DNA of 62,383 bases from Bacteroidota bacterium. Its GTDB lineage: Bacteria; Bacteroidota; Bacteroidia; Bacteroidales; UBA7960. Location: NCBI GenBank assembly GCA_007693555.1, contig REDJ01000116.1, positions 1 to 62,383 of the forward strand, written 5' to 3'. The translations under genes were made by a program, and so were the position numbers. This document shows, one piece after another, positions 1 to 62,383 of this stretch (position 1 is the stretch's first letter; each line of letters opens with the position of its first letter). Below the pieces are notes generated by a model. It was not told the origin of the DNA. It ran no database searches and saw only the letters and a program-made list of their open reading frames with translations.

Positions 1-2
1 TC

Positions 3-509
3 CATAGTATGGTTGATATACTTTCTCAAAATGGGTTTAGTGTTATGGCAGCGGGGTTATTCATTGGCCAGCACTCATATTCAGATATTGTACCCGTTGC
101 AGTGGGTCGTCCAGATGAATCAGATATCGAAAAGGCACGAAAGTTTGGAGCGCAAATATTGCACACAACTAAGCCTTTGAATATAAGAGATGTTCCACTT
201 CAACTGGACAAGCATTCAAAATCGGAAAAATATACTGCTCTTAATCCTACATACAGAGAAAAAATATGTGTAAAATGCGAAAGGTGTGGAGAGGTTTGTC
301 CGACGGGTATCCTTTCATCTGGCAACTATATCAATCCCTCTGCAAAGAAAATCTGCTTAGGATGCATGGCGTGTGTGAATAATTGCAAATCTGAAGCAAG
401 GATTGCAAAAGTGAATCCGATAATCAAGATAATGATGAAAAGCGTTCTTGGGCCGGCATCCAGAGAACGCAAAGAACCATCTGTGATTCATCAGTCTAAA
501 TTTGATTAA
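3..509 (+). CDS. EFR1-type ferredoxin-domain protein, 3' part
   Basis: The reading frame is open to the window edge, so this is the C-terminal part of a longer protein; the first in-window ATG is at position 9. Two classic 4Fe-4S motifs are visible: CVKCERCGEVCP (about residues 88-99 from that ATG) and CLGCMACVNNC (about 116-126). The segment before them resembles the end of a flavodoxin-like domain. This matches the EFR1 ('ferrodoxin') family, in which an N-terminal flavodoxin fold precedes a bacterial ferredoxin domain, and a cytoplasmic electron-transfer role is likely. The partner and the direction of electron flow cannot be told from the sequence. The tail after the second cluster is basic and probably not catalytic. 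A plain 2[4Fe-4S] ferredoxin fused to another oxidoreductase is the main alternative, since the N-terminus lies outside the window. Confidence 0.75.
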   Translation, partial: HSMVDILSQNGFSVMAAGLFIGQHSYSDIVPVAVGRPDESDIEKARKFGAQILHTTKPLNIRDVPLQLDKHSKSEKYTALNPTYREKICVKCERCGEVCPTGILSSGNYINPSAKKICLGCMACVNNCKSEARIAKVNPIIKIMMKSVLGPASRERKEPSVIHQSKFD

Positions 510-526
510 AGCGGCTAGATGCCTGT

Positions 527-540
527 CCCGCCTATGCGGG
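527..540. repeat. Small intergenic hairpin (cccgc-ctat-gcggg)
   Basis: A perfect 5-bp GC stem with a 4-nt loop lies just after the first gene. It has no T-tract, so it is not a convincing terminator. It looks like one of the short GC palindromes scattered between genes in this genome. Confidence 0.4.
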
Positions 541-623
541 GGAACATCCAACAATACTCTTTCAACACTGGCTGACAGGTTGTTTTATAAATACTCATCC
601 TCGTGTGTGTTTAAAAGTTAATC

Positions 624-841
624 ATGGATGTTTCTTTAAGTGTCTTTGCTTACAATATCTCAATAATGATGCGCCGGAAGAAAAACAGGTTTAAGAGGCA
701 GAAACAGCGGTAATTCCAACGGTTCAGGCCACACTAATAGAAATTCCTGTTTTAACGGGTTTTCCGGAAACAAAACCGGCAGTGGTAAAAGACGGAGACG
801 TATTTTTTCCAGTGAAGGCAGATAAGTTGATTGAAAGATAA
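624..841 (+). pseudogene. Probable remnant of a small secreted protein gene (frameshift and stop)
   Basis: Two overlapping frames look protein-like but do not join. From ATG 624 the frame begins MDVSLSVFAYNIS, which resembles the end of a signal peptide, then turns into an Arg/Lys-rich run and stops at 713. In the +2 frame, residues NDAPEEKQV are followed by TAA at 692-694, after which 48 codons run open to the stop at 839-841, with well-behaved codons (ending PVKADKLIER). The picture fits a gene that has taken a frameshift and a nonsense change. The distal frame ends just before a strong terminator, as a real gene would. No family was recognised. Chance is possible given the short length. 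Confidence 0.35.
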
Positions 842-876
842 AAAAGGACCCCGGCGCATGCGTCGGGGTTTTTTTA
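842..876 (+). terminator. Intrinsic terminator after the gene remnant
   Basis: An A-run leads into an 8-bp GC-rich stem (849-856 with 861-868, one G-T pair, loop catg), followed directly by seven T residues. This is a textbook Rho-independent terminator. It implies that something upstream on the plus strand is, or was, transcribed. Confidence 0.8.
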
Positions 877-888
877 TTTTTTTGAGTG

Positions 889-920
889 GCGGGGTGACGA
901 TGATTCGCCCCGTCAGGGTA
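889..920. repeat. GC palindrome, REP-like (ggggtga...tcgcccc)
   Basis: A 7-bp stem with one G-T pair and a short loop. It is similar in flavour to the longer palindrome at 10521-10549 (both are built from ggggtg and cgcccc). There is no T-tract, so I take it as a dispersed intergenic element and not a terminator. Confidence 0.4.
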
Positions 921-1040
921 TAACCCGGTACCTTCCTGTTCAGGGTACGACTTCACATCCTGTAATAATTTTTTTAGCCCCATAGCATGATAATCTCTGT
1001 CAAATGCAATTATGCTTCTATATGAATGTTTCTGACCTGT

Positions 1041-1071
1041 TTGGTTTTCTCAAAAAAATTATACAAATTTG
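1041..1071 (+). promoter_or_regulatory. Possible Bacteroidota promoter for the surface-protein gene
   Basis: A TTG at 1041-1043 is followed 20 bp later by CAAATTTG (1064-1071), one base off the TAnnTTTG -7 consensus. It lies about 220 nt upstream of the gene at 1292. The rest of 877-1291 is AT-rich with no gene recognised. Confidence 0.35.
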
Positions 1072-1291
1072 CTTGAAAAGCCAATAAAGTAACTGATAGT
1101 TCAAATAAACTACATATTGAACTTGGTTTCCTGTTTTACTTCTAATTAAAGATTGGCCTTATATTTTATTTTATGTTTCCGGTTTCTGTTACCTCCCGAA
1201 TAGCCGGAAAAATCTATAGAATCTGGTTTTGATTGTGAGCATCTCTAATGATAAGATAATCTCAATTAGTAACATTCAAAAACCAAAAACC

Positions 1292-3076
1292 ATGAAAAAA
1301 CTTTATTATGCCGTCGTCTTAACTATAATGTCGGTGATTGTTTGTGCACAGCCCCCGGCAAAATTCAGCTACCAGGCTGTGATTCGTGATGCTGATAAAA
1401 ACCTGGTTACCAATGAGACAGTAGGTATGCAGATCAGCATATTACAAGGTGCACCAGATGGAACTGTGGTGTATATTGAAACCAAAAATCCTGTTACCAA
1501 CGCCAATGGTTTAGTTAACCTTGAAATTGGTTCTGAAACCGGATTTGAACTCATTGACTGGGCCGATGGACCCTTTTTCATCAAAACCGAAACCGACCTT
1601 ACCGGTGGAACAGATTATACCATATCCGGTTTGAGTCAGCTTTTAAGCGTGCCTTATGCCTTGTATGCAGAAGAAAGCGGCACCCCCGGCCCGGAAGGCC
1701 CGCCCGGACCTGAGGGTCCTCCCGGCCCAGAAGGTGAACCCGGAACCACACTATGGGAAGATGGCAATGATGTGGTTACAACTTTTGCTGATGTGGGAAT
1801 TGGCACCCAGCAACCCAATGCATTGCTTCATACCTTTGGTGAAGGTGTTGGTGGTGGAAATGTGTTGTTTGTGGGAGAGGTTACTTCAACAGATCCCGGA
1901 GATCCGCCGGCCTGGGGCTCTGGTACGCGCATGTTCTGGTATCCCAATAAGGCTGCCTTCCGCGCTGGCAGGGTGATTGGAAATGTATGGGATAAGGACA
2001 GCATCGGTTTTTATTCTTATGCTTTGGGATACAATGTACTGGCTTCAGATTATGGCTCAGTTGCATTAGGTGTTGGACCACGGGCTGAAAGTCCTCAGGC
2101 ATTTGCAATGGGATATTACTCCAAAGCCACAGGCTTCAGTTCCTTTGCCATGGGTTATATGGCCAAAGCAAAAGTAAGTCGTTCTTTTGCATTAGGTTAT
2201 AAAACTGAAGCCAATGCTATCGGTGCTTTTGCCTTAGGAAAAGAAACAATTGCGTCTGGCAGTTATGCCGTAGCTATGGGAAATGAAACCCATGCCTCCG
2301 GGGCTTATTCCTTTGCGGTTGGGGATAGCTCTTTAGCACAAGGTAATAATTCTGTTGCTATGGGATATCATTCAAATGCTGTTCATGCTGGCTCCATAGC
2401 AATTGGTTATGAAGCCAATGCATCAGGGGCCTGGGGGGTAGCTCTGGGCAATAATTCGACAGCTTCCGGTAATTCATCTTTTGCTGTTGGCTTAAATAAC
2501 GAGGCATCAGCAATTTCATCCACTGCATTGGGTAGTTTTTCAACCGCTTCCGGTGAACGTTCTACTGCTATTGGTGTAAGTGCAAATGCAATGGGAGATT
2601 ATTCCATTGCCTTGGGGCGTTCAGCAAATGCTTGGTTAAATTATTCTTTTGCCATCAACCTCGCTGCTGATGCCGGGCCGTTTGTTGCGGCTAATACATT
2701 TCGAATATCCGGAGCATCATCCATTGGAGGTAACCTCCCCTGGACAAATTACAGCGATGTAAGGCTGAAAAAGGAAATCCAGCCTATTTCCTCCGATAAT
2801 AACCTGCAAAAGATCATGCAGCTCAACGGCGTCAGGTTTCGCTGGAAAAAGCATGATAAAAAAATCAATCTGGGTTTTATTGCCCAGGATGTATCGGTTA
2901 TTATTCCCGAAAGTGTAAGATATGATGAATACAATGACATTTATTCCATGGAAAATACAGCCATAATACCGGTACTTGTAGAAGCCATGAAGGAACAACA
3001 GCAGCAAATTGAAGAGCAAAGCCGGCTTATTGATGAATTGATGGAAAGACTGGAAAAACTTGAAAACAGCCAATAA
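1292..3076 (+). CDS. Secreted fibre-like protein: YadA-type head repeats with C-terminal S74 chaperone domain
   Basis: This encodes 594 residues from ATG 1292; the frame is open further upstream, but only this start gives a clean signal peptide (residues 1-20, ending VCAQ). The order is: an N-terminal beta-rich domain (about 21-125, beginning FSYQAVIRDAD), a short collagen-like Gly-Pro-Glu stretch (about 130-150), about fifteen repeats of 14 residues of the YadA-head kind (about 237-463, such as SYALGYN, SFAMGYM, SIAIGYE), then a C-terminal peptidase S74 intramolecular chaperone domain (from SDVRLKKEI, about 488) ending in a coiled coil. S74 domains in phage tail spikes trimerise the fibre and then cut themselves off at the Ser-Asp junction; the Ser and a nearby Lys are both present. 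A trimeric surface or secreted adhesin is inferred. It has no T9SS tail and no autotransporter barrel, so its route across the outer membrane is unclear. It shares its N-terminal domain with the gene at 3806. Confidence 0.8.
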   Translation: MKKLYYAVVLTIMSVIVCAQPPAKFSYQAVIRDADKNLVTNETVGMQISILQGAPDGTVVYIETKNPVTNANGLVNLEIGSETGFELIDWADGPFFIKTETDLTGGTDYTISGLSQLLSVPYALYAEESGTPGPEGPPGPEGPPGPEGEPGTTLWEDGNDVVTTFADVGIGTQQPNALLHTFGEGVGGGNVLFVGEVTSTDPGDPPAWGSGTRMFWYPNKAAFRAGRVIGNVWDKDSIGFYSYALGYNVLASDYGSVALGVGPRAESPQAFAMGYYSKATGFSSFAMGYMAKAKVSRSFALGYKTEANAIGAFALGKETIASGSYAVAMGNETHASGAYSFAVGDSSLAQGNNSVAMGYHSNAVHAGSIAIGYEANASGAWGVALGNNSTASGNSSFAVGLNNEASAISSTALGSFSTASGERSTAIGVSANAMGDYSIALGRSANAWLNYSFAINLAADAGPFVAANTFRISGASSIGGNLPWTNYSDVRLKKEIQPISSDNNLQKIMQLNGVRFRWKKHDKKINLGFIAQDVSVIIPESVRYDEYNDIYSMENTAIIPVLVEAMKEQQQQIEEQSRLIDELMERLEKLENSQ

Positions 3077-3210
3077 GCCTGTGGGGTTTTATTCCATTGT
3101 AAATGGTGAATTATCAGATCAAAAATATTTTGCATGCCGCCTGTTTTTAAAAAATATCAGAAAACCGGGTTTCAATACAAATCATTCAATCAAATTTAAA
3201 AAAGCACATT

Positions 3211-3705
3211 ATGAAGACAAAAACTTTACAACCCGTATGTATGCTTTTGGCATTGAGCTTATGCTTTTCTATGGCTCAGGCACAGCAAACCATACCGGCC
3301 AGCGGTGGCGAAGGCCAGGGCAGTGGTGGTTCGGTCAGCTATTCGGTAGGGCAGCTGTTCTGGCATACCCACGACGGAAACAATGGATCAGTAGCAGAAG
3401 GAGTGCAGCAACCCTACGAAATCTCAGTGGTTACTGCCATTGATGAAGCTGAAGGAATACACCTTACGGTTATGGCTTATCCCAATCCAGCTGCTGATTT
3501 TCTAACACTAAAAGTGAAAGAATTCGAACCCTCATCCTTTCAGTATCATTTGTATGATATTAATGGAAAATTATGGAAAAGTGAGAAGATAACCGGGCAT
3601 CACACAAAAATTGATGTGAGCTTTCTTGCTCCTGGTGCCTACTTTTTAAAAGTAACGCAGGAGAATAAAGATTTTAAAACATTTAAGATCATTAAAACTC
3701 AATGA
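3211..3705 (+). CDS. Small secreted protein with T9SS type A sorting domain
   Basis: This is 164 residues with a signal peptide (1-25, ending AQAQ). A short Gly/Ser-rich segment (SGGEGQGSGGSVSYSVGQ) leads into a C-terminal sorting domain of about 75 residues that starts with YPNPAADFL and ends with FKTFKIIKTQ. This is the usual T9SS type A pattern: a YPNP-like opening, a central YDINGK strand and a GAYFLKV strand. The protein should cross the inner membrane by Sec and the outer membrane by the type IX system, then be anchored or released. The mature part is too short to hold a recognised enzyme domain; similar short SYSVGQ-plus-CTD proteins are common in Bacteroidota beside larger surface proteins. 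The gene sits 134 bp after the fibre gene in the same direction and may be co-transcribed with it. Confidence 0.8.
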   Translation: MKTKTLQPVCMLLALSLCFSMAQAQQTIPASGGEGQGSGGSVSYSVGQLFWHTHDGNNGSVAEGVQQPYEISVVTAIDEAEGIHLTVMAYPNPAADFLTLKVKEFEPSSFQYHLYDINGKLWKSEKITGHHTKIDVSFLAPGAYFLKVTQENKDFKTFKIIKTQ

Positions 3706-3743
3706 GACAGTATTTTTTAGAAAAAAATGCGTAGTCGAATTAG

Positions 3744-3767
3744 TCCCGATAGCGAAGCGTATCGGGA
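3744..3767. repeat. Dispersed palindrome tcccgata...tatcggga
   Basis: Perfect 8-bp arms with an 8-nt spacer lie between the T9SS protein and the next gene. There is no T-run after the hairpin. The cccgatannnntatcggg motif is a familiar intergenic repeat in Bacteroidota, so I treat it as a repeat. Confidence 0.5.
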
Positions 3768-3805
3768 ACAAACTAAAACGAAGTTTTAATTAAAAAATAA
3801 AACCG

Positions 3806-4717
3806 ATGAAAAAATTATTCACAATATTAGCTGTTGCATTATTAGCAGTAAGTGTGTTCGCTCAAGCACCCGAAAAAATGACCTACCAGGCTGTGGTACG
3901 TGATGCAGATGATAATCTGATTACAAATCATGGGGTGGGTATGCAAATAAGCATTCTGCAGGGCTCAGCCACAGGAACGGCTGTTTTCGCAGAACGCCAT
4001 TTTCCCACCACAAATACCAATGGTTTGGTAACCCTTGAAATTGGTGATGGTGCCCATGTAAGCGGTAATTTTGCCGATATCGACTGGGCAAACGGACCCT
4101 ATTTCATCAAAACCGAAACAGACCTGCATGGGGGAGCAAATTATACCATAACCGGCACCAGCCCTTTGCTGAGTGTACCGTATGCATTGTATGCAAAAAA
4201 TGTGAAGACCTTTCAGGTGGGTGACTTTGCCCACGGTGGCATTGTGTTTTATCTTGAGCCTTGCGGAACAAAGGGGCTTGTGGCTGCCAAAAACGACCAG
4301 AGTACCGGAGTAAGGTGGTTTGCCGGTAGTATTGGTAACACACAAGCTAAAGGAGACGGACCGTATGCTGGGAAAGCTAATACTTCAATAATTATTGCAT
4401 CTCAGGTAGCTATTGGTGATGACAATAACACTTATGCTGCACGTATATGTAATGAGCTGCAAGTTACCGAAGACGCAATAACCTATGGCGACTGGTACCT
4501 GCCCTCAAAAGAGGAATTAAACCTGATGTGGGAAAATAAGGCAGTAATTGATTCCACAGCTATTGCTAACGGGGGCAGTTCTTTTGGCAGTAACTACTAT
4601 TGGAGTTCTACTGAGACCAATGCCTTTCGCGCATGGGGACAGCTTTTTAGTACTGGTAGTCAGGTCTTTAGCGAAAAGGACGAAACAGACAGAGTTCGTG
4701 CCATTCGGGCTTTTTAG
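3806..4717 (+). CDS. Secreted protein with DUF1566 (Lcl) C-terminal domain
   Basis: This is 303 residues with signal peptide 1-19 (ending VFAQ). Residues 20-130 are clearly paralogous to the N-terminal domain of the protein at 1292: both have TYQAV or SYQAV, RDAD, VGMQISILQG, NGLV and YALYA at matching places. The C-terminal half (about 138-303) is a DUF1566/Lcl-type domain, with GGIVFYL, GDWYLPSKEELNLMW, YYWSSTE and a final VRAIRAF. These folds resemble C-type-lectin or FGE-like sheets and are common in secreted Bacteroidota proteins; their ligand is not known. There is no T9SS tail. The shared N-terminal domain suggests that one export or docking mode serves both neighbours, which is an inference. 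Confidence 0.8.
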   Translation: MKKLFTILAVALLAVSVFAQAPEKMTYQAVVRDADDNLITNHGVGMQISILQGSATGTAVFAERHFPTTNTNGLVTLEIGDGAHVSGNFADIDWANGPYFIKTETDLHGGANYTITGTSPLLSVPYALYAKNVKTFQVGDFAHGGIVFYLEPCGTKGLVAAKNDQSTGVRWFAGSIGNTQAKGDGPYAGKANTSIIIASQVAIGDDNNTYAARICNELQVTEDAITYGDWYLPSKEELNLMWENKAVIDSTAIANGGSSFGSNYYWSSTETNAFRAWGQLFSTGSQVFSEKDETDRVRAIRAF

Positions 4718-5063
4718 TCCTTTAACAATGCTTTATTGGCTAATGATAAGCTGTCTTTTTAATCCTAGAATCAGCTTTTTTCAGGAAAAATTTAATTTCC
4801 TATCCAACCTTTTTAAGAATAATTAGCAAGGCCCTCAAACCTAATATACTTACTTTTGACATCTGAACGGCTAAGTTCCTGCAGCAATTGATTTTTAAGG
4901 GGATAGCAGGAAACTTCTTTTGGATAAACCTTGGGATTCGTTTAAAATATAAGATATCATTATCCGAATTATTATTTTTTAAAAATTATAATTCTAATCT
5001 GTTGCAAACTATTTGCTTCGAACCGGGTTGTTCACAACAACCATAATTTTCTAAATAATAAAT
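4718..5063. other. Intergenic stretch before the efflux operon
   Basis: 346 bp, AT-rich, with no convincing coding frame or terminator hairpin. TACTTTTG at 4851-4858 fits the Bacteroidota -7 consensus and could start the efflux operon transcript, but no TTG lies at the right spacing. Confidence 0.4.
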
Positions 5064-6149
5064 ATGAAATTCAAACCTGTTTTTATCATTTTGGTGGTAA
5101 TAGCACTTGCAGGCATCATTTTTTACCCCAAAATCCAGCCACTGTTTTCAGATGAACCCGAAGCACCGGTTCCCGGCCCTGCCATGGGCACGCGTGCACT
5201 CAATGTTGAAGCCATCCGTCTGGAGCCAAGTCGACTGGTGGAATTTATTAATATTCCGGGTACCCTGATACCTGACGAGCAGGTTGATCTGTCATTTGAG
5301 ACTACAGGTAAGATTGTAAATATCAACTTCGACGAAGGAACACCTGTTCGCAGAGGGCAGTTGCTGGCCAAGATCAACGATCGACATTTACAGGCACAGC
5401 TTCTGAAACTGCAGGCTCAGAAAAAGCTTGCCGAAGAGCGTGAGTTTCGTCAACGAAGCCTGCTTTCGCGCGATGCCATAAGCCAGGAAAGCTATGATCA
5501 GGCGGTGACCGAACTGCAATCGCTGGAAGCTGATATACAGCTTCTTGAGGCTCGTATTGCCGAAACCGAGCTCAGAGCGCCTTTTGATGGTGTTATCGGT
5601 TTACGGCATGTGAGCGAGGGTGCTTTTGCCAATCCTAATACCCAGATTGCCCGTTTGATAAAAAATGACCCGTTGAAAATCGAATTTGCCATCCCTGAGC
5701 GTTATGCAGGAGAAATCGATGTTGGCTTTCCACTTAGTTTTGTGCTGGATGGTAATCCTGATACACACGTAGCAAGGGTTTATGCTGTTGATCCCAAGGT
5801 AGATGTAAGAACCCGCAATATTACAATAAGGGCTCGCTATAACAATCCAGGAGCAAGAATAAAACCCGGAAGGTTTGTTTCCATCCAACTTGAGCTGGCA
5901 GAGATTGATGATGCAATTGCCATCCCATCAGAAGCGCTTATTCCGGAAATGGATGGTGACAGGGTTTTCGTGTATCGAAATGGCAGAGCCGAATCTATTG
6001 GAGTTACAACTGGTTTGCGTACTGAAGATATGATTCAGATTACTTCAGGGCTACAACCTGGTGATACGCTTATTACTACAGGTATATTGCAATTACGACA
6101 GGGAATGTCGGTTGTTATTGATAATTTATCAGAGTCACCACAAATATGA
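5064..6149 (+). CDS. RND efflux periplasmic adaptor subunit
   Basis: This is 361 residues, typical for the membrane fusion protein of tripartite RND pumps. Residues 1-22 form an uncleaved or cleaved N-terminal membrane segment. A lipoyl-like half-motif (GKIVNINFDEGTPVRRGQLL, about 88-107) is followed by a helical hairpin (about 110-165), the second lipoyl half (LRAPFDGVIG, about 169-178) and beta-barrel and membrane-proximal domains. It links the inner-membrane pump to the TolC channel. The stop codon overlaps the start of the pump gene by 4 nt (ATGA), so the two are translationally coupled in one operon with the TolC gene after them. There is no lipobox, unlike AcrA. Substrate is not predictable. 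Confidence 0.92.
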   Translation: MKFKPVFIILVVIALAGIIFYPKIQPLFSDEPEAPVPGPAMGTRALNVEAIRLEPSRLVEFINIPGTLIPDEQVDLSFETTGKIVNINFDEGTPVRRGQLLAKINDRHLQAQLLKLQAQKKLAEEREFRQRSLLSRDAISQESYDQAVTELQSLEADIQLLEARIAETELRAPFDGVIGLRHVSEGAFANPNTQIARLIKNDPLKIEFAIPERYAGEIDVGFPLSFVLDGNPDTHVARVYAVDPKVDVRTRNITIRARYNNPGARIKPGRFVSIQLELAEIDDAIAIPSEALIPEMDGDRVFVYRNGRAESIGVTTGLRTEDMIQITSGLQPGDTLITTGILQLRQGMSVVIDNLSESPQI

Positions 6150-9100
6150 GTCTTTCATCCTTAAGCATACAACGCCCGGTATTGGCAACGGTATTTACCA
6201 TTATTATTCTTTTGTTCGGGTTTATAGGAATGACATTTCTGGGAGTGCGCGAATTCCCAAGTGTTGACCCGCCAATTATATCTGTAAGAACTTCCTACCC
6301 GGGTGCCAACTCTGATGTGATTGACGCCCAGATCACCGAACCGTTGGAGCAAGCCATCAATGCAGTACCCGGTATACGTACCATAACCAGTGTGAGCCGG
6401 CAGGGAAGCAGTAATATCACTGTAGAGTTTGAGCTGAGTGTAGATATGGAAACCGCGGCCAATGATGTACGCGATAAAGTTGCCCAGGCCCAGCGACGTT
6501 TGCCACGCGATGTGGACCCTCCCATAGTTTCCAAGGCCGATGCCGATGCAAGCCCCATCATGTTTATCAACATCCAGAGCGACAGGCGTTCTCTTACAGA
6601 GCTTTCCGAATTTGCCGAACTTACATTTCAGGAGCGTTTGCAAACCATTGATGGTGTAAGCTCGGTACCCATCTGGGGACAAAGACGCTGGAGTATGCGT
6701 CTGTGGATGGACCCTGCAAAGCTTGCCGGCTATAACCTTACTCCGCTGGATGTACGCAATGCTATTATGCGCGAAAACGTGGAGTTGCCATCCGGAAGCA
6801 TCGAAGGTACCGCTACAGAACTAACCATTCGCACATTGGGATTGCTTACCACTCCAGTCGAATTTGATAATCTCATTATACACCAGGAAGGCGATCAGAT
6901 TGTACGTTTTATGGATATTGGCCGGGCAGAACTGGGTTCTGAAAACCTGCGCAGTATCCTTATGAGAGACCGGATACCTATGGTGGGTGTTGCCATCATC
7001 CCTCAGCCCGGATCTAATCATATTGATATTGCTGATGAGGTTTACCGCAGGCTGGAACATATTCAGAGAGACCTGCCTGATGATCTGTTTTACCAGGTGG
7101 GCTTTGACAATACCAGATACATTCGTTCATCCATTGTGGAAGTACGCAATACAATCTTTATAGCTTTTATGCTTGTAGTGGTAATCATTTTCCTGTTTTT
7201 ACGTGACTGGCGCACTACGCTTATCCCCATCCTTGTAATTCCTGTATCCTTGGTGGGTTCATTCTTTATCATGTATGTTGCCGGGTTTACAATCAATGTG
7301 CTTACCCTGCTTGCTATTGTACTGGCAATCGGTCTTGTGGTGGATGATGCCATTGTAATGATGGAAAATATTTATGTGAAGATAGAGCAGGGGATGACGC
7401 CCAAACAAGCCGGATTAAAAGGTGCACAGGAAATTTTCTTTGCTATTATTGCCACAACCATTACACTGGTGGCTGTTTTTATTCCTATCGTTTTCCTTGA
7501 AGGAATGACCGGAAGGTTATTCCGCGAGTTTAGCATTGTAATAGCAGGTGCTGTAGCGATTTCTTCGTTTGTGGCGCTCACTTTTACTCCTATGCTCTCT
7601 ACCAAGATACTTAAACAGAGAAAAGAACGTGGTGCTTTGTACAAAAAAACCGAAGTATTCTTTACATCAATGAATCAAACCTATAAAAATTCATTGGAGA
7701 ATTTTCTTTCACGTCGCTGGTTGGTATTTCCCGTTCTTCTTGCTGCGGTGGGGTTGATTGTATTATTATACACAAATATCCCTGCAGAGATGGCACCTCT
7801 CGAAGACCGCTCGCAGATTACAATAAATGCTCAAACACCCGAAGGTGCCACTTTTGAGTTTACCCGGGATTATATTTTTAATATTGCCGAAATGGTTATG
7901 GAAGAGGTTCCTGAGGTGGAAGGTGTGATTTATATGGTTTTTGGTAGCTGGGCAAATGTAAGGGTTATTCTGGTTCCACCATCTGAAAGGCAAAGATCAC
8001 AGCAGGAAATTGCCGATCATCTCTCGGCCAGAGTCAGGCAGATGACACGTGCCCGCGCATTTGTATTGCAGCAATCTACATTTGGAGGCCGGCGTTCAGG
8101 CATGCCTGTTCAGTATGTTTTACAGGCGCAGAACATTGAACGACTAAGGGAAGTTCTTCCTGATTTTATGGAAAAGGTTGATGATAGTGAAATACTACAG
8201 ATGGCTAATGTAAACCTGCGCTTCACGAAACCTGAAATACAGGTATCCATAAACCGTGATAAGGCCAACCTGATGGGTGTTTCCACGCAGAATATCGGGC
8301 AAACACTCCAGCTGGCATTGTCCGGGCAGCGGTTTGGTTATTTCTTCATGCATGGTAAACAATACCAGATACTTGGCGAGCTGGCCCGCGAAAACCGCAA
8401 TACACCTCTCGACCTGAAATCGCTTTACGTGCGTAATAACCATGGTGATATGATACAGTTGGATAACCTTGTTACATTGCAGGAACAAACCGCCCCACCA
8501 CAATTGTATCGTTTCAATCGTTTTGTATCAGCAACAGTTTCTTCCGGACTTGCAACGGGTTATACCATTGGCGATGGGATTGAGGAGATGAACCGTATAG
8601 CTGATGAAGTACTTGATGAAACTTTCCGCACCACACTTGCAGGCGACTCAAGGGATTTCCAGGAAAGTGCGTCAAGCCTTATGTTTGCCTTTTTGTTTGC
8701 TTTGGTTCTGATCTTCCTGGTGCTTTCAGCACAGTTTGAAAGTTTCAGGGATCCTCTTATTGTTATGATGACAGTTCCGCTTGCATTAACCGGTGCATTG
8801 TTCTTTATGTGGTACTTTGATATTACTTTGAATATCTTCAGCCAGATTGGTATCATTATGCTTATCGGACTGGTATCCAAGAACGGTATCCTCATGGTGG
8901 AATTTGCCAACCAGCGCAAGCAACAAGGAATGGAAAAAATGGCAGCCATCAAATTTGCAGCTGCTGCACGTTTTCGTCCCATACTTATGACCAGTCTTTC
9001 CACAATTTTGGGAGTTTTACCCCTTACCCTGGGAATGGGTGAAGGTGCTCAAAGCCGTATTGCTATGGGTGTGGCTGTTATTGGTGGTTTGATTATTGCC

Positions 9101-9196
9101 ACTTTCCTTACTCTTTATGTGGTGCCTGCAATTTATTCCTATGTTTCCAGTTCAAAAAAGAATATTGATGATGAACCCATTGAAACTGTTGTTTAG
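6146..9196 (+). CDS. RND efflux transporter permease (AcrB/MexF-like)
   Basis: This is 1016 residues, full length for the HAE1-type RND family. It has the N-terminal membrane helix (1-35), two large periplasmic loops and two bundles of membrane helices. The proton-relay Asp pair of helix 4 is present in GLVVDDAIVMMEN (about residue 399), and the pattern SKNGILMVEFAN marks the helix 10 region. Multidrug or lipid export driven by the proton gradient is the family role. The GAKQY-like and GEFxxF loops that mark particular substrates are not distinctive, so no substrate is claimed. It lies second in the adaptor-pump-TolC operon and overlaps both neighbours (4 nt upstream, 26 nt downstream), which suggests tight co-expression. 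No dedicated regulator gene is adjacent. Confidence 0.93.
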   Translation: MSLSSLSIQRPVLATVFTIIILLFGFIGMTFLGVREFPSVDPPIISVRTSYPGANSDVIDAQITEPLEQAINAVPGIRTITSVSRQGSSNITVEFELSVDMETAANDVRDKVAQAQRRLPRDVDPPIVSKADADASPIMFINIQSDRRSLTELSEFAELTFQERLQTIDGVSSVPIWGQRRWSMRLWMDPAKLAGYNLTPLDVRNAIMRENVELPSGSIEGTATELTIRTLGLLTTPVEFDNLIIHQEGDQIVRFMDIGRAELGSENLRSILMRDRIPMVGVAIIPQPGSNHIDIADEVYRRLEHIQRDLPDDLFYQVGFDNTRYIRSSIVEVRNTIFIAFMLVVVIIFLFLRDWRTTLIPILVIPVSLVGSFFIMYVAGFTINVLTLLAIVLAIGLVVDDAIVMMENIYVKIEQGMTPKQAGLKGAQEIFFAIIATTITLVAVFIPIVFLEGMTGRLFREFSIVIAGAVAISSFVALTFTPMLSTKILKQRKERGALYKKTEVFFTSMNQTYKNSLENFLSRRWLVFPVLLAAVGLIVLLYTNIPAEMAPLEDRSQITINAQTPEGATFEFTRDYIFNIAEMVMEEVPEVEGVIYMVFGSWANVRVILVPPSERQRSQQEIADHLSARVRQMTRARAFVLQQSTFGGRRSGMPVQYVLQAQNIERLREVLPDFMEKVDDSEILQMANVNLRFTKPEIQVSINRDKANLMGVSTQNIGQTLQLALSGQRFGYFFMHGKQYQILGELARENRNTPLDLKSLYVRNNHGDMIQLDNLVTLQEQTAPPQLYRFNRFVSATVSSGLATGYTIGDGIEEMNRIADEVLDETFRTTLAGDSRDFQESASSLMFAFLFALVLIFLVLSAQFESFRDPLIVMMTVPLALTGALFFMWYFDITLNIFSQIGIIMLIGLVSKNGILMVEFANQRKQQGMEKMAAIKFAAAARFRPILMTSLSTILGVLPLTLGMGEGAQSRIAMGVAVIGGLIIATFLTLYVVPAIYSYVSSSKKNIDDEPIETVV

Positions 9197-10496
9197 CAGC
9201 TTATTGATCCTTGCTTTTTCATACTACGGTGCTATTGCACAGCAGTATCTCACATTGCATGAGTTTATTGATATTGCTCTTGAACAGAATTACTCTTTAC
9301 GTATAGTAAAAAACCAGGAAAGGATTGCCGGCAATAACTTTACCCGGGGAAATGCCGGGATGTTACCCAGTCTGGATTTAAGATCATCATTTTCCGGAAA
9401 TATAAATAATACCAATCAGAATCTTCGCGACGGGAATGAGTTCAGCATGCGGGGAATTCACAACACCACATTCAATAACGCCTTACAGGGAAGCTGGATG
9501 CTTTTCGATGGTTTCAGAGGGCAAATACGTTATGCTCAATTGGAGGAGCTGAAAAATATGAGTGAGCTTAATACGCGTATTCAGATTGAAAACCTGATTG
9601 CCCGTTTGGCTTCCGAGTATTACTTCTACATACAACAAACCCAGCAGTTTTCAAATTTACAGTATGCTGTTGATATTTCCAGGGAACGTTTACGTATTGA
9701 GCAAGAGCATTTTTTGTTGGGTTCCGGCTCCAAGGTTACTCTTTTACAGGCTGAGGTTACGCTTAATGCCGACAGTTCCCGCCTGGAGCTACAGTATGAA
9801 GTGCTCAGAGCCTCGCGTATCAGACTGGCGGAATTGATGGCTTTACCTGATCTTTCTGAAAATATTTTGCCTGCCGATACTTCTATAATGGTAAATCCGG
9901 GTCTGATGTATGCCGAATTGAAGGACGATGTTTTTAAACAGAATGCTTCTGTTCTTGCAGCCTATCAAAACAGAAAAATCAGTGAGTATGAGCTGGAATT
10001 GATCCGGTCGCGTACTTACCCTTATTTGAATCTGAGTTCGGGATATGGATATACTTTCAGCACATCGCAAAGCGCAGCATGGGAAAATCAACATTCGTGG
10101 GGTATGAACTATGGTATTACTGTGGGAATAAACCTTTACGATGGCCGCAACCTGCAACGACAAAAAAGCAATGCCCGCATAGAACTCGAAAACCGCGATC
10201 TTATTCTTGAACGTACAAAACAGGAGTCAACCGCTGATTTGCTTACTATTTACAATGTCTACGCCAACAACCTTCGTTTGCTCGATCTTGAAACCCAGAA
10301 CCTGGCAGCTGCCCGCGAAAATGTAGAAATAGCCTTTGATCGTTATCGCCTTGGTGCTCTCTCCGGTTTTGAGTTGCGCGAGGTTCAGAAAAATCTCCTT
10401 GAAGCTGAAGAACGCCTTCTCTCCATTCAGTACCAGGCCAAAATGGCTGAGATAAGCCTGTTGCAAATTTCAGGAAGGATACTGGAAAGCTTTTAA
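9171..10496 (+). CDS. TolC-family outer membrane efflux protein
   Basis: This is 441 residues from ATG 9171 (an ATG also sits at 9168). The frame is open upstream to 9096, but that extension is the pump's own coding sequence read in another frame; the inner start gives a proper signal peptide (MNPLKLLFSSLL...AIAQQ). The mature protein has the two OEP repeats of long alpha-helical hairpins joined by short beta strands, for example SSFSGNINN and NLYDGRNLQRQKSN. It forms the trimeric outer-membrane channel of the pump encoded just upstream, with a 26-nt gene overlap. Helix-rich, Gln/Glu-rich segments near the C-terminus (LRLLDLETQNLAAAREN) match the periplasmic tunnel. It ends before a hairpin repeat at 10521, and the hydrolase that follows probably has its own transcript. 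Confidence 0.9.
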   Translation: MNPLKLLFSSLLILAFSYYGAIAQQYLTLHEFIDIALEQNYSLRIVKNQERIAGNNFTRGNAGMLPSLDLRSSFSGNINNTNQNLRDGNEFSMRGIHNTTFNNALQGSWMLFDGFRGQIRYAQLEELKNMSELNTRIQIENLIARLASEYYFYIQQTQQFSNLQYAVDISRERLRIEQEHFLLGSGSKVTLLQAEVTLNADSSRLELQYEVLRASRIRLAELMALPDLSENILPADTSIMVNPGLMYAELKDDVFKQNASVLAAYQNRKISEYELELIRSRTYPYLNLSSGYGYTFSTSQSAAWENQHSWGMNYGITVGINLYDGRNLQRQKSNARIELENRDLILERTKQESTADLLTIYNVYANNLRLLDLETQNLAAARENVEIAFDRYRLGALSGFELREVQKNLLEAEERLLSIQYQAKMAEISLLQISGRILESF

Positions 10497-10520
10497 AGAT
10501 GTTTTTTTGATTTTGACTTG

Positions 10521-10549
10521 TCGGGGTGCGACTCTAAGTCGCGCCCCGA
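10521..10549. repeat. Perfect long palindrome, REP-like (13-bp arms)
   Basis: Arms 10521-10533 and 10537-10549 pair throughout with one G-T pair, leaving a 3-nt loop (cta). No T-run follows on either strand, so it is unlikely to be a terminator. It resembles the weaker palindrome at 889-920 and is taken as a dispersed intergenic element. Confidence 0.6.
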
Positions 10550-10636
10550 ATCAACCGTGCGAACTTTTATATAGATAACTTGTTAATATCGGCAAAGCAT
10601 TAGTTTTTTTCCAGCCAACCAATAAAATACAATTCT

Positions 10637-12058
10637 ATGAAATTTTTCTTTACTTTTTCATTACTTTTTTCTTTTCTTTTCGTCCCAACTACTTACAGCC
10701 AATATGTTAATAGTGTTGAATTTATTTCTTCAGCATCAGCTGATGAAATTTCCGAACTATTGGATTATGATGTAGATAATGGTGCTCATTTCTATAAAAT
10801 GACCTATCATACCACCGGTTCAGATGGCATGTCCGATATTGCATCGGGATTAATTGTGATTCCTGATAATATGGCCAATGAGTATCCGCTGGTAATATAC
10901 CATCATGGTACCAGCCCGGCAAGAGATGAGGTTCCATCATCATTGAGTCTTGATTTTGAAGCATATGCCGGCATCGGGGCAAGTGGTTATGCAGTGCTGG
11001 CTCCCGATTACCTTGGGATGGGCGATTCAAGAGGGTTCCATCCATATGTTCATCGCGAAACCCAGGCCAGAGCCTCAGTCGATATGCTCAAGGCATTTCA
11101 CGAATGGCTTGAAGGAGAAGACTATGCTGTAAATCATAAACTATTTCTGACCGGCTATTCACAGGGAGGTCATGCATCCATGTCAACTCACAAGGAACTT
11201 GAGCTCAACCATTCTGCAGAGTTCACCGTAACTGCGGCTACTCACTTGTCAGGCCCTTACAGTATTTCAGGTGTGATGCGCGATTTGATGTTCAGTGAAA
11301 CGAACTATCTTTACGTCGGATTTATTCCCTACCTTATTCTTGGTTATCAGGAGGTGTATGGTAATGTGTATGAGGACCTCACTGATATTTTTCAGCCGGT
11401 GTTTATCCCCTCTATTGAAGCATTTTATAACGGGCAGATAAACCTTATTGATCTTACCATTGCACTTATATTTCTCTCTGCTCAAAATTACGGTAACAGC
11501 TACCCGGTCACAATATTTAATCCGGAACTGGTAGCTGAAATGACCTCTGATGATAATCATCCTCTTAATGTTATTTTGCGTGAAAATGATACTTTCAACT
11601 GGGCACCACAAGCTCCTACCCGCATATTCTATTGTTTGGCTGATGATATGGTTCCTTTTGAAAATTCTATTGTTGCCGATTCTGTCATGCAGGCAAATGG
11701 CGCTCTTGATCTGGTATCAGAAAACCTCAGTTCCACAATGGGGCACGGGGAATGCGCATTTCCAGCATTGCTCGAAACTGTTGAATTTTTCAATGGCTTT
11801 ATTGAGACCTCCACAGAACAGATAGCTTTTCACAGCCAATTAAGCTTGTATCCCAATCCAACGGATGGCAGGATAATAATCTCCGGTTTATCTGATTTTG
11901 AAAGTTATAATCTTCAGGTAGTTGATATCTCGGGCAAAGTTCTTATGAGCCAGGTTTTATCCTCTGAAATCAATTTGGACCATCTGCAATCGGGGGTATA
12001 TTTTCTAAGAATAAGTGGAAATAGTGGTGTTATAACCCATAAGGTTATCAGGAATTAA
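10637..12058 (+). CDS. Secreted alpha/beta hydrolase (lipase/esterase-like) with T9SS sorting domain
   Basis: This is 473 residues with a signal peptide (1-21). The catalytic part (about 40-390) has the alpha/beta hydrolase features HHGTSPARDE (oxyanion region), DYLGMGDSRG, and the nucleophile elbow GYSQGGHAS. Overall it resembles fungal secretory lipases and the acyl hydrolases of the LIP family. A late Asp (LADDMVPFENS) and His (MGHGECAF) fit the rest of the triad. The last 75 or so residues are a T9SS type A domain (LYPNPTDGRI, VVDISGKVLMS, GVYFLRISG). It should act outside the cell or on its surface, cleaving esters of an unknown substrate. It is followed by a fresh promoter for ettA, so it is probably monocistronic. 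Confidence 0.85.
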   Translation: MKFFFTFSLLFSFLFVPTTYSQYVNSVEFISSASADEISELLDYDVDNGAHFYKMTYHTTGSDGMSDIASGLIVIPDNMANEYPLVIYHHGTSPARDEVPSSLSLDFEAYAGIGASGYAVLAPDYLGMGDSRGFHPYVHRETQARASVDMLKAFHEWLEGEDYAVNHKLFLTGYSQGGHASMSTHKELELNHSAEFTVTAATHLSGPYSISGVMRDLMFSETNYLYVGFIPYLILGYQEVYGNVYEDLTDIFQPVFIPSIEAFYNGQINLIDLTIALIFLSAQNYGNSYPVTIFNPELVAEMTSDDNHPLNVILRENDTFNWAPQAPTRIFYCLADDMVPFENSIVADSVMQANGALDLVSENLSSTMGHGECAFPALLETVEFFNGFIETSTEQIAFHSQLSLYPNPTDGRIIISGLSDFESYNLQVVDISGKVLMSQVLSSEINLDHLQSGVYFLRISGNSGVITHKVIRN

Positions 12059-12107
12059 TACCATTCTCTGTGGGTTACAGATATTAAGGATATTCATAAA
12101 CCTTCAT

Positions 12108-12115
12108 TATCTTTG
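12108..12115 (+). promoter_or_regulatory. Bacteroidota -7 element for ettA
   Basis: TATCTTTG, followed by CACC, is a full match to TAnnTTTG and lies 77 bp before the ettA start. No clear TTG box is seen at 19-21 bp. Confidence 0.55.
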
Positions 12116-12191
12116 CACCTGATAAACAGGAAAATTATTTAAACTGCAGCATCAAAAGCCTGTTGATGTTCTCAAACTCTTTTATTATTAT

Positions 12192-13868
12192 ATGAGCGAC
12201 GACAAAAAGATCATTTTCTCCATGGTTGGAGTAGGTAAAGTATTCCCTCCATCCAAACAGGTATTGAAAGACATTTACCTGTCGTTTTTTTATGGTGCCA
12301 AGATTGGTATTATTGGTTTGAACGGTTCGGGTAAATCAACCCTCATGCGCATCATCGCCGGAGAGGAGAAATCCTTTCAGGGTGAAGTGGCATTTTCTCC
12401 CGGTTATTCTGTAGGATACCTTGCCCAGGAGCCCTATCTTGATAATACCAAAACCGTTAAAGAGATTGTTGAAGAAGGAGTTCAGAATGTGGTGGATATC
12501 ATGAAGGAATACGAAGAGGTGAACATGAAGTTTTCCGAACCCATGAGCGATGATGAAATGACAAAACTCATTGAGCGTCAGGGCGAACTATCCGATCTTG
12601 TTGAGCAGTATAACGGATGGGATCTTGACAGCCGCCTGGAGCGTGCCATGGATGCCCTCCGTTGCCCCGATCCCGGTGAAAAGATTGAACACCTGAGCGG
12701 GGGAGAACGTCGCCGTGTGGCACTTTGCCGGTTGCTTCTGAAGGAACCGGATATTCTTTTACTTGATGAGCCTACCAACCACCTGGACGCCGAGTCGGTA
12801 GAATGGCTCGAGGTGCACCTCAAGCAATACAAAGGAACCGTAATTGCCATTACACACGACCGCTATTTCCTTGATAACGTTGCCGGATGGATACTTGAGC
12901 TGGACAGGGGAGAAGGCATACCCTGGAAGGGGAATTACAGCAGCTGGCTCGAGCAAAAATCCAAGCGCCTTGCCCAGGAAGAAAAATCGGAAAGCAAACG
13001 GCGCAAAACCCTGGAACGGGAGCTCGAGTGGGTGCGCATGAACCCCAAAGGCCGTCAGGCCAAAGCCAAAGCCAGGCTTAATGCCTACGACAAGCTTCTC
13101 AATGAAGATATAAAACAAAAGGAAGAACGACTTGAAATATTTATTCCCAATGGTCCGAGGCTGGGCTCCAAAGTAGTAGAGGCGCACGGGATTACAAAAG
13201 CATTTGGGGATAAACTACTTTTTGAGAATTTCTCATTCTCCCTGCCACCGGCAGGTATTGTGGGTATCATTGGCCCCAATGGCGCCGGCAAAACTACCCT
13301 CTTCCGCATGCTCATGGGGCAGGAGAAACCTGATAAAGGTAATTTTGAATTGGGTGAAACAGTCCAGTTAGGCTATGTGGATCAGGCACATGTGGAAATT
13401 GATCCTGAAAAGTCTGTCTGGCAGGTTATATCGGGGGGTAATGAAACCATTGCCCTGGCCGGTAAGCAGTTTAACAGCAGGGCCTATGTGGCCAGGTTTA
13501 ACTTCAGCGGGGCAGATCAAGGTAAAAAATGTGGAGTATTATCCGGTGGAGAGCGCAACCGTCTGCATCTGGCCATGACATTGCGCAGCGAAGCCAATGT
13601 TCTTCTGCTTGATGAGCCAACCAACGATATTGATGTGAATACGCTGAGAGCTCTGGAAGAAGGGCTCGAAAACTTTGCCGGGTGTGCCGTGATCATCACA
13701 CACGACCGCTGGTTTCTTGACAGAGTGGCAACACATATTATTGCTTTTGAGGGAAACTCAGAAGTTGTGTTCTTTGAAGGATCATATTCCGAATATGAAG
13801 AGAACAGAAAAAAACGTATGGGCGATACAGGCCCAAAAAGAATCAAATACAGAAAGCTTATAGCTTAA
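12192..13868 (+). CDS. ettA: Energy-dependent translational throttle protein EttA (ABC-F)
   Basis: This is 558 residues, the usual EttA length. It has two ABC domains in one chain and no membrane segments. The first has Walker A GLNGSGKST (about 44-52), signature LSGGERRR and Walker B LLLLDEPTNHLD; the second has Walker A GPNGAGKTT, signature LSGGERNR and DEPTNDID. The linker (about 240-310) is basic, as expected for the P-site tRNA interaction motif. EttA binds the ribosomal E site and throttles the first steps of elongation when ADP is high. The last residues (GPKRIKYRKL) match the EttA C-terminus. Only 5 bp separate it from the sigma-54 regulator, so the two are probably co-transcribed. 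Another ABC-F protein (Uup or YheS type) is less likely because the length and linker fit EttA. Confidence 0.93.
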   Translation: MSDDKKIIFSMVGVGKVFPPSKQVLKDIYLSFFYGAKIGIIGLNGSGKSTLMRIIAGEEKSFQGEVAFSPGYSVGYLAQEPYLDNTKTVKEIVEEGVQNVVDIMKEYEEVNMKFSEPMSDDEMTKLIERQGELSDLVEQYNGWDLDSRLERAMDALRCPDPGEKIEHLSGGERRRVALCRLLLKEPDILLLDEPTNHLDAESVEWLEVHLKQYKGTVIAITHDRYFLDNVAGWILELDRGEGIPWKGNYSSWLEQKSKRLAQEEKSESKRRKTLERELEWVRMNPKGRQAKAKARLNAYDKLLNEDIKQKEERLEIFIPNGPRLGSKVVEAHGITKAFGDKLLFENFSFSLPPAGIVGIIGPNGAGKTTLFRMLMGQEKPDKGNFELGETVQLGYVDQAHVEIDPEKSVWQVISGGNETIALAGKQFNSRAYVARFNFSGADQGKKCGVLSGGERNRLHLAMTLRSEANVLLLDEPTNDIDVNTLRALEEGLENFAGCAVIITHDRWFLDRVATHIIAFEGNSEVVFFEGSYSEYEENRKKRMGDTGPKRIKYRKLIA

Positions 13869-13873
13869 TAAAC

Positions 13874-15838
13874 ATGATTACCCCTGATAACACTACCGCA
13901 CAAACAGAATTAATCACGGCTTCTCACAAAAGAAGTCGTGACTGGGGTGTGGATACAGGTGTTGTAAATCCCTCGCTGGTGCTTTCTGAGAGCGCATTTA
14001 AGCTCAGTCGCGAACGTAATCAGCGCCTGATCAGTATTGCTGTCCCCTTTGTTAAACTGCTTCACGAATTTGTAGCTGACAGCGGATTTATCATTTTACT
14101 TACTGATGAAAAAGGATATATCCTCGAAATTGCCGGGCATCAGAAAACACTTGATGAAATCAGATCCTATAATATTATTCCGGGTGCCTGCATGGGTGAA
14201 AAAAGCATTGGAACGAATGCCATAAGTATTGCTCTGGATAAGAATATTGCCGTTCAACTGACAGGAAAGGAACATTATGCTGAAATCTTTCACAACTGGA
14301 GTTGCTCTGCTGCACCCGTTCATGATGAAAAGGGTAACATTTTAGGTTGCTTAAATATCAGCGGATATATTGATAAAGTATATCCGCATATTTTGGGTTT
14401 AATAGTGGCTTCAGTTAAAGCCATTGAGTTTCAGCTTAAAAGCTCATACTCCGAAATGCGTCAAAAGGAAGCATACCGATTTGTTTCTCAAATACTTAAC
14501 ACTCTTGAATTCGGAGTATTGGGTACAGATGTTTCAGGAACAGTAAAACGGACTAATAATATTACCTCCAGACTTTTTCGCTTACCTGTTGAGCAAATTG
14601 AAAATAAAAATCTTGGGGATTTTGTACCTGAATGGCCTAAGCTTTTTGCTCAGGTCAGAAACAATGAAGTCATATTGGATGAAGAAGTTCAGGTAAGCCG
14701 GTTTGGTGTTCGTGAAACACTTAGCCTGAGCGCATATCCGCTTACCGACGGTGAAGGCAATATCAATGGTTCGGTTGTTACTTTGCGCGATATGAAACGG
14801 GTTTATAAAATGGTGAATAAATATACCGGCATGCAGGCCCGTTATAATTTTGATGATTTGATAGGTGAGAGTGACGAAATGAAAAGAATCATCGAATATT
14901 GCCGCAGTATTTCAGACAGCCCCAGTACTGTATTGATCCAGGGTGAAAGTGGAACAGGCAAGGAAGTGCTGGCACAATCTATTCACAACTTCAGCTCAAG
15001 ACGCGACAACGGTTTTGTGGCACTTAACTGCGGCGCAATACCTGAAACCCTTATAGAAAGTGAATTATTCGGATATACCGAAGGTGCCTTTACCAGTGCA
15101 AAAAAAGGAGGTAAACCCGGAAAATTTGAACTCGCCAATGGTGGCACTCTTTTCCTTGATGAAATCGGTGAAATGCCTCCCGATATGCAGGTGAAATTGC
15201 TGAGAGCACTTCAGGAGAAAGCCATTACAAGGGTAGGGGGCGATAAACTTATACCTGTAGATGTCAGGATCATTGCTGCTACCAATAAAAATCTGCTGGA
15301 AGAAATAAAAAAAGGAAAGTTTCGGCAAGACCTGTATTACAGGCTTAGCGTTATTCCGGTTTATATTCCCCCCTTGCGAAAACGAAGGGAAGATATTCCT
15401 ATGCTGATAAATTTCTTTCTGAATTTAAAATCAGTGAAGCTTCGTAAACAGCTTCCGGATATGGACAACAGGCTTTTTAAAAAACTGGTATATCACAACT
15501 GGCCGGGTAATGTAAGAGAATTGGAAAACTTTATTGAAAAATATGTAAACCTGAATGGTAAAATCGGATGGTCTGATGAAATTATGAATCCTGATGCTTT
15601 CAGGGAATCTGCAGGCATAGAAGATGATGCTGCAGAAAAGAAAACCCATATCTCAGGTTCGGATATATCAACTGATATGGAAAACAAAGAAGTATCTTCA
15701 TTATCAGAACTGGAAAAAACAGCCATCATACATGCTGTAAAGGTGTATAACAGAAATATGACCAGGGTAGCAAAAGCTTTGGGTATCAGTAGAAATGCTT
15801 TATATCAGAAGATAAAAAAGTTTGAACTTGATATATAA
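13874..15838 (+). CDS. Sigma-54-dependent transcriptional activator (GAF-PAS-AAA+-Fis)
   Basis: This is 654 residues, built like AcoR/DhaR activators. Residues 1-60 carry the SHKRSRDWGVD entry helix, about 60-190 are a GAF sensor, about 200-310 a PAS domain, about 325-560 the AAA+ domain, and 610-654 a Fis-type helix-turn-helix. In the AAA+ part, Walker A is GESGTGKE, Walker B is GGTLFLDEIGEMP, and an arginine-finger region follows. The loop that contacts sigma-54 reads GAFTSA where the usual form is GAFTGA, so the second Gly is Ser. The protein should open sigma-54 promoters when the GAF or PAS ligand is bound; the ligand is not known. It sits 5 bp after ettA. No acetoin or aldehyde operon is nearby, so its targets are probably elsewhere, or in the 16.3-17.0 kb gap (inference only). 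Confidence 0.9.
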   Translation: MITPDNTTAQTELITASHKRSRDWGVDTGVVNPSLVLSESAFKLSRERNQRLISIAVPFVKLLHEFVADSGFIILLTDEKGYILEIAGHQKTLDEIRSYNIIPGACMGEKSIGTNAISIALDKNIAVQLTGKEHYAEIFHNWSCSAAPVHDEKGNILGCLNISGYIDKVYPHILGLIVASVKAIEFQLKSSYSEMRQKEAYRFVSQILNTLEFGVLGTDVSGTVKRTNNITSRLFRLPVEQIENKNLGDFVPEWPKLFAQVRNNEVILDEEVQVSRFGVRETLSLSAYPLTDGEGNINGSVVTLRDMKRVYKMVNKYTGMQARYNFDDLIGESDEMKRIIEYCRSISDSPSTVLIQGESGTGKEVLAQSIHNFSSRRDNGFVALNCGAIPETLIESELFGYTEGAFTSAKKGGKPGKFELANGGTLFLDEIGEMPPDMQVKLLRALQEKAITRVGGDKLIPVDVRIIAATNKNLLEEIKKGKFRQDLYYRLSVIPVYIPPLRKRREDIPMLINFFLNLKSVKLRKQLPDMDNRLFKKLVYHNWPGNVRELENFIEKYVNLNGKIGWSDEIMNPDAFRESAGIEDDAAEKKTHISGSDISTDMENKEVSSLSELEKTAIIHAVKVYNRNMTRVAKALGISRNALYQKIKKFELDI

Positions 15839-15853
15839 ATAAAAAATATGTGT

Positions 15854-16273
15854 TTACGTTTTTTTTCGCACAACTACTTTTTTCTTTTTTCCGAAAACAG
15901 AACCCAGATTCATACCTATAATTCCTAACCCAAACATAATGATGCAGGCCATCAGAATGTGACCTCCGCTGTGCGAATCCCAGTACCAGCCAACTGCCAC
16001 TTGCTTATATACATGCTCATAAAGCAAATGAAACAGAGGAAATTCTTTGCGCAAAAGTACCGTCAGCAAAACATCAATAAGAATAAGAATTACCATTGTT
16101 ATAATGGCTAATACTGCAATAAATGAAACTGCAATCGTTTTGAAGAAAACAATGACTGTTTCACGAATATGGATATCATCAAAAAGATTCTCAATACTTT
16201 GTTTACCTGTAATGAAAAGGATTAAAGCGATAATTATACTTGATATGATAAAAAAAGAATTCCAGTTTTTCAT
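15854..16273 (-). CDS. Small integral membrane protein of unknown function
   Basis: This is 139 residues from ATG 16273; the frame can be extended to a TTG at 16321, but the ATG gives a better start. There are three hydrophobic segments: about 5-26, 45-75 and 103-126. The loop between the second and third (YEHVYKQVAVGWYWDSHSGG) is rich in aromatics and His, and the C-terminus is very basic (KKKKVVVRKK), so it should lie in the cytoplasm. I do not recognise a family. It is convergent with the sigma-54 regulator (15 bp apart) and stands alone on the minus strand, with the 780-bp gap upstream of it. Confidence 0.6.
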   Translation of the reverse strand: MKNWNSFFIISSIIIALILFITGKQSIENLFDDIHIRETVIVFFKTIAVSFIAVLAIITMVILILIDVLLTVLLRKEFPLFHLLYEHVYKQVAVGWYWDSHSGGHILMACIIMFGLGIIGMNLGSVFGKKKKVVVRKKT

Positions 16274-16420
16274 CTTAAAAATTGATTTAAAAAAAAGCGC
16301 ATAAAAATTGTAAATCAACAATCAATGTCGTTTGGTCAGGCATTTGAAATATCATAAAAAAATCTTAGAAACACTTATGTAAAATGTTTAATCATAAAAA
16401 ATCTGTGCTGCTTTGTATCT

Positions 16421-16438
16421 CCGTTATCCGCGTTCCAT
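16421..16438. repeat. Half-copy of the ccgcgttccat intergenic repeat
   Basis: The segment ccgttatccgcgttccat matches the right arm of the inverted repeat at 49059-49080 over most of its length. It has no partner arm here, so it seems to be a truncated copy of a dispersed element. Confidence 0.45.
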
Positions 16439-16582
16439 GATAATAGGCTTAAACTTAACGACACTAAATCAATAATAATGATCAAATGCCTGCATCATTA
16501 AAAAAATTATGCTAATTCAATCCAGAGCAATATTTGACTGATTAATTACAATGTATACGAAATTATGTGGAATGGGTTTTGC

Positions 16583-16946
16583 TATTTTTGAGCTGTCATA
16601 AAATATTACACTGTCCTTTTTGATTACAGTTGCACTGTCACTAATCGTGACACTAATATGTAGACCATTAGCTGAAATAGAAAATGCAAATTTACGTAAT
16701 ATTTTGTATTTTAATTAATTGTGTTTTATGGCATATTAATTGTTAATCAGTAATCGAAATCGGTACTACGTTCTTTTTCAAATGAGATTAGGTTTTTGAA
16801 GAAAAATGGTACACACCATAATAACCGGTTTCAGGTTGTTTCTCAAAACAACAAACTTCAAAATATTCCCTTCTCTTCATGTGTGTTTTTGGTTTTGGTT
16901 TCCGGTAGTCTAGATCACTAAAAATCCAGACTACCGGTTTTTTTAA
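16583..16946 (+). ncRNA. Possible untranslated RNA ending at a strong terminator
   Basis: A TAnnTTTG element at 16583-16590 and an intrinsic terminator at 16902-16944 bracket about 350 nt with no usable reading frame. A gttgttt-ctca-aaacaac hairpin sits in the distal part. The RNA is inferred from the terminator and the absence of a gene; no known RNA family was recognised. It could instead be a rex leader with an attenuator. Confidence 0.3.
16902..16944 (+). terminator. Strong intrinsic terminator upstream of rex
   Basis: Perfect 10-bp arms (16902-16911 and 16928-16937) enclose a 16-nt loop and are followed by seven T residues. The outer ggtttt...aaaacc arms make it partly bidirectional. 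It lies 110 bp before rex, with no gene ending ahead of it. Confidence 0.85.
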
Positions 16947-17054
16947 AACCATTTTAAATATGAGTATTGCTTAGTATTAAGAACTGTTTGTTTTCTTGAT
17001 AAAACCGGATTTAATATTTAATAAGCGAAATAGATTGTTCACCATAAAATATTT

Positions 17055-17702
17055 ATGACACGAAAAGAACAACAATCATTTGCACTCCCAGAGGAAACCA
17101 TTAAAAGGTTTCGTCTTTACCAACCCCTATTGCGTTTGTGGATGTATAAAGAAAAACGCAACCTTACAATCTCACTCATAAGCGAGTTTTTAGATATTCC
17201 TGTAGATGTTGTTCTGGAGGATTTTTCCTATTGCCCTCAATGGAAAAAATCCAAAGAGGATTTTGTGGAAGTTGCAACATTAATCGACTGCATTGACACT
17301 TTACTTGGTGAAAAGGAATTCAGAGAGTCTGTCCTCATTGGTATAGGGCGGCTGGGCACTTCACTGTTAAAAAATGAAACCATTGCAGGCAGCGGCCTGA
17401 AAATAGTTGCCGCTTTTGATATTGATCCCGAAAAAACAGGCAAAATAATATCTGGCATTAAAGTACAAAACATGGATAAGCTTGAGAGTTTTGTCAGACA
17501 AATGCACATCAAAATGGCAATGATTGCAACAACACCTGAAAATGCTCTTCAGGCTGCCGACCAGGCCATAGATTCAGGAATTAAGGTTGTTTGGAATTTC
17601 ACCAAAACACGCATCCCGGAGCAGAAAGGTGTCCTGGTTCAAAATACCATCTCAGAGATTGAGCTCGAAAACGATTACCAGAAAATCATTTCACGCATCT
17701 GA
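17055..17702 (+). CDS. rex: Redox-sensing transcriptional repressor Rex-like
   Basis: This is 215 residues, the normal Rex length. Residues 1-75 form a winged helix with the family opening LPEETIKRFRLYQPLLRL and a DNA-recognition region around DVVLEDFSYCP. From about 95 there is a Rossmann domain with GIGRLGTSLL (nucleotide loop), AAFDIDPEKTG and GIKVVWNFTKTRI, all at the places expected in Rex. Rex senses the NADH/NAD+ ratio and represses anaerobic or fermentative genes when NADH is low. The DNA-binding part is more divergent than in Firmicutes Rex (no RKD motif), so its operator may differ; I found no clear TTGTGA-N6-TCACAA site in this window. RtcB follows 47 bp downstream on the same strand. 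Confidence 0.8.
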   Translation: MTRKEQQSFALPEETIKRFRLYQPLLRLWMYKEKRNLTISLISEFLDIPVDVVLEDFSYCPQWKKSKEDFVEVATLIDCIDTLLGEKEFRESVLIGIGRLGTSLLKNETIAGSGLKIVAAFDIDPEKTGKIISGIKVQNMDKLESFVRQMHIKMAMIATTPENALQAADQAIDSGIKVVWNFTKTRIPEQKGVLVQNTISEIELENDYQKIISRI

Positions 17703-17749
17703 TTAAACTACCGGACTATTCCTTTGTTAATATTATTAAACGAGGGATA

Positions 17750-18919
17750 ATGATCAAACAAATCACAACCGAAAAACTACCTATAAAGCTTTGGCTCGCT
17801 GATATTGAGCAGGGTGCGCTGGAGCAGGCCCGGAATCTTGCTAACCTTCCTTTTGCTTACAAGCATATTGCTCTTATGCCCGACTGTCATCAGGGATTTG
17901 GTATGCCTATCGGTGGTGTGCTTGCCTTGGATGAAGTAATTATTCCAAATGCTGTGGGTGTGGATATCGGATGTGGAATGTGTGCAGTAAAAACATCACT
18001 GGAGCATATTCCTCATCACGAATTGAAAAACCTTATGACAGGTATTCGCTCGGTAATTCCCCTTGGATTCAAGCACCATAAAAACATGCAGGATGAAAAA
18101 TTCATGCCACAAAATCATGATCCGCATAGTATGGAGGTAGTTTCCCGGGAATATGACAGCGCCCGCGGGCAAGTTGGAACTTTAGGCGGAGGCAATCATT
18201 TCATTGAAGTTCAGAAAGGAAATGACGGTAAAATATGGATCATGATCCACTCAGGAAGCCGTAATATAGGAAAACAGGTTGCCGATCATTACAACCGTTT
18301 GGCAATAAGGCTTAACGAGCAATGGAAAAGTCCTGTGCCCCGTTCTGCTCAATTGGCTTATTTGCCCCTTGATACCAAAGAAAGCCAGGAATACATAAAA
18401 GAAATGCAATATTGTGTGGATTTTGCCTTTGCCAACCGAAAGCTCATGATGGATCGGGTTGTGGAAATTTTTTCTGACCATTTTAAAGGCAGGTTCAATG
18501 CCTTCCCTATGATCAATATTGCACATAATTATGCAGCTAAAGAAAAGCATTTTGATAAGGATGTTATTTTACATCGCAAAGGTGCTACCCTGGCTGATGA
18601 AGGAACCATTGGTATAATTCCGGGCAGCCAGGGAACCAAAAGCTATATAGTAAAAGGAAAAGGTAATCCTGAAAGTTTCAATAGCTGCTCACATGGTGCA
18701 GGCAGGGTAATGGGCCGTAAGCAGGCTCAAAGAAACCTTAACCTGAAAGAAGAAATCAAAAAACTCAACGAACAAGGTATCATACATGCCATTCGCTCTG
18801 TAAGAGACCTGGATGAAGCTGCCAGTGCCTATAAGAGCATAGACCAGGTTATGAAAAATCAATCTGACCTGGTTGACATCCTTGTTGAACTCACCCCGCT
18901 AGCTGTGATAAAAGGTTAA
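17750..18919 (+). CDS. rtcB: RtcB-family RNA ligase
   Basis: This is 389 residues, the shorter RtcB form. The Mn-binding and guanylation motifs are all present: MPDCHQG (about 43-49), GVDIGCGM, GTLGGGNHFIE, MIHSGSRNIG, and SCSHGAGRVMGR, which holds the His that takes GMP. The enzyme joins 2',3'-cyclic phosphate or 3'-phosphate RNA ends to 5'-OH ends using GTP, in RNA repair or tRNA healing. In E. coli rtcBA is run by the sigma-54 activator RtcR; here no rtcA or CARF-type RtcR is adjacent, and the sigma-54 activator at 13874 has GAF/PAS sensors instead. The gene lies 47 bp after rex and ends at a terminator (18959). Confidence 0.92.
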   Translation: MIKQITTEKLPIKLWLADIEQGALEQARNLANLPFAYKHIALMPDCHQGFGMPIGGVLALDEVIIPNAVGVDIGCGMCAVKTSLEHIPHHELKNLMTGIRSVIPLGFKHHKNMQDEKFMPQNHDPHSMEVVSREYDSARGQVGTLGGGNHFIEVQKGNDGKIWIMIHSGSRNIGKQVADHYNRLAIRLNEQWKSPVPRSAQLAYLPLDTKESQEYIKEMQYCVDFAFANRKLMMDRVVEIFSDHFKGRFNAFPMINIAHNYAAKEKHFDKDVILHRKGATLADEGTIGIIPGSQGTKSYIVKGKGNPESFNSCSHGAGRVMGRKQAQRNLNLKEEIKKLNEQGIIHAIRSVRDLDEAASAYKSIDQVMKNQSDLVDILVELTPLAVIKG

Positions 18920-18958
18920 AATTGCCGTTTAAGCTATATTTTTTGATGTCCTGTAGAT

Positions 18959-18984
18959 AACACCTGCAATTTTCAGGTGTTTTT
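18959..18984 (+). terminator. Intrinsic terminator after rtcB
   Basis: An 8-bp stem (aacacctg / caggtgtt) with a 6-7-nt loop runs into a short T-run (18980-18984). It ends the rex-rtcB transcript. Confidence 0.7.
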
Positions 18985-18990
18985 ACCTGG

Positions 18991-19020
18991 TTGTTCATGC
19001 GTTTTGTTACGATATTTTTG
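18991..19020 (+). promoter_or_regulatory. Bacteroidota promoter for the LVIVD lipoprotein
   Basis: TTG at 18991-18993 and TATTTTTG at 19013-19020 are 19 bp apart, a full match to the phylum's TTG-N19-TAnnTTTG pattern. The lipoprotein ATG is 60 bp further on. Confidence 0.7.
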
Positions 19021-19080
19021 TAAGAGAAATATTTGAATATTTATAACCCTTACACTCTAACTGTCGTAAAACTAATTATC

Positions 19081-20973
19081 ATGAAACAAACCAGACTTTT
19101 TCCCTTATTAATTGCGCTATTTCTGATAGTGTTTAATATTTCCTGTAACAAGGAAGAAAACGATAAAGATCCTGATGATCAGGTTAAAATTGACAATATG
19201 ATCGTATCGAATAATATTGTCGAACTCAACAGGAGAATTACCTTTCGCAATGAACTGGTTCCGATAATAAGAGATAACAATTTCAATCTCAAATCGGACG
19301 AAGAAGATGTGGATTATACAAAAAACTTTGCCTTCAAGCTCAAGGCCGATGTAGATCCTCCGGTAAGTAACGGACGCACCTTAATGGCAACGCATGTGGC
19401 TATTAAAAATAATTACGCTTTTGTGTCTTATAACCTCAGAGGCGATGATTATGGTGGCGCAGTGGAAGTATTTAATGTATCCAATATTACACAACCCCAA
19501 ATTGTATCGCAGGCCATTTTCCCAACAGCAGATATCAACTCCATTGATTATGCTGACGGAAAACTTTTCATTGTAGGGGCAACCGCTGATTATTATTATT
19601 TCAACTTCGAAGACCCGGCATTTTTTCAGGTAATTTCCCTTAACGGACAAATGCAAATTTCTGCTGTGGATGTTATTATGGATGTACCATCCTTTTCTGC
19701 CAATGGTGTTCAGGTAAGCGATTCCAACATTTTTATCACTTCGGGAGATAACGGTGGGCTAACAATTTTTGACCGTGACTATAACCTGGTAAAATCAGAA
19801 GAAATATTCGATGCACGCTCAGTGGATTCAAATTCAGATTTTGCTTACGTATTATCAGGTCAGCCCGGCAAAATAAGTATTTTCAACCTGAACTCTTCCA
19901 ACTTTGAAACAGAGTATGCAATTGGAGGTGCCAATACACCCTACTCAAAATCTGAAATTTCTGTTAATGATAACTACATTTTTGCAGCCCTCAATGAAGA
20001 GGGAGTGAAAATGCTTGAAATGGACGGTACCTTAAAACAACATATTCCCAAACCTGAAACTCCTGAAGGAGCTTTGGATGAGAATCATGTAACCAACAGT
20101 GTTTCTGTAAACAACTCCTTGCTCTTTATGGGTAACGGTGAATCCGGAATTGCTGTAGGCGAAATGATTGAAGAACTGGATGATGAAATTGTTATACTGG
20201 GTACAATGGCTTTCAATGATATGGGGTCGTCAAACTTTGTGCAATCACGCGATAGTATAATATTTGTTGCAAGCGGACTGGGCGGATTAAAAATTCTTGC
20301 CATTTCCATTGACAACGGTGTGCCTGATGATATCATACCCACCGAACCCTGCCCGACTCTCATGGAAGCCATCACTTTGATGTTCCCTGAATCAGTAAAT
20401 GCCATGGAACTGCATCCCTACCTTTTTGAAGAAGATGTTACGTTGAATGTAACTACAGAAGAAGAAACCAATGTATACGTGAAATTTGTATGGGAAGGTG
20501 CCGGATGGAAAAATACTTTTGGCTATTATGCCTATCCTGCGGATAATCCGCCCGCAAGCATAGAAGATCTGGAAAAACATGTTGTTTTTCCCAATGCTTC
20601 AATGGTAGGCAGTGGTGGTGGACTGGAACCAGGCGATATGGTTCAGCTTGGTGACGGACCATTTCCTGCCAATACAGTCATAGGATTTTATCTTGTAGCC
20701 CAGGGCTGGGCAAATGGTCAGATGGTAGATGGTATTTATACCCATTATACCAATATCGAATTTAATAACAACAATAACCAGCAACATCTTCTGTTTATAG
20801 AAAACGGATGCGAAGACCTTGTTCTTACCTTTGAGGATATTATGCTACCTGGGGGAGATAAGGATTTCAACGATATTATTCTGGTTATTAAAGACAATGA
20901 GGATCAGCTTCCAAATACTAACTTTAATGTGGAAGGCATTATTACCTTATCCGAAGATGATATGGATATGTAA
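19081..20973 (+). CDS. Lipoprotein with LVIVD beta-propeller-like repeats and DUF4114 domain
   Basis: This is 630 residues from ATG 19081; the frame extends to 19033, but only this start puts a lipobox (NIS-C, Cys22) after a short signal sequence. Residues about 100-420 carry LVIVD-type repeats (AVEVFNVSNITQPQ, INSIDYADGKLFIVG), which usually fold as a propeller-like surface. The last 150 residues hold a DUF4114 domain ending in FEDIMLPGGDKDFNDIILVI, the Asp-rich loop typical of that family and probably Ca-binding. It is anchored in a membrane, most likely facing outward, and has no recognised enzyme function. A dedicated promoter lies upstream and a terminator at 20995, so it is a single-gene unit. 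Confidence 0.8.
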   Translation: MKQTRLFPLLIALFLIVFNISCNKEENDKDPDDQVKIDNMIVSNNIVELNRRITFRNELVPIIRDNNFNLKSDEEDVDYTKNFAFKLKADVDPPVSNGRTLMATHVAIKNNYAFVSYNLRGDDYGGAVEVFNVSNITQPQIVSQAIFPTADINSIDYADGKLFIVGATADYYYFNFEDPAFFQVISLNGQMQISAVDVIMDVPSFSANGVQVSDSNIFITSGDNGGLTIFDRDYNLVKSEEIFDARSVDSNSDFAYVLSGQPGKISIFNLNSSNFETEYAIGGANTPYSKSEISVNDNYIFAALNEEGVKMLEMDGTLKQHIPKPETPEGALDENHVTNSVSVNNSLLFMGNGESGIAVGEMIEELDDEIVILGTMAFNDMGSSNFVQSRDSIIFVASGLGGLKILAISIDNGVPDDIIPTEPCPTLMEAITLMFPESVNAMELHPYLFEEDVTLNVTTEEETNVYVKFVWEGAGWKNTFGYYAYPADNPPASIEDLEKHVVFPNASMVGSGGGLEPGDMVQLGDGPFPANTVIGFYLVAQGWANGQMVDGIYTHYTNIEFNNNNNQQHLLFIENGCEDLVLTFEDIMLPGGDKDFNDIILVIKDNEDQLPNTNFNVEGIITLSEDDMDM

Positions 20974-20994
20974 ATCAAGATGATAATTGAAAAT

Positions 20995-21029
20995 AAAAAA
21001 GCCGGAAAATAATAGTTCCGGCTTTTTTT
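20995..21029. terminator. Bidirectional terminator between convergent genes
   Basis: Arms aaaaaagccggaa and ttccggctttttt (20995-21007 and 21016-21028) pair perfectly around an 8-nt loop, with A- and T-runs on the two sides. It serves both the lipoprotein gene and the minus-strand gene at 21051. Confidence 0.85.
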
Positions 21030-21050
21030 AATGTATTTTTTTTTATTCTG

Positions 21051-21584
21051 TCAGGCTTTTATTTTCGCCAGAGCAGGATATCGAAGTTGCAACAGATAGA
21101 AACCTCCAAAGAAAACTGTGTTATAAAACAAATCGCCAATTAATCCGGTATGAAAGAATGGGAATCCCATAGTGTAGCTTTGCATTAATCCGGCAAGTGT
21201 TTGGGGATAAAATGGACTACCAAGCCATACAGCAAAATTTGTAATTACGAAAAACAATGTTGATGAAGCCAGAGAACCTCCAAGTACGCTGCTGACCCTG
21301 ATATTGTTTCGCATAAGATTACCCAGCAAAACTACCAGCGCAAAACTAATGTAAACCGGAAGCATAAATCCATGAAAGCCGATTATTAAGTCGCTGATAA
21401 AAAGGGCAAATAAAGGAACGAAAAAAGCCAGCCATTTTCTTCCCAGGTGTGCACCTCCGAAAAGTGCTATAGCTGCAATGGGTGTAAAATTGGGATAATG
21501 GGGAATAAGACGCATTACTGCTGCAAATAAAATGATCCCGAAAATTACCAGAACTTTAGGGTTTAGAAGGTTTTTAAGATTCAT
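21051..21584 (-). CDS. DUF6580 family membrane protein, putative transport component
   Basis: This is 177 residues with five or six membrane helices. The N-terminal half carries the DUF6580 pattern RLIPHYPNFTPIAAIALFGGAHLGRKW, with the charged Arg and aromatic residues in the first loop, and FALFISDLIIGFH in the next helix. The family looks like the S component of ECF vitamin transporters and is often called a putative ECF-type substrate-binding subunit, but no substrate is established. No ECF A or T genes are adjacent. The gene is alone on the minus strand and shares the terminator at 20995 with the lipoprotein gene. A vitamin or metal uptake role is inference only. Confidence 0.75.
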   Translation of the reverse strand: MNLKNLLNPKVLVIFGIILFAAVMRLIPHYPNFTPIAAIALFGGAHLGRKWLAFFVPLFALFISDLIIGFHGFMLPVYISFALVVLLGNLMRNNIRVSSVLGGSLASSTLFFVITNFAVWLGSPFYPQTLAGLMQSYTMGFPFFHTGLIGDLFYNTVFFGGFYLLQLRYPALAKIKA

Positions 21585-21728
21585 AACGAGATGATTTGTG
21601 AATATAAATTGGTACTTATTTTGAGCTAAAGTAAAAAATCAACAGCATTTTAAACAGCAGAAAAATCATTTTGTTTTGAATTGGCTGTTTTATAATTTAC
21701 CTTTCCAGCCTCTTTTTTTTGAAATTAC

Positions 21729-21736
21729 TATATTTG
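21729..21736 (+). promoter_or_regulatory. -7 element for the DUF2784 gene
   Basis: TATATTTG matches TAnnTTTG and lies 41 bp ahead of the DUF2784 start. No TTG at the usual distance was found. Confidence 0.5.
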
Positions 21737-21776
21737 AGCTTGATTTTTCAATTTTTATACGAATAAAACCTCCATA

Positions 21777-22151
21777 ATGCTGGTTCTGGCTGATTATTTT
21801 TTTACAATATTTCATCTTTTACTCATATTATTCAATTTGTTTGGGTGGATATGGAAACCATTACGCAAAGCTCACCTGGCAGTTATCAGTCTTACCCTTG
21901 CTTCCTGGTTTATATTGGGGATTTGGTATGGCTGGGGTTACTGTCCTTTTACCGACTGGCACTGGCAGGTATTGAGAGAATTGGGGTACAGAGGCTTGCC
22001 CTCTTCTTATATCAGTTTTCTTGTAATCAGAATAACAGGATTTATGCCACCTGCAAAATGGGTTGATGGCCTTACTTTGGGATTTGCTTTGGCGGCTTTT
22101 ATAATTTCTTTGAAAGTAAATTTCTGGCCTGGAAAAAAATTTAAAAAATGA
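21777..22151 (+). CDS. DUF2784 family membrane protein
   Basis: This is 124 residues with three to four membrane helices (about 7-25, 34-52 and 95-113). The conserved part of the family, GYCPFTDWHWQVLRELG, is present at about 54-70, with the Cys, Pro and Trp residues that mark DUF2784. Its function is not known. It precedes the branching-enzyme gene by 86 bp on the same strand, and they could share a transcript, but nothing ties it to glycogen. Confidence 0.8.
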   Translation: MLVLADYFFTIFHLLLILFNLFGWIWKPLRKAHLAVISLTLASWFILGIWYGWGYCPFTDWHWQVLRELGYRGLPSSYISFLVIRITGFMPPAKWVDGLTLGFALAAFIISLKVNFWPGKKFKK

Positions 22152-22237
22152 TTAATTGCTTTAGACCGAATTTTATTTTCAAATGGTAAAAAGTTTATTT
22201 TTACCTTTAGAAACTTACAGTTACAAAATCGAAAGCT

Positions 22238-24232
22238 ATGATATACCCTGAATACCTTGAACACGATCCTTATCTTCAGCCTTTTACAGAACCTATTTTA
22301 GGACGCCTGAAAAGAGCCGCCAGGAAAGAGGCTGAACTTTTGGGTGATAAAAAGAGCCTGGATGAATTTGCTGTGGGTTATATGCACTACGGATTGCACA
22401 AACAAAAAAATAACTGGGTTCTTCGCGAATGGGCGCCTGCTGCTACGGCAATTTATCTCGTAGGTGATTTTTCTGACTGGCAACCCCGGGAGGAGTTCAG
22501 CTTTACAAATTCCGGCAATGGAAACTGGGAGCTTATTGTTCCGTTAAAAACCCTGAAACATCTCGACCTTTATAAATTGCACATGTGCTGGAATGGAGGA
22601 AGCGACGACAGGGTTCCGGCTTGGGCAAGGCGTGTGGTGCAGGATGAAAAAACAAATGTTTTCAACGCTCAGGTATGGGATCCACCCAAGCCTTACATAT
22701 GGAAAAATGATCCACCTGTAAAAAAGAAAAATTTTGCACCCCTTGTCTATGAAGCCCACGTGGGTATGGCAATAGAAGAATATAAAGTAGGTACATTTGA
22801 AGAATTTCGAAAAAATGTGCTTCCCGGCATAAAAAAATCAGGATACAATACCATTCAACTGATGGCTGTTCAGGAACATCCCTATTATGGCTCTTTCGGG
22901 TACCATGTAAGTAGTTTTTTTGCTGCATCCTCACGTTTTGGGACACCAGATGAACTGAAGGCACTTATCGATGATGCGCATGGTATGGGTATTTTTGTTG
23001 TTATGGATATTGTTCATTCCCATGCCGTAAAAAATGAAGTAGAAGGGATAAGCCGTTACGATGGTACCCTTTATCAGTTTTTTCATGATGGTCCTCGTGG
23101 CGATCATCCTGCATGGGATAGCCGGTGTTTTGATTACGGGAAAAATGAGGTTCTTCATTTTTTACTGTCCAACTGTAAATTCTGGCTAACTGAATATCGT
23201 TTCGACGGATACCGTTTTGATGGAGTAACCAGCATGTTATACAATGATCATGGTCTGGGAAGTGCATTTACTCAATATCAGCAGTATTATGATGGAAATC
23301 AGGATGATGATGCCATAGTTTATCTGAAACTGGCCAATAAAGTCATTCACCAGGTAAATCCCGATGCCATAACCATTGCTGAAGAAATGAGTGGTATGCC
23401 GGGGCTTGCCTCTCCGGCTCATGAGGGAGGATATGGGTTTGATTACCGCCTGGCAATGGGAATTCCCGATTACTGGATCAAGACTATTAAAGAAAAACCC
23501 CTTGAATTCTGGCAGGTTGGAGATATTTTTTACAACCTCTCCAACAAAAGAAAAGATGAAAAAACCATACATTATGCCGAATCTCATGATCAGGCATTGG
23601 TTGGTGACAAAACAATCATTTTCTGGCTAATGGATAAGGAAATGTATTACAATATGCATGTAGATCACAAAAATATTGTGGTTGACAATGGCATTGCACT
23701 TCACAAAATTATCCGGCTTCTTACACTGGCAACAGCCGGCGATGGATATCTGAATTTTATGGGCAATGAATTTGGTCATCCTGAGTGGATTGACTTTCCC
23801 GGCAGACATAACAACTGGTCGTATCACTATGCACGACGGCAATGGAGCCTGGCGCAGAATAAGGAATTAAAGTACCGTTTTCTGAATGCATTTGACCAGC
23901 AAATGATAAATTTTTTCAAAAGAAGAAATATAATCAGCAAGCAACTGGGGTATCCGCGCGTGCAGAATACAACTGATCAGGTTTTGGTTTTCGAAAGAGG
24001 AAAGTATGTATTTGTTTTCAATTTAAATCCTTTTAAATCTTTTGCTGATTATGCTTTTGAAATAACACCCGGAAAATATCAGGTTATACTTGATACGGAT
24101 CAGCAGGATTTTGGTGGATTTGACAGACAGGACATGAATTATATGCATACCACATTTAAAAATGCTTTTGATAATGATTCCATAAGTCTTTACATACCCT
24201 CATTGACAGCATTTGTTTTAGAAAAAAAGTAA
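22238..24232 (+). CDS. glgB: 1,4-alpha-glucan branching enzyme, eukaryotic type (GH13_8)
   Basis: This is 664 residues. An N-terminal CBM48 domain (about 55-150, WAPAATAIYLVGDFSDWQ) precedes the (beta/alpha)8 catalytic barrel and an alpha-amylase C-terminal beta domain. Catalytic residues are in place: DIVHSHAVKN, nucleophile Asp in YRFDGVTSM (about 327), acid/base Glu in TIAEEMSGMP (about 380), and Asp in ESHDQALVGDKT (about 450). It cuts an alpha-1,4 chain and re-attaches it by an alpha-1,6 bond in glycogen. The sequence follows the shorter GBE1-like form also found in plants and animals and not the longer E. coli GlgB. No other glycogen genes (glgA, glgC, glgP) are in the window. The AHSA1-domain gene starts 2 bp after its stop. 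Confidence 0.9.
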   Translation: MIYPEYLEHDPYLQPFTEPILGRLKRAARKEAELLGDKKSLDEFAVGYMHYGLHKQKNNWVLREWAPAATAIYLVGDFSDWQPREEFSFTNSGNGNWELIVPLKTLKHLDLYKLHMCWNGGSDDRVPAWARRVVQDEKTNVFNAQVWDPPKPYIWKNDPPVKKKNFAPLVYEAHVGMAIEEYKVGTFEEFRKNVLPGIKKSGYNTIQLMAVQEHPYYGSFGYHVSSFFAASSRFGTPDELKALIDDAHGMGIFVVMDIVHSHAVKNEVEGISRYDGTLYQFFHDGPRGDHPAWDSRCFDYGKNEVLHFLLSNCKFWLTEYRFDGYRFDGVTSMLYNDHGLGSAFTQYQQYYDGNQDDDAIVYLKLANKVIHQVNPDAITIAEEMSGMPGLASPAHEGGYGFDYRLAMGIPDYWIKTIKEKPLEFWQVGDIFYNLSNKRKDEKTIHYAESHDQALVGDKTIIFWLMDKEMYYNMHVDHKNIVVDNGIALHKIIRLLTLATAGDGYLNFMGNEFGHPEWIDFPGRHNNWSYHYARRQWSLAQNKELKYRFLNAFDQQMINFFKRRNIISKQLGYPRVQNTTDQVLVFERGKYVFVFNLNPFKSFADYAFEITPGKYQVILDTDQQDFGGFDRQDMNYMHTTFKNAFDNDSISLYIPSLTAFVLEKK

Positions 24233-24234
24233 AT

Positions 24235-24606
24235 ATGGAAATCACATTAACAAAAAAGATAAAAGCAACGCCTGAAGAGATTTACAGGGCTCTTACAAAT
24301 CCCTTCACTATTCAGTTATGGACAGATCAGGATGCTGTTATGGAAGAAAAGGAGGGTAAGGATTTTTCTCTTTTCAACGGTGATATTACCGGCAAAAACA
24401 TGGAGTTTAGACCCAATGAGTTAATCAGACAGGTCTGGTACTTTGATGATAAGGAATCGGAGGTTGTGATAAAAATCTTTCAGGATAAAAACTATTCGCA
24501 GGTAAGGGTAGAGCAAACGAATATTCCTGCAGAGGCCTATGAAAATATACTATCCGGATGGAAAGAAAGTTTACTGGGACCGTTGGCCGATTTTTTTGAA
24601 GCCTGA
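24235..24606 (+). CDS. SRPBCC / AHSA1-domain protein
   Basis: This is 123 residues, a compact START-like fold. It has the usual opening (KKIKATPEEIYRALTNPFTIQLWT), a central beta sheet (MEFRPNELIRQVWYF) and a final long helix (LSGWKESLLGPLADFFE). The family includes small ligand-binding or stress-related proteins and resembles the C-terminal part of Aha1, but bacterial members rarely have a proven ligand. The start lies 2 bp after the branching-enzyme stop, so they form an operon. A role in glycogen metabolism would be guesswork. Confidence 0.8.
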   Translation: MEITLTKKIKATPEEIYRALTNPFTIQLWTDQDAVMEEKEGKDFSLFNGDITGKNMEFRPNELIRQVWYFDDKESEVVIKIFQDKNYSQVRVEQTNIPAEAYENILSGWKESLLGPLADFFEA

Positions 24607-24648
24607 TTTTTAAGTATTTTACCTTGGTTTTAGGAAAACATTTTTCAC

Positions 24649-24656
24649 TATTTTTG
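24649..24656 (+). promoter_or_regulatory. -7 element for the His-rich lipoprotein
   Basis: TATTTTTG (then CATC) matches TAnnTTTG 46 bp before the gene. A TTG sits at 24624-24626, 22 bp upstream, a little beyond the usual spacing. Confidence 0.55.
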
Positions 24657-24702
24657 CATCACTTTTTACAATCAATTACTTAACCAAACAAAAGAAAAAA
24701 TT

Positions 24703-25278
24703 ATGTTGAAGCGAATTTTCATTTTAGCCATTGTGGCTTTAATTATCCAGTCCTGCAATCAGGCAACTGAAAAAGGCACTGAAACTGCAGAAGTAAAAAA
24801 GATATCTGAGTTGGTTTCTGACCCCCTTGGTTTTGAAGGGAAAGAAGTAGTATTTGAAGGTGTTATTACACATATTTGCCGGCACAGCGGTGATAAAATG
24901 CGCGTAAATCAGTTGGATGATGCTGATTTCAGTATTATGGTAATGCTTGAAGATTTTCAAACCCAGATCAATAGCGATTTTGAGGGTAGAAATGTCAAGG
25001 TATCAGGCGTTTTGAAAACCAGGGTACGTAATCTTGATCAGCTTGAAGAAAATCACGATCATGATCATGCTCATGATGGGGAAGAAGGGCACGAATGTTC
25101 ATCTACTGAAGAAGCAATTAAGCAGTTGGAAAAGAGAGGAATTACACCTGATATCGTTGCATATATTGAAATGAAGGGATTTGAAATTTCAGAAACTATC
25201 GAAATGGAAGAAACCAAAGAAGAAGAAACTGAATCTGTGGAAGTAGCAGAAGCCAGTAAACCTGGCGAAGGCTGTTAA
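24703..25278 (+). CDS. Lipoprotein with OB-like domain and His/Asp-rich metal-binding segment
   Basis: This is 191 residues with a lipobox (QSC, Cys18). Residues 36-110 look like a small OB-fold domain (FEGKEVVFEGVITHICRHSGDKM ... NVKVSGVLKTRVRNL), with a Cys and a His close together. A strikingly acidic, His-rich segment follows (ENHDHDHAHDGEEGHEC, about 114-130), and the tail is very Glu-rich and ends in Gly-Cys. The His/Asp cluster suggests binding of Zn, Ni or Cu. Function is unknown; similar nucleic-acid-like OB lipoproteins occur in Bacteroidota. It has its own promoter and ends at a terminator, so it is a single-gene unit. Confidence 0.65.
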   Translation: MLKRIFILAIVALIIQSCNQATEKGTETAEVKKISELVSDPLGFEGKEVVFEGVITHICRHSGDKMRVNQLDDADFSIMVMLEDFQTQINSDFEGRNVKVSGVLKTRVRNLDQLEENHDHDHAHDGEEGHECSSTEEAIKQLEKRGITPDIVAYIEMKGFEISETIEMEETKEEETESVEVAEASKPGEGC

Positions 25279-25298
25279 GCTGCAAAATAAATTATAAT

Positions 25299-25339
25299 AA
25301 AAACGGATATCACTGTGATGAATGGTGATATCCGTTTTT
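25299..25339. terminator. Bidirectional terminator between convergent genes
   Basis: Two perfectly paired 15-nt arms (25299-25313 and 25325-25339) with an 11-nt loop, flanked by A- and T-runs. It ends the His-rich lipoprotein gene and the minus-strand coiled-coil gene. Confidence 0.9.
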
Positions 25340-25360
25340 GTTAATCTTACCAGAATAAGA

Positions 25361-26461
25361 CTACTTTAACAGGCTGTTGATGTGTTCCTTATATTCACTT
25401 AGTATCTTATTTATTTGCTTTTCAAAATCCTGCCTGGCCTTTTCTTCTGCTTTTAATTGTTCTTCATAGATTTCAATTTTTTTCTGAAGCTTAATTATTT
25501 CAATATCAGGCTCCTCATTTACTTTTTCGAGTGTTTGTTTTGTTTGTTCCAACTGAGCTGTTAACCTTTGTTTTTCTGCGGCGAGTGATTCAAGTTCATG
25601 CCTGATTTGATCATTGTCAGAGTTTTTGATTTTTTCATTCTCCATCGTTCTTTCAAGCTCCTGACTCATGATTCTGTTTTGCTCCGTAAGGTTATCTGCA
25701 AGCTGCCGGGTTTCATTAAGCTGGTTTCGGAGTTGTTCCAATTCCTCAATGGCCTCGGCTGAATCAGAAATATCTGATGATGAATCAGCTGATTTATTTG
25801 TAAGGTCTTCGATTTTTTCTTCAAGCTGACGTTTTTCGCTTTTCAGTCTGATGTTTTCAACATGCATTTCGCCGGCATTCTTTTCCTGTTCGGCAAGTTT
25901 TTGCTGTAACTTTTCTATTTCATTCTGGTGATCATCCGGCGTTTGATTTTTATAAAATTCAATTTCCTCCTGCAATTTCAGAATATTATCACGCTGCATT
26001 TTTATTAATGCCTTGTCGTTGTTTATCAGATTGACTTTTTTTCTCAGTCCTTTGTTTTTTACCGACAATATGGTAATAAATATAAGTGCAAGGATTAGTA
26101 AAGCGATAAAAATTACTGCAATAATGATTGCCAGCGATGTGTGTGCGTCAATTTTTTGCTGAAGCTCGGCTGTTTTTTGCTTCTCGGCCTGAAGTTCCCG
26201 CAAGGCTATTTCACGCGATGCAATGGCATTTTCAAAATGATCATCAATTAAAACATTATCAATTGTAATGATCCTGTTCTGCAGGTCAAATATGCGTCTT
26301 TCTGTTCCCGGCGAACTTCTTGGGATGGAAATAATATCAATATATTGGGTAATGAGGTCACTGCGTTTTTGCCTCAGACTGTCCGTTTCGTTTGAACCAT
26401 AGGTTTTTAAACTAATGAATAACAGCAAGCCACATGAAAGAAAAATTAAATAGTTCCGCAT
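25361..26461 (-). CDS. Membrane-anchored coiled-coil protein of unknown function
   Basis: This is 366 residues from ATG 26461; a longer frame to 26500 lacks a signal peptide. Residues 1-22 form a signal sequence. A short soluble part is followed by one membrane segment (about 110-132, SLAIIIAVIFIALLILALIF), and the remaining 230 residues are almost pure coiled coil (repeated heptads with E, K, Q and L). The coil should lie on the cytoplasmic side, with the small N-terminal part outside. No enzyme or known family is visible. It could be a scaffold or cell-shape factor, but that is speculation. It is alone on the minus strand, and the Nudix gene diverges from it. Confidence 0.65.
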   Translation of the reverse strand: MRNYLIFLSCGLLLFISLKTYGSNETDSLRQKRSDLITQYIDIISIPRSSPGTERRIFDLQNRIITIDNVLIDDHFENAIASREIALRELQAEKQKTAELQQKIDAHTSLAIIIAVIFIALLILALIFITILSVKNKGLRKKVNLINNDKALIKMQRDNILKLQEEIEFYKNQTPDDHQNEIEKLQQKLAEQEKNAGEMHVENIRLKSEKRQLEEKIEDLTNKSADSSSDISDSAEAIEELEQLRNQLNETRQLADNLTEQNRIMSQELERTMENEKIKNSDNDQIRHELESLAAEKQRLTAQLEQTKQTLEKVNEEPDIEIIKLQKKIEIYEEQLKAEEKARQDFEKQINKILSEYKEHINSLLK

Positions 26462-26593
26462 CACATTATTATTTATAGTTTTGTGTGTTTTTGAAAGCAA
26501 AGAACAAGTTTAGTAAACTTTTTGATAATTTCTGCTCAATATACTCAAAAAAACGATAAAAAATCTGAATTACATATTTAATGTTTGAATTAA

Positions 26594-27247
26594 ATGAATG
26601 AAAAATCAAATGGCATGGCTGATATCAGGAAACAATTATTGTGTTGTTTCAATAATTCCCTTCCGGGAACTGATGCCCATTTGAGTATTGCCCCCATTCA
26701 TCGCAGGGGTGATATTGTCAATGAGGAGTTGAAAATTAATGCAGTAAAAAGCAGTGTACTGTTATTGTTTTACGAAAAGCAAAACAAACCCCACCTTGTT
26801 TTTATACGCCGACCCAGGTATAATGGTGTGCATAGTGGCCAAATCTCATTCCCCGGTGGTCGTTGGGAAAAAACCGATAAGAGCATGTACCACACAGCTT
26901 TGAGAGAATCAGGCGAAGAAATTGGAATTCAGCCCAATCTTGTTAAATATACCGGAAAGCTTTCGGATTTATATATCCCTCCCAGCAATTATATAGTTAC
27001 CCCCTTTGTGGGGATATATACTGTCAAACCTGAATTTGACCCTGATCCACAGGAAGTTGATGGCATTGTTGAAGTGCCTTTCGATTTTTTTCTTAATTCT
27101 GACGCACTCACAGAGGTGAAAATAACAGTAAGAGGCAGTGAAACATTTTCTACCCAGGCATTTGTATATCATGATAATATCATTTGGGGAGCCACTGCCA
27201 TGATATTAAATGAGTTGATAGTACTGTGGAAAACTACCGTTGAATAA
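26594..27247 (+). CDS. CoA pyrophosphatase-type Nudix hydrolase
   Basis: This is 217 residues. The CoA-Nudix signature is present: the LLLF...RRPRYNGVHSGQISFPGG block and the Nudix box GGRWEKTD...ALRESGEEIGI. Substrate-loop residues (YIPPSNYIVTPFVG) also match the NudL/YeaB group, which cleaves CoA and its derivatives to 3',5'-ADP and 4'-phosphopantetheine and may clear oxidised CoA. The Nudix Glu cluster (ESGEE) should bind Mg. The length is close to E. coli NudL. It is divergent from the coiled-coil gene and 146 bp ahead of the sensor, so an operon is possible but not shown. Confidence 0.85.
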   Translation: MNEKSNGMADIRKQLLCCFNNSLPGTDAHLSIAPIHRRGDIVNEELKINAVKSSVLLLFYEKQNKPHLVFIRRPRYNGVHSGQISFPGGRWEKTDKSMYHTALRESGEEIGIQPNLVKYTGKLSDLYIPPSNYIVTPFVGIYTVKPEFDPDPQEVDGIVEVPFDFFLNSDALTEVKITVRGSETFSTQAFVYHDNIIWGATAMILNELIVLWKTTVE

Positions 27248-27393
27248 CACGAGTTTTTACTCGTCGAAGCATTGACCTGCAAATGTATTTTTGATTGGTT
27301 GTATTGTTTCGGTAAAAATGCTTCAGGTTTTTGTTCCGATTCAAAAAACTTTCTTATTTCCATAAATATTCGGAGTTTAAAAATACTGGTTGA

Positions 27394-29328
27394 ATGAAAT
27401 TATCTACAGGAAAAAAAACAGTTATCGGATTATCTGCAATGATATTGTTTTTCCTGTTGGGTGTTTTTATTGTACATATTCATCTCAATAAAATACGAAC
27501 GATGAATGAATACAACAATAAGGTTAACATAGCTGCCCAAAACCTTCTGTTAAAGTTTGACAACCAGGTAACACAATCGGAAAAGCTTTTAAGCAGATTG
27601 ATTTTTCTTGAAAATGAAGGTAATATTTCGGATTACAACAGACTGCAGGATATTCTCAATGAAGAATACAATACATTAAAAGTTCAACTGGAATATTATT
27701 CTGAGTATTTAGATACCAGGCAATCTGATGATTTATTTGACATTCTGCGTCTTACTGATCAGTTGTTTTTAAGCCACAAACTGATAATATCTGAATTAAA
27801 CAATCCGCTGAACTTCAAATTGGAAGGTTTCTCAGACGAGATGGAGGCCATGATAAAACCATCGGGCAATATCATAAGAAGCAGTCGTGAAATAACCAGA
27901 AGGCTTCAAATACTTATTTCTGATTTGGATGCTGAGATCAACCGGAACTTCGCTCAAATGCAATCCGTGTTGCAAAGGTTCAATCGTATCAATATTTTAA
28001 TGGGAGTTATATTATTAATAACCGGAAGCTTTATCGCATATTTATTTACCCTTTTGATAACCCGTCCAATAGTTTCCATAAAGGATGGACTGAGTATGCT
28101 GGTTGCGGGTAAATTACCTGTTATTAAATCCATGAATCGCAATGATGAGATAGGTGAAATGAGCAATGCCCTGATGAAATTAACAGATAACCTGAAAGCA
28201 AAAATTGAATTTACAACAGAAACCGGAAAAGGAAACTTTGAATATAGCTATCTGCCGGCCAGTGAAGAGGATACCCTTGGACTTGCTTTGCTGGAAATGC
28301 GCAAAAAACTCATTAAGTCAAGACAAGAAGAAGAAAACCGGAAAATTGAAGATAAAAAAAGGACCTGGTCCAGCCAGGGAGTTGCTTACTTTGGTGAATT
28401 GCTCAGACAAAGTAATTCTGACCTGAAGGAGCTCTCTTTTCAAATCATTAAAAATCTTATTGAATATTTAAAAGCCAATCAGGGAGGCATTTTCCTGGTC
28501 AATGACGAAGCTGGTGAGAGTTGTGTAGATTTAATTGCCAGCTATGCTTACGACAGAAGAAAATTTCTTGAAAAAAGAATTTATCAGGGAGAAGGAATGG
28601 TAGGAGCCTGTCTGTTGGAAAGAGAAACAATATTCCTCACAGATGTACCTGAAGATTATATTAGCATAACATCGGGATTGGGTGATGCCAATCCAGGATG
28701 TGTACTAATAGTACCTCTTAAACGCAATGATGAAATATATGGTGTAATAGAATTTGCTGCCTTCAGGGTTTTTGAGCAATACGAGATTGAGCTTGTTGAA
28801 AGAATTGCAGAATCTATTGCATCAACCATAGCAACAGTTAAAATGAATATCCGTACAAATGAATTATTACAACAATCGCAGGAGCAAAGTGAAGAGCTGC
28901 GGACACAAGAGGAAGAGATGCGTCAGAATATGGAAGAAATGCATGCGACCCAGGAAGAACTGGAAAGAAAAGAACTGGAAAATCAGGGTTTTTATGATGC
29001 GATGAATACAACCATCCCTTTTGCTGAGTTTTCTCCGGAAGGTAAAGTAATCAATATTAATCCGGTCTTTATCAATATGTTGCAATATTCAGAGCAACAG
29101 ATTTTATCTTTACCTTTTTTAAATCTTTTTGATAAAACAAATCTTCAGAATCAAGGAATGAAAGATATACTGGATTCTCTAAAAAAGGGAATCAGTCTGA
29201 ATGGTGAATTTTCTATTATCAAAGCAAATGGTTCTTTACTCAAAGTAAATGGAGATTTTAAACCGGTTTTAAGCAAATCAGGCTCAATATTAAAAATTCT
29301 GTTTATTATCAGGAAAGAAGTGTTATAG
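27394..29328 (+). CDS. Transmembrane HAMP-GAF-PAS sensor protein without output domain
   Basis: This is 644 residues. TM1 (about 8-28) is followed by a periplasmic helical bundle of about 170 residues, TM2 (about 203-225), a HAMP domain (LLITRPIVSIKDGLSML, about 222-275), a GAF domain (about 325-490), a coiled coil (about 490-530) and a C-terminal PAS domain (about 530-644). It ends there, without a histidine-kinase, GGDEF, SpoIIE or methyl-accepting module. In related Bacteroidota proteins this layout usually continues into such an output. I searched the next 200 bp and saw no kinase remnant. It may act as an accessory sensor to a separate kinase, or the output part has been lost. Confidence 0.8.
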   Translation: MKLSTGKKTVIGLSAMILFFLLGVFIVHIHLNKIRTMNEYNNKVNIAAQNLLLKFDNQVTQSEKLLSRLIFLENEGNISDYNRLQDILNEEYNTLKVQLEYYSEYLDTRQSDDLFDILRLTDQLFLSHKLIISELNNPLNFKLEGFSDEMEAMIKPSGNIIRSSREITRRLQILISDLDAEINRNFAQMQSVLQRFNRINILMGVILLITGSFIAYLFTLLITRPIVSIKDGLSMLVAGKLPVIKSMNRNDEIGEMSNALMKLTDNLKAKIEFTTETGKGNFEYSYLPASEEDTLGLALLEMRKKLIKSRQEEENRKIEDKKRTWSSQGVAYFGELLRQSNSDLKELSFQIIKNLIEYLKANQGGIFLVNDEAGESCVDLIASYAYDRRKFLEKRIYQGEGMVGACLLERETIFLTDVPEDYISITSGLGDANPGCVLIVPLKRNDEIYGVIEFAAFRVFEQYEIELVERIAESIASTIATVKMNIRTNELLQQSQEQSEELRTQEEEMRQNMEEMHATQEELERKELENQGFYDAMNTTIPFAEFSPEGKVININPVFINMLQYSEQQILSLPFLNLFDKTNLQNQGMKDILDSLKKGISLNGEFSIIKANGSLLKVNGDFKPVLSKSGSILKILFIIRKEVL

Positions 29329-29382
29329 GTATCATTAAATATAAAATGTCGATTTAATCCTTAAATCTTAAATGTTATTGTT

Positions 29383-29390
29383 TAAATTTG
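29383..29390 (+). promoter_or_regulatory. -7 element upstream of the DUF4878 gene
   Basis: TAAATTTG matches TAnnTTTG, 146 bp before the start of the DUF4878 lipoprotein gene. No TTG was found at the usual spacing. Confidence 0.4.
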
Positions 29391-29536
29391 CATATTGGTG
29401 TTTTACAAAGCATTATAAATGGTTTTGGTATTTTAGTTTTCCGAGTCCACAATTTTGCCCAATGTATGCATCAAGACAATTAAATTTTTCCGGCCTCTTA
29501 CATTAAAGGGGCTTTAACCAAAAAATCAAAAAAACT

Positions 29537-29986
29537 ATGAGATCAATTAAAGTATTATTTTTAGCGATTGCAACAGTTTTCATGTTTCATGCCTGTAAAA
29601 CAACTGACAGACCCGAAAAGGTGACAGAAGATTTTATGTATCATCTCCTTGCGGGAGAATTTGAAAAGGCGGCAGAATTAGGAACCGAATCTACTAAGCA
29701 AATGATGGAGATGTTCAAAGCTTTGGAGTCTCTTGGTGGCGAAGAAATGGTAGACGATACTTTTACACCCGAAAGAATTAAAGATATTGAATGTGAAGTT
29801 GATGGAGATAACGCTATTTGCAGGTTTGAAGAAGATGGCGAGATGAGTGAGGTAAATCTTGTAAGAGTTGATGGCAAATGGTTGGTTGATATGAAAAAAG
29901 AAGATCCCTTCGGAGATTTTGATATGGATTGGGACGAAGAGGAAGAATGGGATATGGAAGACATAGAGGAAATAGAATTGGATTAA
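29537..29986 (+). CDS. Small DUF4878-type lipoprotein
   Basis: This is 149 residues with a lipobox (HAC, Cys20). Residues 25-125 form an NTF2-like DUF4878 domain (EKVTEDFMYHLLAGEFEKAAELG at the start, NLVRVDGKWLVDMKK near the end). The last 25 residues are a strongly acidic tail of Asp, Glu and Trp. The family is common in Bacteroidota and has no firm function. The acidic tail could bind cations. It is 56 bp upstream of the YiiX-like gene, on the same strand. Confidence 0.75.
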   Translation: MRSIKVLFLAIATVFMFHACKTTDRPEKVTEDFMYHLLAGEFEKAAELGTESTKQMMEMFKALESLGGEEMVDDTFTPERIKDIECEVDGDNAICRFEEDGEMSEVNLVRVDGKWLVDMKKEDPFGDFDMDWDEEEEWDMEDIEEIELD

Positions 29987-30042
29987 GAATCAAATTAATT
30001 AATGTTTCCCGGATTTTATATTAAGAAATAATATTTTAGGGG

Positions 30043-30699
30043 ATGAGATTTTTTTCACCTTCAGTTCCCTTATTTTTAATATTTTTTATCACGTTTGGTG
30101 TCGGGTGTTCAGATACCCCTGCCAAACGTGATTTTTTAGATCCCTATAAACTCTCTGACCAGGAAAAAGCATTGCTAAAGCCCGGCGATATTATTATGCG
30201 ACGGGGCTATGGTTTTGTAAGCAATACTATTGTAAATACATTGAGAGAAGACCTGCCCGTTTCCCATGCAGGGATCATTATAAAAGATTCAAAGGAAAGG
30301 CTCCGGGTTATACATTCAGTTTCTCAAACCATCAGCGACTTTGATGGTGTGCAGGAGGTAGATATTGATACATTTATCCGTGATAGCCAGCCCAATACCA
30401 TTGTTGTGGTTCGCTACCTGGATTCCATTGATAATTTCAGGGATATGGAAAAAATATCCCATAGAACACTTCATTATCTGGAACAAAAAATTCCCTTTGA
30501 TTATTCATTTAATCTGGAAGATTCTACCCGCTTTTTCTGTACTGAGTTCATTGGCAGGGTGTATTCGGATATTTTTGGAAGGGGATTATTTGACAAACTT
30601 TTTCCAGCCGGGCTTTCAGGCCTTGATAAATTGAAATTCGGGGTATTTCTTCAGCCTGAATTATTTGAAGTGATTATTAATCATCACGAAGATAACTGA
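30043..30699 (+). CDS. YiiX/YebB-like cysteine hydrolase, lipoprotein
   Basis: This is 218 residues with a lipobox (GVGC, Cys22). The enzyme part is a permuted NlpC/P60 (YiiX/YebB) fold: KPGDIIMRRG, the catalytic His in VSHAGIII, and the catalytic Cys in RFFCTEFIGRVY. In this fold the Cys comes after the His in the chain, as here. The family is thought to cut lipid, amide or peptide bonds, possibly in cell-wall material; its substrate here is not known. The active site should lie in the periplasm or on the outer membrane. It is convergent with the photolyase gene, only 5 bp away. Confidence 0.8.
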   Translation: MRFFSPSVPLFLIFFITFGVGCSDTPAKRDFLDPYKLSDQEKALLKPGDIIMRRGYGFVSNTIVNTLREDLPVSHAGIIIKDSKERLRVIHSVSQTISDFDGVQEVDIDTFIRDSQPNTIVVVRYLDSIDNFRDMEKISHRTLHYLEQKIPFDYSFNLEDSTRFFCTEFIGRVYSDIFGRGLFDKLFPAGLSGLDKLKFGVFLQPELFEVIINHHEDN

Positions 30700-30704
30700 A
30701 AAGG

Positions 30705-32018
30705 CTATTTATAATTATTCAAGGCTTTCTTAAAAGTATTGAGACACCTTTGGCGGGCAAACTTATGCTCAACAATAGGTTGAGGATATTTATCAGAATC
30801 CGCCTCAGGAACCCATTTTTTAATATACTCGCTTTTAGAGTCAAATTTTTTCTGCTGCTCAGCAGGGTTGAATATTCTGAAATAAGGCGCTGCATCGCAA
30901 CCCGACCCTGCACTCCACTGCCAGCCACCATTGTTGCTTGAGAGTTCAAAGTCCAGCAGCTTTTCTGCAAACCATGCTTCTCCCCATCGCCAGTCGATAA
31001 GCAAATGTTTGGTAAGAAAACTGGCAGTTATCATCCTTACTCTGTTGTGCATATAACCTGTTTGTGCAAGTTCGCGCATGCCTGCATCAACCATTGGATA
31101 GCCTGTTTTACCATTTTTCCATTTTTCAAATTGCTCTTTATCATTCTGCCATTCAATATTATCGTATTGCGGCTTAAAAGATGTATTTACAACCTTCGGA
31201 TAATGCCACAAAATCATGGCATAAAACTCGCGCCAGAGTAGTTCATTAAAGTAAGTATCGTTATCTTCCAGTGCTTTTTTAGCAAGCTGTCGAAGACTTA
31301 CTGTGCCAAAACGCAAATGAATACCCAACCGCGTGGTTCCCTTCTGAGCCGGGTAGTCTCTCGTTTTATCGTAGGTTTGAATAATACTGGCTTTATTTTC
31401 CTTTTCAGGGAATTCAACTCCTGAAGGTTTGAAGCCAAGATCCTTGATGTCAGGAAATTTTACATTTTCAATTTTATCGAAATTTGTAAGATGATCTTCC
31501 GATGGGTAGTATTTCAGGTGGTCTTCGGTCAATACTTCTCTGCACTTTCTGCCGTAGGGCGAGAATACATGGTATGGAGTGCCGTCATTTTTCAAAACAT
31601 CATCCTTATCAAAAAGCAGATGATCAAGATAAGAGTAAAACTCAATGTTTTTTGATTGCAGAAACTTGCTGATCTTTTCATCACGTTCAATTCCGTATGG
31701 TTCGTGATCTTTATTGCAATAAACTGATTTTATCTGGTAATCTTTTGTAAGTTTTTGGAAAATTTCCAACGGTTTACCTTTGTATACCACCATATTGCGG
31801 TGTCTCTGAAGCAACGCATTTTGCATTTGCTGTATACTCTCATAAATGAACTCCACCCGGGCATCATTTTCAGGAAGGCTGTCTGTTATATCGGTATCAA
31901 AAATAAAAAGTTGGATAACATTTTTGTTTTCCTTCAGGGCATGGTATAACCCTTTATTATCGTACAGCCGCAAATCGCGTCGGAACCAGAAAATATTGAT
32001 AGCTTGTTTTTTTGTCAT
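30705..32018 (-). CDS. phrB: Deoxyribodipyrimidine photolyase (cryptochrome/photolyase family)
   Basis: This is 437 residues from ATG 32018; the open frame reaches 32048 but the start at MTKKQAINIFWFRRDLR fits the family. The N-terminal alpha/beta domain (1-130) leads to a helical FAD domain with the signature WRWGEAWFAEKLLDFELSSNN and GGWQWSAGSGCDAAPYFRIFNP, in which the electron-transfer Trp and the FAD-contacting Asn and Asp are present. It repairs UV-made cyclobutane pyrimidine dimers in DNA with light. The class I CPD-photolyase form is most likely; a DASH cryptochrome is less so because of the C-terminal signature. It is a lone minus-strand gene. Confidence 0.92.
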   Translation of the reverse strand: MTKKQAINIFWFRRDLRLYDNKGLYHALKENKNVIQLFIFDTDITDSLPENDARVEFIYESIQQMQNALLQRHRNMVVYKGKPLEIFQKLTKDYQIKSVYCNKDHEPYGIERDEKISKFLQSKNIEFYSYLDHLLFDKDDVLKNDGTPYHVFSPYGRKCREVLTEDHLKYYPSEDHLTNFDKIENVKFPDIKDLGFKPSGVEFPEKENKASIIQTYDKTRDYPAQKGTTRLGIHLRFGTVSLRQLAKKALEDNDTYFNELLWREFYAMILWHYPKVVNTSFKPQYDNIEWQNDKEQFEKWKNGKTGYPMVDAGMRELAQTGYMHNRVRMITASFLTKHLLIDWRWGEAWFAEKLLDFELSSNNGGWQWSAGSGCDAAPYFRIFNPAEQQKKFDSKSEYIKKWVPEADSDKYPQPIVEHKFARQRCLNTFKKALNNYK

Positions 32019-32204
32019 TGTATTTAATTTTTCAGAGTAACAATGCAATAGAGTTAATGGTTTGTTTTGAAGCTTTAAAAATTAAACAATTAACTGAAAT
32101 ATTTTCTACTTATATTTTTCTGAATGAGAACTGTGAATTTATGTAATAAAATCATATATTTACTCAATTTTTAAATATACATATTCACCAAAAAAACAAA
32201 TGTC

Positions 32205-32654
32205 ATGAAAAAAGCTGCAGTAGTTCTGATGGGATTTGTGTTTATGTTTGCATGCCAGCAGCCTGGCGTTCAAACTGAACCCATTGAGATTGAAACACCG
32301 CGCGATGGTGTTTTTATTCACATTACCCATGACCATAATAATCCGCACCGGGTATTAATGCCCCTGCAAATGGCAATTCTGATGGCCGATGATAAAGATG
32401 TATTGATTTATCTGGATATTGATGCTGTAAACCTTGTTATAAAGGATGCTGAGGACATTGCATACGGACATTTTACCCCCCTTAAAGAATCCCTTTCAGA
32501 TTTACTGGAAAAAGGCGTGGGAATATACGCCTGCCCGGGCTGCATGAAAATTGCCGATATAAAAGAAAATGATCTGATGGAAGGCATTCAACTTGCGCAG
32601 AAAGACCGGTTTTTTGATTTTACGGAAGGTAAGATTATCTCACTTACATATTAA
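32205..32654 (+). CDS. DsrE-like lipoprotein with CPGC motif
   Basis: This is 149 residues with a lipobox (FAC, Cys17). The rest is a DsrE/DsrF-like alpha/beta domain (VFIHITHDHNNPHRVLMPLQMA, DVLIYLDIDAVNLV) with a Cys pair in YACPGCMKIADI (about 108-119), at the place where sulfur-carrier DsrE proteins hold their active Cys. The family handles sulfur transfer; the extracytoplasmic location is unusual for DsrE, though lipoprotein versions exist in Bacteroidota. A sulfur or redox role in the periplasm is inferred. It is convergent with the PdeM gene (15 bp apart). Confidence 0.75.
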   Translation: MKKAAVVLMGFVFMFACQQPGVQTEPIEIETPRDGVFIHITHDHNNPHRVLMPLQMAILMADDKDVLIYLDIDAVNLVIKDAEDIAYGHFTPLKESLSDLLEKGVGIYACPGCMKIADIKENDLMEGIQLAQKDRFFDFTEGKIISLTY

Positions 32655-32669
32655 ATGTATCTGCCGGTT

Positions 32670-33317
32670 TTACACTCTTATTACTCCCTCATCCAATACA
32701 ACATAGGGAGTATATTTTTCAATGCTTTTTTTCAGAAAACCGGTATCTAAACCCGTAAATTGTGAAAAGGCCGGGAGAATAATGCGGTTTTCAGATACCA
32801 GAAAACAGGCTATTTTTAATGCCTTTCCGCAGCTTGCTCTCAATATTACCCCGGGATGTATATGACCTGAAATGGTATGCGATTGCTCAGGTTCAGGGTG
32901 ATGCACCAAAGTTATAGGCTCGATAAAAAGAGAATCATTCATGTAAAATATACCATCCGTATTTTCTGCGTTAACAGATTTATCATGGTTTCCTTTTACA
33001 ATATTCCAGTGCAACTGAGGCAAAGAATGGGCCCATTCAGAGAAAAATTGTGTATCGGAATTGATGCCTGCATGAAAAAAATCACCCACTACCGTAACGA
33101 CTGTTGCATTGTAATGCAAGATAAGTTCTTTAAGAGCTTTAAGGTCCTTCTTAATAACATTTCCGGGGATGGCAATTCCATTCTGTCTGAAATGAGCGGC
33201 TTTACCCAGGTGTATATCGGAAAAGATAAGCATTTGCTTATCGGGCCAGTATATGCTTCGGCGATTATTAAGTAAAAGTCGCTCACCGGCGAATTGTATT
33301 TCATGTTCTTTAATCAT
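32670..33317 (-). CDS. pdeM: Ligase-associated DNA damage response endonuclease PdeM
   Basis: This is 215 residues, a calcineurin-like metallophosphoesterase. The metal-binding motifs are FSDIHLGK (about 31), GDFFHAG (about 79), GNHD (about 109) and SGHIHPG (about 150). In the four-gene 'ligase-associated' cassette this protein is thought to act as a DNA endonuclease or phosphodiesterase. Its ATG overlaps the stop of the helicase gene by 4 nt (ATGA), so the two are translated together. It is the last gene of the cassette. Confidence 0.88.
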   Translation of the reverse strand: MIKEHEIQFAGERLLLNNRRSIYWPDKQMLIFSDIHLGKAAHFRQNGIAIPGNVIKKDLKALKELILHYNATVVTVVGDFFHAGINSDTQFFSEWAHSLPQLHWNIVKGNHDKSVNAENTDGIFYMNDSLFIEPITLVHHPEPEQSHTISGHIHPGVILRASCGKALKIACFLVSENRIILPAFSQFTGLDTGFLKKSIEKYTPYVVLDEGVIRV

Positions 33318-35836
33318 AAGCTTTGTAATTTTTTACGGGTTTTCTTTTGCCGTTTCATTGTTTGCTTCATCCTCTCAATACGTGAGATCAGGTCTTCACT
33401 TGAGAGCGATTGCCTCATACTATCCACTTTTATGGGAAAACTAAGCGGTGTAAATCTTTCCGTTTTCCTGAAAATGATACGGCTGTTTGCAATCCTGTTG
33501 AATGCTTCCCGAAGACGCGCCTCCTCAATTTGAGAATTAAAAACTTCCGTATATGCCTGCCTGATAAGGAAATGGTCAGGTACATGTTCCTCCAGTACTT
33601 TAAAAATTAAATTTGATGATGCCTGAAGATTTTTAAACTTGTGCTGTACCGATGGAAAGTTTTGTATTACCAAACCGGAAATCACCGCAATATCGCGAAA
33701 TTTTCTCCGGGCCATTTCGGTAGCGTTTATGCTACTGATCACATCCCGAAAAAGATTTTCTTTACTGAGAATGCTTTCCAGATCTTGTTTACCGATCTGC
33801 AGTGGGGTTTCGCTTACAAGTTCAAACCCATAATCGTTCATTGCCATAGAAAAAGATACCGCGTACATTTGCGATATACGCCATGCAATCAATGCAGCCA
33901 TTACTTCATGCACGAGCCTTCCTTCAAACGGATAGAAGAACAGATGATTACCGTATTTGTTTTCAATCATCTCTACAAGAAATTCATTTTCTGAAGGGAT
34001 ATGAGAAAATTCATGCTGATGATCGAGCAACGGCCTGAGAAAACGAAGTTCCTTCTCACGTGGTGGAGCTTGTAATGAGCCCGATACCTTTTTACGTAAA
34101 AAATGACTCAGCCAGGAAGTGAGTGGCATTCTGCCTCCCATGTAGCTTACAGCCCGGGCATTTTTCTTTTTGCTAAGCTTTACCAGTGCATCAGATTCTT
34201 TTACTTTCACCAGTTCAAGTACTCTTCCGGCAAGAAGAAAGGCATCACCTTTCTGCAATCGTGTAATGAAATATTCTTCAATCATTCCTATGTAACCGCC
34301 ACTGTAAAACTTTACGCGCATCATCCTGTCGCTTACTATGGCGCCCATATTCATGCGGTGCAACATAGCCACTCTTCGGCTGGTTACTTTGTGTAAGCCG
34401 TCTTCCTGCCTTACCACCTTGTGAAACTCTTCGTAGTTTTGCAGTGAACTCCCACCTGTTGTTATATAGCTGAGAGCCTGTGCCCATTCTTCATCAGTCA
34501 TTTGCGAAAAGGCAAAGGTTGATTTTACTTCTTTTTTTAGCTTATCAGGATAAAAGCCTTCTCCCACAGCCAGCGTTACCATAAACTGAACCAACACATC
34601 AAAACTCAGGAACAATGGCTCGCGGTTTTCCACTGAGTTAAGCTTATGGGCTTCTTTCAATGCAGCTGCTTCAATCAGCTCAAGGGAATGGGTAGGAACG
34701 AAGTAAATCCTGGAAGTTTCAAAAGGCGAATGACCGCTACGCCCGGCACGCTGTAAAAAGCGGGCTATACCTTTGCTCGAGCCTATCTGTATAACGGTGT
34801 CTACCGGTTTAAAATCAACACCAAGATCCAGAGATGAAGTAGATACCACCGCTTTCAGGTAGCCGGAAGCAATGTTTTCTTCTATCCAGATGCGCAATTC
34901 TGCATCAATGGAGCTGTGATGAATGGCGATTTGCCCTGCCAGCGCCGGATCAGCTTCCAGAAGATTCATGTACCACGTTTCAGCCTGCGCGCGGGTATTG
35001 GTAAAAATCAGGGTAGTTTTGCTTTTGGCAATGATGGGAAGGATCTTATTAACCATTTTACTTCCCATGTGGCCGGCCCATGGCAGGATTTCAAGTTCAT
35101 CGGGAAACACAGAAAGTATTTCGGTCTTTTTCTTTTCTTTGGCAACAATTTTCTTTCTTTGATCATCCCTGGGTACCAGTACTTCCAGCGCCTGATCGAG
35201 ATTACCAATTGTGGCAGTAAGACCCCAGACTCTTGCATCTGAAGCAATACCACGCAAATGAGCAATGGCCAGTTCAACCATAACCCCTCTTTTGCTGCCC
35301 AGCAGTTCGTGCCATTCGTCCACGGCAATGCATTTCAGGTTTTTGAAAAACCTGGTTTTAGCTTTTTGCGAAAGCAATAGATGAAGACTTTCCGGGGTGA
35401 TCACAAGCACATCAGGCATATTGCGGTTTTGCCTTTGTTTTTCAGCCTGTGATACGTCACCGTTGCGAAGACCCACGGTCCAGTCCAGACCAATCTCATC
35501 AATGGCCATCTGCATGGCTCGGGCAATGTCTTTGGAAAGAGATCGTAAGGGCGTAATCCATAGCAATTTCAATCCCCTGGGGTATTTTTCCGGCCGGTTC
35601 ATAAAATCGATAAGTACAGCCAGGAATACAGAAAAGGTCTTACCAAAACCTGTCGGGGCCACTACCATTCCTGAATGGCCATGAGCATAGCTCTTCCATG
35701 TTTTTTCCTGGTAGGAAAAAGGCACCATGGATTTGTTATGCATCCATTCGTTTATAATGCGATATCCGTCAGATGTGGTAAAATGCTTTTTCAAATTGTT
35801 TTTAATTTCCGAATTATATCGATTATTCAACAACAA
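33314..35836 (-). CDS. Ligase-associated DNA damage response DEXH helicase (Lhr-like)
   Basis: This is 840 residues if read from a TTG at 35836; no ATG is in frame near the 5' end, and a TTG at 35794 is an alternative. Two RecA-like domains carry motif I APTGFGKT (about 57-64), motif II DEWHE, motif III GLTATIG and motif VI QRAGRSGH, followed by the winged-helix and DUF4 regions of the Lhr core. It is a 3'-5' DNA helicase in the repair cassette. It overlaps the pdeM start by 4 nt. About 210 bp with hairpin repeats separates it from the ligase gene upstream. Confidence 0.88.
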   Translation of the reverse strand: MLLNNRYNSEIKNNLKKHFTTSDGYRIINEWMHNKSMVPFSYQEKTWKSYAHGHSGMVVAPTGFGKTFSVFLAVLIDFMNRPEKYPRGLKLLWITPLRSLSKDIARAMQMAIDEIGLDWTVGLRNGDVSQAEKQRQNRNMPDVLVITPESLHLLLSQKAKTRFFKNLKCIAVDEWHELLGSKRGVMVELAIAHLRGIASDARVWGLTATIGNLDQALEVLVPRDDQRKKIVAKEKKKTEILSVFPDELEILPWAGHMGSKMVNKILPIIAKSKTTLIFTNTRAQAETWYMNLLEADPALAGQIAIHHSSIDAELRIWIEENIASGYLKAVVSTSSLDLGVDFKPVDTVIQIGSSKGIARFLQRAGRSGHSPFETSRIYFVPTHSLELIEAAALKEAHKLNSVENREPLFLSFDVLVQFMVTLAVGEGFYPDKLKKEVKSTFAFSQMTDEEWAQALSYITTGGSSLQNYEEFHKVVRQEDGLHKVTSRRVAMLHRMNMGAIVSDRMMRVKFYSGGYIGMIEEYFITRLQKGDAFLLAGRVLELVKVKESDALVKLSKKKNARAVSYMGGRMPLTSWLSHFLRKKVSGSLQAPPREKELRFLRPLLDHQHEFSHIPSENEFLVEMIENKYGNHLFFYPFEGRLVHEVMAALIAWRISQMYAVSFSMAMNDYGFELVSETPLQIGKQDLESILSKENLFRDVISSINATEMARRKFRDIAVISGLVIQNFPSVQHKFKNLQASSNLIFKVLEEHVPDHFLIRQAYTEVFNSQIEEARLREAFNRIANSRIIFRKTERFTPLSFPIKVDSMRQSLSSEDLISRIERMKQTMKRQKKTRKKLQSL

Positions 35837-35886
35837 GCATAAGGGGGTATTGTTGCAACATGGTGAGTTAAAAATTTTTTACAAGT

Positions 35887-36049
35887 TGTGTTCAGGTTAT
35901 CTGGTGGGGATTTTTTAATTATTCCACCTCGCCGGGGTGGTTGGAGAATCGGTGGGTATTTAATATCTATCGCAATTTCCACCCGCCGGGGTGTCAATGG
36001 TGCATCATCTCTGGATTTCTATCGCTATTCTATTCCGTTGGTGTTATAT
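35887..36049. repeat. Repeat-rich spacer with two cacc-cgccgg-ggtg hairpins
   Basis: Two related hairpins lie at 35924-35940 (ccacctcgccggggtgg) and 35980-35993 (cacccgccggggtg), and the segments that follow them are also alike (ctatcgcaatttccacc at 35967 and ctatcgctattctattcc at 36019). The run fills the gap between the ligase and helicase genes. It looks like an inserted dispersed repeat, with no coding potential of its own. Confidence 0.55.
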
Positions 36050-37621
36050 CTACCGGATCAACATCTTTACACTTTCAATGGTATCAATATCATCTACGCT
36101 TTTGTCTTTGCGCCAGCGCGATATTCGGGGAAAGCGCAGGGCTACACCTGATTTGTGCCTTTTACTAAGGCCAATACCTTCAAAGGCGATTTCAAAAACC
36201 AATTGGGGTTTTACGGTACGAACAGGCCCGAATTTTTCAATGGAATTGTTGCGCACAAACCGACTGACTTCTTCAATTTCTTTATTGGTAAGTCCTGAAT
36301 AAGCTTTGGCAATGGTAACCAACTCATCACCATTTCGAACGGCAAAGGTATAATCGGTATAAAATCCGCTGCGACGGCCGCTGCCTCTCTGTGCATAGAT
36401 CATCACAGCATCAATGGTAAGCGGATCCACTTTCCATTTCCACCAGTCACCTTTCTTTCTGCCTGAATGATACACTGAATTGCGCTTCTTCAACATCAAT
36501 CCTTCACTGTTTATTTCCCGGGCTTTTTCTCTCTTTTGGATAAGGTCATCCCAATTATTAAAAGGCAATTCTCCGGAGAAATAAAAGCTATCGCCTGTGA
36601 GTAAAGGAATCATCCGTGAGCGTCTTTCCGTAAGGGGTAGATTTCTTAAATCTTCACCTTCCAGTTCAAGCAAATCGTAGGCGTAAAATCCAATGGGAAT
36701 GTCCTCAAGCATTTTTTTTGATAAGGTTTTACGGTTCAACCTTTTTTGCAGTTCATTGAAGTTGAGTATCCTGCCATTTTTAATGGCCAATATTTCGCCA
36801 TCCAGCACAAAGCTTTGAGAAATCTTCTGTGCCGTTTCTTTGAGTTCAGGGTATTGGTCAGTTACAAGCTCTTCGCCACGGCTCCAGATAAATACTTCAT
36901 TGTTCCTTTTGATTATCTGACCCCTAATGCCATCCCATTTATATTCTGCCTGCCATTCTTCCGGTGGTCCAAGATATTCAGGTTCGCTATCAAGAGCATA
37001 GGCCAGGCAAAACGGATAAGGTTTTGAATTATCAGAATTGATATTCTTACCATGAATAAGATCTTCAAATCGCGCTGTTTCTGTCGACCAGTTTCCCATC
37101 AGGCTGTGCATAAGCATACTGGGTTCTTTTTTTGTGTGAAGGGCAAGTGCATTAACCAGCATCTTATTTGAAACACCAATGCGAAAACTCCCCCCAATAA
37201 GTTTATTGAAGATCAGCCGCTCTTCGGCATTGAGTCCATCCCAGGCCTGCAAAACATATTGCTTTTTCTCCGGTTCTGTTTTATCTGTTAATTCAATTAT
37301 CTCTTTCATCCACTGGTTCAGGGGCTTATCAGATGTTTCCTTATTTTCGGGAAGTAAAAGAGAAATTGTTTCACCCAGATCGCCCACTATGGAATAGCTT
37401 TCCTGGAATAGCCATTCAGGTATATGGGTTATTTCCATTACCCATTCTTTCATCCATGTGGTTTTTACCGGTCTTTTGGGTCTTTTACCGGTAAATAAGG
37501 CCAGACACCAGATTTTATCCTGCTCCGGCGTATTTTCAAAATAATTTACCAGGGCAGCAATTTTATCGTTGGTTTTATTGGTGGCTTCGAGCTGAGAAAA
37601 AAGTCGGGCAAATTTCTTCAA
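36050..37621 (-). CDS. ATP-dependent DNA ligase of the ligase-associated repair cassette
   Basis: This is 523 residues from a TTG at 37621, the only start in frame after a stop. An N-terminal helical domain (about 1-200) precedes the nucleotidyltransferase domain with the adenylated Lys in AEYKWDGIRGQ (about 232) and the OB domain at the C-terminus (PQLVFEIAFEGI, ALRFPRISRWRKD). It joins breaks in DNA using ATP. It belongs to the LigB/LigC-like branch seen in cassettes with a Lhr-type helicase, PdeM and an MBL exonuclease. It begins 34 bp after the exonuclease gene, so they share a transcript. Confidence 0.92.
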   Translation of the reverse strand: MKKFARLFSQLEATNKTNDKIAALVNYFENTPEQDKIWCLALFTGKRPKRPVKTTWMKEWVMEITHIPEWLFQESYSIVGDLGETISLLLPENKETSDKPLNQWMKEIIELTDKTEPEKKQYVLQAWDGLNAEERLIFNKLIGGSFRIGVSNKMLVNALALHTKKEPSMLMHSLMGNWSTETARFEDLIHGKNINSDNSKPYPFCLAYALDSEPEYLGPPEEWQAEYKWDGIRGQIIKRNNEVFIWSRGEELVTDQYPELKETAQKISQSFVLDGEILAIKNGRILNFNELQKRLNRKTLSKKMLEDIPIGFYAYDLLELEGEDLRNLPLTERRSRMIPLLTGDSFYFSGELPFNNWDDLIQKREKAREINSEGLMLKKRNSVYHSGRKKGDWWKWKVDPLTIDAVMIYAQRGSGRRSGFYTDYTFAVRNGDELVTIAKAYSGLTNKEIEEVSRFVRNNSIEKFGPVRTVKPQLVFEIAFEGIGLSKRHKSGVALRFPRISRWRKDKSVDDIDTIESVKMLIR

Positions 37622-37655
37622 AACATCATATTTTTTTGATCAAATTGAACTTTAA

Positions 37656-38708
37656 TTACTGGTCGGCATTGGTATCTTCACCAAAACGGGTTTCTACCAC
37701 GCTGGCATTGAAACCCGTTTCGTTAAGATATCTTGCAAAAGGTTCGGTGTACCCGTGGGTTACAATAATTTTTTCAGCTTCAGAAGCTTTAACTGCCGAT
37801 AAAAGACCATCCCAATCGGCATGGTCGCTGATTGCAAATCCGGCATCTGCTGCCTGCCATCGCCGGTTGCCCCGTATTTGCATCCATCCGCTGCAAACTG
37901 CAAGAGCTGAACGCGGAATTTTTTTCAGAAGCTGGGACGACATGGCAGCCGGTGGAATGATCACTATCTGCCCTGTAAGTTGCTTTTTATCCATATCTTG
38001 TTGGTATAAAGATACTTCAGGCAAAATAATACCACTTTTTTCAATGGCAGCATTCATATTTGCCACAGAGCTGTGCACATAAATCCGGCCCAAACCGTTA
38101 AGCAATTTCATCACTCGCTGGGCTTTACCCAGCGAATAGGCCGTAAATACACTTGTTTTATCCTGTTTCTGGTTGTTTATAACCCAGTCATGGATTTGGG
38201 CAGTAATTATATTCTGGGGCTTCCACCGGTAAACAGGCAAACCAAAAGTGCTTTCGGTAATAAACTCATGGCATTTCACGGTTTCAAAGGGAGTGGTTAT
38301 GCCATCATCAGCAATTTTATAATCACCTGTCACAACCGAAACATAACCCTTGTACTCCAGCCTTACCTGGGCAGAACCAATGATATGTCCGGCCGGGTGA
38401 AGAGAAAGTTTTACTCCGTTTATAATTACAGTTCTGCCATAGGGCAGGCTTTCTGCCTTGATATCTTCTGATATTCTCGATTTTAATATGGGCAATGAGA
38501 AATCATGACAGAGATAATTTTTCATACCCCACCGGGCATGGTCGGCATGCGAATGGGTAATCACAGCCTTATCAACCGGCTGCCACGGGTCAATATAAAA
38601 GTTACCCGGCTTGCAGAATAGTCCTTTTGAGGTAAAATTCAGTAATTCCAAAACAATAATTTTTGAAGCAAAACAATCAATTGTATAAAAGGTTAGAATT
38701 ACTTTCAC
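37656..38708 (-). CDS. Ligase-associated DNA damage response exonuclease (MBL/beta-CASP fold)
   Basis: This is up to 350 residues from a GTG at 38708. The family normally begins near the LLNFTSKGLFC segment, about 19 residues in, so a TTG at about 38651 could be the true start. The metallo-beta-lactamase motif HSHADHARWG (about 52-61) and the later GHIIGSAQ and SDHADWDGL segments show a beta-CASP-type nuclease related to Cft2/SNM1. It is thought to trim DNA ends before ligation. It is the first gene of the cassette; all four lie on the minus strand in the order exonuclease, ligase, helicase, PdeM. Confidence 0.88.
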   Translation of the reverse strand: MKVILTFYTIDCFASKIIVLELLNFTSKGLFCKPGNFYIDPWQPVDKAVITHSHADHARWGMKNYLCHDFSLPILKSRISEDIKAESLPYGRTVIINGVKLSLHPAGHIIGSAQVRLEYKGYVSVVTGDYKIADDGITTPFETVKCHEFITESTFGLPVYRWKPQNIITAQIHDWVINNQKQDKTSVFTAYSLGKAQRVMKLLNGLGRIYVHSSVANMNAAIEKSGIILPEVSLYQQDMDKKQLTGQIVIIPPAAMSSQLLKKIPRSALAVCSGWMQIRGNRRWQAADAGFAISDHADWDGLLSAVKASEAEKIIVTHGYTEPFARYLNETGFNASVVETRFGEDTNADQ

Positions 38709-38793
38709 TAAATATTGCAGGAAAGATGGGCATTAATAAATGAAGTCACAGTCTGCTGATTGAACCTGCATACCATATTTGTGTTTTCCTAGC

Positions 38794-40278
38794 ATGAAAA
38801 ATCCATCTGTATCTAATTCATACGGTTTTTGTTTTGATAATACTTATTCTCAGCTTGATAAAAAGCTTTTTACCGCCCTTGAACCGGCAAAAGTAAAACA
38901 GCCGGCCTTATCCCTTTGGAATGATAATCTTGCCCGGGAACTTGGCTTGAGGTTCGGAGAAAATTCAAAGAAAGTAAAAGCAGAAATTTTTTCCGGTAAT
39001 CGCTTACCTGATGATTCCTTTCCTTTGGCTCAGGCTTATGCAGGACATCAGTTTGGACATTTTACCATGCTGGGTGATGGCAGAGCTATTTTGATGGGTG
39101 AACAGATTACACAAAATAATAAAAGGTTTGACATACAATTCAAGGGTTCAGGCCAAACTCCCTACTCGAGAAGGGGAGATGGAAGGGCTACATTGTATTC
39201 CATGCTAAGAGAATATCTGATTAGTGAGGCAATGCATCATCTGGGAATACCTACCAGCCGCAGTCTGGCTGTTGTCAAAACAGGAGAGGAAGTTATTCGT
39301 GAAACAATACAGCCGGGAGCAGTGCTTACCCGTGTAATGACAAGCCTGATCAGGGTGGGTACTTTTGAATATGTAAGGTATCTGCAACCCCAGCTCATTG
39401 AAGAGTTTACCCGTTATGTCATAAACCGGCATTTCCCTGATCTTGCAGAATCTGAAAACCCAGCCCTTGAACTATTTGAAAAAGTGATGCACCTGCAGAT
39501 TGATTTGGTGGTAAACTGGATGCGGGTAGGGTTTATTCATGGGGTTATGAATACAGATAATATGAGTATTCCCGGTGAAACATTTGATTACGGGCCTTGT
39601 GCCTTTATCAATGCATATCATCCGCGAAAGGTGTTCAGTTCCATTGATCATTACGGCCGGTATGCCTTTGGCAATCAGCCATCAATAGCCCAATGGAATC
39701 TGGGTTGTCTGGCCGTAACATTGCTGCCTCTCATTGATGAAAGGGAAGAAAAAGCCACTGAAACTGCCAGGGAAAAGCTATCCCGCTTTGAAAAACTTTT
39801 CAGTGATAAGTATTTTAAAATGATGTGCAATAAACTGGGAATCGAAAATCCTGAAGAGAATGATGGTATGCTGATAGAAGAGCTTCTCAACTGGATGCAG
39901 CAGCATGAAGCAGATTATACAAATACATTTCTTGCCATTGAAAACGGGGGCAGTTTTTCGCAAGGGTCGGATGCAGGTATTTACGGGCAGGAAAGTTTTA
40001 CCAATTGGTATAAAAGATGGGAACAAAGAGTAGCTCGGAATCAGGGTGGAATGAAACAGGCAAAAGAGATCATACAGCAGCACAACCCTGCCTTTATACC
40101 CCGCAATCATTTGGTGGAAGAAGCTTTGGAAGCGGCTGCTTCAAATGAAAACTATCAGCCCTTTCACAAACTTCTGGATATCCTTTCCAGACCCTATGAT
40201 CGGACTGATGAGTTATCATCATATCAAAACCCTCCGGCACAAGGTGATTCAGGATATCAGACATTTTGCGGAACCTGA
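38794..40278 (+). CDS. selO: SelO (YdiU) family protein AMPylase
   Basis: This is 494 residues from ATG 38794 (an ATG also lies at 38779). The pseudokinase motifs include GHQFGHFTMLGDGRAILMGE, FDIQFKGSGQTPYSRRGDGR, and the active-site HGVMNTDNMSI. SelO uses ATP to AMPylate Ser, Thr or Tyr on redox proteins. The C-terminus ends in FCGT, so the spot of selenocysteine in animal SelO is held by Cys, as in most bacteria. The size fits bacterial SelO. It stands alone between the exonuclease gene (divergent, 85 bp) and the permease gene (convergent, 42 bp). Confidence 0.9.
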   Translation: MKNPSVSNSYGFCFDNTYSQLDKKLFTALEPAKVKQPALSLWNDNLARELGLRFGENSKKVKAEIFSGNRLPDDSFPLAQAYAGHQFGHFTMLGDGRAILMGEQITQNNKRFDIQFKGSGQTPYSRRGDGRATLYSMLREYLISEAMHHLGIPTSRSLAVVKTGEEVIRETIQPGAVLTRVMTSLIRVGTFEYVRYLQPQLIEEFTRYVINRHFPDLAESENPALELFEKVMHLQIDLVVNWMRVGFIHGVMNTDNMSIPGETFDYGPCAFINAYHPRKVFSSIDHYGRYAFGNQPSIAQWNLGCLAVTLLPLIDEREEKATETAREKLSRFEKLFSDKYFKMMCNKLGIENPEENDGMLIEELLNWMQQHEADYTNTFLAIENGGSFSQGSDAGIYGQESFTNWYKRWEQRVARNQGGMKQAKEIIQQHNPAFIPRNHLVEEALEAAASNENYQPFHKLLDILSRPYDRTDELSSYQNPPAQGDSGYQTFCGT

Positions 40279-40320
40279 AAATCCTGTATTTTGTTATTCT
40301 GACTTTCTAATTAACAATAT

Positions 40321-42741
40321 TTATTCAGTTGCTTTGATTGTGTATACCGGGTTCTTCAAGGCAGCCCTGATGGTTATTACAGACACCACAAGTATTGCAA
40401 TTAAGAAAACTAATATTGCAGGCGTAATAAAAGCCAGCCATTGGATTTGTATCCTGTAGGCAAAGTTTTCGAGCCACCTCTGGGTGAAATACCATGCTGC
40501 CGGCCAGGCAATCAGGTTGGAAATAATAAGAAGTATGGCGAATTCCCTGTTCATCATTCGGGTAATATTTCCAATGGTAGCACCCAAAACCTTCCTTATT
40601 CCAATTTCCCTGGTTCTGGTGGTAACAGAATAAAGTGCCAGGCCCATCAGTCCCAAAATAGAAAGCAGAATTGCCAGCCCCGAGAAACTCATTATGATGA
40701 GCATGGTACGCCTGTCGTCCTGGTAATACTCCCTGGCTTTTAGCTCAACAAACTGGTATTGAAGCGGCCATTCAGGAGCTTCCTGCAGCCAAAGATTTTC
40801 AAGGGTATGCAATACGCTTGCTGAAGCCCCTTCCTGGTATCGCACAAGGATATTGAAGAAATTATGCGGATATCTTTTGTCATCAATGTAAAAAACCATT
40901 GGACCCACAGGTTCATGGGCCGATGTGTAGCTGATGTTTTCAACCACCCCGATAATTCTCCTCTGCTGGCCGTCAAAAAAACCACCCAGATTTATTCCAA
41001 TAGGGTCATCAACCCCCATCCTTTCCCACATGGTCTGGTTAATGATTGCAGTTTCGGACTGGTCGGTTATCATTTCCGGGGAGAAGTTTCGCCCGGACAC
41101 AATTTCACTTCTCAAAGTTGTAAAAAAGTCGGCATCGCATGAAATCAGAGCACCATTTATCTGCTGCCGGCCATCTGTTCTTTCAAAGCTGAAATTGGAG
41201 AAGATATGGGGGGGGACCGGGGGCAGATTATGTGATAGACTGACCTCCAGCACATTGGCATTTTGCTTCAACTGATCTTTTATCCATACAGCCCTGGTAT
41301 CCATCCTTTCATCCAGGGGGTTTTTGATAGCTATCAGGTTCTCTTTTTCATAACCGGGATGACGGCCTGAGATGTAATTCATTTGCAGGTAAATCATCAG
41401 GCTAACCACAATAAGAGATGTGGACACAGCAAACTGTAACAGCAGCAGGATTTGTCTGAGACGAAACTGTATGCCATGGCCACCACCTACCTTTAGCCCA
41501 CCGGCCTGTTCCACCCCTCTAAGCGCAGTAATGGGTTTAAATCCCGAAATTACCAGTGCTGGATATCCTCCTGCAATTAAGGTGATTATAAGTAAAATTG
41601 AAATTGAGAATATCCATATCTGCGGACTTGCAAAAATACCAATCGATAAACTTTTGCCCGAGATAATGTTCAGAAAGGGGAGAGTTGTTTCTATCAAAAG
41701 GAAGGATATCAGAAGCGCAATAAATCCTATTATAAAGGTTTCTGAAAGAAACTGAGTTATTAGCCGAACCCGGCTTGCACCCATGGTTTTTTTAATACCT
41801 ATTTCCCTGGCACGTTTCATCGACATGGCAACCGACAGATTAATAAAATTGAAACAGGCAAGTGCAAGAATCAACAGGGCAATAAATGAAAAGATATGAA
41901 CCACTGTTATGCTGCCGGTATTGGCAGCATCCCAGTCAATATCAGCTGATCTTAGTCTTACATCCAGCAAGGGCTGAAACTGATAAAAAATGATATCTTT
42001 ATACCTTTCCCTAACATTCCATACTATCTGGGTTATCTGCTCCTCTGCCAATGAAGTATCAGATTCAGGATGCAGACGGAAATAATAGAAAAATGCAATG
42101 TTATTCCAGTCAGTTAAATTTGTGGGATTGATGGTAGTCATTGACTGAACCGAACCCAGCATAGAAAAGTGAAAGTGGGACTGCTCAGGTAAGTCTTCAA
42201 TAATTCCTGAAACTATAAAGGGATATGAATTTTCAAATAACAATGTTTTGCCCATTGAGTCTTCACTGCCAAAGTATTTTTCTGCAGCTGACCGGGTAAG
42301 TATTATAGAGTTCGGAGAAGATAATGCCGTTGATGGTTCACCCCTGATAAAAACAAAACTGAATATCTCAAGGAATGCCGGATCAGCAATGGCAAAGCTG
42401 GTTTCCGTTAGAGGTTCACGGTCACCCTGAAAAACCAATTCCATGGCTAACAACTGAAACCTACCCATACTTTCTACCCCGGTAACACGATCCTCAAGGT
42501 AGTCATGCATTGCACCCGGCAGAATAGTAATCTTGCTTTCCTGATTAGAATTATATTGTAAGAGTCTGTAAATGCTTTCAGGGTCATGATGATGCCGGTC
42601 GTATTTTAACTCATCTGAAATATATAGAAAAATCATCAGGCAGGCTGCAATACCTATGCTTAAACCCAGTAGATTAATAATGGAATAAAAGTCCCCCTGT
42701 TTGAGTTTTCTGAGAAAAACCAGCAATATGCTTTTTGTCAT
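40321..42741 (-). CDS. ABC transporter permease (MacB/FtsX type)
   Basis: This is 806 residues, the large two-module form common in Bacteroidota. It has an N-terminal membrane helix (about 20-43, INLLGLSIGIAACLMIFLY), a periplasmic MacB-type domain, three FtsX helices (about 285-400), a second helix and periplasmic domain, and three more FtsX helices at the C-terminus. The motif RAREIGIKKTMGAS (about 325) and TREIGIRKVLGAT (about 705) are the coupling loops to an ABC ATPase, which is not adjacent. These proteins move lipoproteins, peptides or signals in a mechanotransmission cycle; the substrate is unknown. It is a single-gene unit on the minus strand. Confidence 0.88.
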   Translation of the reverse strand: MTKSILLVFLRKLKQGDFYSIINLLGLSIGIAACLMIFLYISDELKYDRHHHDPESIYRLLQYNSNQESKITILPGAMHDYLEDRVTGVESMGRFQLLAMELVFQGDREPLTETSFAIADPAFLEIFSFVFIRGEPSTALSSPNSIILTRSAAEKYFGSEDSMGKTLLFENSYPFIVSGIIEDLPEQSHFHFSMLGSVQSMTTINPTNLTDWNNIAFFYYFRLHPESDTSLAEEQITQIVWNVRERYKDIIFYQFQPLLDVRLRSADIDWDAANTGSITVVHIFSFIALLILALACFNFINLSVAMSMKRAREIGIKKTMGASRVRLITQFLSETFIIGFIALLISFLLIETTLPFLNIISGKSLSIGIFASPQIWIFSISILLIITLIAGGYPALVISGFKPITALRGVEQAGGLKVGGGHGIQFRLRQILLLLQFAVSTSLIVVSLMIYLQMNYISGRHPGYEKENLIAIKNPLDERMDTRAVWIKDQLKQNANVLEVSLSHNLPPVPPHIFSNFSFERTDGRQQINGALISCDADFFTTLRSEIVSGRNFSPEMITDQSETAIINQTMWERMGVDDPIGINLGGFFDGQQRRIIGVVENISYTSAHEPVGPMVFYIDDKRYPHNFFNILVRYQEGASASVLHTLENLWLQEAPEWPLQYQFVELKAREYYQDDRRTMLIIMSFSGLAILLSILGLMGLALYSVTTRTREIGIRKVLGATIGNITRMMNREFAILLIISNLIAWPAAWYFTQRWLENFAYRIQIQWLAFITPAILVFLIAILVVSVITIRAALKNPVYTIKATE

Positions 42742-42950
42742 TATAGTACCGTCTTTTATTGCATGAAATCACTAATTATGTATTGAATCCTAAATATCAA
42801 ACTTCAGACCACGTGAATTAAGTGCTTTCTAAACAGATGGATAAGGTTTTGAGAAATTTGAACAGGTGTTCATAAAGGAACAGATGTTGTCCTTTTACGA
42901 ACAGTAAAATTTAGAATAAAAGTATGCTTTAACTTCAGAAAACCGAACTC

Positions 42951-45900
42951 CTAATATGACAGATTGGGCCTTAGCAGTTTCTCTGCTTGTTCCGTAGTTA
43001 TGTTCTTCTTCACAGCATATAGTTCAACCTGCTCGCGGGTTATTTTTCCCAGGTTGAAATAGCGGGAGCGGGGGTGAGCAAAGTACCAGCCTGAAACAGA
43101 AGCTCCGGGAACCATGCTGAAACCTTCAGTTAACCGGGTACCTGCATTTTGTTCTGCGTCAAGCAATTCAAATATCTTAAGTTTTTCACTATGCTCAGGG
43201 CATGCCGGATAGCCGCAGGCAGGCCTTATTCCTTCGTAACGTTCCTTTAGAAGTTGCGATAAGCTTAGGTCTTCGCGGGTATCGTAAGCCCACAGTTCTT
43301 TGCGTATCTTTTCATGGAGAAGTTCTGCAAAGGCTTCAGCAAGCCGGTCAGCCAGCATTTTGGTCATGATGCTGTTGTAATCGTCTTTGTTCTTTTTAAA
43401 TTCATCAGCCAATTCATCAGCACCGTGAATACTTACAACAAAAGCACCTAAGTAATCCAGAATACCACTTTCTGTTGATGCAATATAATCTGCAAGAGAT
43501 AAATTAAACTTGCCGGGTTCTTCTTTGATTTCCTGGATACGCAGAAAATTAAAACGCATTTGTTCTGTTTTACGATTTTCATTCTTAAAGATGATTACAT
43601 CCTCATCATCACTATTGGCGGGAAATATACCTGCTACTCCTTTTGCCTGGATAGCTTTATCTTCAATAAGTTTCTGCAATAAACTCCTGGCATCGTCAAA
43701 GAGTTTGCGGGCTTCTTCTCCTTTTAACGGGTCTTCAAGTATTTCGGGATATTTACCTTTGATTTCCCAACCGTAGAAGAAGAATGTCCAGTCAATATAT
43801 TCAGAAATTTCCTTCAGAGAATAATTATCGAAAATATGAATGCCTGGTTGGGCTGGTTTTGTAATATTTGCTTGTTCGGCTACATAAGGAAATCTCTTTT
43901 TACGGGCCTGTTCCATACTCAGGTATTGCTTTTGGGCACTGCGTTGTTCGTGCTCAGAAACAATGTTTTTGTAGTTTTCTTCAGTCTGGCTAAGAAATGA
44001 TGATTTCTCCTGTGATATTAATGCACTGCAAACTTTGGCCGCCCGTGAAGCATCTTTTACATGTATTACGCCATGGTCATAAGCCGGGGCAATTTTTACT
44101 GACGTGTGTAACACACTGGTAGTTGCACCACCAATAAGCAACGGCAGGTCAAATTCCTGCTTTTTCATTTCAGATGCCACATGTACCATTTCATCCAGAG
44201 ATGGGGTTATAAGCCCGCTCAAGCCGATGATATCCACTTTTTCATCTCTGGCTACCTCAAGTATCTTTTCGCAGGGTACCATCACACCCAGATCGATGAT
44301 TTCAAATCCATTACAGGCCAGCACAACTCCAACAATATTTTTTCCAATATCATGAACATCACCTTTAACGGTTGCCAGCAATACTTTTCCGGCACTGCTG
44401 ACATCTCCGTGCAATTTTTTTTCTTCCTCAATGAAGGGGGTAAGGTATGCTACTGCCTTTTTCATTACCCGTGCACTTTTCACAACCTGTGGAAGAAACA
44501 TTTTTCCGGAGCCAAATAAATCACCTACTTTATTCATTCCATCCATAAGAGGCCCTTCAATTACTTCCAGTGCTTTGGCCATTTGTTGCCGCATTTCTTC
44601 CACATCAGCCTCAATAAACTCATCTTTTCCTTTTACAAGTGCATGTGAAAGTCTTTCCCTTATTTCCAATTTGCGCCATGCATCTTTGTCGGTTCCGATT
44701 TTGCGTTCCTCAGCCTGGTCCTTTACTTTTTCGGCGTACATCAGCAAACGCTCGGTAGCATCCTTTCGCCTGAAAAGAACAGCATCTTCCACAAGTATGA
44801 GCAGGTCTTTGGGGATTTCATCATAAACCTGCAGCAGGGCAGGGTTTACGATTCCCATATCCATACCGGCCTGTATGGCATGATAAAGGAAAGCTGAGTG
44901 GAGGGCCTCCCTGATGATATTGTTGCCGCGAAAAGAAAAGGACAGGTTACTTACCCCTCCGCTTATGTGCACATGGGGCAGGTTCTCTCTTATCCACCTG
45001 CAGGCGCGGATATAATCCAGTGCATAACTGTTATGCTCGCTGATACCTGTGGCAATGGCTAATACATTGGGGTCGAAAATGATATCATGTGGAGGGAAAT
45101 GAGCCTTTTGAGTGAGTAGATTATAAGCTCTTTCTGCAATTTCAATTTTTCTCTCAAATGTATCAGCCTGGCCCTTTTCATCAAAAAGCATAACTACTAC
45201 GGCTGCTCCATATTGGTTAACAAGTCTTGCCTGGCGAAGAAACTCTTCTTCGCCTTCCTTCATACTTATGGAGTTGACAATTGATTTTCCCTGCACACAC
45301 TTCAGCCCTGCTTCAATAACTTCCCACTTTGATGAGTCAATCATCAGCGGAACCTTTGAGATATCAGGTTCTGCAGCAATATGATTAAGGAAAGTGGTCA
45401 TAGCCTGCGGGGCTTCAATCATGGCATCATCCATACAAACATCGATGATTTGTGCCCCATTTTCTACCTGATCCAGTGCGATGCTGAGAGCTTCTTCGAA
45501 TTTTTCTTCTTTGATCAGCCGGGCAAATTTTGCTGAACCGGCCACATTGGTTCGCTCGCCAATGTTGATAAAATTAGAGTCGGGCCTTATCTCCAGGTGT
45601 TCAAGTCCGCTGAGAAAGGTATTGTTGGATGGTTGCAGAATAGGCCGCGGAGCGTACTTTTCGGCCAAATGTGCGATTCGTTCAATATGCTCAGGAGTGG
45701 TACCGCAACATCCGCCTATAATATTTACCATTCCATCTTCAAGAAACCCCTGTATGATATCTGCCATAATTTCGGCCGATTGGTCGTATTGCCCGAATTG
45801 ATTTGGCAGGCCGGCGTTGGGATGGGCACTTACGGCAAAGGGTGCCAGGTTGCTGAGAATTTCCAGAAAAGGTTTCAGTTGTTCTGCTCCCAGAGCACAG

Positions 45901-46634
45901 TTCAGACCCACGCTGATAAGGTCAACATGGGAAACAGATGTAAGGAAAGCTTCCGTGGTTTGTCCTGAAAGCGTTCGGCCGCTTGCATCGGTAATGGTAC
46001 CGGATACCATGACCGGTATTTCCTGGCCTTTTTCATCACAGTATTGACTGATGGACATAAGGGCAGCTTTGGCATTGAGTGTGTCAAAAACTGTTTCTAC
46101 CAGTAAAATATCAGCTCCTCCATCCATCAGACCCCGGATTTGTTCATAGTAGCTTTCTCTCAGTTGATCAAAGGTTATTGCGCGGTAATCCGGACTGCTT
46201 ACATCTGGCGATAATGAAGCTGTCTTGTTGGTGGGCCCTATGGAACCGGCAACAAAGCGGGGCTTGTGAGGTGTAATTGCAGTATATTTATCACAGGCAA
46301 GGCGGGCAATCCTGGCAGCCTCCAGGTTGATCTCGTAAACGAGTTTTTCCATTTTGTAGTCGGCCATGGAAATGGAAGTGGAGTTGAATGTATTGGTTTC
46401 AACGATATCAGCTCCTGCCTCAAGATAATCTTCATGGATCTGTTTTATGATTTGGGGTTGGGTGATGCTCAGTAAATCATTATTGCCCTTTACCTTTTGC
46501 TTGATATTTGCAAAGCGTTCACCGCGAAAATCTTCTTCTTCAAGCTTATGTCGCTGAATCATTGTGCCCATTGCGCCATCAAGAATAAGAATTCTTTGCT
46601 GCAGTAAACTTTTTAAATGCTGATATGTGGTCAT
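42951..46634 (-). CDS. metH: Methionine synthase, cobalamin-dependent
   Basis: This is 1227 residues, the full MetH length. From the N-terminus: homocysteine-binding domain (about 1-325, with Zn-binding Cys in LNCALG and [10 protein letters not shown]), pterin-binding domain (about 345-620), cobalamin cap and B12-binding domain (about 645-885, with DVHDIGKN as the DxHxxG motif), and the reactivation domain that takes AdoMet (about 905-1227, with [12 protein letters not shown]). It moves the methyl group of 5-methyl-THF to homocysteine through B12. It is the last gene of the metY-hom-metF-metH operon and lies 94 bp after metF. Confidence 0.97.
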
Positions 46635-46728
46635 GCTTTGTGATATTTAACTACAGTTATAAATTAAATCAGGAATCCAACTCATCCGGGTCAAGCTATA
46701 GAATGATACATAAAGGGCCATTTAGGGC

Positions 46729-47685
46729 TTAAAGTACGTTTTCTGATATTTTTACAATCTGATCAACTTTACCCATAGTATATATATGCGAAAAAGGATA
46801 TCCATTGGCATGTAGTTCTTTTATCTGGGCTGTTGTCCATTCACGTCCCACATCTCTGACCTGATTGTTATCACTGCATTTTTGCAGTTCTTTAGCCAGA
46901 GCAGAGGGTATTGTAAGGCTGAAAGTTCTGGGTAAAACATGCAGGTGCTCCTTAATACTAACAGGTTTCAAACCAGGTATGATAGGCACATTTATCCCAG
47001 CTTCACGGCATCGTTTTACGAAGTTAAAGAAAACCTGATTATCAAAAAACATCTGAGTAACAATATATTCTGCCCCTTTATCTACTTTTTGTTTCAGGTA
47101 AAATAAATCATCGTCCAGGTTGGGAGCTTCAGGATGCTTTTCCGGGTAGCCTGCCACACCAATAGAAAAACCTGTGTGGGTAGGGTTTTGAACATATTGT
47201 TCTGAATAAATCCCTTTGTTCATATTAATTATCTGCTCAATAAGGCCTGAAGCGTAGCGATGTCCATGGGGATTAGGCTTGAAACGGCCTGTGATTTTAT
47301 CACCATCACCACGTATCACAAGCAGGTTTTTTATCCCAAGGAAATCCAGATCGATGAGTGCATCCTCTGTTTCCTGCCGTGAGAAACCCCCGCAAATGAT
47401 ATGAGGAACAACATCCACTTTATATTTGGCCTGTATGGCAGCAGCAATAGCAACAGTACCTGGTCTTTTGCGCACCACAGCGGGCTTAAGGTTTCCGTCA
47501 GCCTGCCTCATATACGAAACTTCTTCACGGTGGTAAGTGATATTGATAAACGGCGGATTGAAGGGCATCAGCTTGTCAAGGGTTTCAAATATGGTATTAA
47601 TGCTGCTTCCTTTGATGGGTGGAAGCAATTCAAAGCTAATCCGCGGGCTACCGTTACTTTGTGCTATATGTTCGGGTATTGTCAT
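46729..47685 (-). CDS. metF: 5,10-methylenetetrahydrofolate reductase
   Basis: This is 318 residues. It has the (beta/alpha)8 fold of MetF, with RISFELLPPIKG at the start, the folate- and FAD-binding region around NLLVIRGDGDK, and VTQMFFDNQVFFNFVKRCREAG, in which the conserved TQMFFD is clear. It reduces methylene-THF to methyl-THF, the methyl donor of MetH, which lies directly downstream. Its 5' untranslated stretch has a tandem repeat of 8 bp (47687-47726). Confidence 0.95.
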   Translation of the reverse strand: MTIPEHIAQSNGSPRISFELLPPIKGSSINTIFETLDKLMPFNPPFINITYHREEVSYMRQADGNLKPAVVRKRPGTVAIAAAIQAKYKVDVVPHIICGGFSRQETEDALIDLDFLGIKNLLVIRGDGDKITGRFKPNPHGHRYASGLIEQIINMNKGIYSEQYVQNPTHTGFSIGVAGYPEKHPEAPNLDDDLFYLKQKVDKGAEYIVTQMFFDNQVFFNFVKRCREAGINVPIIPGLKPVSIKEHLHVLPRTFSLTIPSALAKELQKCSDNNQVRDVGREWTTAQIKELHANGYPFSHIYTMGKVDQIVKISENVL

Positions 47686-47686
47686 T

Positions 47687-47726
47687 GAGTTAATGAGTTA
47701 ATGAGTTAATGAGTTAATGAGTTATT
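47687..47726. repeat. Tandem 8-bp repeat (gagttaat x4, then gagttatt)
   Basis: Five units lie end to end immediately upstream of the metF start on the minus strand, so the leader of metF reads as repeated attaactc. Such tracts can change in copy number by slippage; here any effect would be on the spacing in front of metF. Confidence 0.8.
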
Positions 47727-47763
47727 TGAATCTAATGGAAATCCCTGATTTTCGACTTGCGAT

Positions 47764-48975
47764 TCAGGACTTCTTTTCCGGATTTTCAAAAAACGCAAGA
47801 AACACATCCAATGTTTGAATTAACTTTTTTATGTGAATGAGATTTGATAGCTTAATTGTACCGATTACGTAATTAAAATTCTTTGAAGAAAGTTTTTCTT
47901 CAATGGTTTCAAACTCGAAATGGCTGAAATCCAAAAGATTTTTAAAGCGCAAATAAACACGCACAATAACATCGTTTGTATGTTTCGGAATGTTAAAGTA
48001 TTTACGTTTTTTGTATTCATACCGATACCCATGCATTCGGGCAGTAATATCAGATAAAACGGAACTTCCGGTGGGTAAACCACCTGCTCCTTTGCCAAAC
48101 ATAAACTGCTTTTCGTAAAATGAACCCTCAATGATCACTCCGTTGTATTCATTTTCCACATTATAAATGTATTCATCTTCGGTTACCATTTTGGGCATTA
48201 CCATAAGGTTGAAGCTTTTGCCATTGATCTTGGTGGCCTGCGCCACAAGTTTTAACCGAAATCCTTTTTCTTTTGCAAAACGGATATCACCCGGCTGCAG
48301 ATTTGATATACCACTTACAAAAACTTCATCAGGATTAACAATGGCACCAAAACCATGCAATGCAAGGATCACCACCTTGTAAAGCGAGTCCCAGCCGCCC
48401 ATATCCAGTGTGGGATCGGCCTCAGCAAAACCCAGTTCCTGGGCTTCTTTTACTGATTCGGGATAATTTTTATTCTCATTAAAGATTTTGGAAAGCACGA
48501 AATTTGATGATCCATTCAGAATTCCGGTAATGGAGAGCAAAAGGTCATTGTCATAATATTCTTCCAGATTTCGGATCACAGGTATTGAACCGCAGGCCGA
48601 TGCATCATAAAGCAATGCTGATCCGCTTTCTTTTTGCAGTTCAATCAGTTCGGGTAGATGCTTTGCCAGCATTTTCTTGTTGCCCGATACAACGCTTTTA
48701 CCTTTTTGCAGTGCACGGCTTACAATGTGAAATGCTTCATCCGAATCATTGATGAGTTCCACTATCAGGTTAATTTCCGGGTCGCCAAGCACCTCATCAG
48801 CATCAAGGGTAAAGTGCTCTTTGGGTATGCTTCTTTCTTTTTGCGGATCAATAATGCAGATCTTTCTTACTTCAGCATTGGTTGTGTGACTATGCTGCAG
48901 CACATGATAAAGTCCTTCGCCTACTACACCAAAACCAAATAGTCCTATGATTTGCTTGTTATTTTGATTTGTCAT
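47764..48975 (-). CDS. hom: Homoserine dehydrogenase
   Basis: This is 403 residues. The Rossmann motif GLFGFGVVGEGLYHVL is at the N-terminus, the catalytic region includes SVVSGNKKMLA and YDASACGSIPVIR, and GILNGSSNFVLSKI is the homoserine site. It reduces aspartate semialdehyde to homoserine, the carbon skeleton for methionine and threonine. The C-terminus is short, with an incomplete ACT-like segment, so feedback control may be weak. It lies between metY and metF in the operon, which fits a methionine-dedicated copy. Confidence 0.93.
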   Translation of the reverse strand: MTNQNNKQIIGLFGFGVVGEGLYHVLQHSHTTNAEVRKICIIDPQKERSIPKEHFTLDADEVLGDPEINLIVELINDSDEAFHIVSRALQKGKSVVSGNKKMLAKHLPELIELQKESGSALLYDASACGSIPVIRNLEEYYDNDLLLSITGILNGSSNFVLSKIFNENKNYPESVKEAQELGFAEADPTLDMGGWDSLYKVVILALHGFGAIVNPDEVFVSGISNLQPGDIRFAKEKGFRLKLVAQATKINGKSFNLMVMPKMVTEDEYIYNVENEYNGVIIEGSFYEKQFMFGKGAGGLPTGSSVLSDITARMHGYRYEYKKRKYFNIPKHTNDVIVRVYLRFKNLLDFSHFEFETIEEKLSSKNFNYVIGTIKLSNLIHIKKLIQTLDVFLAFFENPEKKS

Positions 48976-48990
48976 TTTCGGAGATTTTTG

Positions 48991-49080
48991 ATGGAACGCG
49001 GATGACGCTGATCAGAAATGATGCTTTATGATTTATATATCGTTGTAAATCATCATTAATCAGCGTCATCTGCGTTCCAT
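48991..49080. repeat. Long inverted repeat between hom and metY (22-bp arms)
   Basis: Left arm 48991-49012 and right arm 49059-49080 pair over 22 nt with one mismatch, enclosing 46 nt. A similar half is at 16421-16438. There is no T-run after either arm, so it seems a dispersed element within the operon, though the hairpin could affect hom expression. Confidence 0.7.
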
Positions 49081-49083
49081 AAT

Positions 49084-50490
<1,407 letters not shown>

Positions 50491-50571
50491 CATTTTCGCC
50501 CAGCCAAAAAAGGCCAATGGCTTCCGTAGGAAGTCAGATAAGTATTGCCCGGACTGATCAGTTATTTGCGA

Positions 50572-50709
50572 TCAGCAGCCAGGCATACGCATAGACATAT
50601 GCACGCTATGAATGAAGTTATTGATGAAGATTTTTAAAGGTAAATGATCTGAAGAACAGAAAGAATCAGATACCGGTAGAGATTTAAGAAATTGAAATGT
50701 AGTAAACAT
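50572..50709 (-). CDS. Possible leader ORF downstream of the SAM riboswitch
   Basis: ATG 50709 opens a 45-codon frame that ends at 50572, inside the 340-nt leader between the riboswitch and metY. The peptide is Ser/Phe-rich at first and ends in Met-rich MSMRMPGC. A hairpin (ctgatc/gatcag) lies right after the stop. It may be a chance frame. If real, its Met codons could sense charged tRNA-Met, but that is only an idea. I recognise no family. Confidence 0.25.
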   Translation of the reverse strand: MFTTFQFLKSLPVSDSFCSSDHLPLKIFINNFIHSVHMSMRMPGC

Positions 50710-50722
50710 GATAATAATTTTT

Positions 50723-50824
50723 GTTTATAATTCCCTTCATTAAGGCAGGTTTTGGCACCTTCCCCCGGGAGGGTGGGTTGCCAGAGCATCAGCGAGCCTG
50801 TTCTCTCCGCTCTTCGTTATAAAC
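50723..50824 (-). promoter_or_regulatory. SAM-I (S-box) riboswitch aptamer for the metY operon
   Basis: All parts of the S-box are present on the minus strand. P1 is gtttataa / ttataaac (50817-50824 with 50723-50730). P2 pairs agagc with gctct. The conserved core GGCAACC follows, then P3 (cacc-tccc with ggga-ggtg), AAGGTGCCAAAACCTGC, and P4 cctt-aatg-aagg. SAM binding normally locks the OFF state. The expression platform lies somewhere in the 340 nt before metY; I do not see an obvious intrinsic terminator right after P1, so translation or later attenuation control is possible. Confidence 0.92.
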
Positions 50825-50859
50825 ATCTTTTCAAAGAAGTTTTTGCTGAATCAGCAGCG

Positions 50860-50867
50860 CAAAAGTA
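50860..50867 (-). promoter_or_regulatory. -7 element for the metY operon
   Basis: TACTTTTG on the minus strand matches TAnnTTTG and lies 36 nt upstream of the riboswitch, so transcription would begin just before the aptamer. Confidence 0.6.
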
Positions 50868-50908
50868 AAATAATTTTTTTTAAATGTGCATTTAAAGTTT
50901 AATTTTTT

Positions 50909-51781
50909 TTAATCCAACAACTCATAAGTGCCCATACTCACCGGATTATCAAGGTTTTTTAGTATCCTTTCCAGCATAATTCCTTCTCGTGTATCATAAT
51001 TGTGGCCAAAGGTTGCCCTTACGCCATAAGAGATGAACTGCACTGCACGATCAAGAGCGATGGGCAAACTATCGCCCTGCAATAATGAGCCGGTAAGTGC
51101 ACTGGTAAATGAGTCTCCTGTACCCGGATAGTTCGCAGGAAGGTAATGGCATGAAACTTTCCAGAAACGTTGGGTTTTGCTTTCGTAAGCAATTACCGAA
51201 GTGGTTTTATTTTTTGGAAGTTCGGGAACACTGGTTATGATAACAGTTGAAGGACCTTTTTCAGAAAGTCTCATGAGCCATTGTTTTATTGTATTAATAT
51301 CCACTAGTTCTGTGTAATCTTCATCCAGCAGCAAAGCAGCCTCGGTAAGATTAGGGGTAATCACATCAGCTTTTTGAATCAATCGCTGCATCTCCTTTAC
51401 CAGATCCATGCCCAGTGATGCGTACCTGCTTCCGTTATCGCCCATAACCGGGTCAACAACCACCAGCATATCCTTCTTATAAAAAGTATCAATAAGGTAC
51501 TCTACAATTTTCACCTGTGCTGCAGATGCAAGGTACCCGCTGTATACAGCATCAAAATCAAGTTTAAGTTCCTTCCAGTGTTTGATAAAAGGGAGGAGAT
51601 GCTCTGTAAGATCTACTTTGTAAAAATCAGGGTATTGTGTATGAGATGACAAAACCGCAGTGGGCAGGGGACACACCTGTATACCCATGGATGATAATAT
51701 AGGGATTACCGAGGTAAGAGAAACTCTTCCTATACCTGATAAATCATGTATGGCAGCGATTTTTTTTATGGTATTTTTCAT
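50909..51781 (-). CDS. pdxY: Pyridoxal/pyridoxamine kinase
   Basis: This is 290 residues from ATG 51781; the frame is open to 51829 but MKNTIKKIAAIHDLSGIGRVSL is the family start. It is a ribokinase-like fold with VVVDPVMGDNG and the anion hole GTGDSFTSALTGSLL near the C-terminus. It phosphorylates the B6 vitamers, making PLP and its relatives. PLP is the cofactor of MetY, whose operon starts just downstream on the same strand, but this gene ends 42 bp before the metY promoter and is not in that operon. Confidence 0.88.
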   Translation of the reverse strand: MKNTIKKIAAIHDLSGIGRVSLTSVIPILSSMGIQVCPLPTAVLSSHTQYPDFYKVDLTEHLLPFIKHWKELKLDFDAVYSGYLASAAQVKIVEYLIDTFYKKDMLVVVDPVMGDNGSRYASLGMDLVKEMQRLIQKADVITPNLTEAALLLDEDYTELVDINTIKQWLMRLSEKGPSTVIITSVPELPKNKTTSVIAYESKTQRFWKVSCHYLPANYPGTGDSFTSALTGSLLQGDSLPIALDRAVQFISYGVRATFGHNYDTREGIMLERILKNLDNPVSMGTYELLD

Positions 51782-52217
51782 GGTGAGATTTTTTTTGCAA
51801 TACTTGAGTTTTCTATAAATCATTATCAAAACTATATCATTATATCCAAATGCCCAATTATTTTTTCAAAGGGGAATAATTCATGTCAGAAAATAATTAA
51901 AGAATAAAGCCGGGTTTTATTATAAATCAATTTTTCTCGAATAATTCAGTTGTTCACGTAAAGATATTAAGAGGTTTTAAACAATATTTGCCTGTCAATG
52001 TTATTGCGGGTAATTTAAAAGAGTAAATCATTTATTATATAACAGATTTTAACAAGTTAAAAAATTGAATTTATAAAGAACATTTAGATAAATATTTGTT
52101 AATTAAAAACTAAACAAAGAAATAATATGTCTAAAGTCATCTTCATAGAAAATTTTTTTTTCTTGCTTATTCTATAAAAAAAATTACTTTTGCAAAAAAA
52201 AATAAACACCACATATT
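51782..52217. other. AT-rich intergenic region between pdxY and the DUF2795 gene
   Basis: 436 bp between divergent genes. No gene or hairpin was seen. The only clear signal is the promoter at 52163-52192. Confidence 0.5.
52163..52192 (+). promoter_or_regulatory. Bacteroidota promoter for the DUF2795 gene
   Basis: TTG at 52163-52165 and TACTTTTG at 52185-52192 are 19 bp apart, a full match. The gene starts 25 bp later. Confidence 0.75.
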
Positions 52218-52439
52218 ATGTATTGGACTCTTGAATTAGCATCTAAACTGGAAGATGCACCCTGGCCCGCAACCAAGGAAGAACTAATTGATTATGCCTT
52301 GCGGTCAGGAGCTCCCATGGAAGTTATTGAAAATCTTCAGGAAATTGAAGATGAAGGTGATGTTTATGATAGTATAGAGGACATCTGGCCCGATTATCCC
52401 ACAAAAGATGATTTCTTTTTCCATGAAGATGAATATTAA
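52218..52439 (+). CDS. DUF2795 domain protein
   Basis: This is 73 residues, strongly acidic. DUF2795 is recognised from TLELASKLEDAPWPATKEELIDYA and the SIEDIWPDYP segment. It is small, soluble and has no known activity. In many Bacteroidota it sits next to secA, as here, but it has its own promoter and terminator. Confidence 0.85.
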   Translation: MYWTLELASKLEDAPWPATKEELIDYALRSGAPMEVIENLQEIEDEGDVYDSIEDIWPDYPTKDDFFFHEDEY

Positions 52440-52463
52440 AAATACCTGAATAGAAAAACAGGA

Positions 52464-52487
52464 AGCCGGCCCGGAGCCGGTTTTTTT
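52464..52487 (+). terminator. Intrinsic terminator after the DUF2795 gene
   Basis: A 5-bp GC stem (ccggc/gccgg, 52466-52470 with 52476-52480, loop ccgga) runs directly into seven T residues. Confidence 0.8.
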
Positions 52488-52538
52488 AATCCCTTTTAAA
52501 TATAGTCATTCAATATTTATTATTTTGCAGATTTGGAG

Positions 52539-52546
52539 TACCTTTG
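52539..52546 (+). promoter_or_regulatory. -7 element for secA
   Basis: TACCTTTG (then CTATT) matches TAnnTTTG and lies 57 bp before secA. Confidence 0.55.
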
Positions 52547-52603
52547 CTATTGGTCTTTCCAATAAGAAAAAAAACATTCAAAAAATAAAACCCACGATAT
52601 TTT

Positions 52604-55600
52604 ATGTTGAGCATTTTCAGGAAATTTTTTGGTGATAAAGCTTCACGGGATCTTAAGGAGGTAATGCCACTGGTAAAGCAAATCCAGGATGTTTATATTA
52701 CCGTTGAAAAATTAAGCAATGACGATTTGCGTGCAAAAACCTTAGAATTAAAGGAGAAGGTTGCCGAACATATTAAAGAGGAAAAACAGCAGATTGAAGA
52801 TCTGAGAAAGAAAGCAGAGTCGTACGATATGAATATGGATGAAAAGGAGAGGATTTTTAACGAGATTGATGAGTTGGAGAAAGTTCAGTATGACAAAATT
52901 GAAAACATACTTTTAGAAATTCTGCCCGAGGCATTTTCTGTTGTTAAAGAAACTGCGCGCAGATTTAAAGAGAATGAAGTTGTAGAGGTAACTGCCAATG
53001 ACTATGACAGGGAACTTGCTTCTTCCAGACCCAGCATTGAAATAAAAGGAGGCAAAGCTTACTACAAAAACCGCTGGATGGCCGGAGGTAATGAAATTAC
53101 CTGGGATATGGTACATTATGATGTTCAGCTTATTGGTGGTATTCATTTGCATAAAGGAAAGATTGCCGAAATGGCAACAGGTGAAGGTAAAACTCTGGTA
53201 GCTACCCTTCCGGTTTATTTGAATGCATTACCGGGAAAAGGTGTTCATGTGGTAACCGTTAACGATTATCTTGCAAAACGTGACTCGGAATGGATGGGTA
53301 TGCTGTTTGAATTTCATGGTCTGCGGGTAGATTGCATAGATAAACATCAACCCAACTCTGAAGAGAGACGACGTGCTTACCTGGCTGATGTGGCTTACGG
53401 TACAAATAATGAATTTGGTTTTGACTATCTGCGCGATAATATGGCCCGTAATCCGGAAGAGCTTGTCCAGAGAAAACATAATTACGCCATTGTGGACGAG
53501 GTTGACTCAGTGCTTATTGATGATGCCCGTACACCTTTGATTATCTCAGGACCTACACCCCAGGGCGAAAAACATGAATTTCATGAGATGAAACCCAAGG
53601 TTGAAAAACTGGTTTCGGCTCAAAGAAGCCTTATTACAAGCCTGCTTGCCGAAGCAAAAAAACTGCTCACATCAGACGATGGTGACAGGGAGAAAGAGAA
53701 AAAGGGTGGTGAATTGTTGCTCAGATGTCACCGGGGCTTACCCAAAAACAAAGCGCTTATTAAGTTTTTATCAGAACCCGGAATGAAAAGTATCCTGCAG
53801 AAAACAGAAAACTTTTACATGCAGGAGCAAAGCAAGCATATGCATATCATTGACGATGAGTTGTATTTTGTAATTGAAGAAAAAAACAATGTTATCGAAC
53901 TCACTGATAAGGGAATTGACTTGATAACAGGTGCATCTGATGATCCGGAATTCTTTATTTTGCCCGATATTGGCTCAGAAGTAGCCGAACTGGAGAAAAG
54001 CAGTTTTTCTGAGAAGGAAAAACTGGAGAAGAAAAATAAACTACTCACAGATTTTTCTGCCAAATCAGAACGGGTGCACACAATTAACCAGCTCCTGAAA
54101 GCTTATACGCTATTTGAAAAAGATGATGAATATGTCATCATGGACAACAAGGTGAAAATTGTGGATGAGCAAACCGGTCGCATCATGGAAGGTCGTCGTT
54201 ATTCAGACGGGCTTCATCAGGCAATTGAGGCCAAGGAAAATGTAAAGGTTGAAGCTGCCACTCAAACTTACGCTACCATTACCCTGCAAAATTATTTCAG
54301 GATGTACGGCAAGCTTGCCGGTATGACAGGTACAGCTGAAACGGAAGCAGGAGAACTCTGGAATATTTATAAACTGGATGTTGTTGTAATTCCCACAAAT
54401 AAACCCATAGTCAGAGAAGACCGCGAAGACCTGGTTTATAAAACGAAGCGCGAAAAATACAATTCTGCAATTGATGAAATTGTAAACCTTGTAAATAATG
54501 GTCGTCCGGTATTGGTAGGTACTACATCGGTAGAGATTTCTGAATTGCTGAGCAAAATGCTCAATCTTCGTAAAATCAAGCATAATATTCTCAATGCCAA
54601 ACAACACCAGCGAGAAGCACAGGTAGTTGCTGAAGCAGGAAGACCCGGCGCTGTTACTATTGCCACAAACATGGCGGGTAGAGGTACGGACATCAAACTC
54701 GGGCCGGGGGTAAAAGAATCCGGAGGACTTGCAATCATCGGTACAGAACGCCACGAATCTCGCCGTGTTGACCGCCAGCTAAGAGGTAGGGCAGGGCGTC
54801 AGGGGGATCCCGGTTCTTCACAATTTTTCGTTTCCCTGGAAGATGACCTCATGCGGATTTTCGGCTCTGACCGTATCAGCCGGATTATGGACCGCCTTGG
54901 ACTCCAGGAAGGTGAGATGATACAGCATTCAATGATAACCAACTCCATTGAAAGAGCCCAGAAAAAAGTGGAAGAAAATAACTTTGGAATAAGGAAAAGG
55001 TTGTTGGAGTATGATGATGTAATGAATGCCCAGCGTGAGGTGATTTATAAAAAACGACGCAATGCACTCTTTGGCGACAGGCTGGCTGTTGATTTGTCAA
55101 ATATGCTTTTTGATGTATGTGAACAGATGATCATAGAAGCACAGGAAGCGGGAGATTTTGAAGGTTTTAAAATGGAAATATACCGAAACCTGGGAATCGA
55201 AGTGCCATTTGATGAGTCTGTATTTTTTGACAGCAAACCTGTAAAACTTACAGAAGAGCTATTTATTCAGGCCTCTGAAAGATACCGTGAAAAGATAAAA
55301 ACAGTGGCTCAGTTAGCTTATCCGGTTATAAAGGATGTGTATGAAAATGCAGGAGAACGTTATGAAAATATCGCTATCCCGGTTACCGATGGCATGAAAA
55401 CCATGAATGTCATTACCAATCTGAAAAAGTCTTTTGAGTCTGAGGGAAGGGAAGTAACTCTTTCCATAGAAAAAAATATCACTCTGGCTATCATTGACAA
55501 TTCATGGAAGGAGCACTTGCGTGAAATGGATGATTTAAAGCAATCAGTTCAGGGTGCCGCCTATGAGCAGAAAGATCCTTTATTGATATATAAGTTTGAG

Positions 55601-55876
55601 TCATTTGAGCTTTTCAAAAAAATGATCCAAAGAGTTAACAAGGATATTATTTCATTCCTGCTAAAGGCTCAATTACCTGTTAAAGATCCTTCACAGGTAA
55701 GAGCAGCTGAAGCTCCGGGTCGCACCGATATGAGTAAACTTAATGCCGGCAGAAGTGATATTCCCGGTGCAGGAGCAAGAAAAGCTGAGCCTGTCAGAGT
55801 TGAAAAGAAAACAGGACGCAATGAACCATGCCCCTGTGGTAGTGGAAAAAAATATAAACACTGCCACGGAAGATAA
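52604..55876 (+). CDS. secA: Preprotein translocase ATPase SecA
   Basis: This is 1090 residues, the long Bacteroidota form (E. coli SecA is about 900). It has the Walker [14 protein letters not shown] (about 190), [19 protein letters not shown], the preprotein-crosslinking domain, the second helicase domain with [11 protein letters not shown] and [14 protein letters not shown], and the scaffold helices. The C-terminal zinc motif [17 protein letters not shown] (the CxCxSGx6CH form) is intact, so SecB or ribosome binding is possible. It drives Sec export of the many signal-peptide proteins in this window, including T9SS cargo. The extra length lies between the first helicase and crosslinking parts. 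Confidence 0.97.
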
Positions 55877-55912
55877 TAATTAAACAGAAAACAGGTTTTT
55901 ATTCTTCACCTT

Positions 55913-56722
55913 TTATGGCATTGCTTCCTGGGTCCAGTCAATTTCCGATCCCAATAACGAATGTGGGATCAGAAATACAATAAGCATGATTACAGATGCT
56001 GCCAAAACCCAACCTCTGTGATAATGATTTTTGTAAACTTTTACCATTGCATATGCCCAGAAAAGAAAAGCTATTGCAGTTTTGTTATCTGTAAGGTCTG
56101 TTCCCAGAGGCCATCCTGTCCACCATTCCCCAAAGGCATATTTTTGCATGATAGGCCCGAAAATCAAACCGCCTACAATCAGCGTAATTAAGGTCCATAA
56201 AGTAAGTGTAAAGGTTTTTTCTTTAAATATTGCAGCCAGCCCGGCTCGTGTGCTTAGCAACATTGCTATGAAAATAATGATTACATGAGGTATAAAAGCC
56301 CAGGCCGGCACTGAACCTCTGAACCTGATGATGATGGGATTCTCAGTTAGTTTTACTTTTTCTTCTTCACCTTGCAGGGTTATCTGATACATTACCTTGC
56401 CAGCAGGGGGTTGCTGAGGGATATATGCAATAAGGTATTCATCTTTTCTCACCATATCCTCTACTGTCTTCTCATCATGGCTTGGTGTTCTTTTGTATTC
56501 AAAGCTTCCTGTGATCTTCTCACTTTCAACCTTTACCCTTATGGGGGCATCCATTGGCATGGGAAATGAGCGTATCAATCTGAAGCGTATTTCTTCGTTT
56601 TCAAGGGTAACATTTCCGCGTACAGGATGAGTGGGTCCTGTCATACGCTGATAAACTACTGTTGCAAGAGTTAACAGCAGGGCAATAGTCCACATGATTA
56701 CATTTTTTAGCACCTTATTCAT
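55913..56722 (-). CDS. Integral membrane protein of unknown function with periplasmic beta domain
   Basis: This is 269 residues. One N-terminal membrane helix (about 6-25) is followed by a periplasmic beta-rich domain (about 35-130) and four C-terminal helices. The loop WWTGWPLGTDLTDNKTAIAF (about 200-219) carries three Trp residues, which recalls, but does not match, heme-handling loops of cytochrome c biogenesis proteins. I do not recognise a named family, though the layout looks conserved. It follows secA convergently and lies 23 bp after the YgjV-like gene on the minus strand, so those two form an operon. Confidence 0.6.
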   Translation of the reverse strand: MNKVLKNVIMWTIALLLTLATVVYQRMTGPTHPVRGNVTLENEEIRFRLIRSFPMPMDAPIRVKVESEKITGSFEYKRTPSHDEKTVEDMVRKDEYLIAYIPQQPPAGKVMYQITLQGEEEKVKLTENPIIIRFRGSVPAWAFIPHVIIIFIAMLLSTRAGLAAIFKEKTFTLTLWTLITLIVGGLIFGPIMQKYAFGEWWTGWPLGTDLTDNKTAIAFLFWAYAMVKVYKNHYHRGWVLAASVIMLIVFLIPHSLLGSEIDWTQEAMP

Positions 56723-56745
56723 AATATTTGTCTTTTGATTAATGG

Positions 56746-57420
56746 TTATGAATTATTCTGACTGACTAATTGTTTTACAAGTATTTTCTCGGTATGCTGG
56801 TTTTTTTGTTCATAAAACCCCATTTTATTTAAGTACCTGAGATGAGCCTTGTTTTTGGAGTGCGTTATCAGTTTTTTGATTCCCATTTCTTCAAAAAAGT
56901 TTATGTTTTGCCTGTAAATATACCGGCCGGTTTTAAAATCCCTGTATTCGGGTGTTGCAAAATCTATTTCGACTTGCATTTCATCATCACTGATTTTTTT
57001 CCCAATAAACAAACCAGCAACATTGGCATTCCTGATGATAAGCAAACACAACAATTCATCATTATTGAATGACTGGTTGAGATACTTCTCACAAAACCCA
57101 GGAAAGAATTTATTTATGTCTTTGGCATAATAATCGAGAAAAAACTGCAGATAACGGTTTTCGATTCTTTTGATTTGAAGGATTTTGAAAAAGTCTTTGG
57201 CGGAATACATTTTGACCAGGTAAAATATATTTATCATTGTGATAAACATATTCAGGAATGCAACAGGCATTGATCCAATAATAAACCCATAGGTAGAAAA
57301 AATGGAAGCTCCCAAAAGGTTTAACCATCTTAACCGGATTATCGAGCTCATTGTTAGCGAAATGGCTATGATTACAGAACCGATATAGCCAATCCATTCC
57401 ACTATATTGATATTATCCAT
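56746..57420 (-). CDS. YgjV-like membrane protein fused to a GNAT-like domain
   Basis: This is 224 residues. Residues 1-70 form three membrane helices of the YgjV type (IGYIGSVIIAISLTMSSIIRLRWLNLLGA). The rest (about 90-215) is soluble and looks like a GNAT acetyltransferase (NDELLCLLIIRNANVAGLFIG, then FFEEMGIKKLITHSKNKAHLRYLNKMGF, the usual motif A and B order). The acetyl-CoA loop is weak. It could sense or modify a membrane-near substrate. A promoter lies just upstream. Confidence 0.7.
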   Translation of the reverse strand: MDNINIVEWIGYIGSVIIAISLTMSSIIRLRWLNLLGASIFSTYGFIIGSMPVAFLNMFITMINIFYLVKMYSAKDFFKILQIKRIENRYLQFFLDYYAKDINKFFPGFCEKYLNQSFNNDELLCLLIIRNANVAGLFIGKKISDDEMQVEIDFATPEYRDFKTGRYIYRQNINFFEEMGIKKLITHSKNKAHLRYLNKMGFYEQKNQHTEKILVKQLVSQNNS

Positions 57421-57436
57421 TTGGGCAAAAATTTGT

Positions 57437-57468
57437 CAAAGATAAAACTTTAAACCCGAATTAATCAA
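57437..57468 (-). promoter_or_regulatory. Bacteroidota promoter for the YgjV-like gene
   Basis: On the minus strand TTG (57466-57468) and TATCTTTG (57437-57444) are 21 bp apart. The start codon is only 16 bp past the -7 element, giving a very short leader. Confidence 0.7.
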
Positions 57469-57568
57469 CAGAAAGCTCTATGGAACTGAACTATTGATTT
57501 CTCGAAGTTAAACTCAAAATTTTAAAAAAGGAATAACACGATGCAGTTGAGATGATTTTAATAAAAAA

Positions 57569-60500
57569 TCAGGGTAGCCGTGTGTTAAGAATAAATCTTT
57601 GAGAGAAAATGGCGTCGTAAATTGCCTGATGCATTTGTGAGCGAATATTCAACTCTGATATTTTGCGGTTTGAAGCTTCCGGGTGCACCCTGTTGGAGAG
57701 AAAAACAAATACCATATTCTCCTGAGGGTCGGCCCATGCATAGGTGCCTGTGAAACCACTATGACCAAAACTAAGCACCGAGGCACTTTCGGCGGCGGGG
57801 CTTGATTCGTTTCCGCGAATACTGGGTTTGTCAAATCCTAAAGCCCTGCGGTTTTGATTTCCCGCAAACTGTGTAGTGGTAAATTCACGGACTGTAGAAG
57901 GTTTAATAAATTCAACACCTCCATAACTGCCATCCTGGAGAAGCATTTGCATAAAAATAGCTACATCTTTGGCATTGGAAAACAAACCTGCATGGCCCGA
58001 CACACCTCCAAGCATTGCTGCTGCCGGGTCATGTACAAAACCTCTGAGACTTTGCTTTCGGAAGAGAGTATCATTTTCGGTAGGTATTAATCGGTTGATT
58101 GCATGTTTTTCAAGTGGGTTATAGGTTATATTTTTCAAACCCATTGGTTTGAAAAAAGTATCCGCTAAATATGCATCAATTCTCTTTCCTGTGAGGTTTT
58201 CAATCATCTCAGCAAATAAAATAAAACCCAGGTCAGAATAAATATATCTTCTCCTGCTCAGTAACTCAGATTCCAGTAAATAATGAAAGATGCTATCCCT
58301 GTAGTTATTGTTCATGAAAAGATTATTTGCCACCTGAATCGTAAACAAATCTGAATTATGTGCATGAAATATATCAGGTCGGGGAACCCCATCTTCCAAA
58401 GTATTCAGGTAAAAGGGAATCCATGAGCGTAACCTTGCCTGATGTGCAAGGATTTCTCTAAATATTAATTTTGCCTTATTGGTTCCGTGAGTCAAGGGAA
58501 GATACGCACCCAGTGGTCCGTCAATATCTATTAATCCTTCATCGCTGAGCTTCATTAATGCTGCAGTTGTGGCAATAATTTTGGTTAATGAAGCCAAATC
58601 GTAAATATCACTATTTTTTACAGCATCATTATTTTCATATGTATGATGGCCAAAAGAACGGTTGTAAATAAGTGCTCCGTCTTTGATAATTGCAATCTGG
58701 CAACCGGGGAAAGCTTTTTCTTCGATTCCTGTCAAAGCAATACTATCAACTCTTTTAAGCATATCAGAATTGATACCCACATCCTCAGGGTCTGAATATC
58801 TGATTCTTAAACTTCCCGGAGTATTGATTCCGGTATAAATGGGAAAATTGGGAATTACAGATACCGGCAGGCGGCCTCTTGCAGGTAAGGCGCCGAAAAT
58901 AACCTGGGCCGAGGCTTCCTCAAAATCCCGGCCATCCTGATATGAAACCATTATGGCTTTCGAATTAAGGATATCATCTCCAAAAGATTGAAGACTATAT
59001 GGACTGGCAAAAACATTCAAAACCACATTTTGAGTTTTTGACAATTCATTTACCAGATTAATGGTAGCTTCATTGATGCCATAATTCCTGCCTGGAAACA
59101 TGCTGTTGCCCTGAATCGATATAATAACAAGATTGTAATCTGATAGCTGTCGCTTTATTTCACCTGCTTGCTGCAGGTTGTGGTTCTTTGAAATGCTGTA
59201 ATTGCTTATACGGGCGTATCTTGACAACATAGCCTGAAAGGGGTTTTCTACTGAAGAACCGATGCTGAGTGCTGCAATACTAAGGGTATCAAGTCTTCTT
59301 AAGGGAAGAAAGTCATTTTGATTATGAACTATTGTTATCGATGCTTCGGCAAGCTTGCGATTAAGTTTGTGGACCCGTGATGCGTTTAAATCTTTATAAA
59401 GGTTGGAAACAGACAAAGGTCTTACTTTGTCAAGACCTGCAAGTTCTTTAAAATAGAGAACTTTTTTTACTTTTCGGTTCACGTATTCTTCATCAAGTAA
59501 TTGTTCGTCGATAGCCTGCCTGATACTTCTGACAGCAAGAGGAACATTGTCGGGCATGAGTAAAATATCGTTGCCAGCAAGCAAAGCCTGCACTTCCAGT
59601 TTGCCAGGTGGGTAAAAATCGGTTACTGCTTTCATATTTAGGGCATCAGTAATGATCAGGCCCCTGAAACCCATTTCATCCTGCAGTAAATCATTTACAA
59701 TACCTCTTGAAAGGCTTGATGGCATATTGGGTGATGCATCAAGTGCAGGAATCCCCAAATGGGCTGTCATAACCGAGTGAATACCCTGATTTATGAGATG
59801 TCGGAACGGAAAAAGGTGTATGGAGTCTATTTCCTGTCGAGGATGAAAAATCCAAGGCAAGATGTGGTGAGAGTCCATGTCCGTATCACCATGCCCGGGA
59901 AAGTGCTTTGCACTGGCTATAATACCTGCATCCTGCATGCCGAACATCATTGCCAGGCTTTTTCGGGAAACATTGTAACGGCATTCGCCAAATGACCTTG
60001 AATTGATAACCGGATTAAGCGGATTGGAATTTACATCAGCTACAGGTGAAAAATTTATTTGAATTCCCATCCTGCGGCTTTGCCATCCCATCTCAAGACC
60101 AAGTTCATAAATCAGTCTTTCGTTTGAAATCGCTCCTAATGTTATTTGTCGGGGAAAGCTTATAGTACTGTCAAGTCGCATGCCCAGTCCCCATTCGGCA
60201 TCCATAGATATGAATAAAGGTGTTTGTGCTTGTCTTTGCCAGGAGTTGGTGAGTTTAAGCTGGCTTACCGGACCCCCTCTGAAAAAAATAACTCCTCCAA
60301 TATTGTAATCTGAAATTAACTTTCCTATCCGATCGTAATAGCGCCTGTTTTGATTGCTTTGTACTTCTATTATGAGTAATTGTGCAATTCTTTGTTCACG
60401 ACTTAGAGAATGAAATACCGAATCAACCCATGGAGTTGAGTAGTCATAAGGATGATCAAATGACCTTCCTGAAAAATCTTCTGATAATTCAAACTTTGAA

Positions 60501-60571
60501 GGTCCGGCGATTGAAAAATTGAAAAGAAATATAATGGAAATGTAAATCACCAACGATCTGGATGTATTCAT
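57569..60571 (-). CDS. Glycoside hydrolase family 3 / serine hydrolase (class C beta-lactamase-like) fusion
   Basis: This is 1000 residues from ATG 60571; the frame is open to 60631, but that lies at the promoter and the inner start has a signal peptide. Residues about 50-390 are a GH3 catalytic domain of the NagZ type (KHFPGHGDTDMDSHH, and IITDALNMKAV with the nucleophile Asp). About 395-590 is the GH3 C-terminal domain. About 620-990 is a class C beta-lactamase-like serine hydrolase (SLTK as SxxK, YSD as YxN, HSG as the KTG-like box). Such fusions occur in Bacteroidota and are thought to work on cell-wall sugars or peptides in the periplasm. Substrate is unproven. Confidence 0.88.
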   Translation of the reverse strand: MNTSRSLVIYISIIFLFNFSIAGPSKFELSEDFSGRSFDHPYDYSTPWVDSVFHSLSREQRIAQLLIIEVQSNQNRRYYDRIGKLISDYNIGGVIFFRGGPVSQLKLTNSWQRQAQTPLFISMDAEWGLGMRLDSTISFPRQITLGAISNERLIYELGLEMGWQSRRMGIQINFSPVADVNSNPLNPVINSRSFGECRYNVSRKSLAMMFGMQDAGIIASAKHFPGHGDTDMDSHHILPWIFHPRQEIDSIHLFPFRHLINQGIHSVMTAHLGIPALDASPNMPSSLSRGIVNDLLQDEMGFRGLIITDALNMKAVTDFYPPGKLEVQALLAGNDILLMPDNVPLAVRSIRQAIDEQLLDEEYVNRKVKKVLYFKELAGLDKVRPLSVSNLYKDLNASRVHKLNRKLAEASITIVHNQNDFLPLRRLDTLSIAALSIGSSVENPFQAMLSRYARISNYSISKNHNLQQAGEIKRQLSDYNLVIISIQGNSMFPGRNYGINEATINLVNELSKTQNVVLNVFASPYSLQSFGDDILNSKAIMVSYQDGRDFEEASAQVIFGALPARGRLPVSVIPNFPIYTGINTPGSLRIRYSDPEDVGINSDMLKRVDSIALTGIEEKAFPGCQIAIIKDGALIYNRSFGHHTYENNDAVKNSDIYDLASLTKIIATTAALMKLSDEGLIDIDGPLGAYLPLTHGTNKAKLIFREILAHQARLRSWIPFYLNTLEDGVPRPDIFHAHNSDLFTIQVANNLFMNNNYRDSIFHYLLESELLSRRRYIYSDLGFILFAEMIENLTGKRIDAYLADTFFKPMGLKNITYNPLEKHAINRLIPTENDTLFRKQSLRGFVHDPAAAMLGGVSGHAGLFSNAKDVAIFMQMLLQDGSYGGVEFIKPSTVREFTTTQFAGNQNRRALGFDKPSIRGNESSPAAESASVLSFGHSGFTGTYAWADPQENMVFVFLSNRVHPEASNRKISELNIRSQMHQAIYDAIFSQRFILNTRLP

Positions 60572-60628
60572 GTATTTATATAACTGGCTTATTAGAAGAA
60601 TATTTAATAGTCTGGCAAAATAACGTTG

Positions 60629-60636
60629 CAAACCTA
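60629..60636 (-). promoter_or_regulatory. -7 element for the GH3 fusion gene
   Basis: TAGGTTTG on the minus strand matches TAnnTTTG and lies 57 bp before ATG 60571. It overlaps the extended upstream start, which supports the inner start codon. Confidence 0.55.
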
Positions 60637-60712
60637 CATAATATTTTACGATTTAAATACCGTGAAAGTTACATAAATCAATAAGTAAAGCACTTAATTT
60701 GAATGCTTAAAA

Positions 60713-62047
60713 CTAAATATTTAGTTGTTTCCATCTGGATCTTTTCAGAGCAATAAATGAAAAAAGCCCCATAACTGAAAAGTAAACAATTTCAACCATC
60801 CACACTACATGAGCGGGGGCCTTAAATCCTATAGCAAGAATCAATGTTGTAAGAAGGTAAAAGGTAATAGAAAGGATTTCTATTTTAAGTGCAAGCATTG
60901 TTTTACCTGTGCCTGAAAGGCCATTAAAAATAATCATTCCCAGAGTGAAAGCAATAAGTGCAACTGATATAACTCTTAATAAAGGTACGGTAGCCTCAAC
61001 CAAAACTTCACTTTCAGTATAAATACCAATGATGGGTTCAGGAAAAAAAACTATTAATTGAACCAGTAAAAAACTGATTACAATACCTATTAATAAAACC
61101 TTTAAGATGAGAGGAATTACAAGGTCATGTCTCCCTCTTCCTATGGTATTGCTCACAAGAGTATTCACTGCTACACTTAAACCCCATCCCGGAATCATAA
61201 TTACCATATAAATACTTCTGGTAATATTGGATGCAGCCAGTGCGGTTTCGCCAATCTGTTCAATAATGAGGAAAAATACAAACCATGCAGAAAAGGAGAA
61301 AAAGTATTGAAACATCACCGGAACAGAAAGCTTAAGTAGTGACCTCAGTAAATCTTTATCAGGCAGTAAATGCTTGAATAAATTGAACTCCAGATGATCC
61401 TTTCTTAGCAGAACCCAGATGAGATAAAAAAGAAAAGTGCAAAATTCAGCAATATTTGTTGCAATGGCTGCTCCTGCAATACCCATTTCGGGAAAACCAT
61501 AATTACCAAAAATAAGCAAATAGTCCAGGACAATATTTACTGCTGCCATTACAAAAGTGCTTATTGTTAATACAATTGTCTGGGTATTACCAACATAAAG
61601 TGAATTAAAACCCAGTACTATAAAGCCGAAAAGCAGCCCGAATTTTCTGTTCTCAATGAAGATAAGGCTTTCTTTAAAAATATCGGGTGAACTGATAAAT
61701 TGATTCAGGAATGCTTCTGCAGTGAAATGCAGCAGAAACCACAATAATACGGCCATCAAAATTAATACCAGCTGGGCGTGGTCAAATACTTTTCCCACGG
61801 CTGTAAATCTGCCTTCCCCGTTTCTGCGACCAATCATGATTTGAGCGCCTACTGCAAATCCGGTTCCCAGCATAACCATGCACAGGTAAAATACGCCACC
61901 GATAGCTGCAGCTCCCAGTGTTATCTCAGAAACCCTGCCCAAAAACGCAGTGTCAATAACAAGCATGATATTTTGAGCCACCAGACCTATGATGATAGGA
62001 TAGGATATTTTCCAGATATCACGATATGTAAAAAGCTTATTCTGCAA
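60713..62047 (-). CDS. MATE family efflux transporter
   Basis: This is 444 residues from a TTG at 62047; an in-frame stop lies just upstream. There are twelve hydrophobic segments in two halves of six, the MATE pattern, with ISYPIIIGLVAQNIMLVIDTAFLGRV at the start and PGWGLSVAVNTLVSNTIGRG in the second half. It exports drugs or metabolites using Na+ or H+. The NorM or DinF subgroup cannot be told. It lies 142 bp upstream of the GH3 fusion gene on the same strand. Confidence 0.9.
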   Translation of the reverse strand: MQNKLFTYRDIWKISYPIIIGLVAQNIMLVIDTAFLGRVSEITLGAAAIGGVFYLCMVMLGTGFAVGAQIMIGRRNGEGRFTAVGKVFDHAQLVLILMAVLLWFLLHFTAEAFLNQFISSPDIFKESLIFIENRKFGLLFGFIVLGFNSLYVGNTQTIVLTISTFVMAAVNIVLDYLLIFGNYGFPEMGIAGAAIATNIAEFCTFLFYLIWVLLRKDHLEFNLFKHLLPDKDLLRSLLKLSVPVMFQYFFSFSAWFVFFLIIEQIGETALAASNITRSIYMVIMIPGWGLSVAVNTLVSNTIGRGRHDLVIPLILKVLLIGIVISFLLVQLIVFFPEPIIGIYTESEVLVEATVPLLRVISVALIAFTLGMIIFNGLSGTGKTMLALKIEILSITFYLLTTLILAIGFKAPAHVVWMVEIVYFSVMGLFSFIALKRSRWKQLNI

Positions 62048-62383
62048 ATTCAGTTAAATATTAAAATACAAATTAAGGATTTTATTTATTAAATGTTTTG
62101 ATTTTTAATTGGTGAAAAAAGTTTCAGTCAAAAGATATTCAATTAAAGCATTGTTATCAGGTAAAACTAAAAATTTCTTGTTTATTAAAATCCAGATTCC
62201 TCACTTCACTTCGTTTCGTTCGGAATGACAGTCAGTTAAATTATTATGGTAAGGTTGGGGATTGGTGGCGGCGAAGCCCCCCCCCAAACCCAACAAAGAT
62301 AAAAACAAGAAAAAACATGTGAATTGTTACGAAGGGAGAAAAATAAAACATTTTAAAAGACAAAAAAAATTTTAAAAAAATAT
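62048..62383. other. AT-rich right edge with palindromic and homopolymer DNA
   Basis: No gene is seen. A ttcc...ggaa repeat (about 62197-62226, cctcacttcacttcgtttcgttcgg) resembles a common intergenic element. A run of nine C (62277-62285) sits in a GC island in otherwise AT-rich DNA. Confidence 0.4.

Follow-up and report, generated by a model that had tools for sequence, protein, structure and literature searches.

A tail-less MAT-like fibre gene of a Bacteroidota genome and its small T9SS type A neighbour, a candidate split T9SS substrate

A gene for a 594-residue chimeric fibre that carries no T9SS sorting tail was found to stand directly before a gene for a small protein that does carry one, and such a T9SS gene beside tail-less fibres recurs across the genomes that were searched. 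We consider it probable that the T9SS substrate of this locus is split between two genes, with the small protein serving to export the tail-less fibre, to anchor it by its base with the tip outward, or to do both. With somewhat less assurance, we lean to the wider reading that this is a split-signal device of the whole phylum, in which phage-like trimeric fibres that lack a tail and have interchangeable tips are exported, and anchored at the base, by a type A carrier of ~55 residues. The fibre itself appears to belong to a kind of chimeric fibre that has already been described; the split T9SS arrangement would be the new part.

Genes and domains in the window

The window, which is the whole stretch of 62,383 nucleotides that was analysed, is contig C112 of a 4.23-Mb assembly of 247 contigs. 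It holds, in this order, a fibre gene ending in a Peptidase S74 domain, the small T9SS gene and a fibre gene with an Lcl_C-type tip. The features are listed below, where MAT (mosaic adhesive trimer) is the name given to chimeric surface fibres of Bdellovibrio (PMC10769870).

1292–3076, + strand: MAT-like fibre gene with an S74 C-terminus, 594 aa (open reading frame with Pfam and NCBIfam matches)
1292–1348, + strand: putative signal peptide, residues 1–19, cut before Q20 (MKKLYYAVVLTIMSVIVCA/QPP, read by eye)
1349–1672, + strand: N-terminal base module, MAT-N-like, residues 20–127 (NF053851 match below cut-off; AF2 model)
1679–1744, + strand: short collagen-like Gly-X-Y stretch, residues 130–151 (PF01391, E 8e-4, below the Pfam cut-off)
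2012–2638, + strand: YadA-head repeat region, about residues 241–449, limits approximate (PF05658, E 4.9e-35, 11 stretches)
2753–2917, + strand: Peptidase S74 domain, residues 488–542 (PF13884, E 1.1e-15)
3211–3705, + strand: small T9SS type A protein, 164 aa, proposed fibre carrier/anchor (PF18962, E 4e-14; TIGR04183)
3283–3450, + strand: N-terminal ~55-aa domain of the small protein, proposed fibre-binding part (profiles A4/A10)
3475–3696, + strand: T9SS type A C-terminal sorting domain of the small protein (TIGR04183)
3806–4717, + strand: second MAT-like fibre gene, 303 aa, Lcl_C-type tip (Lcl_C, E 1.5e-10, residues 163–301)
3863–4195, + strand: base module of the second fibre (profile match)

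The 594-residue frame opens with the ATG at 1292 and ends with the stop codon at 3074–3076; an upstream TTG at 1229 also opens the same frame. The frame and its matches to YadA_head and S74 lie far above chance, the Peptidase_S74 match reaching 58.1 bits against a Pfam cut-off of 22. The approximate limits of the head region were taken from an NCBIfam YadA match that starts at residue 241 and a PDB match to YadA that reaches residue 449. Sequence matches in the PDB were to YadA-type heads (BpaC, E 1.5e-21) and, weakly, to myelin regulatory factor for the S74 part (E 0.014). Families of phage tail fibres match the S74 and head regions. The motif SDVRLK, which fits SDxxxK, begins at S488 (2753–2755) and ends at K493 (2768–2770), and autocleavage is predicted to occur immediately before S488. 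From its domain families, the fibre is likely to be trimeric and self-cleaving.

The initial annotation had described this protein as a host-encoded fibre with YadA-head repeats, a short collagen-like stretch and a terminal S74 domain, and had seen on it neither an outer-membrane anchor nor a T9SS tail. All of these points are borne out by the domain matches; the MAT-like module at residues 20–127 had been overlooked. Neither a YadA membrane anchor nor a T9SS tail appeared among the Pfam matches to E = 1, a range in which the HMMER filters remove most matches above 0.1, or among the NCBIfam matches to E = 0.1. The fibre was thus rejected as a trimeric autotransporter (T5c), since the C-terminal YadA anchor is absent from the Pfam hits, and as a T9SS type A substrate in its own right, since a C-terminal sorting domain was found neither in the window fibres nor in their relatives with a complete 3' end. 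Loss of the Ser/Lys pair in orthologs, which the same annotation had named as something that would refute its reading, was seen in few cases. SDxxxK is kept in 40 of the 44 open reading frames that match S74 at E <1e-5; the other four are L118, which has SSxxxK, L203 and L140, which have no clear motif in place, and L023, which is truncated by the end of its contig.

The base module was matched by NF053851, the profile of the MAT N-domain of Bdellovibrio, with E 3.8e-9 and 36.5 bits, which is below the 60-bit cut-off and covers positions 14–76 of 162. On the strength of this sub-cut-off match, residues 20–127 make the product of 1292–3076 look like a MAT-type chimeric fibre. The same profile matched all 78 base modules of alignment A8 (best E 4.9e-11), which comprises 76 of the 85 modules of set B, defined below, and the two of the window, alignment A6 being made up of 27 of the 47 modules of set A and the same two; the module of the second fibre is 67% identical to that of the first. 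The AF2 model of the module is a beta fold composed of strands, with a mean pLDDT of 86 and lower confidence in the last seven residues, which contain part of the most conserved motif of the module, LLSVPYALYA. Pfam Big_1 matched 28 of the 78 modules, weakly, and TIGR04183 matched a single one with E 0.0088, which was taken as chance. When fold relatives were sought, 997 chains were aligned, with a best Z of 7.5 (2yjl) followed mostly by chains of GH2 enzymes at Z 6–7; no fold relative is claimed, as values of 6–7.5 lie within the stated background of the tool. A viral library searched with the module yielded zero matches at E ≤0.001.

The sorting tail of the small protein was matched by TIGR04183 with 49.6 bits against a cut-off of 23. 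Its N-terminal domain of ~55 residues is conserved, and profile A10 of this domain was built from 62 of the 65 listed sequences, with L070, L130 and L146 omitted. The mean pLDDT of the AF2 model is ~38–44 across the first 40 residues, a very low confidence that would fit a domain that folds on its partner and, equally well, a poor model.

The genes at 9–509 and 3211–15838 were scanned for domains; for the remainder of the window, only the open reading frames were read. The scanned genes are of ferredoxin, T9SS, Lcl_C, efflux, lipase, ABC and sigma-54 types, the five beyond the second fibre accounting for the last four kinds, and no phage structural genes were found among them. A secretory-lipase-type protein encoded at 10637–12058, ~7 kb downstream, has a T9SS type A tail of its own.

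Proposed export of the fibre by its neighbour

The route to the surface, which the initial annotation had left open, is likely to be supplied by the T9SS type A gene one position downstream. The course of events that we infer, including its stoichiometry and the order of its steps, would be as follows. The 594-residue fibre would be exported by Sec as a base module, a short collagen-like neck, a YadA-type head and an S74 chaperone, the last of which probably steers trimerisation and then removes itself before S488. The small protein would use its ~55-residue domain to bind the base module of the fibre, either in the periplasm or at the translocon, and its sorting tail to carry the pair through SprA/PorV. 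The tail would then be cut off, presumably by the PorU sortase, and what is left of the partner, only ~55 residues, would be joined to surface LPS or released. In this way the N-terminal base would fix the fibre in place and leave its tip to point outward. If the fibre itself carried the T9SS tail, the tail would come to lie at the adhesive tip, and in S74 fibres self-cleavage would remove it; a small tail-bearing partner at the base would avoid both the tip position and the loss of the tail.

The T9SS has been described as moving folded proteins (PMC9251779), and the type A tail as binding PorV and SprA within the pore, after which type A substrates are released or linked to LPS (PMC10994853).

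If the proposal is correct, the T9SS, with its C-terminal cargo signal, could display fibres with the tip outward, and even the display of S74 fibres that shed their own C-terminus would become explicable. Split substrates would form an added class of T9SS-displayed surface proteins, a role would be explained for at least one family of tiny T9SS type A proteins, and the surface partner of the MAT base domain would gain a testable counterpart. T9SS cargo is recognised through its own C-terminal tail, and surveys that look for tails only would therefore miss such fibres.

Pairing of fibre and small genes across genomes

The genome that contains the window has 7 S74 places, 6 strong base modules and 118 matches to T9SS tails, and its SprA (TIGR04189, 2694 bits) establishes the presence of the T9SS translocon. 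Eight of the 118 tails lie in frames of 200 aa or fewer. The small N-domain was found in four of these eight (C112, C65, C182 and C61), each of which adjoins a base-module gene or an S74 fibre gene, and the base-module gene on C105 has no small tail-bearing neighbour. On another contig of this genome (locus L020 of C117, 3–2985), two S74 genes are neighbours; the second shows YadA-head repeats by eye and no base module, and a repeat-rich gene, TPR-like by eye, comes next on the opposite strand.

Set A consists of 59 genomes from 58 families of the order, with regions picked for holding a module or a partner hit. The base module was found in 40 of these genomes and the small N-domain in 33, all of which are among the 40 (Fisher 4.7e-10). 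For 47 of the 71 small-domain hits, a base module lies 314–654 nt downstream on the same strand; for the others, the module is upstream within 5 kb (6), on the opposite strand (1), 2.2 kb downstream (1) or absent (16). A wider profile gave 79 small-domain open reading frames, 28 of them with no fibre directly downstream, including 6 whose end is no more than 120 nt from that of the contig and 2 behind fibre frames truncated by the contig. Counted from the side of the fibres, 75 of 145 open reading frames have no tail-bearing neighbour, some owing to contig ends. The S74 fibres of set A are paired in 10 of 30 cases, or 11 if L138 is included, which is paired in the small-domain count and unpaired in the frame count because its two stop-to-stop frames overlap beyond the limit used. 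Seven of the 40 module genomes gave no partner hit with the first profile, and the wider profile located a partner next to a fibre in two of them (L070 of G005 and L130 of G027). In some genomes, numerous fibres stand against one or a few partners; G015, for example, has nine and one, respectively. SprA is encoded in 57 of the 59 genomes, and the two without it have neither the module nor the small domain.

For set B, a genome collection was scanned with nothing but the base module, and the best 80 loci were kept. Because selection was by the module only, linkage is tested more fairly here than in set A, yet set B contains the relatives closest to the window. Its records carry titles of Bacteroidota groups or Chlorobiota and are mostly metagenome-assembled; named members are Salibacter halophilus, Maribellus, Fluviicola, Flavivirga, Kordia and three Flavobacterium. 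The small gene stands immediately upstream, on the same strand, of 76 of the 85 fibre frames, including all six of those with S74. For the remaining nine, a different tail-bearing frame is upstream (3), there is insufficient room (2) or none was found (4). Loci L238, L266 and L277 are the set A contigs L089, L178 and L066 and were excluded from the distinct counts, which leaves 73 of 82 fibre frames paired.

In a sample of 247 genomes across the phylum, the module was found in 56 genomes, the small domain in 30 and both in 29, so that 27 of the 56 module genomes gave no partner hit. Outside the genome of the window, 35 of 37 small-domain hits lie no more than 2.2 kb from a fibre module on the same strand: the module is less than 1.5 kb downstream in 27 and 1.5–1.7 kb downstream in 2, the small gene comes after the fibre in 6, and 2 are unlinked. 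SprA was detected in all 56 module genomes and in 134 of the 191 others (Fisher 9e-8), an association that is only suggestive and confounded by descent, since the SprA-negative genomes among those listed, beyond which there are 37 more, belong mostly to one family.

The absence of a tail from the fibres was determined with a tail profile built from the partner frames and applied to frames with a complete 3' end. None of 132 complete fibres of set A and none of 78 of set B was matched (0 of 207 distinct frames over both sets), whereas the profile matched 70 of the 75 complete partners of set A and 75 of the 76 of set B. Among 150 fibre C-termini, the complete NCBIfam table contains no curated T9SS tail family, and neither do the 25 of 29 Pfam families listed; the statement rests on the NCBIfam table, which, unlike the Pfam listing, is complete. 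TIGR04183 matched all 74 partners of alignment A7 (73 of the 76 of set B and that of the window), a result that is partly circular, as A7 took partners already found by our own tail profile.

Base modules and partners were also found to vary together. Two base subtypes go with two partner subtypes: two-way clustering of 115 distinct pairs gave 111 concordant (85 and 26) and 4 discordant pairs, and set A alone 41 of 45 concordant. Distances between modules correlate with those between small domains (r 0.82, the best of 300 permutations being 0.17) and with those between partner tails (0.72). Within 12 genomes or loci, the native pairing beat the swapped one in 20 of 27 comparisons, and in 14 of 14 where the margin exceeded 0.2. 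Joint duplication of linked genes accounts for the matched subtypes equally as well as cognate binding does.

These counts bear on the possibility that the small T9SS protein is secreted as an independent factor and has no more than the operon in common with the fibre, which would leave by another route. Such an arrangement would agree with the 75 fibres of set A that have no such neighbour, and with the result that the base module and the small domain were never found fused in one frame. We nevertheless regard it as unlikely: the ~55 residues left after removal of the tail would hardly make a stand-alone effector, no complete fibre has a tail of its own, and the small gene adjoins the fibre at most loci of set B and tracks the module in 33 of 33 genomes of set A and 29 of 30 of the phylum sample.

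Members of the small family also occur away from fibres. At L080 (3259–4806) and L141 (3223–4695), two partner-type type A genes come after PorP/SprF-OmpA genes, with gaps of 25 and 4 nt, respectively, between the open frames, a possible link of the family to T9SS shuttles. The small N-domain is not confined to proteins of ~165 aa; in L163, L167 and L162 of genome G044, it heads longer repeat proteins that are SprB-like by eye.

Known fibres and secretion partners compared

MAT fibres have been described as having a conserved beta-rich domain of ~130 aa behind a signal peptide, with swapped tips, S74 ending 13 of 21 of them and SDxxxK being given as a motif of MAT proteins (PMC10769870). The window fibre resembles them in its putative signal peptide, the predicted beta-rich base that follows and the mosaic of tips among its relatives, some with S74 and SDxxxK. 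It differs in being paired with a T9SS type A gene, and in an NF053851 match that is confined to part of the profile and below its cut-off. In the text of PMC10769870, neither "T9SS" nor "Bacteroid" occurs.

The tips were surveyed at 150 C-termini (147 distinct) from 209 complete fibres, namely the two of the window, all 77 of set B and a random 71 of the 130 of set A. Among the 25 of 29 Pfam families listed, Lcl_C (34), Fib_succ_major (32) and S74 (23) were the most frequent, with single cases such as Collar, Kelch and GH16. The base modules of the relatives bear swappable tips (Lcl_C/FISUMP, S74, Collar, Kelch and others), as is characteristic of MAT fibres.

The authors of the MAT study suppose that an unknown surface element binds the N-terminal domain, and the Bdellovibrio fibres do reach the surface (PMC10769870). 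Both points would suit an arrangement in which the small protein serves as an anchor only, being exported alone and sitting on LPS while the fibre leaves separately and is caught outside by its base; the genetics would be the same as for a split substrate. This arrangement would need a second exporter in the outer membrane, and none was recognised as such among the scanned neighbours, which include efflux genes. We judge it improbable.

That the fibre stays in the periplasm or is bound to vesicles, with the T9SS pairing having some other meaning, recalls the MAT fibres that finish in a vesicle within the prey of Bdellovibrio (PMC10769870). This is very improbable, as the Lcl_C, FISUMP, S74 and Collar tips suit work at the surface and the recurrent T9SS neighbour would be hard to account for.

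Least probable of all is that the gene is a remnant or domesticated fibre of a prophage or tailocin, as the phage-family matches of its S74 and head regions, and two of three module-bearing IMG/VR loci (one with the pair and a second with a tail-bearing neighbour), might suggest; the N-terminus is signal-peptide-like, the scanned window genes include no phage genes, and none of 50,697 phage records matches the base module of the window at E 1e-3, the last two results being the grounds on which this origin was rejected. Among the IMG/VR loci, L287 holds a full fibre and small-gene pair. In the viral-labelled L288 (IMGVR_UViG_3300034072_002231, 4467–5660), a small gene with a T9SS tail stands directly before a base-module gene; this may be a surface-fibre pair borne by a phage, or the contig may be misassigned.

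For the split substrate that we favour, searches of open-licence papers brought up no description of a tail-less T9SS cargo with a small tail-bearing partner. The closest published analogues would be the type B pairs with PorP/SprF and Tat hitchhiking. In the former, as is proposed for the window, adjacent genes are cognate, and both secretion and anchoring depend on the pair (PMC12618676). In a type B pair it is the cargo that bears the tail, its partner being an outer-membrane PorP/SprF protein, whereas the cargo in the window is tail-less and its proposed partner a tiny type A substrate. The window genes were rejected as a type B pair on this ground and because the genes next downstream encode a type A protein and a fibre. 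Hitchhiking on Tat and piggyback import into peroxisomes (PMC9251779) resemble the proposal in that a protein without a signal crosses while bound to a partner that has one, but they concern other membranes and other machines.

Single parts of the fibre are shared more widely. YadA-type T5c autotransporters have the same head repeats, and the window fibre ends in S74 in place of their membrane anchor. The Ser-Lys pair of S74 is shared with phage fibres and spikes and with myelin regulatory factor, and phage tail-fibre families match the window fibre; it differs from these in being host-encoded, in its signal-peptide-like start and in its MAT-like base. Lcl of Legionella (NF046116) shares the Lcl_C tip with the second fibre (3806–4717), which differs in having a base module and a proposed T9SS partner and reaches 56.6 bits against the full-length cut-off of 500.

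In some of the base-module proteins surveyed for their tips, enzyme-like ends of GH16, GDSL lipase and FGE-sulfatase types replace the adhesive tip. Fibre bases otherwise carry a single copy of the module; one 917-aa frame (L094; G014, contig C598, 2708–4984) has five tandem base-module hits.
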